Below are positions 1 through 33,554 of a stretch of DNA of 33,554 nt, one piece after another. The position numbers and the translations under genes are program-made. The notes beneath the pieces were generated by a model. The model was not told the DNA's origin. It saw only the letters and a program-made list of their open reading frames with translations, and did no database searches. The stretch is taken from assembly GCA_027858745.1 (NCBI GenBank), contig JAQICB010000035.1, positions 1 to 33,554 of the forward strand, written 5' to 3'. The DNA comes from Bacteroidales bacterium (lineage in GTDB: Bacteria; Bacteroidota; Bacteroidia; Bacteroidales; UBA1715). The stretch's first letter is position 1; every line of letters begins with the position of its first letter.

Positions 1-91
1 CGGCATCCCGAAGGACCCGCTGCCCCGCAACTTGCATGTGTTAAGCCTGCCGCTAGCGTTCATCCTGAGCCAGGATCAAACTCTTCGTTGT
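1..91 (-). rRNA. 16S ribosomal RNA, 5' end (partial)
   Basis: The reverse complement of 65-84 is the universal bacterial 16S primer-27F site (agagtttgatcctggctcag). It is followed by gatgaacgctagcggcaggc and the usual 'ttaacacatgcaagt' block, a wording typical of Bacteroidota. The mature 5' end is placed near base 91 by comparison with E. coli and could be off by a few bases. The rest of the gene lies beyond the left edge, so this is the start of an rRNA operon reading leftwards out of the window. Confidence 0.96.
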
Positions 92-272
92 AAAAGATTA
101 TTATTTGTTCTTTCTATACGAATAAGTATAACTCAAAGTTGACGCATGTTTTAAACCCATTTCATGGTTCACTTCTTTCGAAGCGAATTATCATAATTAT
201 ATTCAAAGAACTTTTTTTTCGTTTGTTAAACGAACCCTCAACTGTAAGAACACTATCTCTGTTTTGGGGCTG
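92..272 (-). other. 16S rRNA leader and upstream spacer
   Basis: Between the rRNA promoter and the mature 16S end is a leader of roughly 175 bases. Read on the minus strand it contains 'aaagttctttgaa' (around 200-213), resembling the GTTCTTTGA element common in Bacteroidota rRNA leaders, and a small self-complementary stretch around cttcgaaag (173-186) that may be part of the precursor-processing stem. No protein-coding signal is convincing here. Confidence 0.6.
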
Positions 273-305
273 CAAATATACGCACCTTTATTTCTATATT
301 CCAAA
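273..305 (-). promoter_or_regulatory. rRNA operon promoter (Bacteroidota type)
   Basis: On the minus strand a TTTG box (302-305), a 21-base spacer and TATATTTG (273-280) match the Bacteroidota -33/-7 consensus TTTG...TAnnTTTG exactly. Transcription would start near 266-268 and run towards the 16S gene. This is the best-matching promoter in the window, as expected for an rRNA operon. Confidence 0.8.
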
Positions 306-481
306 TGTTTTATTAAAAAAAACTAATATTATTTTTATTATCGCCATTCTTTATTATTATGTGTTTGATTATCAGATTCGAAGTGTTAATTTTTTTTTTG
401 TGTTTTTTTTGAAGTTTTTTTTATTACATTACCATTTATTATTTTTTTATTACTTTTACTACATAAAAATACATATAATAC
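306..481. other. AT-rich divergent intergenic region
   Basis: This stretch separates the leftward rRNA promoter from the rightward phosphoesterase gene. It is almost entirely A/T with long T runs on the + strand. An open frame spans it (139-492), but it is phenylalanine/tyrosine/isoleucine-rich and overlaps the rRNA promoter, so it is rejected as a gene. The only candidate signal is TACTTTTA at 451-458, a 7/8 match to the -7 box, placed for a start near 463 and a leader of about 19 bases before the gene at 482. Confidence 0.5.
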
Positions 482-1171
482 ATGGCGAATAATATTTCTC
501 ATATACACGGAAAACATTTTGCAATTAGTGACATTCATGGTTGTGCTTATACTTTTTTTGAGCTACTTAATAAAATAGATTTCTCAAAAGACGACACTTT
601 ATATATTTTAGGTGACATGATAAGTAGAGGCAAACATTCTAAAAAAGTAATTAAATCTATTCTTTCTATGCAAAAAGAAGGATATTCTATAGTACCTTTG
701 AGAGGAAATCACGAACAATTTGTAATTTCGGGATTCAAACAAAAGGAAAATAATAATTTTTTTAAAACATGTAAACGAATGAATCTTTCATGGTTGTTCA
801 ACAAAACAGACTATTCATATAAAGAAAAGTATTATTCGTTTTTCGAGCATTTACCATTTTATTACACCTATAAAAACTTTTTACTATCGCATGCGGGCTT
901 TGATTTTTCGCAAGAAGATTTTTTTGCTAATAAATACGCTATGCTCAATCAACGGAAAACACCCTTGGTTTCTTCGATTCCGGATTCAACTCATATTGTC
1001 CACGGGCACACCCCAACTTCGTTGAAAAAAATTGAACGTTCGATAATTCACAAACTCCCGGTAATAAACATTGATAACGGCTGTGTGTATAAAAACCTGA
1101 ATGATAAAGGCAGTCTCATTTGTGTTAACTTAGATGATTTTGAATTAACTTCACAAAAAAATATTGATTAA
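482..1171 (+). CDS. PPP-family metallophosphoesterase (Ser/Thr phosphatase or Ap4A hydrolase-like)
   Basis: The 229-residue protein has all signature motifs of the calcineurin-like PPP superfamily: SDIHG (16-20), GDMISRG (44-50), GNHE (75-78), LSHAGF with His137, and VHGHTP (173-178). These bind a di-metal centre that hydrolyses phosphate esters or diadenosine polyphosphates. There is no signal peptide, so it should be cytoplasmic. Related bacterial proteins are annotated as protein phosphatase 1-like, PrpE or symmetrical Ap4A hydrolase; the substrate cannot be told from sequence. Its stop overlaps the next gene's start by one base (TAATG at 1169-1173), so the two are probably translationally coupled. 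The start is the first ATG in frame and sits 14 residues before the first motif. Confidence 0.88.
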   Translation: MANNISHIHGKHFAISDIHGCAYTFFELLNKIDFSKDDTLYILGDMISRGKHSKKVIKSILSMQKEGYSIVPLRGNHEQFVISGFKQKENNNFFKTCKRMNLSWLFNKTDYSYKEKYYSFFEHLPFYYTYKNFLLSHAGFDFSQEDFFANKYAMLNQRKTPLVSSIPDSTHIVHGHTPTSLKKIERSIIHKLPVINIDNGCVYKNLNDKGSLICVNLDDFELTSQKNID

Positions 1172-2985
1172 TGAAGATTGCTCTCATTCTATTACTCTGC
1201 ATTTCATATTCTGCATTCGGACAAAACTTTCAAAAAATATTTGACGAAGCAGAGCAAAATATGCAAGAAGGAAATTATTCAGAAGCTATTACCTATTATA
1301 ATGAAATCATAGATTTTGAACATAATATACCTATTGTGTATTTACGAATAGGTCAAGCATATTTTTTGAACCTTGAATATAATAAGGCACTAACTGTCTT
1401 ACGTCAATTTGTGCAAGAGTATCCACACAAATACCCAGAGGCATATTTCCAGCTTGGCGAAATAAACTCTTTATTGGGAAATACAATAGAAGCTCAAAAA
1501 AACTTTGCACTCTTCCTTTCTTTAAAACCTCAAAACACTCATTATATAAGTAAGGCGGAATTTGAACTACAAAAAGATATGTGTTCCATTCATTCCGCAT
1601 CTGATATAGCACCAAGTCAAGATACCATATCAAACTTTATTCACAATTATGGAATATATACATTTGATTCGCTCATTATATATAATGGTATCTCTTCTCA
1701 TAACGACTCACTCTTATCTCCGGCACAAATTATTATGAAAAAAAATGGTGGCTTAGAAAAAATAATATCTGACAGCGCCTCTCATATAAGTGATTTTTGC
1801 CCTATTTCTGCGGATACAATTCTCATAAATATTCGATCATATTCTGATATTAATTCGTTTCCGGAAACTCATTTTATAAAATATACATCCGGCAATTTTT
1901 CTAATCCGCAAAAATACACCTCACACATACTTGATGAAAAGGCTGTCGCAATTCATTTTTTTATCGATTCAATAGCTAATTCGCAGTATCTATTTTTCAG
2001 CTCCGACCGCAAAGGTGGTTTTGGCGGCATGGATATATGGATTAGTGAAAGAAAAGACGGTATATTCCACGAACCTTTTAATGCGGGAGAAGGAATAAAT
2101 ACTGAAGGAGATGAAATTTGTCCGTTTTATGATTCACACAAGCAAAAACTTTATTTCAGTTCTAACAGACACACAACAATTGGTGGTTTTGATATTTTTT
2201 ATGCTCAAGATTCTGCTTTTTCATTTGAATACGCACAATCTATTGACGCGCCTATCAACAGTAGCTTTAATGAATATTACTATAAAATAATTAATGATAC
2301 TGCTTATTATTGCTCAAACAATCGTGCAAAAAAGTTTCGAAATTCCGATTTCTATTTTAATTCGCTCTACCGGTATCCGATTTCAAACAAAAAAATGGAG
2401 GAACAAGCTGACACTCAAACAACACAGACAGAAATACAAGACAGCACGTTCTCATACACCTTATTTTATGACCACAACAAACCATATCCAGCATCAACAA
2501 AAAGCTATACAGAATTATTTGAGGACTACATTTCAACAAAACCACAATTACAAAAATCGGAATATTTTACGCTTAATGGTATAAAAAAACAAGTCTATCT
2601 TCAAAGTATCAAGTCATTTTTTAATGCCGCCGAATTGGAGTACTCACAATACATATTATTCTTAAAAAGAGGCACTTCCGCCCTCTCGCAAGGACACACT
2701 ATCAGCATACAGATACAAGCTTCTACCAGCAAAAGCGGTTCAGAAGAATCTAACGAAATTATTGCATCGCAACGAGTAGAGAATATTAAAAAACATATTT
2801 TTCAAAGTATTCCTGAATCATATCATTCGCAGATATCTGTTGAAATAGTGCCTTCAATTATTCCAAAACATTCGGCAGCATATTCTCATGATGTTCAACA
2901 ATCGGCACAAGAATCGATGAAACGATACGTACAGGTTTCTGCAACTATTCATTATTCAGACAGCCAGTCTTCTATTTCTCGCTGA
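1171..2985 (+). CDS. TPR / beta-propeller / degenerate OmpA-like protein (PorE-like)
   Basis: The 604-residue protein has an N-terminal export signal (MKIALILLLCISYSAFGQ), then TPR-like helical repeats (about 20-130). PD40-type propeller blades follow, shown by 'FFSSDRKGGFGGMDIW' and 'LYFSSNRHTTIGGFDIFYA' (about 270-350). The last 120 residues resemble an OmpA C-terminal domain: a 'GHTISIQIQAS' strand and a 'SQRVENIKKHI' helix. The order matches PorE-type T9SS accessory proteins and the two intact paralogues at 18282-22641. Unlike them, the OmpA part lacks the HTDS-type loop Asp and ends in RYVQVSATI rather than the RRTEFRV strand, so peptidoglycan binding is doubtful. It is coupled to the phosphoesterase upstream, and its 3' end overlaps the converging gene by 34 bases. 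Family assignment is firm for TPR and PD40, tentative for OmpA. Confidence 0.75.
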   Translation: MKIALILLLCISYSAFGQNFQKIFDEAEQNMQEGNYSEAITYYNEIIDFEHNIPIVYLRIGQAYFLNLEYNKALTVLRQFVQEYPHKYPEAYFQLGEINSLLGNTIEAQKNFALFLSLKPQNTHYISKAEFELQKDMCSIHSASDIAPSQDTISNFIHNYGIYTFDSLIIYNGISSHNDSLLSPAQIIMKKNGGLEKIISDSASHISDFCPISADTILINIRSYSDINSFPETHFIKYTSGNFSNPQKYTSHILDEKAVAIHFFIDSIANSQYLFFSSDRKGGFGGMDIWISERKDGIFHEPFNAGEGINTEGDEICPFYDSHKQKLYFSSNRHTTIGGFDIFYAQDSAFSFEYAQSIDAPINSSFNEYYYKIINDTAYYCSNNRAKKFRNSDFYFNSLYRYPISNKKMEEQADTQTTQTEIQDSTFSYTLFYDHNKPYPASTKSYTELFEDYISTKPQLQKSEYFTLNGIKKQVYLQSIKSFFNAAELEYSQYILFLKRGTSALSQGHTISIQIQASTSKSGSEESNEIIASQRVENIKKHIFQSIPESYHSQISVEIVPSIIPKHSAAYSHDVQQSAQESMKRYVQVSATIHYSDSQSSISR

Positions 2986-3851
2986 GACAAATCAACATAC
3001 GAAACAATTTTTACAACATAATCATCTTCTATATAGTAAATTGCAGGCACTCTCTTACCGGCTCGCACAAAAAACTCCGTTTGAGACAGTGTTTGATAAG
3101 GTATATTTTCTGCTTTTGTTTCTTCAAAAAATTCTAACTTATCATCCGGATCTCCTATAAGGAAAAAATACAGGGGTAAATCAGGATTTTTTTTCTTCAT
3201 AACATACATTTTGTACGCAGCAACACGACAATGAGGACAGGTGTATGTTAAAAAAGCTACCACATGTTTTGCGGTATCAAGTCGCTGTTTCTCATTGAAC
3301 TCTTGTAAATACAATGGTTTATGTAACAAATCGGAACTACGTTCTACCGAAGACACAAAAAAAGGTCGCAGAGCAAAAGGCGTTAAAAACACAAACAAAG
3401 TTACAATGATATACACATATTTCGGAACAGGATATTCTAAGCTGTGATGTCGGAAGTGTAATAAAATAATGAAAATAAGTAAAATGAGGTTTTTAACAAT
3501 TGATTGGAGTGGCGTCATAGCAAGCACGTTCCCAAAACACATACAATTGCCGTCATTTCCTTGCACGAGCAAAAGTACGAAAAGATGAACGGTAAAAAGC
3601 ACCAATATAAACATTGCAACACGAAGCACTTTTTTTGAAAAAAATTTATTGAGAATAAAGAAAAGCCCGAGAAGTAATTCTACCCCGATGATAGCTCGTG
3701 CTATATACGGAGCAAGGGTCCAGGTCGAAAAATATCCTTCAACAAGAACCGATTCAAATAATTGGACCGGAAATAATTTTGAAAGAGCCGAAAAAACAAA
3801 AACACTCCCGATACATACAGATATGATACTATATATAATACGTTTATTCAT
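2952..3851 (-). CDS. DoxX/MauE-like membrane protein fused to a thioredoxin-like domain
   Basis: The 299-residue protein begins with about five hydrophobic segments (roughly 5-25, 45-67, 77-97, 117-135, 144-165), in the arrangement of DoxX/MauE-family proteins. A CxC pair (Cys103, Cys105 in NCMCFG) lies on the loop after the third segment. After the last segment comes a soluble domain with 'VVAFLTYTCPHC' (CPHC 205-208), a thioredoxin-type redox motif. MauE/DoxX proteins of this kind are linked to disulfide or quinone redox chemistry. A plausible role is electron exchange between the membrane Cys pair, the CPHC site and menaquinone; that is inference. It is the second gene of an operon with the futalosine hydrolase, whose coding end it overlaps by 8 bases. 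Confidence 0.75.
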   Translation of the reverse strand: MNKRIIYSIISVCIGSVFVFSALSKLFPVQLFESVLVEGYFSTWTLAPYIARAIIGVELLLGLFFILNKFFSKKVLRVAMFILVLFTVHLFVLLLVQGNDGNCMCFGNVLAMTPLQSIVKNLILLIFIILLHFRHHSLEYPVPKYVYIIVTLFVFLTPFALRPFFVSSVERSSDLLHKPLYLQEFNEKQRLDTAKHVVAFLTYTCPHCRVAAYKMYVMKKKNPDLPLYFFLIGDPDDKLEFFEETKAENIPYQTLSQTEFFVRAGKRVPAIYYIEDDYVVKIVSYVDLSQREIEDWLSE

Positions 3852-4476
3852 TACATTCGATTTTTGAAATAATTCTATTTATTGCAGCGTGCAAAGATTC
3901 ACAAGCTTGTGTAATGCACCAATTGTGTTTATTTCTGTCGCCAACCTTATTCGAAATTGCACGAATATGCACACAAGGCACTTTTTCTCGCAGAGACACA
4001 TAATGAGCGGCAGCTCCTTCCATTGATTCTATTCCGGGATTATACATTTCAATTAATTCCTGCTTTTTTTGCTCCGATGTGGTAATTTGATTAACCGTTA
4101 TGCCCGATACCGAATGAAAATCATCACATTCATACGACAGCGGCAACCAACCTTTTGAGAAGGGAAAATCATCATATTTCTCAAGTCCCATATCAGCAAG
4201 AGAAAGAAATGACTGATTCTCTGTGACACCAATATCTGCAAATATATCCTGCGACACACGCACAACATCGCCACATGAGTATTCCCTCGTAAACGTTCCT
4301 GCTATACCGGCACATATGAGAATATCATAGGATTGCGTTGTAAGCATCTTTGTAAGATTATATACCATATTATACACCCCCACACCCGACACATCAACAG
4401 AAATTGAATGAGCAGATTGAGGTATCGTATAATTTTGTGCCTCTATATGCGAAGGAAAAACCACAAGAATATTCAT
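3844..4476 (-). CDS. mqnB: Futalosine hydrolase
   Basis: The 210-residue protein belongs to the MTA/SAH nucleosidase (PNP/UDP) superfamily: 'ICAGIAGTF' (54-62), SMEGAAAHYV (151-160, with the substrate-binding Met-Glu pair) and 'IRAISNKVGDRNKHNW' (171-186). The last motif, with Asn and Trp, is the form seen in futalosine hydrolases rather than in MTA/SAH nucleosidase. The enzyme removes hypoxanthine from futalosine in the futalosine route to menaquinone. No other mqn gene is in the window. The downstream gene is a quinone/disulfide-type membrane protein, which fits a shared respiratory theme. The alternative, an MTA/SAH nucleosidase, is less likely from the C-terminal motif. Confidence 0.85.
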   Translation of the reverse strand: MNILVVFPSHIEAQNYTIPQSAHSISVDVSGVGVYNMVYNLTKMLTTQSYDILICAGIAGTFTREYSCGDVVRVSQDIFADIGVTENQSFLSLADMGLEKYDDFPFSKGWLPLSYECDDFHSVSGITVNQITTSEQKKQELIEMYNPGIESMEGAAAHYVSLREKVPCVHIRAISNKVGDRNKHNWCITQACESLHAAINRIISKIECNE

Positions 4477-4609
4477 ATGTTTATACTAATTTTCGTTTGT
4501 CATAACTTTTACCGACAGTATCGAGATGCAACACCCATAAGACAGTTATGCTCGATTGTAATAATATTTACTATTACTATCATGGACGTTTCATACATAT
4601 ATTTTTATA

Positions 4610-4641
4610 CAAAAATACAGCCTTTCAAGTTAGCAGACAAT
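4610..4641 (-). promoter_or_regulatory. Possible promoter for mqnB operon
   Basis: On the minus strand, an ATTG (4638-4641), 20-base spacer and TATTTTTG (4610-4617) fit the Bacteroidota promoter pattern, with one mismatch in the upstream box. It would give a leader of about 130 bases, longer than others here, so this is tentative. Confidence 0.35.
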
Positions 4642-4677
4642 AATATGAAAATAATAAAAAAGATGTGTAACTTTAAA

Positions 4678-4709
4678 ATTGGTATTTTTATAAAAAAAAC
4701 AGACCTTTG
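4678..4709 (+). promoter_or_regulatory. Possible promoter for the 4733 gene
   Basis: ATTG (4678-4681), a 20-base spacer and GACCTTTG (4702-4709) match the consensus with one mismatch in each box. The predicted start near 4714 leaves a leader of about 19 bases. Confidence 0.35.
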
Positions 4710-4732
4710 AATATTACAAATAAACATATAAA

Positions 4733-5707
4733 ATGAAACGAATAAGCATCTTACTTTTATTTAGTTTTTTTATTATTTCACAAAACGTATTTTCTCAAAG
4801 TAAAATCTATGAGATTTACGATACGATTCCTATTCGGAGTGGGACAAATAAGTATAGACTCTATCGATTAGCCATAAAATGGATGGGGAAAGAACGAGGA
4901 ACCAAAATGGTTGCAAAAAATTTCAAACAACGAAAAGTTGCCGGCAAGGGGTATTTTGTCTACTACAACCGGGTTAAATTAGAGGATACATACGTAAGTC
5001 CTCGTGCGAATGAACGAACAAAAGGATCTATTGCGTTCAATATTGTAGTTGACATTCAAGATTCTATTATCATAACACGCTTTTTCAATTTTGTACACAA
5101 AGCGGCATTTTCCGAATATGGCACCATGTCGTTTGGCAGGCTTATGGAGTTTAAAAAAGTTCCTCCGGGTGTTTGTATGGAAATTGAGGAATGGTGTAAT
5201 GCGGTATGGGCAAACTTAAAGCATGAGGCTGAATTGGAGTGCAAATACCGAGCAAGCAATATGATTCCAATAGTTTTAATACGGAGAAGAACATATAAAG
5301 CAAAAGAAGAAGAGAAGGTAGAAGAAGTAAAAGAAGAAGTAGATCCGGATAAATATTTAGAGATTGAAAATTATATTATTCATGATAAAAAAGAGGAAAA
5401 AGCGACTGAAACCACAGACATCGACGAGGCTCCCCTTTCCGAAGACGGAACCGATGAGTCAGATGAAATAGAAGAAGAAGAAATCGCTCAAGAAGAAGAG
5501 GTTGCAGACGAAGAAGAAAAATCGGGTTTTTTCAGTAAGTTTGGTAAAAATAAAAATGAAGAGAAAGACGAACAAGAAGAGGAAGAAGAAAAGCCCCAAA
5601 AAGAAGAAAAGGTAAAAAAAGAAAAAAAATCAAAGAAAGAGAAGAAGAAAAAGAAAGATGAAGATGAATACGATGATTACTATGATGATTACGACGACGA
5701 TTATTAA
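4733..5707 (+). CDS. Secreted DUF4468-like protein with a long charged tail
   Basis: The 324-residue protein has a signal peptide (about 1-22, ending NVFSQ). The globular part (about 25-190) resembles the DUF4468 (TBP-like fold) family of Bacteroidota: 'YRLYRLAIKWMG', 'GKGYFVYYNRV' and a following strand with alternating hydrophobic residues. From about residue 190 the chain is almost only Glu, Lys and Asp, with a GFFSKFGKNKN interruption near 265-275, then a Lys-rich block and a final Asp/Tyr-rich block (DDYYDDYDDDY). Such a tail is probably disordered and could bind cations or a charged partner. The function is unknown. It ends 10 bases before the converging rnc gene, with no clear terminator between them. 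Confidence 0.7.
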   Translation: MKRISILLLFSFFIISQNVFSQSKIYEIYDTIPIRSGTNKYRLYRLAIKWMGKERGTKMVAKNFKQRKVAGKGYFVYYNRVKLEDTYVSPRANERTKGSIAFNIVVDIQDSIIITRFFNFVHKAAFSEYGTMSFGRLMEFKKVPPGVCMEIEEWCNAVWANLKHEAELECKYRASNMIPIVLIRRRTYKAKEEEKVEEVKEEVDPDKYLEIENYIIHDKKEEKATETTDIDEAPLSEDGTDESDEIEEEEIAQEEEVADEEEKSGFFSKFGKNKNEEKDEQEEEEEKPQKEEKVKKEKKSKKEKKKKKDEDEYDDYYDDYDDDY

Positions 5708-5717
5708 TCAATAAAGA

Positions 5718-6476
5718 TTAGGGAAAAGAAGGTTTTTTTTTGTCCAACAACATCTTAATGGTAAGTTGAGCTGCATGCTGTTCAGAATCTTTTTTCGTAT
5801 ACCCTTTTCCCTGAGCCATTTGCTGCTCATTAATAAAAACAGTTGTGATGAATTTCGGCTCAGACGTTATCACATTTTCATCCTCACATTCGGTATTAAA
5901 TTTCACAAAAGTATCTCTATTCTTTTGCACAATTTCGAGTAATTTACTTTTGTAATTTATATCAACCTTTTCGAGAAAAGTAAAATCAAAGAAATTGTTG
6001 AGAATTTTCTGTACAAGAAAATAACGAGTTGCTTTGTAACCTTTATCGAGATAAATAGCACCAATTAATGCCTCAAAAGCATTTCCCATTGCATCATTTT
6101 TCTTAACATTACAAATATTACAATCAATGAATGCATCTAAATGAAGAGAGATTGCAATTTTATTGAGCGATTTACGATTTACAATACGAGACTTTATTTG
6201 TGTAAGAAAGCCCTCAGATTTATCAGGATATAAATGAAAAAGATGATCTGCAATTATAGAATCGAGAATTGAGTCTCCAAGATACTCCAATCGCTCATTA
6301 CAAATCTTAGTTCCATCAACAATACAATTTGCAGATTTGTGAGTAAATGCCTTTTTGTAATAAAAAGTCGAATGTGGCGGAAACCCGAGGAGATGTTTAA
6401 TTTTCAAAAAAAACTCCTTTTCTGTCTGAGAACAAAAAAGGAGTTTAATATGTTGATATAATAAAAAATTCACCAA
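5718..6476 (-). CDS. rnc: Ribonuclease III
   Basis: The roughly 252-residue enzyme cuts double-stranded RNA in rRNA processing. It shows the RNase III signature ERLEYLGDSILD (61-72), including the catalytic Glu/Asp residues, the second acidic helix NAFEALIGAIYLDKG (132-146), and a C-terminal dsRNA-binding domain (about 174-245, ending 'KDSEQHAAQLTIKMLL'). No ATG exists between the upstream in-frame stop and the catalytic motifs. The start must be TTG (6474-6476) or GTG (6471-6473), and the conserved 'IKLLF' segment at 10-14 needs a start there. The gene follows fabF by 4 bases, so translation is probably coupled. The acpP-fabF-rnc order is common in Bacteroidota. Confidence 0.95.
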   Translation of the reverse strand: MVNFLLYQHIKLLFCSQTEKEFFLKIKHLLGFPPHSTFYYKKAFTHKSANCIVDGTKICNERLEYLGDSILDSIIADHLFHLYPDKSEGFLTQIKSRIVNRKSLNKIAISLHLDAFIDCNICNVKKNDAMGNAFEALIGAIYLDKGYKATRYFLVQKILNNFFDFTFLEKVDINYKSKLLEIVQKNRDTFVKFNTECEDENVITSEPKFITTVFINEQQMAQGKGYTKKDSEQHAAQLTIKMLLDKKKPSFP

Positions 6477-6480
6477 AGAA

Positions 6481-7734
6481 TTATTCTTGATATTTTTTAA
6501 TCACAAGACTTCCATTATGACCTCCAAACCCGAAAGTATTGGAAAGAGCATATGTTACTGAACGTTCTTGTGCCGTATTGAAAGTTAAATTCAAACCTTG
6601 ATCTATTTCTGAATCAGGATTTTTGAAATTAATGGTTGGTGGTATAATGCTTTTTTCAATAGCAAAAATACATGCAAGTGCTTCCATAGCACCAGTTGCA
6701 CCCAACAAGTGACCTGTCATAGATTTAGTTGAACTAATATTCATTTTATACGCATGCTCACCAAACAATTTAGTAATAGCTAACAGTTCAGCAATATCGC
6801 CACGCGGAGTAGAAGTTCCATGCACATTAATATAATCTATATCAGCTGTATTAATACCGGCATCAGCGATTGCTCCTTTCATAGCACTTAACGCACCATC
6901 ACCTTCCGGATGAGGAGCAGTTAAATGGTGAGCATCGGAACTCATACCGCCACCAATAATCTCTGCATAAATATGTGCGCCACGAGCTTTTGCATGTTCG
7001 TATTCTTCGAAAATAAGGGCAACGCCACCTTCTCCCATAACAAAACCATCTCTGGTTGAATCAAATGGACGAGAAGCAGACACCATTTCATCATTATTTT
7101 CAGAAATAGCTTTCATAGCATTAAAGCCGCCTATACCACTTTCATTTATTGTTGCTTCAGACCCACCGGTTAAAATAACCTGAGATTTACCCATACGAAT
7201 ATAATTCAAGGCATCAATCATTGCATGAGTTGAAGACGCACATGCAGATGTTATTGTATAACTTGGCCCACGCAATCCATATTTCATAGAAATATATCCC
7301 GCTGCGATATTAGAAATCATTTTGGGAATAAAGAACGGATTAAAACGAGGATTCCCATCGCCCGTTGCGTATGAAGCAATTTCATTTTGGTATGTAGTTA
7401 AACCACCTATACCGGAACCCCAAATAACGCCACATTGATCCAAATCAATTGATTCAAGATCAATCTTAGAATCAGCTACACACTCTGCAGCAGCAGCCAT
7501 AGCTAAATGCGTATACGGATCCATTTTACGAGCCTCTTTCCTATCGACATATTTACTTAAATCGAAATTTTTTACCTCACATGCAAAGCGAGTTTTAAAT
7601 TTCTCCGGATTAAAGTGAGTAATTGGTCCACAACCACTCACTCCATCTCGGAGACTTGAATAAATTTCGTCTAAATTATTGCCAATAGGAGTAAAAGCAC
7701 CTATACCGGTTACTACTACTCTTTTAAATTCCAT
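6481..7734 (-). CDS. fabF: 3-oxoacyl-[acyl-carrier-protein] synthase II
   Basis: The 417-residue condensing enzyme elongates acyl-ACP with malonyl-ACP in type II fatty acid synthesis. The catalytic triad is visible: Cys165 in TSACASSTH, His305 in NVHGTSTPRGD and His342 in KSMTGHLLGATGAMEA, with Lys337 nearby. The length matches KASII (about 410-420). Its ATG at 7734 lies 24 bases after acpP, and its stop is 4 bases before rnc, giving a three-gene operon. KASII (FabF) is preferred over FabB from the overall sequence and the acpP neighbour. Confidence 0.97.
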   Translation of the reverse strand: MEFKRVVVTGIGAFTPIGNNLDEIYSSLRDGVSGCGPITHFNPEKFKTRFACEVKNFDLSKYVDRKEARKMDPYTHLAMAAAAECVADSKIDLESIDLDQCGVIWGSGIGGLTTYQNEIASYATGDGNPRFNPFFIPKMISNIAAGYISMKYGLRGPSYTITSACASSTHAMIDALNYIRMGKSQVILTGGSEATINESGIGGFNAMKAISENNDEMVSASRPFDSTRDGFVMGEGGVALIFEEYEHAKARGAHIYAEIIGGGMSSDAHHLTAPHPEGDGALSAMKGAIADAGINTADIDYINVHGTSTPRGDIAELLAITKLFGEHAYKMNISSTKSMTGHLLGATGAMEALACIFAIEKSIIPPTINFKNPDSEIDQGLNLTFNTAQERSVTYALSNTFGFGGHNGSLVIKKYQE

Positions 7735-7758
7735 AAGCTGAAAAATAGAATAATAAGT

Positions 7759-7995
7759 TTATTTGAGATTTTTTTCGATGTAAGAGATAGCATCACCTAC
7801 AGAGGCAATACCTTCAGCTTGCTCATCAGGAATGGAAATATTGAATTCTTTTTCGAATTCCATGATTAATTCTACAGTATCTAATGAATCAGCGCCTAAG
7901 TCATTAGTAAAATTAGCTTCAGGAGTTACTTCACCCTCGTCAACACCTAACTTGTCTACAATGATTGCTTGTACTTTTGATGCAATTTCTGACAT
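7759..7995 (-). CDS. acpP: Acyl carrier protein
   Basis: The 78-residue acidic protein has the phosphopantetheine attachment motif [20 protein letters not shown], with modified Ser37. It carries growing acyl chains for FabF, encoded just downstream. Length and motif are standard. It is the first gene of the acpP-fabF-rnc operon and is divergent from purN across 291 bases. Confidence 0.97.
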
Positions 7996-8286
7996 AGTTG
8001 TAAATTTTAGTTAATAATTAATAGTTTGTTATTTTTAAATCTTTGCAAATAAATGTATTTTTTCTTTTACAAAAAAGAAAAAAATGATAATTTAATGTAC
8101 ATTTTTATTCAGACCGCTTATAAACAGGCATTGTACACACAAAAAAAATATAAAAAACATGACATCACTCTCCTTTTTCTTGTTCTGCAGTATAATTCAT
8201 CCTCTTCATGAATAAATTCACGGTCGTTTTTCATCATTTTACGATGAATTATTTTTACTTTTGTTGCAGATAATAATACATACTCT
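7996..8286. promoter_or_regulatory. Divergent acpP/purN intergenic region
   Basis: For acpP (minus strand), TTTATTTG (8046-8053, 7/8 match) with TTTG at 8070-8073 is a candidate promoter, though the 16-base spacer is short. For purN (plus strand), TACTTTTG at 8256-8263 is an exact -7 match placing the start near 8268, about 19 bases before the ATG; its upstream box is not clear. AATTCATC (about 8195-8202) and GATGAATT (8243-8250) form an inverted repeat of unknown meaning. A minus-strand frame at 8118-8423 crosses purN and is not credible. Confidence 0.45.
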
Positions 8287-8856
8287 ATGACAAAAATTGC
8301 AATTTTCGCTTCGGGTTCGGGAACTAACGCCGAAAATATAATAAACTCATTTTCAGGGACACCTCTCACAATAATATCTATTTTTTGTAATAAAAAAAAT
8401 GCCGGCATTATTGATCGTGCCAAAAGACTTTCTGTTCCCTGTCGTATATTTTCTCGCGAAGAATTTTACGATTCTAATGCAATTCTATCTGAATTAATAT
8501 CTCAACAGGTTGACTATATAATTTTAGCAGGCTTTTTATGGAAAATTCCGGAATCACTAATTAAGGCATTTCCCAACAAAATAATCAACATTCACCCGGC
8601 ACTCTTACCAAACTATGGTGGAAAAGGAATGTATGGGTCTTTTGTACACGAAGCTGTTATTACCAACAAAGAAAAAGAAAGTGGTATTACTATTCATCTG
8701 GTTGACGAAAAATACGATAATGGTACAATTATTTTCCAAGCACGTTGTCAAATTAACCCTGACGATACGCCGGAGTCTTTGGCAGCAAAAGTTCATGAGC
8801 TTGAATACATGCATCTTCCCTCTGTAATTCGGAAATATATTGAAAAGGGGAAATAA
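8287..8856 (+). CDS. purN: Phosphoribosylglycinamide formyltransferase 1
   Basis: The 189-residue enzyme transfers a formyl group from 10-formyl-tetrahydrofolate to GAR, the third step of purine synthesis. Visible motifs are the nucleotide-site loop ASGSGTN (8-14), the catalytic NIHPALLP (101-108: Asn101, His103) and 'ESGITIHLVDEKYDNG' (131-146), which includes the catalytic Asp. Length is normal for PurN. It ends only 3 bases before the stop of the converging GH65 gene, so the two transcripts must overlap at their 3' ends. Its position next to acpP-fabF-rnc is a recurring Bacteroidota arrangement. Confidence 0.96.
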   Translation: MTKIAIFASGSGTNAENIINSFSGTPLTIISIFCNKKNAGIIDRAKRLSVPCRIFSREEFYDSNAILSELISQQVDYIILAGFLWKIPESLIKAFPNKIINIHPALLPNYGGKGMYGSFVHEAVITNKEKESGITIHLVDEKYDNGTIIFQARCQINPDDTPESLAAKVHELEYMHLPSVIRKYIEKGK

Positions 8857-8859
8857 TCC

Positions 8860-11175
8860 CTACAACTCTATCTCTATTTGTTCACCTTTGTTTAAAACAT
8901 ACTCGGCTTCTCCTACCACAATATATTGTTTTGAACCTTTTTCGGATAAAACACTCATGAAGTTTTCGGTAACAGAAATATGCAATACCGTACCGCGAAA
9001 CAAGACATTAAAAGAATATGATTTCCACGCTTGAGGCATCAAGGGATTAAAAATCAATTTCCCCGACACAACTCTCATCCCTGCAAAACCCTGAACCAAA
9101 GCCAGCCACGAGCCTGCCATACTCGTAATATGCAGGCCTTCATGAGCTTCTTTATTGTAATCATCTAAATCCAAACGAGCAGTACGCACATACAGTTCGT
9201 ATGCTTTTTCAAGATTTTTAAGTTTCGATGCGACTACTGAGTGAACAGATGGTGACAAAGATGATTCGTGCACACAGCGTACTTCATAAAAATCGAAGTT
9301 TTTCTGAATTATTTCGTCTTCAAAATTATGCTCAAACATAAACAGTCCTTGAACAACGTCGGCTTGTTTAATGAAACATGAACGCAAAATCCTGTCCCAG
9401 GACCAATGCTGATTTATAGGTCGCTCCTGTGGTAATAATTCATCTGCGACCCGCATTTCTTTATCGAAATATCCTTCTTGTTGGAGAAAAATCCCGTATT
9501 GATTATCATACGGAATAAACATATTTTTAATAATGTCTGTCCACCGAATAACCTCAACAACCTCATCGAATCCTATTTTTTGAGATAATTGTGTATATAC
9601 TTCAGGACGAATTCGTTTTACCCACGAAATAGTATCTAAAGTATATTGCAAACACCAGCGTGCAAAATAATTGGTATACCAGTTATTGTTCACATTATTT
9701 TCATATTCATTCGGACCGGTCACTCCGAGCATCACATACTTCTTTTTTACTATAGAAAAATTCACTCGTTGAGACCAAAATCGGGCAATAGCAATAAGAA
9801 CTTCGAGACCATATTCAATAATATAACCCTTATCGTCGGTGTACTGCACATAATTATATATCGCATAAGCAATAGCTCCGTTTCGATGAATTTCTTCGAA
9901 GGTTATTTCCCATTCATTATGACATTCTTCCCCGGTCATGGTAACCATAGGATATAACGCTGCTCCATTGGTAAATCCTAACTTTTGGGCATTTTCTATT
10001 GCTTGAGGCAATTGGTTGTATCGATACACAAGGAGATTTTTTGCCACCTCTTCGGGTGCCGTTGCAAGATAAAAAGGCAGACAAAACGCTTCCGTATCCC
10101 AATAGGTAGCACCACCATACTTTTCGCCGGTAAAACCTTTGGGACCGATATTTAATCTACTGTCGATTCCGGTATATGTTTGCTGCAACTGAAATATTGA
10201 AAAGCGAATACCCTGCTGTGCAGCCACATCACCTTCAATAATTATATCACTGAGCTCCCATTTTTTCAACCAGGCTTGTGAATGAGCAGAACGCACATCA
10301 TCAAATGATTGCTTATGAATTTTTTGGAGATTGTCAATTGCTGCTTGTTGTAAATCATGCTCTTCATAATTTAACGAAGACACTTGTGAAGCTTTTTTTT
10401 CTATAATCATTTCTTCGCCTTGCGAAACGGAAACGATAAATTTTTCTGCTATTTTTTGTAAAGAAGTCTCAAAAGAAGACTGCTTAAACTCTCCTGCAGA
10501 ACCTACACGAACATTATTACACATAGCAGTTGCTAAGGTAAAAACAGGGACATTATAAGGGTTCGATTTTGTTCGGTCAACCAGTACGGCGTACCTATCT
10601 TTTTGATACGAAGAAATTGGTTCCCAAAACTGTTCATCATAATTGGAATCTGCATTTCGGACATCAGAATTTATACAAGAAGAAACAGCTATTTCCACAT
10701 CTTTATTACAGGGGGTAATAGAATATTGAATTGCCCCTATTTCAGTATCAACAATACTTACAAAACGTTGTGTTTTCACTTTCAGTTCAACGCCATTATG
10801 CATGTGCACATGAAAACTGCGCTTGAGAATTCCATGATGCATATCAAGCGTTCGGGTAAAATCGAGCACCTTAGCTTTAGCAAGATCTAATTCTTCTCCA
10901 TTAACCGATATATATATACGTATCCATGTTGGTGCATTTAATACTTTTGCGAAATAATCAGGATATCCGTTTTTCCACCACCCAACACGCGTTTTATCGG
11001 GAAAGAACACGCCGCCAATATAATTTCCATGCAAGGTTTTTCCGGAATACTGTTCTTCGAAATTAGCACGCTGCCCCATATGGCCATTGCCTATACTACA
11101 CACACTTTCGGCTATTTCGTTTTGTTCTGCATCAAAACCTTGTTCTATAATACACCACTCATCTTTACCAAACAT
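8860..11175 (-). CDS. Glycoside hydrolase family 65 disaccharide phosphorylase (maltose phosphorylase-like)
   Basis: GH65 enzymes split alpha-linked disaccharides (maltose, trehalose, kojibiose and others) with phosphate to give beta-glucose 1-phosphate and glucose. The protein (771 residues from the ATG) shows the N-terminal beta-sandwich, 'ESVCSIGNGHMGQR' (about 23-36), the catalytic-barrel motif 'YGGATYWDTEAF' (about 353-364) and 'VTGPNEYENNVNNNWYTN', which carries the general acid Glu near residue 490. There is no signal peptide, so it acts in the cytoplasm. The longest frame begins with TTG at 11184, but that codon lies inside a -7-like box (TAAATTTG, 11182-11189); the ATG at 11175 is the better start. 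Maltose phosphorylase is the likeliest activity, but specificity is uncertain and no beta-phosphoglucomutase gene is nearby. Confidence 0.88.
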   Translation of the reverse strand: MFGKDEWCIIEQGFDAEQNEIAESVCSIGNGHMGQRANFEEQYSGKTLHGNYIGGVFFPDKTRVGWWKNGYPDYFAKVLNAPTWIRIYISVNGEELDLAKAKVLDFTRTLDMHHGILKRSFHVHMHNGVELKVKTQRFVSIVDTEIGAIQYSITPCNKDVEIAVSSCINSDVRNADSNYDEQFWEPISSYQKDRYAVLVDRTKSNPYNVPVFTLATAMCNNVRVGSAGEFKQSSFETSLQKIAEKFIVSVSQGEEMIIEKKASQVSSLNYEEHDLQQAAIDNLQKIHKQSFDDVRSAHSQAWLKKWELSDIIIEGDVAAQQGIRFSIFQLQQTYTGIDSRLNIGPKGFTGEKYGGATYWDTEAFCLPFYLATAPEEVAKNLLVYRYNQLPQAIENAQKLGFTNGAALYPMVTMTGEECHNEWEITFEEIHRNGAIAYAIYNYVQYTDDKGYIIEYGLEVLIAIARFWSQRVNFSIVKKKYVMLGVTGPNEYENNVNNNWYTNYFARWCLQYTLDTISWVKRIRPEVYTQLSQKIGFDEVVEVIRWTDIIKNMFIPYDNQYGIFLQQEGYFDKEMRVADELLPQERPINQHWSWDRILRSCFIKQADVVQGLFMFEHNFEDEIIQKNFDFYEVRCVHESSLSPSVHSVVASKLKNLEKAYELYVRTARLDLDDYNKEAHEGLHITSMAGSWLALVQGFAGMRVVSGKLIFNPLMPQAWKSYSFNVLFRGTVLHISVTENFMSVLSEKGSKQYIVVGEAEYVLNKGEQIEIEL

Positions 11176-11181
11176 AGTACA

Positions 11182-11214
11182 CAAATTTATTTTAAAAGTG
11201 CAAAATACTATAAA
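11182..11214 (-). promoter_or_regulatory. Candidate promoter for GH65 gene, start-codon proximal
   Basis: TAAATTTG (11182-11189, minus strand) is an exact -7 match; a TTTA at 11211-11214 sits 21 bases upstream. Only six bases separate the box from the ATG at 11175, so the mRNA would start at or next to the start codon, i.e. be leaderless or nearly so. Confidence 0.45.
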
Positions 11215-11332
11215 TTACAGATTGTTGCTGTTTAGATGACTATTTTTTTAAAAATTGTTGAAGGTAGTTTCAGTGGAAAAGCCAAATTTTTGACTAATAT
11301 TCTCAGCTTTTCTTTGAATTTTGAATAGTTGA

Positions 11333-11459
11333 AAAAGAGAACACGGTAGTTACCACAACTTACGCTACACTAAAACGCGCAATTGGAAAGATGGAGCTGT
11401 TTTGCATAAATATAACGTACCTGCAACATATAACATTTTCTTGCAAAAAATAATTAAAG
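11333..11459 (+). pseudogene. Possible gene remnant (thioredoxin-fold-like fragment)
   Basis: After a stop at 11330-11332 this frame reads open into the next gene without an ATG and gives protein-like sequence: REHGSYHNLRYT, then NWKDGAVLHKYNVPATYNIF. The 'KYNV..PAT' pattern recalls the region around the cis-proline of TlpA/AhpC-type thioredoxins (YNV..IPATFLI), with about three residues missing. No active-site CxxC or upstream half is present, so it would be a broken 3' fragment. The codons look more coding-like than the surrounding AT-rich spacer, but the stretch is short and chance cannot be excluded. Confidence 0.25.
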
Positions 11460-11470
11460 ATGTACATTTG
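11440..11470 (+). promoter_or_regulatory. Candidate promoter for the PAP2 phosphatase gene
   Basis: CTTG (11440-11443), a 19-base spacer and TACATTTG (11463-11470, exact -7 match). The box lies just after the upstream ATG at 11460 and four bases before the ATG at 11475, so transcription would begin at about 11475. This supports the second ATG and suggests a leaderless mRNA. Confidence 0.5.
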
Positions 11471-11474
11471 CAGT

Positions 11475-12287
11475 ATGATACGTTCATATTTATTTTTACT
11501 GCTTATCTGGGCTCACAATCTATCTGCACAAGAGTGTCCATATTCTTTTTCCAAACACAAAGAATTAATTACATATAGTGCCTTAACTGTAGGATTTGCA
11601 ACACAAATAGCAACAAAACCAAACAAGGTACTGTATTCCGATACAGAAATACAGAATCTTGAGATGTCACAGCTTCCGAACATTGACAAAAAATATTATC
11701 AAGATTTTTCGCACAAACATGCACTAATAAGTGACTATGCAGTGGGGGCAAGTATTTTTACCGCTATTGGCATACAAGCATTCAGTGTATTTGCTCACTC
11801 ACAGGATGCAGAATCTTTTTACTCTCACTTTTTTCCGGTAGCAAACATTTGGCTCCAAACAAACCTTGCGACATACATTGGAACTAATATTGCAAAAAAT
11901 GCCGCTTCTCGTCCGCGACCCTATGTATACAGCACAAACATATCACTTGAAGAAAAAAAAAAGCCGGACGCCTATAAATCATTTTTTTCGCAACACACTT
12001 CCTTTGCAGCAGCAAACACTTTTTTAGCTGCTCATGTTGTTACACACTACTACAATCAAAAATGGATACACTATTCAGCATGGTCATTGGCGGCAGTATT
12101 ACCTGCATATGTGGGCTACGAAAGAGTTATGGCGGGAAAACATTTTCCAACAGACGTTATTGCCGGTTATATATGGGGTACTGCGTGCGGATTATTAATT
12201 CCACAACTTCATACAAAAAAAGGCAAGGCAGATATTAGTTTTACCGCAATACATCCATCTGCACTATCGGTACACATGCAATGGTAA
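11475..12287 (+). CDS. Secreted PAP2-superfamily phosphatase
   Basis: The 270-residue protein (from the ATG at 11475) starts with a signal peptide (MIRSYLFLLLIWAHNLSAQ). It carries the three PAP2 phosphatase motifs: KX6RP as KNAASRPRP (about 11893-11919), the PSGH-like SQHTSFAA (about 11986-12009), and RX5-6HX3D as 'ERVMAGKHFPTD' (about 12120-12155, His at 12141 and Asp at 12153). Hydrophobic segments follow, as in membrane-associated type 2 phosphatidic acid phosphatases. Likely substrates are lipid phosphates such as undecaprenyl pyrophosphate or LPS phosphates at the cell envelope; which one is unknown. The longer frame starting at 11460 is rejected because a promoter-like box overlaps it and the signal peptide starts at the second Met. 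Confidence 0.85.
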   Translation: MIRSYLFLLLIWAHNLSAQECPYSFSKHKELITYSALTVGFATQIATKPNKVLYSDTEIQNLEMSQLPNIDKKYYQDFSHKHALISDYAVGASIFTAIGIQAFSVFAHSQDAESFYSHFFPVANIWLQTNLATYIGTNIAKNAASRPRPYVYSTNISLEEKKKPDAYKSFFSQHTSFAAANTFLAAHVVTHYYNQKWIHYSAWSLAAVLPAYVGYERVMAGKHFPTDVIAGYIWGTACGLLIPQLHTKKGKADISFTAIHPSALSVHMQW

Positions 12288-12401
12288 TAACCGGAGTTCA
12301 CCATAAATTATTAACCTGAATTTGGTATATTTTTTTACGCGTTCAACTGAAAACTTTCTCTTTCTATCAACAAGTTTTTGACTTAATTCACAATCTCCTC
12401 C

Positions 12402-15400
12402 TTAGCGCAAGAGCGTAATATAACCTTTGACAAATTCCTCTTTATTTTCGGAGCTAATATATTTTATAGTATAAGAATACGTATCAGCCTTTTGTGGTTC
12501 ACCTTTGAACCTGCCATCCCAACCTGCATCAATATTCTTTGACATAAACACCATTTGCCCCCATCTGTTGTAAATTCGTACCTCAAGAAACTCTTTAACA
12601 CCCCATCCTCGTACAAAAGCAAAATCATTGGAACCGTCAGAATTTGGTGTAAACGCTTGTGGCATTCGAGCCTTTGAATCAGTTACAATTTCGAAACGTA
12701 TTGTGCGTTCTTCGGTAAAACACCCTAATACATCTGACATATAGACCGTATACTCCAATTCTCCTGGGAAGTCTAAACAATTCGGGTAGCCTGCTTTTCC
12801 ACATTCCAAATCGACATCAGGACTAGCACAATCATCGCAACTCAAATAGTTAGCCGGAGTCCATGAATAAATAATTCCGGTAATCTCATCATTATTAAGA
12901 TTATACTTTTCTCCCGCAACCAATTTCGATGTTATTTCACTCGTAAATCGTAAGGAATCGGCACTAAAATAATATAAAAGCAAAGAATCAGGTGCTCCTA
13001 TATATGCCGCATGTTGCTGAACATACATAAAAAGACTATCTGTGCTTTCACAATCGTACTGGCTAACCAAATCTGCATTAAGATACATTGATTGAGGAAC
13101 CGTAACCGTTGTTTTTGAATTTGTTGGATTTGCAAACAACTGAGACGGTCGCCATGAAATAGCCGAAAAATCACCAAGAGCTTCTATCGAAACGGTTTCA
13201 CCTACACATATTGCCGTATCGGTAATATATTCAACTACCGGTAAAGGATATGTGTAAATCGGCTTTGCTTTCGTATGATCACACACACTTGCTTCCATAG
13301 AGAGCGATACATTATATATAGAATCCACCGTCATAAACGAATGAGTCGGATTTTCTTCCATAGAGGTAGTTCCATCACCAAAATCCCAAGTATAATTATT
13401 TTGATTTAATCCTACCGACTTATTTACAAAGCTCACTTCGTATGGAGCACAACCGATAGTGTCTATATCAAACTCGCCACGGTCAAAATCGGCCATAACA
13501 GGATACAAGGCAATTTCCTTACTTATATCCTGCGTTTTACAACCAGGAGCCTCAACAATAAACTGCACCTTATACGAATTATTCACATTATCAGGCAAGG
13601 CATCATATGCATGAGTTAAATCATCAAAACCCGAGCTTACCCGCGTTCCGTCACCAAACTCAAAATAATGGTTATATGCATCAATATTTTGCGTGTTAAA
13701 TAAATCAAACGAAATTTCTTCTCCAATACACACTTGATCCTTGTCGACACTAAAATCGGCAGTATATCCCGGAACATCAATAATCATTTGCGTTGTATCT
13801 TCTTCGCAGCCATAGTATGAAGTTGTTGTTTTCAAAAACAATTTTTGTTCACCAAATTCATCAAAAAACAAGACACTTAAATTTGGTCTGTTTCCAATAT
13901 AAATAGAATCGCCATTTTCCTCTTTCCACCAATCAACAGTTTCATATCTCGTTTTGTACCAAGTTTCATTAAGGTCAATCACAAATTTTTGTCCCGGCTC
14001 TTTACACTCATCCATTGAGCGAATAGAAATACGAGAGGCTACATCCTTCACCTCAACTTCTCCATCAGAACTTGCCACACACACATGTCCTTCCGGACTG
14101 GTTGAATATGCCGTGAAATCAATTAAAAACGTCCCCCCCATTGATTCATAAATGTACTTATGGCGAACCGTATCATCAAGAGACACATCATCTGTTGTAC
14201 CATCACCAAAATCCCACAACAAGCTATCTATATTATTATCATAATTCGGGTCATCCGTATCACGTACAAGAAGTACATTATGATTAAGACATAACTTAGG
14301 ATTTGCAACAACAAATTGCGAATTAGGTACAACCGGTTTAATATAATTTGATGCTCGATAATACGACTCACAGCCCAAAATATCGGTTACCCTAAGACTT
14401 GGAGAAGTTAAGCCTTTTGCAGCATACTCAGTTTGAACTATAGAATCATTACCCGTAACAGTTTGCCCGTTACCAAAATCCCACTCTCTGCTCACAATAG
14501 TTGTATCAGAAAGCGTTGTGTCGACAAATTCAGATTCAAATGGCAAACAATCAGACACTATATCGGCAAAAAAAGCAGCCTGTGGTTGGTACACCTTAAC
14601 AGGAATTGTTGTTTCGGCACGACAGCCATAAATATCATAGCCCACAACCGTCACCCGACGAATATCGAGTGAATTAAAATGATAAAAAATTGAATCTTGT
14701 TCAATGCTTATCTCAATTTCTTCAGGATTATCAGGATGAATCCAAAAAGCTTCACTAACATCATGCGAATTAGGGCGTTGTTCAAACACCGCAATATCAT
14801 TTAAACATACCGTTGTATCTTGAAGTGTGTATGCCGGCTCAATATCGGTAACTCGAGTATCGACAGATACCGAATCATAACAACCATCCTCGGCATTATA
14901 TGCAATTACTTGAATCATATATCGCCCTCTACCCAAAGTATCGTGATCAAAATTTATATCGAGTGTTTTTACATTTCTCGCAATTTTTTTCTTACCTACC
15001 ACCTGACTATTAACAACATTTCCAATATACCAGTCATAATAATTACCCGGTTTTATCGTATCAACATTCACCGTTTTTGTCAATTCATAAGAATAATTAT
15101 AATTATCATCACAATCTTTCAATGACTGCTTTAATTCGAGTATTGGTCCTTGCACTAGAATTTCGGTTGGTCTGGTTTTATCGTCAGTTGAATCCACAAA
15201 ATTATCGGAACAGCCATGGTCGGAAAGGTGAAAATAGACTTTGTGAGGACCCACCGTGTCACGGATTTGCGGATCAAAATCACCGGGAGGCTTTTTTAGA
15301 GCAATTGCAGGAGGATACACAAGTGGCTGGTCAGGATAAAACGTTACTATAAGAGTATCATATATAGAATTATAGCGATACTCAACCGCATCATCAGATT

Positions 15401-17144
15401 CAAATAAAGTTATGAGGCTTGAACTCGCACATAATACGGTATCAGGAAAAATCAAATCTGCACCAACCGAATCACCAACAACCACCAACTCACGAGTAGC
15501 CGGAGATAAAGGCATAATATCCTGCGTTATATCAGTAAACACACAGCCCTTTTGGGTTGTAATAGTTACCCGTGCCGGATATTCACCACGAGCGGTAAAT
15601 TCATGGATTGGGGGGTCAGGATTGGTAACATCAACCGTACCGTCATTATCCAAATCCCATTCCACCAAGGAGATTGGGTCATGTCCAATAGCAGAATAAT
15701 TAAAAAGCGTATCAAAACTCACCGTATAGGGAGCACAGCCACTTATTTGCGATGTGGGAAAAATCTTAAGAGTATGTGATGCTATTTCCACATTATCTTC
15801 CTTCGAAACAGATGCTTCGCAACCATTAGGAGATACCGCATGAAGCGAATCCGAGAAAAACCCGGGAGCTAAATATTCAACCGAAACAGACTGTCCACTT
15901 TGCGTACCATTATAAAAATCCCAATCGAACTCAGTTCCCGAAAGATTACTTTGTGCAACATAATTCACCGTTACCGGATCTTCACAAAAGAAAACAGCGG
16001 TAGGCTCATAAGAAATTTGCAGTTCCTCTTCCACCTCAAACACTTGCACAACAGAATCCATACATACACCATTAGATGTACGCAATTTTATTTGATATAA
16101 ACCACCGGTTAAAATATCTTCAGAAAACGACGAACCGGTATTATCATACGAACCATCATTTCCAAAATCCCACTCATACAAAATCGTTGGAGGTAATGAG
16201 GGTGTAACATCTGCCGTAAAATTGATTGTCCCGATACAGGCTTTATTTCCATCAATAGATTTGAGTCCATCGTTAATGACAATTGACGGGTTATAATCAA
16301 TTAAGCGAATCGGACGACTTGAAGTAGACACACAACCATGAGGGGAGGTTGCTGATAATTGAGCATAATACTCACCATAACCGTTATATGCATGAGTAGG
16401 GTCAGTATCTGTAGAAGTACTTCCGTCACCAAAATCCCATTCAAAAGACACATCATCAGGAGTTGTAACATTATTAAAATTTACCGTTAAAGACGGTTCA
16501 CAAATTTGAGAATTATCCGGAATAAAGTTAGTCATAGGAAAATCATCAAATACCGAAACCTCAATTTCCGAACGCTCGCGGTTTATACATCCGTTTGTAT
16601 CTGTGACGGTAACAAAAATTGTAAAATCACTCGCATAAAAAAAAGAATGAGCCGGAATAGATTCACCATAATAACTTGTACCGTCCGAAATCACCCATTT
16701 CCAAGAATCAATTGGTGCATCAGAATCAACCTGATCGACAGAAAATTGCACCGGACTATACACACAAGCCTCTTGTTTGTCACTTTGAATAGTTACCTGT
16801 GGATCTCGAAATACCGTTATATAATCAGTTTTTGAAACCGTTTCTACCAAATTTTGGTTATCATCATACACCCTCATTGTCACCGTATAGTTCCCCGAAT
16901 TAATGTAGGTATTATCAACAACATCCGTTTGCGTTGAGAATTTTCCGGGTTCCACAATCCATTCATACGAATAATCGTATCTGTATGCAATATCAGTTTC
17001 ATTCAAAAACGTAATCTTAAGCGGACTACACCCCGAAACAAGATCGGAAGAAAAATTAAACTCGTGTGTTCCTTGCGAAAAACCGACCAAAGTAAATAAA
17101 CTACAAAGGATAAATTGTACAGAAATTAATAAAAAGCGACTCAT
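12402..17144 (-). CDS. Large PKD/Ig-repeat surface protein with T9SS type B sorting domain (SprB-like)
   Basis: About 1,580 residues from the ATG at 17144, where a signal peptide begins (MSRFLLISVQFILCSLFTLVGFSQ); the frame is open 37 codons further but without such a signal. The body holds some 12-14 PKD/Ig-like modules of about 80-100 residues, several with classic WDFGDG or close variants (for example EWDFGDGST, LLWDFGDGTT, YTWDFGDGTTS) and paired cysteines at module starts and ends. The last 90 residues ('FTPNSDGSNDFAF', 'VRIYNRWGQMVF', 'GWDGRFKGEPQKADTY', ending YITLLR) are a gliding-motility-type (type B) T9SS C-terminal domain. The protein is therefore exported by T9SS and held on the surface or released. 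The PorP/SprF gene, divergent at 17245, is its expected partner. Adhesin or gliding filament roles are inferred from family. Confidence 0.9.
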   Translation of the reverse strand: MSRFLLISVQFILCSLFTLVGFSQGTHEFNFSSDLVSGCSPLKITFLNETDIAYRYDYSYEWIVEPGKFSTQTDVVDNTYINSGNYTVTMRVYDDNQNLVETVSKTDYITVFRDPQVTIQSDKQEACVYSPVQFSVDQVDSDAPIDSWKWVISDGTSYYGESIPAHSFFYASDFTIFVTVTDTNGCINRERSEIEVSVFDDFPMTNFIPDNSQICEPSLTVNFNNVTTPDDVSFEWDFGDGSTSTDTDPTHAYNGYGEYYAQLSATSPHGCVSTSSRPIRLIDYNPSIVINDGLKSIDGNKACIGTINFTADVTPSLPPTILYEWDFGNDGSYDNTGSSFSEDILTGGLYQIKLRTSNGVCMDSVVQVFEVEEELQISYEPTAVFFCEDPVTVNYVAQSNLSGTEFDWDFYNGTQSGQSVSVEYLAPGFFSDSLHAVSPNGCEASVSKEDNVEIASHTLKIFPTSQISGCAPYTVSFDTLFNYSAIGHDPISLVEWDLDNDGTVDVTNPDPPIHEFTARGEYPARVTITTQKGCVFTDITQDIMPLSPATRELVVVGDSVGADLIFPDTVLCASSSLITLFESDDAVEYRYNSIYDTLIVTFYPDQPLVYPPAIALKKPPGDFDPQIRDTVGPHKVYFHLSDHGCSDNFVDSTDDKTRPTEILVQGPILELKQSLKDCDDNYNYSYELTKTVNVDTIKPGNYYDWYIGNVVNSQVVGKKKIARNVKTLDINFDHDTLGRGRYMIQVIAYNAEDGCYDSVSVDTRVTDIEPAYTLQDTTVCLNDIAVFEQRPNSHDVSEAFWIHPDNPEEIEISIEQDSIFYHFNSLDIRRVTVVGYDIYGCRAETTIPVKVYQPQAAFFADIVSDCLPFESEFVDTTLSDTTIVSREWDFGNGQTVTGNDSIVQTEYAAKGLTSPSLRVTDILGCESYYRASNYIKPVVPNSQFVVANPKLCLNHNVLLVRDTDDPNYDNNIDSLLWDFGDGTTDDVSLDDTVRHKYIYESMGGTFLIDFTAYSTSPEGHVCVASSDGEVEVKDVASRISIRSMDECKEPGQKFVIDLNETWYKTRYETVDWWKEENGDSIYIGNRPNLSVLFFDEFGEQKLFLKTTTSYYGCEEDTTQMIIDVPGYTADFSVDKDQVCIGEEISFDLFNTQNIDAYNHYFEFGDGTRVSSGFDDLTHAYDALPDNVNNSYKVQFIVEAPGCKTQDISKEIALYPVMADFDRGEFDIDTIGCAPYEVSFVNKSVGLNQNNYTWDFGDGTTSMEENPTHSFMTVDSIYNVSLSMEASVCDHTKAKPIYTYPLPVVEYITDTAICVGETVSIEALGDFSAISWRPSQLFANPTNSKTTVTVPQSMYLNADLVSQYDCESTDSLFMYVQQHAAYIGAPDSLLLYYFSADSLRFTSEITSKLVAGEKYNLNNDEITGIIYSWTPANYLSCDDCASPDVDLECGKAGYPNCLDFPGELEYTVYMSDVLGCFTEERTIRFEIVTDSKARMPQAFTPNSDGSNDFAFVRGWGVKEFLEVRIYNRWGQMVFMSKNIDAGWDGRFKGEPQKADTYSYTIKYISSENKEEFVKGYITLLR

Positions 17145-17244
17145 GAATATTGATTTTAGTTTGTGCAAATATAAATAAAAAAATTTACTGTATGTTGCAA
17201 CCAAAAATATTATATTTTTGTCATTGAATAAAAAAACTTTTTCA
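17145..17244. promoter_or_regulatory. Divergent promoter region between adhesin and PorP operon
   Basis: Both directions have a -7-like box within 100 bases. Minus strand: TATATTTG (17166-17173), start near 17161, leader about 17 bases. Plus strand: TATTTTTG (17213-17220), start near 17225, leader about 20 bases. Upstream boxes are weak on both sides. TCATTGAA (17221-17228) and TTCAATGA (17241-17248) form an 8-base perfect stem that includes the PorP ATG (17245-17247). Confidence 0.6.
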
Positions 17245-18273
17245 ATGACACACACACATACAAAAAAGCTATTCTTATTATTCTTGTTTAAGACTCTGTT
17301 TTATGCACAAATAGTTGCACAAGACATTCATTTTACCCAATATGATAGTCAGCCACTATCAATAAACCCTGCAGAAACGGGCTGGTACAAAGGAGATATT
17401 CGTGTTGCCGGAATTTACCGCACACAATGGAAAGCAATTGATAATAAAGAATATAGAACTGTTGGATTAAGTATTGAGAAGCAGTTTCACCATTATTTAA
17501 ACACCTATAATATTGGTATTCAACTTATAAATGACCAAACCGGATATGTTGATTTAAACGTCAATAAATTAAACATTTCGGGTGGTTACAGCACAAAACT
17601 TTCAGGACATGGGCTCAGTGCCGGTGTACAAATAAGTGGCATTCATAAATCAACAAAAATTCAGCAATATACATTTGACGAACAATTTGATTTAGGTGGA
17701 CAAGACGTATTCAATCCGGAATTGCCTATTTCGGAGATTGCAGGTGAGCCTATTTCATATATTGCTGTTAATGCGGGAGTAAAATGGAATTATCGAGTAA
17801 GCAAACGATTTATTCCCGAATTTGGTGCAGCACTCTATTATTTGAACACTCCCCAAGAATCCTTTTATGATATAGAGAATGAAGAAACAATAGTTCCACT
17901 TCAAAAAATCCTCCATGCAGGAGCGACTTTTTATGTGAGTCCACGTTTCTTCCTCAAACCATTAGCTTTATATATGAATCAGATAAAAGCCACAAACTTT
18001 TTAATTGGAGGCACTGCTCATTATTCAATTCAGGAACACATTACGGCATACGGAGGAATGATGTTTCGATACAGTTGGATAAGCGATTACGATGCATCAG
18101 CAATGAGAGTAGGAGCACAATACAAGAATTTTGACCTCGGCATTAGTTACGACATCAACATTTCAACACTTCAAACAGCAACAAACAATAGAGGAGCTTT
18201 TGAGATCTCATTAATTTACATCACACAAAGTCTTCAGAATAATTTCATTAAAATTCCATGCGAAAGACAATAA
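17245..18273 (+). CDS. PorP/SprF family type IX secretion outer-membrane protein
   Basis: About 342 residues from the ATG at 17245, beginning with a signal peptide (MTHTHTKKLFLLFLFKTLFYAQIVAQ). It is followed by 'DIHFTQYDSQPLSINPAETG' and 'AGIYRTQWKAI', the hallmark N-terminus of the PorP/SprF family. The rest is made of amphipathic strands typical of a 14-strand outer-membrane barrel. PorP/SprF-like proteins are needed to secrete or anchor type B-domain cargo, and the neighbour is just such a cargo. The longest frame starts at a TTG (17218) inside a -7 box and is rejected. The next gene starts 9 bases after the stop, so both are in one operon. Confidence 0.9.
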   Translation: MTHTHTKKLFLLFLFKTLFYAQIVAQDIHFTQYDSQPLSINPAETGWYKGDIRVAGIYRTQWKAIDNKEYRTVGLSIEKQFHHYLNTYNIGIQLINDQTGYVDLNVNKLNISGGYSTKLSGHGLSAGVQISGIHKSTKIQQYTFDEQFDLGGQDVFNPELPISEIAGEPISYIAVNAGVKWNYRVSKRFIPEFGAALYYLNTPQESFYDIENEETIVPLQKILHAGATFYVSPRFFLKPLALYMNQIKATNFLIGGTAHYSIQEHITAYGGMMFRYSWISDYDASAMRVGAQYKNFDLGISYDINISTLQTATNNRGAFEISLIYITQSLQNNFIKIPCERQ

Positions 18274-18281
18274 CCACAATT

Positions 18282-20402
18282 ATGAAACAACTTTTTTTTA
18301 CACTTTCAATTATCTTTGTGTATACTTTTTCGTATGCACAAACGCCGGATGCGGCATCCTTAACCGCATCTCAACTCAAAACAATCGGCATAAATTCCAT
18401 GAATATGGGAGACGTCTATTCTGCGATAGATTATTTTGAAGTATACTGTGAGAAAAAAACCGACGGAAAAATTATGTTTCTTCTCGCCGAATGCTACCGA
18501 GAAGCTCGAAATTATCCCTTAGCAAAAAAATGGTACGAACAAGCATATAAAGAGAACCCGAACAAAAATGTTCTTGCCCTCTACCATCATGCATGTATGC
18601 TCCAAACAGAACGCAAATATGAAGAAGCACGCTCAGAATTCACCAAATTTCGTAGAGCATACCGTGGAATAAAACGCAAACGCCACAGTACAGACTATAA
18701 CCGATTGGCACGAAATAAAATTAAAGCCTGCGAAACAGCAGAATATATAATCGACTCAGCAATAACCGTTAAAGTCGAACATCTTTCCGAAAGCATTAAT
18801 AAAGCATCCATAGAATTTGCTCCGCGATTTTATAATGACACCATACTTCTGTACGCATCACTTCGTTCGGACACTGCGGTATACAAAGTTGTAGAAGGCG
18901 AACAAGATAACGTGCCGAAACGACAATTTTATTTGGGTCAAGAAACAGAAGATAATTGGAAATATATCTGTCCATGGAACGAAGGTTCATTTAACGATGA
19001 AAGCAAAGAAACCGGAAATGGTGTTTTCACTCCCGACTATCAACAATTCTATTTCACTCGCTGTGCTCCAAATAGGCGAATGGAGTCTATTTGCAAAATA
19101 TATATGAGCACCCGAAAAGGAAAAAATTGGACCCTGCCCGAAGCATTACCCGAGATCATTAACAATCCGAAATACACAAGCACTCAACCGGCAGTTGGAT
19201 ATGATTCACGAAAAAATGAAGTAATGCTCTTTTTTGTAACCGACGGACCAGGTGGAAAAGGCAATTTAGATATTTGGTACACAACTTTTGACAAACGAAG
19301 AAAAACATGGAAAGATCCACGAAATTGCGGACCCAAAGTAAACAGTCCGGGCAATGAATTAACTCCATTTTATGACAACCGAACACGAACACTCTTTTTC
19401 AGCTCAAACGGACAAGAAGAAGGATTAGGAGAACTGGACATCTATCGTACAGTTGGAGAACGTTCAAGTTGGAACGATAAAGCAGAAAATATTGGATATC
19501 CGATAAACTCGGAATTTGATGATTTATATTATACCCTGCATAATAAAGGTAAAAAAGGATTTTTCACCTCAAATCGCCCGGGGAGCGTAACCGTTATGCA
19601 CGAAACATGTTGTGACGATATTTTTTCTTTTGAATATATTGATTATGTTGAACTTGCTGCACAAGGAAAAGTATATAAAATTACCAACGAACGATTAAAT
19701 TCTATTTTAAAAGGCAAACTTGACTTAACTGAAAAAGAAAATAGTGACACCACAAAAAATTATATTGAAGGAGCATTAGTTACCCTTTTTCTTCATAATG
19801 TTATTACTGATAATACATTATTTATTGCTCAAGACACAACTAATGAAAAAGGGGAATACTTTTTCTCCATTGACCCAAATAAAAACTATGTAATTGAATT
19901 TGAAAACCTGAAAGAGGCTCCTCGCAAAGTAAAGCTTTCAACACACGGGTATCTCCAATCAGACACAATAGAAATTGATGATGTCGGCATCGAGTATATT
20001 TCAAAAGAAGCAATTGTTTTGAAAAACATATATTACGAATTTGACGAACACAAATTGAGCAAAAGAGCAAAAGCAACCTTAGACACAACACTTGTAGCTT
20101 TGCTCAAAGAAGCCCCTGAGATTGTTATAGAATTAAGTAGTCATACCGACAGTAAGGGAAAGGACGATTACAATCAAAAACTTTCACAAAAACGTGCCGA
20201 AAGTGTTGTTGCATATCTCATTCAAAAAGGTATTGATAAGAAAAGATTACACCCCAAAGGCTATGGAGAAACAAAACCTATTGCCCCAAACAATAAGCCC
20301 GATGGGAGCGATAATCCGGAAGGAAGACAAAAAAACAGACGTACTGAATTTCGTGTAATTGGAACCTTACATCAATATTCTGAAATTATTTATGAAGAAT
20401 AA
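18282..20402 (+). CDS. PorE-like TPR / PD40 propeller / OmpA-domain protein, copy A
   Basis: About 706 residues from the ATG at 18282 (signal peptide MKQLFFTLSIIFVYTFSYAQ). An in-frame ATG at 18258 would add 8 residues and overlap the porP end. In order: TPR repeats (about 25-145), PD40 propeller blades (about 170-475: 'GGKGNLDIWYTT', 'TLFFSSNGQEEGLGELDIY'), a carboxypeptidase-regulatory-like domain (about 495-580), and an OmpA C-terminal domain (about 595-700). The OmpA part has HTDSKGKDDYNQKLSQKRAESV, split here by its helix, and ends in RRTEF; it keeps the peptidoglycan-binding Asp and Arg. PorE proteins of this layout anchor the T9SS PorKLMN/attachment machinery to peptidoglycan. It is in the operon after PorP, and a tandem paralogue follows. 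Confidence 0.88.
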   Translation: MKQLFFTLSIIFVYTFSYAQTPDAASLTASQLKTIGINSMNMGDVYSAIDYFEVYCEKKTDGKIMFLLAECYREARNYPLAKKWYEQAYKENPNKNVLALYHHACMLQTERKYEEARSEFTKFRRAYRGIKRKRHSTDYNRLARNKIKACETAEYIIDSAITVKVEHLSESINKASIEFAPRFYNDTILLYASLRSDTAVYKVVEGEQDNVPKRQFYLGQETEDNWKYICPWNEGSFNDESKETGNGVFTPDYQQFYFTRCAPNRRMESICKIYMSTRKGKNWTLPEALPEIINNPKYTSTQPAVGYDSRKNEVMLFFVTDGPGGKGNLDIWYTTFDKRRKTWKDPRNCGPKVNSPGNELTPFYDNRTRTLFFSSNGQEEGLGELDIYRTVGERSSWNDKAENIGYPINSEFDDLYYTLHNKGKKGFFTSNRPGSVTVMHETCCDDIFSFEYIDYVELAAQGKVYKITNERLNSILKGKLDLTEKENSDTTKNYIEGALVTLFLHNVITDNTLFIAQDTTNEKGEYFFSIDPNKNYVIEFENLKEAPRKVKLSTHGYLQSDTIEIDDVGIEYISKEAIVLKNIYYEFDEHKLSKRAKATLDTTLVALLKEAPEIVIELSSHTDSKGKDDYNQKLSQKRAESVVAYLIQKGIDKKRLHPKGYGETKPIAPNNKPDGSDNPEGRQKNRRTEFRVIGTLHQYSEIIYEE

Positions 20403-20410
20403 GACACAAA

Positions 20411-20442
20411 GTTGAATAAATTGGAAACTCTTACTATATTTG
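20411..20442 (+). promoter_or_regulatory. Promoter for PorE-like copy B
   Basis: GTTG (20411-20414), a 20-base spacer and TATATTTG (20435-20442, exact -7 match). The predicted start near 20447 gives a leader of about 56 bases. It would let copy B be expressed apart from porP and copy A. Confidence 0.55.
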
Positions 20443-20502
20443 TTTCGTATATTTTCAGTCAACAGGCGTTATTATATTAAACTTTAATTTTTACATTATA
20501 TT

Positions 20503-22641
20503 ATGGCACGGACAATACTAACAATACTTATAATTACCTTAACCACAACGTGTTTGTTTGCACAAGAGCCACAAGAAGACCTATCTCTTTTAAGCAATGG
20601 GAAACTCAAAAGAGAAGGTAAAAAAGCAATGTACAATCAAGACTTTCATACAGCAATTCGCTATTTTGAAGAGTTTAGCAGGCACAAAGAAGATGACAAT
20701 ATCATGTTTTTGCTTGCCGAAAATTATCGATATGTACGAAATTATCCTTTTGCTCAGTATTGGTATGACCGAGCGTACAAAACAAATCCGGAAGAAAATC
20801 CCAAAGCATTATTCTATTATGCACATATGCAATTGGTAAACAAACAGTATGAAGAAGCTGCCAAATATTTCGGTGAATTTTCAAAAGTATATCGAGATTA
20901 TCCTGATTCACGAGAATTACGAAGAATTGCAAAAAACTATGTTGGTTTTTGTGAAGTTGCCCTTGACAGTATAAACAATCCGGTAAAAGTTCGAGTAAAT
21001 CAATTCAACTCAACTATTAATTCAGGTGCAAACGAACTATCTCCATTATTCTTAACATCTCAATCATTTATTTACGGTTCAATGCCAATAGACACACTTG
21101 CAAAAGACCCGAAAAACGACACGATACCGACCCCTTCTTTTTATGCAGCATCTCAATCCGGTGCGACATGGCAAGGGCTTGGAGAGTACGCTTTACAAGA
21201 AGCTGACGACCCCTTACAAGAAGCTCAAAACGGAGCATTTTCTCCGGATTTTCAACGATTTTATTTTATAAAATGCGAAAAGGAAAAATCATTTCTTGGC
21301 TTGTTTGGTACAACAGAATCATGTAAATTATATCAAAGCAAAAAAGTATATGGTGTATGGCAAAAAGCTGAACCGTTACCAGAAATGATTAATATGAAAG
21401 GTGCAAATATTTATTCTGTTACCATAGGTACCGAATCACGAAGAAATGACGAGGTTGTCTATTTTGTAAGTGACAGACCTGACCCTCGAGCACGTGGCGG
21501 TCTTGACATTTGGTACACTATATATCAATCTAAAAAAGAAGAATGGAGAGAACCGAAAAATGGTGGAAACAGAATAAACTCTCCCGGAGACGAACGAACA
21601 CCATACTACGATGAAAAAAGTAGAACACTGTATTACAGTTCAAACGGTCATGGTGGTTTTGGTAACTTAGATATTTATTCTTCTATTGGTGAATTGGGCA
21701 AATGGACTCCTGCCGAAAATATGGGATACCCAATAAGCGGCCCCTATGATGATTATCATTTCAGCTTATCAAATGACGCAAAACAAGGTGTCTTTGCATC
21801 AAACAGAGCTGGTAGCACATCTCCGCTTCATGCATCGTGTTGCGACGACCTGTATGCAATTGACTTTGAAAATATTATTGAAATACCAATAACCGGGCGT
21901 GTGTTTGAAATTGAAGATGATGAATTGCAACGATTATTAAAAGAAGGTTTTAAAGGAGATAATCTCCAACCTGAGGAAGACTCAATTGATGTACATTTTA
22001 TTGAAGGAAGTACCGTTTCATTATTTGTGGGGAATACAAACGAAAAAGTATTTATTGCAAGTACCGAAACAAATGATGAAGGTCAATATTCTTTCAACGT
22101 AATGCCTGACAAAAATTATGTATTACAATTTGAACACGTTAAAACCGGTTCTGCAATGATTCCATTTTCTACTAACGGCATCACCGAACCCGATACATTA
22201 AAAATGGATGATTATGGTATTAACTATATAACGAAAGACCCTCTCATAATTAAAAATATTTACTATGATTATGGTAAGTATAAATTGACAAAAGAACATA
22301 AAAATACTATTGATGCAGCAATCTTGAAGTTATTGAAAGAGGCTCCCGAAATTGTAGTGGAAATCAGTAGCCACACCGATAGTCATGGTAGTGCGGACTT
22401 TAATTATAAATTATCTCAAAAAAGAGCTGATGAAATTGTTGAATATTTAGTTGACCAAGGCATCGATAAAAAAAGACTTCAAGCGAAGGGTTTTGGCTTT
22501 GATAAACCAATTGCGCCTAATACCAACCCCGATGGGTCTGATAATCCTGAAGGTCGCCAACTTAACAGACGTACAGAATTTAGAGTTGTGGGTGCTATGG
22601 AAAACATCATAGATTACTCCGACGAGGCATATGAAGAATAA
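20503..22641 (+). CDS. PorE-like TPR / PD40 propeller / OmpA-domain protein, copy B
   Basis: The 712-residue protein has the same domain order as copy A and is clearly paralogous along the whole length: signal peptide (1-20, ends CLFAQ), TPR (about 35-150), PD40 blades ('DEVVYFVSDRPDPRARGG', 'TLYYSSNGHGGFGNLDIY'), a regulatory-like beta domain ('FIEGSTVSLFV...DEGQYSFNV') and an OmpA domain with 'SSHTDSHGSADFNYKLSQKRAD' and final NRRTEFRV. Differences are spread evenly rather than forming blocks, so the duplication is old. It has its own promoter-like boxes and ends at a strong terminator. It probably shares the anchoring role of copy A, maybe for a different cargo. Confidence 0.88.
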   Translation: MARTILTILIITLTTTCLFAQEPQEDLSLLSNGKLKREGKKAMYNQDFHTAIRYFEEFSRHKEDDNIMFLLAENYRYVRNYPFAQYWYDRAYKTNPEENPKALFYYAHMQLVNKQYEEAAKYFGEFSKVYRDYPDSRELRRIAKNYVGFCEVALDSINNPVKVRVNQFNSTINSGANELSPLFLTSQSFIYGSMPIDTLAKDPKNDTIPTPSFYAASQSGATWQGLGEYALQEADDPLQEAQNGAFSPDFQRFYFIKCEKEKSFLGLFGTTESCKLYQSKKVYGVWQKAEPLPEMINMKGANIYSVTIGTESRRNDEVVYFVSDRPDPRARGGLDIWYTIYQSKKEEWREPKNGGNRINSPGDERTPYYDEKSRTLYYSSNGHGGFGNLDIYSSIGELGKWTPAENMGYPISGPYDDYHFSLSNDAKQGVFASNRAGSTSPLHASCCDDLYAIDFENIIEIPITGRVFEIEDDELQRLLKEGFKGDNLQPEEDSIDVHFIEGSTVSLFVGNTNEKVFIASTETNDEGQYSFNVMPDKNYVLQFEHVKTGSAMIPFSTNGITEPDTLKMDDYGINYITKDPLIIKNIYYDYGKYKLTKEHKNTIDAAILKLLKEAPEIVVEISSHTDSHGSADFNYKLSQKRADEIVEYLVDQGIDKKRLQAKGFGFDKPIAPNTNPDGSDNPEGRQLNRRTEFRVVGAMENIIDYSDEAYEE

Positions 22642-22666
22642 TGTTTAACATAAACAACTGATTATT

Positions 22667-22699
22667 AAAGCTCTCGATTTTATCGAGAGCTTTTTTTTT
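22667..22699 (+). terminator. Rho-independent terminator after PorE-like copy B
   Basis: A perfect 12-base stem (AAAGCTCTCGAT, 22667-22678, with ATCGAGAGCTTT, 22682-22693), a TTT loop and nine T's at 22691-22699. It ends the PorP-PorE-PorE transcript. Confidence 0.92.
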
Positions 22700-22780
22700 G
22701 TTTTTATTTTATTTTTATTGCAATTAGATTTTTTTTTATATACTTTTACTCCTACTAAAACTATAGGATTAAAATAATAG

Positions 22781-24085
<1,305 letters not shown>

Positions 24086-24107
24086 TCAATTTTTTTTTGA
24101 ACGGACA

Positions 24108-25550
24108 TTATTGTATGTTCATATCAAAAATTTCATATCGATTAAATTTTGTCCAATACAAACGGGCTAAATCTTCAATATAATTCCAATATGCAGGAGT
24201 TAGATTACCATATAATCTAACTCCTTTTTTTATATCAGATTTCATTTGCATCGCTACATCCTCTTTTACGGTAAACTCAACAGTGAATCCATTGCAGCGT
24301 GACAAAATTGTAGGAATGTTATATACCGTATCAGAAATATCAATTAAACCTTGACCAATAGTTGCTCCGGTACTAATTTGAACGCCATCATTAAAACAAC
24401 TTAAAGGAGGGCGGGTACCGGCATACGAAACTATCTCAATATTATTTGCCCCCACATTAAAAAACTCACACGCACGTACACCTATTTTTGCTCCAATAAT
24501 CGAATAAATACCTATATGTCCATGAATTTCATTCGTTAAAACCATAGCTTTCCATTCATTAAGCCCAAATGCAGCAATTGTAGAATCAAGAATACGCGCA
24601 TATTGTGGGACATACAAATCCTTATTTGTCGGAAATTCAGCAAATAATTGAGATTCGGGATTCTCTCCGGATTCATATATCGAAAACAAAGTATTATGCA
24701 CTAAATCAATCGGCAAAGACGACAGAAGAGACACATTTGCAAGATTTTTTTGCACCATCTCGACCTCAAATAAAATAGGATTTGTGACATACAAAGGAAT
24801 TAAATCATCCCATAAAAACAACTTGTGTTTTTTCATTCTATCTTGAACAAGTGAAGAAGAACAGGATGAATATATTTGAGCACTATACCGCGAACGTGCA
24901 TGCTGAAAATTAGAAATATATGCGGGTGTACAGATTGCATCATCACGCGTGAGCGAAACTATATGGATAGGAACATCAAAGCTTTGAATACGTGTATACG
25001 CAGCCGTGTCGAGCTCATAATTATACCCGCTCTTCAAACGCTTCTCGTTGTACCACACAATTTTTTCAATACGACTTGCATATTCGGGCTTACGAACCAG
25101 CAACTCGGCATATGTAGAAAGTGAACCGAAAGCAAGGAGCGTTATATTCTGAGAACAATGAGAAAAAGCCTGTTCGATAACCTCTTGTGAAGAACGAGGC
25201 TGAATTAAAACCCGAGTAGACATTCCCCATTGTAAAGATTGTGAAAATTGACGCCATACAGGTGCAGATATATCTTTCCTCGAAGAATACCCAACAGGTA
25301 TACCTTCATGATGCAAATCACTCAACAGTGAATTCACTTTTTGAGCTCCCTCTTGTGCAGGTAATGAGCCATTCGATGTCGTTATAGCCAAAACACGCAT
25401 ATCATAACTTGCCAAACAGAGAGTAATAGCACGAAAATCATCAATTGCACAATCGCTATCAATAATAACATGATAGCTCGATTTTCCGGCATGAGAAAAA
25501 ACAACATAAGGAATTAAAAGACAAATAAGTATACTGCGTATTTTTTTCAT
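24108..25550 (-). CDS. Exported nucleoside hydrolase-like / FmdE-like fusion protein
   Basis: The 480-residue protein has a signal peptide (about 1-21). The N-terminal half (about 25-290) is nucleoside-hydrolase-like: the Ca-binding DSDCAIDD motif (31-38) and 'NITLLAFGSLSTYAELLVRKPE' (split 135-156) match the IU-nucleoside hydrolase fold. At the family's usual catalytic HDP position it has WDDL (247-250), so the key His seems missing. The C-terminal half (about 315-475) resembles the FmdE family (formylmethanofuran dehydrogenase subunit E-like): 'EIHGHIGIYSIIGAKIGVRA' (341-360) and 'CFNDGVQISTGATIGQG' (385-401). The Cys residues found in the FHGHxCPG and TGCT motifs are Gly and Ala here. It lies 34 bases after a TonB receptor gene, in its operon. 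The function is unknown; a periplasmic ligand-processing role is inference. Confidence 0.75.
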   Translation of the reverse strand: MKKIRSILICLLIPYVVFSHAGKSSYHVIIDSDCAIDDFRAITLCLASYDMRVLAITTSNGSLPAQEGAQKVNSLLSDLHHEGIPVGYSSRKDISAPVWRQFSQSLQWGMSTRVLIQPRSSQEVIEQAFSHCSQNITLLAFGSLSTYAELLVRKPEYASRIEKIVWYNEKRLKSGYNYELDTAAYTRIQSFDVPIHIVSLTRDDAICTPAYISNFQHARSRYSAQIYSSCSSSLVQDRMKKHKLFLWDDLIPLYVTNPILFEVEMVQKNLANVSLLSSLPIDLVHNTLFSIYESGENPESQLFAEFPTNKDLYVPQYARILDSTIAAFGLNEWKAMVLTNEIHGHIGIYSIIGAKIGVRACEFFNVGANNIEIVSYAGTRPPLSCFNDGVQISTGATIGQGLIDISDTVYNIPTILSRCNGFTVEFTVKEDVAMQMKSDIKKGVRLYGNLTPAYWNYIEDLARLYWTKFNRYEIFDMNIQ

Positions 25551-25584
25551 GTGATTATTGTATTATGGATGATTTCTGAAACAA

Positions 25585-27393
25585 TTAAAACCTGCACGAC
25601 ACTCCATACTGTAAGGTTAATCCCGGCATAGGATAACCATAATTAATTTCATATTTTTGATTCAATATATTATTAACTGCAAAAAATATCTGAGACCATT
25701 TTGTGGATTCAATAGATATTTTTGCATGGAGTCGTGTATAATCTTCCGTTATAAGTGGATCGAGCGATGTGTATAAACCTTGAACTTGTTGCAAAGAAGT
25801 ATATATCGAAAAAATATCATACGAATATTCGATACCAATATTAAACTGATGTTTGGGAGCAGCGAGAATAGGCGATTTTGTATGTAAATAGGCATAATTA
25901 GAATAAAGATTCAAATTATCATGTACTATATATTTCAAAATTGTTTCTACGCCTGTATTATTAAAAGTTCCAACATTTTCACGTTTCATTTGAGGGTATT
26001 GTCCAACAACCTGAATAAGATTTTCACCCTGTGAGATAAAACCAACGCACTCAAAACGCATACGATTCTCGAAAAGATACTGTGTATATGCAATTTCGTA
26101 ATTCTTCATTTCCTCTGCAACAAGTTGTTCATTCGGAGCAAATAAATATAACTCCATAATTGTAGGATTTCTAAATCCCTTCGAAAAAGAAGTTTTAAAA
26201 CTTGTTTGATTATTATAGGCATATGTAGCACCAACAAAGGGAATTAATTGCTCTCCATGTAAGGAATTATGTTCGAGTCTCAGTCCCGCCGAAACGGTGT
26301 ACTTATCAAAAAGCTGTTGTTGAATATGCATATACCCCGCAAATTCATTTAACAAAATCAGCGAATCAGAAGCCATACCGGCATTACCAATTCCACCAAT
26401 ATTTTTATAATCGATACCGCACACGAGAGTATTTCCGGCAAAAGGTTTAAATACCTGATGAAACATAAGACCTCTATTATAATCAGTAGATTCCCATCCG
26501 TCCGAAAGTTTATGTATGCCATTATTATCAAAAAGTATTAACCGACCTTCTGTTTGAGCAAATGTATGGTTGAGCGTAACCGAGGTTTTTACTCGGTACA
26601 CATCAATATTAAACGGGCTGGGATCGAAAACCGGTCCGTTATCATGAGCCTCATACGAAGCAATACTATGACTCGCCGAAAAAGACAGATTATCAGTAAA
26701 GGTATACCCGAGTTTCATATATCCATTCGAGAGTGAAAAATCGGTATTTTTTCTATGTCCATCAGATTGAGCATGATTCACCGAAAAAAATGCATTCAAT
26801 TTATCCTTTTTATATCCAAGAGTTGCAAAATATTTTTGAGTATTAAAACACGCATATGAAGTTCCGAATCGGATTTGTGAGCCGTTATCGACCTGCTCTT
26901 TCGTTACAATATTAATAAGACCTCCCATTGCATTAGAACCATATAAAACAGAAGCAGGACCTCGAATCACCTCAACACGAGCAGCATCGGTAGAAGAATA
27001 TGCGTCAGGTAAAGGATGACCAAAAATCCCTTGATATTGTGGATGACCGTCGATTAACACAAGTACAGACGTATTAGGACTACCTCCTACTCCACGAATA
27101 GAAATTGATCCGGCAGCACCGGTAGAAACACCAAAACCCACCATTCCTCGCTCGGTCACAAATACACCGGGAGTAAAAGACTGAATAACAGGTAAAATAT
27201 TACTATGTCCATGCAATTGAATAGCTTTTTGGGGTACCAAAGAAATAGTCATTGGCACAATTGACCGCACTTGTTCTGATTTAGAAGCAGCAACAACAAT
27301 TTCGTCTAAATTGACTGTATCTTTCCAAGTGCTTTCTTGAGAAAAACTGATATTCCATAAAAAAAATAAAATAAAGTAAAAATATTTTTTCAT
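25585..27393 (-). CDS. TonB-dependent outer-membrane receptor
   Basis: The 602-residue receptor has a signal peptide (about 1-18), a TonB-box-like 'DTVNLDEIVVAAS' segment, a plug domain (about 30-165: 'SIRGVGGSPNTSVLVLIDG', 'RVEVIRGPASVLYGSNAMGG') and a beta-barrel ending in Phe (LQYGVSCRF). There is no N-terminal carboxypeptidase-like or STN domain, and no SusD partner, so it belongs to the vitamin/siderophore-like group rather than the glycan-uptake (SusC) group. It is the first gene of an operon with the nucleoside-hydrolase/FmdE-like protein, which suggests the ligand of one is the substrate of the other. A weak -7 box (TACAATTG, 27412-27419) precedes it. The ligand is unknown. Confidence 0.93.
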   Translation of the reverse strand: MKKYFYFILFFLWNISFSQESTWKDTVNLDEIVVAASKSEQVRSIVPMTISLVPQKAIQLHGHSNILPVIQSFTPGVFVTERGMVGFGVSTGAAGSISIRGVGGSPNTSVLVLIDGHPQYQGIFGHPLPDAYSSTDAARVEVIRGPASVLYGSNAMGGLINIVTKEQVDNGSQIRFGTSYACFNTQKYFATLGYKKDKLNAFFSVNHAQSDGHRKNTDFSLSNGYMKLGYTFTDNLSFSASHSIASYEAHDNGPVFDPSPFNIDVYRVKTSVTLNHTFAQTEGRLILFDNNGIHKLSDGWESTDYNRGLMFHQVFKPFAGNTLVCGIDYKNIGGIGNAGMASDSLILLNEFAGYMHIQQQLFDKYTVSAGLRLEHNSLHGEQLIPFVGATYAYNNQTSFKTSFSKGFRNPTIMELYLFAPNEQLVAEEMKNYEIAYTQYLFENRMRFECVGFISQGENLIQVVGQYPQMKRENVGTFNNTGVETILKYIVHDNLNLYSNYAYLHTKSPILAAPKHQFNIGIEYSYDIFSIYTSLQQVQGLYTSLDPLITEDYTRLHAKISIESTKWSQIFFAVNNILNQKYEINYGYPMPGLTLQYGVSCRF

Positions 27394-27435
27394 ACGTTAT
27401 CATTTTTACGACAATTGTAAGAGAAATAATATCAT

Positions 27436-27470
27436 AAAAAAAGGTGCATTCAAATTCTGAATGCACCTTT
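27436..27470 (-). terminator. Rho-independent terminator after the giant repeat protein
   Basis: On the minus strand, a perfect 13-base stem (27458-27470 with 27440-27452, arms AAAGGTGCATTCA/TGAATGCACCTTT), a 5-base loop and a run of seven T's (27436-27442) lie 27 bases after the stop codon at 27497. Confidence 0.9.
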
Positions 27471-27496
27471 AATATAATAATCAATCAACTAATTCA

Positions 27497-30400
27497 TTAC
27501 TTTTTTGTAACCTTAACTGTTTGTGACGCACCATTGGTATACATTATATTAATGAGATACATACCACTTGAAGCCTTATTCATATCAAGCGTCACCTCAC
27601 TACTATTAACCGTTTGGTCAACAACCGTTTCTCCTAACAAACTCACAACCGTTACCGTAGTTATTTCAGATGAAGCCTTTACGTAAACATATGAAACGCA
27701 TGGATTAGGATAAACAGATACGTCAATTGAGACCTCATCTATAGACACCGATATTTGAGAATCACGGAAGGCTTGCAATGCAAGTTCTAAGACAATCACT
27801 TTAGCATCAACTTCTTCTTGTGTTGCCAAAGCATCTCTACTCAAAATACGAGCAGATTGCAAGTCACTGTAAAAACTAATATAATCAGTTTGAGGATATT
27901 GACCTGATTCGGTACCGGTTTGTGCAGTCTGCAGAAGTGTGTCACCCTCAGCAATTAAACTATCCAGCACAGATTTATCTATCGGCACCGGAACCTCAGA
28001 AGCAATAAATACCGCAATCGCCGATTCTAAAACAATCACTTCGCTGTTTAACTCTTCTTGTGTTTCAGCATTCTGCATCACATTTTGTGCATGAGAAATT
28101 CCAGCAAGTAGAGCATTAACAGCAGATAAAGGATAATTACCCGGTTGATCTCCGGTATTATCAACAGCTAAATCAAGTTTAGATTTTGCAACATCAATTG
28201 TAGCAGATAATAAGGATTTATCAAGTGGTTCAATATAAATTTGCAATGCTTCGAATGTGTCAATAGCACTATTTAAATCAGCTATCGCTTGATTTATTTG
28301 AGCTTGAGTTGACGAAGCATTATTATATACTGTTTGAGCAGCATTAATTGCCGTCATTAAATTAGCTTTAGAACCAATCGGATACTGACCATTTTCCTCG
28401 CCTTCAACCGCACCATTATTTAATGCGAGTGCTTCAGACATTGTACTATATAACACGGCACGATCGACAGTTATTTCAAGAGCTTCGAATAAATCAACAG
28501 CAGCTTGCAAGTTTATAACAGCCAAATTAACATCATCCTGAGAAGCTTGACTATCATCATACACAGATTGTGCAGTTGTAATTGCGGTCATTAGATCTGC
28601 TTTAGCACCTTCAGGATATTCCCCCATATTCAAACCTTCAACAGAATTATTGTGTAAGGTGGTTGCTGTTGCAATTTTAGTAAACAAAGTTCCTTTGTTA
28701 ACACCAATTACTGATTCCTGGAACGTTGTAAGAGCAGCATCCAAATCCGACTCAGCTTGATCAACATCTGCTTGAGTAGATGCAGGATTTGTTGCTATAG
28801 AAGTTGCATAATTAATTGCTAGTTGAAGTGTTTCTTTCGAACCGGAAGGATATTCACCATCGGCAGGTCCTTCAACAGAATTATCATGAAAATCTTGTGC
28901 AGTTACAATAAGTGCATCAAGAATTTGTGTATTAACAACAACCTCCTGAGCTTCAAAACCAGCAATAGCTGTATTTAAATTCGTTACCGCAGTATTAACA
29001 TCTGCCTGAGAAACAGTCACATCAGTAAAGACAGATTGTGCTGTCGTAATTGCAGCTTCTAAATCATCAATAGCAGATTGTGGATATTGACCATTTTCAG
29101 CACCAGCCTCAGCGTTTGCAGCTAAGGTTTGAGCAGACGTGATTGTTGATTCTAACACCGATTTATCGATAACAATAACTGAAGCTTCAAATGTAGTAAT
29201 AGCCGTATTTAAATTCGTTACCGCCACATCAATCTCATCTTGAGTAGCCTCAGCATTGTCATATACTGTCTGAGCAACCGCTACTGCAGTACCAAGGTCA
29301 CTTATTGCAGATTGAGGATATTCACCGGCAGCATCACCCGGCACAGCAGCAGTTTGAAGTGCTTCTGCAGAGGAAATTGTAGACTCTAAAATAGATTTAT
29401 CAACAATATTCAATTCCGGTAAGTCTAACACAGTACCTTTAATCTTCACATCATCAACCCAAATTTGACCTTCAGTGCCATCAGCATCTTGAACTTTCCA
29501 TTGAAATTTCACAACATCTGTTAAATCCCATGGTACAACTACAGCATCAGGCCAATCGTATTGAGTAAAATCAGCCCATGTAAGATTCAATACAGTCCAC
29601 TCATCTGACGCAGGAATATCATAATAATAATTCGCATCATCGGTAATAGCAGATAAGTTAATTTCTAAAATAAATGCATTATTTGATTTGTATGCAAATT
29701 GAATTCCTGTAGAACCACTCAAATCATAAGGAGTCTCATCAGCATTAAGAGGCATACCCATACCAACAAACGGAGGATATCCCAACTCAACTTGCCCCAT
29801 CAGACTATAATCAATCATCGCAGCACTACCGGTACCATCAGCTCCCGGAGAAGACATGGTAAACGGATCTGTTTCGGTAGATAAAGGAACGACAGTTGAA
29901 CTACCTCCCGGTTCATTATCAGAATAGGAGAACCAGTATGTATTCATATAGGTAAGATTCTCTAACTCAGCATTAAAAATAAGTGTTTCATCGACAACTT
30001 TTTGCTTATTAAATTCTACTTCAGCAGCTTCTAAATCAAGTATAGCCTGGTCTACAACAGCTTGTGTTGAACTTGCATTATTTACGACAGCTTGCGCAGC
30101 ATCGATTGCCAATTGGAATTCAGCCTTTGCACCGGGTTTATAGTCACCCAATGCTGTACCTTCTACCGCATTATCATGAATTAATTGTGCATCACTAATT
30201 GCCGAAACGAGAGTAGATTTATCAACAACCTCTATTATGCACGTAGCTTTTTTTGTTGAATTATCAAGTGATGTTGCAGTAATAGTAGCATTACCTGCTG
30301 CGAGTGGTGTTACCACACCTGTTGCAGAAACTGACACAACCGACGGCATATTAGATGTCCATGAAACATTTTTATTATATGTCTCAACCGGACTAATCGT

Positions 30401-33400
30401 TGCCGTTAATTGTTCGGTAGAACCACCCACTTCTAGAATTAAAGACGTTGGTGAAACACTCACACTTTCTACATGAACAACCGTAATAGTAACACTACAA
30501 TCATTAGATGTAATATTTGATCCATCAGTCGTTGTAGCTGTAATCACAGTTGTACCTTCACTAACCGGAGTCACGTTACCTTGACTATCAACAGTTGCAA
30601 CAGCTTCATCAGCCGAAGACCACGATAAAACAGTGCTCGCACCTTCAGGGTTAACTGTTGCTAAAATTTGTCCACTTGCTTCAATATCTAATGTAATTGA
30701 ATTATCAATACTTAAACTTGTTGCTATAATTGGAATAATTGTCACATAACAGGTATCCGTAAATGTTCCGTCCTCCGATATAACAACAATACCAACAGAA
30801 TCAGGTTCTGAAACGGCAAGAGGATTAACTGTTACTTTTCCTGTACCGGGCACAACCTCTGCTAAAGCAGGATTTAATGACTCCCATGTAATATTTTTAT
30901 TCGTCGCATTCGAAGGAGAAATAGTAGCAGTAATATCGAGCGTTTCATTTAATTGAATCTCATCCGAATGAATATTAAGACTCACACCGGTAACTGAAAT
31001 GCTATTGATAGATACTAGAACATCAACTGTTGCTGCATATCCACCATCTACCGTAGTTACCGTAATCACTGTAGTTCCTTGAGCTTCCGGAGTCACGACA
31101 CCATCAACAACACTTGCGATAGTATTATTGTCCGATTCCCACACAACATCTTGATTTGTAGCATCTTCTGGCAAAACTGTTTCTGCAATAACGCCATTAG
31201 AACCACCTACAGTTAATGACAATTCCGAAACATTTGTAGTAATTCCGGTAACCGCAACCGGTTCAACTGTTACCGATACGGTCTCAGTTACTCCACTTCC
31301 ATCATTCGCCGTTGCGGTGATAATTGCAGTTCCAACACCAATAACGCTTAACACTCCATTTGTTACTATTACAGCGGCAGTATTATCAGAACTCCATAAA
31401 ACTGTTTTGTCAGACGCATCTGTTGGTTGCACCTCAGCTGAAAGAGTATATGAAGCACTTGAAGTATTTAAAGTTATTTCTTCGCCTGAAAGCAAATCTG
31501 TACCATTATTACTTAATATGATATCGGTCACCTGATTTGCAGACACCTCAACAGTACAGGTCGCTTGGTAACCACCATCTTCAGTTGTTACTGTAATTGT
31601 TGCATTACCAACGCCTACAACTTCAACCACACCATTTGTTACCGTTACCACATCAGTATCATCTGATTCCCATGTAACAGTCTGATTAGTCGCATCTAAG
31701 GGGTCAATTGTTGCTTGTAATGTTACTGCTGAACTCGTAGCAGACAATGACAATGTTGTTTGATCGAGTGCAACTCCTACCACCGGTATAGCTTCTACTA
31801 TTACCGATACAGTCTCAGTTATTCCACTTCCATCATTCGCCGTTGCAGTGATAATTGCAGTTCCAACACCAACAGCGCTTAACACACCATTTGTTACCGT
31901 TACAGCAGCAGTATTATCAGAACTCCATGAAACTGTTTTGTCAGTTGCATTTGATGGTTGCACCTCAGCTAAAAGAGTATATGAAGCACTTGAAGTATTT
32001 AAAGTTATTTCTTCGCCTGAAAGCAAATCTGTACCATTATTACTTAATATGATATCGGTTACATCTAAAGTAGCTACCGTTACATTACATGTATCAGTAA
32101 AAACACCATCATTTGTTGTAACAATAATTTGCGTAGAACCTAAATTAGCTCCAGTAAGAATACCATTAGATACGGTTGCAATTGTTTCGTCTAAACTTAA
32201 CCACGAAACCGATTTATCTGTTGCGTCTATCGGTTCCACCGCAGCAGATAATGTAAGCTCTTCATTAATTACAATTTCAGCAGTTTGAGGAGAAACGGTC
32301 ACACCTGTTACCAACGTAACTGAAGCATCAACCGTTACCAAACATGAATCTATAACTGTCGCATCTGCATTACATGTTACAAAAATATAGCAAGAACCAA
32401 CACCTTGTGGCGTAACATCACCGGTAAGTGCATCAACAGTTGCAACAGTAGCATCATCAGAACTCCATGTGACCGTTTTGTCAGTTGTATTAGAAGGACT
32501 AACAGTGGCAGTTAATGTTTTTGCAGCATCACCATCGACAAAACCTAAAGATTCAGCTGTTACTACCGAAGTAGGCAACACTTCTGTTACTGTTATCTCG
32601 GCTGTACCTGTAATACCACTCACATCATTTGCTGTAGCAATAATGGACACAATACCATCAGCAACACCGGTCACAACACCTGTTGTTGGATTAACAGTTG
32701 CCACTGCAGTATTAGCTGAACTCCACGTAACTGTTTTGTCCGTAGCATATGTCGGAACAACAGATTCTGTTAATGTAATAGTAGATCCAACATTTACCGA
32801 ATTCGAAGCAGGACTAATTGTAATTTCAGAAATCAATATTGGATCAACAACAATAGTTGCTGTTTCTGTTATTCCACTGCCGTCATTTGCTGTTGCAGTT
32901 ATAGTAACAGTTCCAACAGACACTCCGGTTACCAATCCTGTTGCAGTATTAACTGTTGCAACATCAGTATTATCCGAACTCCACGTAACAGTTTTATCCG
33001 TTGCATTTGTTGGAGCAACAGATTTTGATAATTGTAATGTTTCATTTATAAGTATTGCTTGACTCGCTGGAGAAATAGTTATTCCCGTTACTGCTTGATT
33101 CGCAACCGTTATTTGAGCTGTGCCCGTAATACCGCTTCCATCGTTTGCTGTAGCCGTTATAGCAGCTGGGCCGGGAGAAACAGCGGTTACCAAACCTGTT
33201 GCAGCATCAACTGTTGCAACATCAGTATTATCTGAACTCCATGTCACCGTTTTATCCGTTGCACCGGAAGGTAAAACAGACTCTGTTAATTGCTGTGTTT
33301 CCGTGGTTATTACCGTCGCAGTAGCCGGTGAAATTGTAATTTCAGAAACCAATATTGGATCAACAAAAATAGTTGCTGTTCCTGTTATTCCACTGCCATC

Positions 33401-33554
33401 ATTTGCAGTTGCAATTATAGTAACAGTTCCAACAGACACTCCGGTCACCAATCCTGTTGCAGTATTAACTGTTGCAACATCAGTATTATCCGAACTCCAC
33501 GTAACAGTTTTATCCGTTGCATTTGTTGGAGCAACAGATTTTGATAATTGTAAT
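27497..33554 (-). CDS. Giant BIG2/FIVAR repeat surface protein with T9SS type A sorting domain (N-terminus beyond window)
   Basis: The frame is open from the right edge to 27497, over 2,000 residues, and the N-terminus is missing. Apparent starts near 33451 are internal codons. In order: at least 13 BIG2-type Ig-like domains (33554 to about 30225; recurring DATDKTVTWSSDNTDVATV and ITATANDGSGIT). One FIVAR-like helical repeat follows (about 30222-30005), then a carbohydrate-binding-like jelly-roll module (about 29995-29415: 'LSGSTGIQFAYKSNN', 'WTVLNLTWADFTQYDWP', 'GQIWVDDVKIKG', like CBM11/CIA30). Seven more FIVAR-like repeats come next (about 29412-27745; DKSVLESTI...GQYPQSA...AITTAQ). A C-terminal T9SS type A domain closes it ('VYPNPCVSYVYVKA', ending MYTNGASQTVKVTKK). 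The protein is exported by T9SS and probably works as a long surface adhesin or glycan-binding filament. A terminator follows the gene. Confidence 0.92.
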   Translation of the reverse strand, partial: LQLSKSVAPTNATDKTVTWSSDNTDVATVNTATGLVTGVSVGTVTIIATANDGSGITGTATIFVDPILVSEITISPATATVITTETQQLTESVLPSGATDKTVTWSSDNTDVATVDAATGLVTAVSPGPAAITATANDGSGITGTAQITVANQAVTGITISPASQAILINETLQLSKSVAPTNATDKTVTWSSDNTDVATVNTATGLVTGVSVGTVTITATANDGSGITETATIVVDPILISEITISPASNSVNVGSTITLTESVVPTYATDKTVTWSSANTAVATVNPTTGVVTGVADGIVSIIATANDVSGITGTAEITVTEVLPTSVVTAESLGFVDGDAAKTLTATVSPSNTTDKTVTWSSDDATVATVDALTGDVTPQGVGSCYIFVTCNADATVIDSCLVTVDASVTLVTGVTVSPQTAEIVINEELTLSAAVEPIDATDKSVSWLSLDETIATVSNGILTGANLGSTQIIVTTNDGVFTDTCNVTVATLDVTDIILSNNGTDLLSGEEITLNTSSASYTLLAEVQPSNATDKTVSWSSDNTAAVTVTNGVLSAVGVGTAIITATANDGSGITETVSVIVEAIPVVGVALDQTTLSLSATSSAVTLQATIDPLDATNQTVTWESDDTDVVTVTNGVVEVVGVGNATITVTTEDGGYQATCTVEVSANQVTDIILSNNGTDLLSGEEITLNTSSASYTLSAEVQPTDASDKTVLWSSDNTAAVIVTNGVLSVIGVGTAIITATANDGSGVTETVSVTVEPVAVTGITTNVSELSLTVGGSNGVIAETVLPEDATNQDVVWESDNNTIASVVDGVVTPEAQGTTVITVTTVDGGYAATVDVLVSINSISVTGVSLNIHSDEIQLNETLDITATISPSNATNKNITWESLNPALAEVVPGTGKVTVNPLAVSEPDSVGIVVISEDGTFTDTCYVTIIPIIATSLSIDNSITLDIEASGQILATVNPEGASTVLSWSSADEAVATVDSQGNVTPVSEGTTVITATTTDGSNITSNDCSVTITVVHVESVSVSPTSLILEVGGSTEQLTATISPVETYNKNVSWTSNMPSVVSVSATGVVTPLAAGNATITATSLDNSTKKATCIIEVVDKSTLVSAISDAQLIHDNAVEGTALGDYKPGAKAEFQLAIDAAQAVVNNASSTQAVVDQAILDLEAAEVEFNKQKVVDETLIFNAELENLTYMNTYWFSYSDNEPGGSSTVVPLSTETDPFTMSSPGADGTGSAAMIDYSLMGQVELGYPPFVGMGMPLNADETPYDLSGSTGIQFAYKSNNAFILEINLSAITDDANYYYDIPASDEWTVLNLTWADFTQYDWPDAVVVPWDLTDVVKFQWKVQDADGTEGQIWVDDVKIKGTVLDLPELNIVDKSILESTISSAEALQTAAVPGDAAGEYPQSAISDLGTAVAVAQTVYDNAEATQDEIDVAVTNLNTAITTFEASVIVIDKSVLESTITSAQTLAANAEAGAENGQYPQSAIDDLEAAITTAQSVFTDVTVSQADVNTAVTNLNTAIAGFEAQEVVVNTQILDALIVTAQDFHDNSVEGPADGEYPSGSKETLQLAINYATSIATNPASTQADVDQAESDLDAALTTFQESVIGVNKGTLFTKIATATTLHNNSVEGLNMGEYPEGAKADLMTAITTAQSVYDDSQASQDDVNLAVINLQAAVDLFEALEITVDRAVLYSTMSEALALNNGAVEGEENGQYPIGSKANLMTAINAAQTVYNNASSTQAQINQAIADLNSAIDTFEALQIYIEPLDKSLLSATIDVAKSKLDLAVDNTGDQPGNYPLSAVNALLAGISHAQNVMQNAETQEELNSEVIVLESAIAVFIASEVPVPIDKSVLDSLIAEGDTLLQTAQTGTESGQYPQTDYISFYSDLQSARILSRDALATQEEVDAKVIVLELALQAFRDSQISVSIDEVSIDVSVYPNPCVSYVYVKASSEITTVTVVSLLGETVVDQTVNSSEVTLDMNKASSGMYLINIMYTNGASQTVKVTKK
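31270..31532 (-). repeat. 531-bp-offset repeat, copy 1
   Basis: About 263 bases that recur at 31801-32063. The end nearest 31432-31532 is almost identical between the copies, encoding the unusual NNGTDLLSGEEITLNTSS start of a BIG2 domain; the rest has scattered differences. Confidence 0.85.
31801..32063 (-). repeat. 531-bp-offset repeat, copy 2
   Basis: Second copy of the 31270-31532 unit, shifted by 531 bases, which is two BIG2 domains. It indicates duplication of a domain pair. Confidence 0.85.
32815..33038 (-). repeat. 516-bp-offset repeat, copy 1
   Basis: About 224 bases that recur at 33331-33554 with only a handful of differences; the last 150 bases differ at about three positions. The unit is about 86 codons times two. 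Confidence 0.9.
33331..33554 (-). repeat. 516-bp-offset repeat, copy 2 (runs to window edge)
   Basis: Second copy of the 32815-33038 unit, shifted by 516 bases and probably continuing beyond the edge. The near identity at DNA level points to recent duplication or gene conversion. Confidence 0.9.

Follow-up and report, generated by a model that had tools for sequence, protein, structure and literature searches.

A TonB-dependent receptor and an exported fusion of a nucleoside hydrolase (NH) with an FmdE domain, encoded next to each other in a bacterium of the order Bacteroidales, most likely import nickel or a closely related metal. We put at about 0.62 the probability that the pair is a metal-acquisition module, with orthologues under the nickel repressor NikR, and that it works by the mechanism proposed below. 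Computation gave the domains, the folds, a conserved site, a recurrent operon with NikR, receptor and permease, and a NikR box in relatives; from these we infer which metal this organism takes up, that it is bound directly and passed on, and what the NH half does. The window is the whole stretch of DNA analysed, 33,554 nucleotides of contig JAQICB010000035.1, and comes from a genome of 2.9 Mb that is 98% complete. The features of interest are the following:

27434..27470, minus strand: hairpin and T run that terminate the upstream gene, read directly from the sequence
25585..27393, minus strand: TonB-dependent receptor (TBDT), 602 aa, with Pfam plug and barrel; orthologue of receptors controlled by NikR boxes
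27016..27018, minus strand: codon of His126, a residue of the plug motif QYQGIFGHPLPDAY that does not vary among 27 orthologues
25551..25584, minus strand: spacer of 34 bp between receptor and fusion
24108..25550, minus strand: exported NH/FmdE fusion, 480 aa, from Pfam and AlphaFold2
25491..25550, minus strand: signal peptide, residues ~1-20, seen as a hydrophobic N-terminal helix both in the sequence and in the model
24660..25469, minus strand: NH half, residues 28-297, with the Ca/ribose set kept and Trp247 at the His241 position
24111..24659, minus strand: FmdE half, residues 298-480, lacking the C-terminal zinc finger; fold matches 2gvi and 2glz
24516..24524, minus strand: HGH (His343 and His345), two predicted metal ligands, equivalent to His15 and His17 of 2glz
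24396..24398, minus strand: Cys385, third predicted metal ligand, equivalent to Cys55 of 2glz and Cys61 of 2gvi

Re-examination confirmed the coordinates, strand, gene order (receptor upstream, fusion downstream) and 34-base gap given for this pair in an earlier note on the DNA. Immediately ahead of the receptor, the hairpin and T run close a large gene, so the pair is likely to have its own promoter and transcript. Positions 27497-33451 of the window encode a very large secreted protein of 1984 aa, unrelated to the pair, which consists of helical repeats and repeated segments of Ig-like (Big-type) character and has a sorting-like tail at its C-terminus.

The domain structure of the fusion is well defined. 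Pfam places IU_nuc_hydro (PF01156) at residues 28-262 (E 5e-17, 62.9 bits against a cut-off of 34.2) and FmdE (PF02663) at residues 342-442 (E 1e-13, 51.9 bits against a curated cut-off of 22.9), and the AlphaFold2 model of the full protein, built with 42 family members, has a pLDDT of 91.9 and a pTM of 0.90. Residues 22-296 match nucleoside hydrolases in a structural search, the best being 1yoe (Z 30.6 over 264 aligned residues, 2.6 Å), with Z 30 to RihA and Z of ~30 also to the purine-specific IAG enzymes 4i71-4i75 and 1hp0. As the search with the full model returned NH folds only, the C-terminal 183 residues were folded separately, giving a pLDDT of 94.3. The earlier note had proposed a signal peptide, an NH-like half and an FmdE-like half, and these are borne out by Pfam and AlphaFold; its motifs DSDCAIDD, WDDL, HGHIG and STGATIGQG are all present in the fusion. 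The C-terminal half, on whose fold the note had made its idea of a coupled system depend, does fold as FmdE, with Z scores of 15.7, 14.6 and 11.5 to three solved FmdE proteins (2gvi, 2glz and 3d00) and 6.8 to the best unrelated structure.

The fusion is a real family, far beyond chance. A scan of genome contigs with the single protein found no relatives; the profile search of GTDB genome contigs gave 389. The family is found in 53 of 393 sampled genomes of the same order, about one in seven, and in two of 395 genomes sampled across the phylum, so that it looked nearly confined to the one order. Two Candidatus Aminicenantes bins (L142 and L144) also carry the fusion gene, through gene transfer or binning error. 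The same order contains FmdE proteins of intracellular type (L092, L093 and L094, near 7500-8500) which keep EFHGHxC and the CxxC zinc finger; as judged by eye, their neighbours are TauE/SafE-like, cation-diffusion and ArsR-like genes, a setting different from that of the fusion.

Gene neighbourhoods were compared in 55 loci, of which one is the window and 54 come from the order. An orthologous TBDT adjoins the fusion or lies one gene away in 19 of these, nikR is part of the fusion cluster in 11 (~0.07 expected by chance; identity confirmed by PF08753 in examples), a permease with the motif HTLxGPDHYLPF and an invariant GPCEPLIP stretch in 10, and the large subunit of a [NiFe]-hydrogenase lies near the fusion in six. 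The typical operon runs nikR, receptor, fusion, permease. Odoribacter laneus (L143) is a cultured relative whose receptor gene adjoins the fusion. A second set of 74 named GTDB contigs, partly overlapping the first, gave 21 receptors, 12 NikR, 10 permeases and 13 exact NikR boxes. Coupling of the receptor to a periplasmic protein, which the earlier note had suggested, is thus upheld in both sets. The nickel reading must nevertheless accommodate the fact that more than half of the fusion loci have no nickel-related neighbour. It must also accommodate a genome of the same genus as the window (G001), in which receptor and fusion are both present and unlinked. In the family tree, receptor-linked members do not form one clade, linkage changes at least seven times, and the window clade of nine contains a NikR-boxed member, G077. 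Three loci (L084, L086 and L095, the last from another part of the phylum) have a partner consisting of the FmdE half only; since some NikR operons carry this half alone, it is the core, constant part of the protein.

The association with NikR extends to the DNA upstream of these genes. De novo motif search of 39 upstream regions recovered the palindrome GTRNYAC-N13/14-GTRNYAC at 20.1 bits, against 10.2-11.7 for shuffles, and 1.02 Mb contained 20 exact copies against an expectation of 0.7. It is the same palindrome, with the same spacing, as the published NikR consensus of delta-proteobacteria, GTGTTAC-[N13/14]-GTAACAC (PMC545781). Most copies are upstream of nikR or the receptor and some directly before the fusion gene (L043); in L181 a box at position -35 precedes a fusion gene that has neither nikR nor receptor as neighbour. 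Within the order sample of 393 genomes, NikR is encoded in 18 of the 19 with a receptor-linked fusion, the sole exception being the window genome, and overall in 26 of the 53 that carry the fusion family against 64 of the 340 that do not (p = 5.5e-6, kinship ignored). In two fusion-carrying genomes (L107 and L115) NikR stands beside the permease and a gene that is LarC-like by its sequence start, an arrangement that suggests nickel supply to lactate racemase-type enzymes. Other NikR operons of the order (L097, L105, L100 and L114) have ABC-type or CbiM-like transporters, annotated by sequence start, and not the fusion.

These partners bear directly on the cargo. The earlier note had favoured capture or processing of molybdenum or tungsten, a pterin or another nucleotide-like cofactor; the name FmdE derives from the operons of formylmethanofuran dehydrogenase, and a ribosyl group could be bound by the NH half. 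We now regard such a cargo as very improbable. A NikR operator lies upstream, the partners that recur are NikR, the receptor, the UreH-like permease and [NiFe]-hydrogenase, and no molybdenum, tungsten or pterin gene stood out in a non-systematic look at the neighbours. Most FmdE (PF02663) genes in general adjoin genes for metal transporters (PMC2954224).

The putative metal site agrees with a metal cargo, with one defect. The metal ligands of 2glz are His15, His17, Cys19 and Cys55, and the crystal has mixed Zn/Ni occupancy (PMC2954224). Three of the four remain in the fusion, and alignment of 56 members shows His343, His345 and Cys385 in practically every one, the exceptions among members that cover the site being the divergent L088 and an N-terminally truncated frame without the first His. 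Glu341 and Asp388 are also conserved. The other ligand is lost, Gly347 standing for the Cys of HGHxC (Cys19 of 2glz); this counts against nickel, as does the model, which is metal-free and monomeric where the known FmdE proteins form dimers. The claim that the family cysteines are replaced by Gly and Ala is correct for Gly347; Ala396 replaces a Cys outside the four 2glz ligands, and the remaining cysteine ligand, Cys385, which the earlier note had overlooked, is kept. In many fusions (e.g. L029, L039 and L045) the signal peptide is likely to be cleaved at AxA|H, so that the mature protein would begin with a His, a possible extra metal ligand. In the divergent L088 the NH Asp cluster is intact except for D248, and the FmdE metal residues are gone.

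The NH half has its own conserved set. D31, D33, D37, D38, N177 and D248, which form the Ca/ribose site, are present in almost every full-length fusion; L043 has lost most of the set. The position of the catalytic His (His241 of IU-NH) is Trp247 in the window and W, G, Y, A, C, F, S or H across the family. The description of the protein as having altered catalytic residues therefore applies to this one variable position and fails for the Ca/ribose set and for three of the four FmdE metal ligands, all conserved. Since IAG enzymes use Trp as well, Trp247 would leave NH activity possible.

Could the system simply scavenge nucleosides, the receptor importing nucleosides or nucleotides, the NH half splitting them and the FmdE half assisting? 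The strict retention of the Ca/ribose residues would be explained, as would a Z of ~30 to active nucleosidases, IAG enzymes included. The free variation at the catalytic His would not, and a system for nucleoside uptake would hardly be expected to answer to NikR; moreover, receptor and regulator persist in NikR operons where the protein is FmdE-only or, as in L043, where the Asp cluster is lost. We consider this improbable. Another proposal treats the NH half as a non-catalytic scaffold and the fusion as a nickel buffer or sensor, holding periplasmic nickel for protection or for gating the receptor rather than carrying it. The unconserved His241 position agrees with this, and NikR-type boxes fit import at low nickel and do not prove transfer, but the NH Asp/Asn set is too strictly kept for a mere scaffold and the permease is often part of the operons. 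We consider the proposal about as improbable as scavenging.

The identity of the metal is least certain for the window copy itself. The window genome encodes no NikR, and neither the receptor nor the pair is preceded by a NikR box; at 98% completeness the genome also lacks [NiFe]-hydrogenase, urease, LarC, CbiM, CODH and the UreH-like permease, all of which weighs against nickel. A prismane-type match considered for CODH is a hydroxylamine reductase. For the family the case for nickel is strong; it is extended to the window copy through the orthologues, and the metal of this copy could be another, such as cobalt. It is possible that the window lineage lost NikR and continues to use nickel in some enzyme other than those looked for, or that it shifted to cobalt or another metal.

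The receptor is BtuB-like in size and its best NCBIfam model is TonB-B12, at 103 bits against an equivalog cut-off of 600, a score that does not class it as BtuB. Together with the missing NikR and nickel enzymes this favours cobalt or a cobamide as cargo, at least in the window lineage, with the NH half acting on a riboside such as alpha-ribazole. Such a cargo is unlikely, though the least so of the alternatives. NikR boxes precede the orthologues, none of whose neighbours in the examined loci was recognised as a cobamide gene, and the missing CbiM is a point against cobalt. The nearest NikR-boxed relative of the window receptor is that of G077 (L029), with 52% identity and an exact NikR box 64 bp upstream, and residue 121, Met elsewhere, is Gln in both, as it is in G001 and G092. 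The plug motif Q(F/Y)MG(I/L)(F/M)GH (receptor residues 121-126, window 27016-27033) contains the invariant His126, a candidate metal contact, and His294 (window 26512-26514) is likewise invariant.

Nickel import remains the preferred explanation, and the following scheme would account for the observations. The TonB-powered receptor would carry nickel, free or as a small chelate, through the outer membrane. The exported fusion would take it in the periplasm at His343, His345 and Cys385 of the FmdE half and hand it on, in the relatives to the UreH/NicO-like inner-membrane permease, with a [NiFe]-hydrogenase or LarA-type enzyme as the presumed end user. The NH half, its Ca/ribose residues intact, would probably bind or trim an organic ligand that accompanies the metal, or may serve as a docking scaffold. 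A more specific version, which is unlikely, has nickel arriving on a ribose-containing (nucleoside-like) chelator whose N-glycosidic bond is gripped or cleaved by the NH half, the released nickel being taken by the fused FmdE site. If true, the fusion would be a periplasmic enzyme-chaperone stripping metal from a nucleoside-type nickelophore.

To our knowledge, little is understood, outside Helicobacter and the enterobacteria, of how nickel crosses the outer membrane and is handled in the periplasm. The pair offers a candidate nickel route for many Bacteroidales, including the gut genera Alistipes, Odoribacter and Tannerella, which are among the relatives found by the profile scan. The exported FmdE domain gains a likely metal and a context, and a testable function is proposed for a fusion of domains otherwise annotated as a nucleosidase and a methanogenesis protein. 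Recognised nickel transporters are scarce in Bacteroidetes especially: six of 30 genomes were counted as nickel users, with almost no assigned nickel transporter (PMC2667541).

Several parts of the system have known counterparts. In Helicobacter, nickel import through TonB-dependent receptors is controlled by NikR. The same type of import is known in outline from the loci of Caldithrix abyssi, which share NikR, the NikR box and the TonB receptor with the relatives of the window pair but use NikMNQO ABC transport and have no described NH/FmdE partner (PMC5317091). The open-access literature yielded no paper joining FmdE with TonB, FmdE with nucleoside hydrolase, or NikR with Bacteroidales and TonB, and an exported NH-FmdE protein as periplasmic partner of NikR-controlled TonB nickel import appears to be undescribed. 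The permease of the relatives, absent from the window genome, shares with UreH-type nickel permeases the His/Asp-rich GPDH motif and the linkage to nickel enzymes and NikR (PMC2667541); its assignment is by motif and context only, its Pfam name being DsbD_2. The fusion resembles the FmdE proteins of PF02663 (2glz, 2gvi and 3d00) in fold, in the HGH and Cys site and in a second motif of Asp, Gln and Thr (D388, Q391 and T397). It differs from them in being exported and fused to NH, in the change of the HGHxC Cys to Gly, in lacking the C-terminal zinc finger and, in the relatives, in its linkage to NikR and not to fmd genes, on a non-systematic look. With the nucleoside hydrolases of PF01156 (RihA and T. 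vivax IAG-NH) it shares the fold, at a Z of ~30, and the Ca/ribose Asp/Asn set, whereas its His241 position is variable and the protein is fused and exported. Trp247, which occupies that position in the window, presumably compares with Trp260 of T. vivax IAG-NH, next to a Ca-binding Asp.
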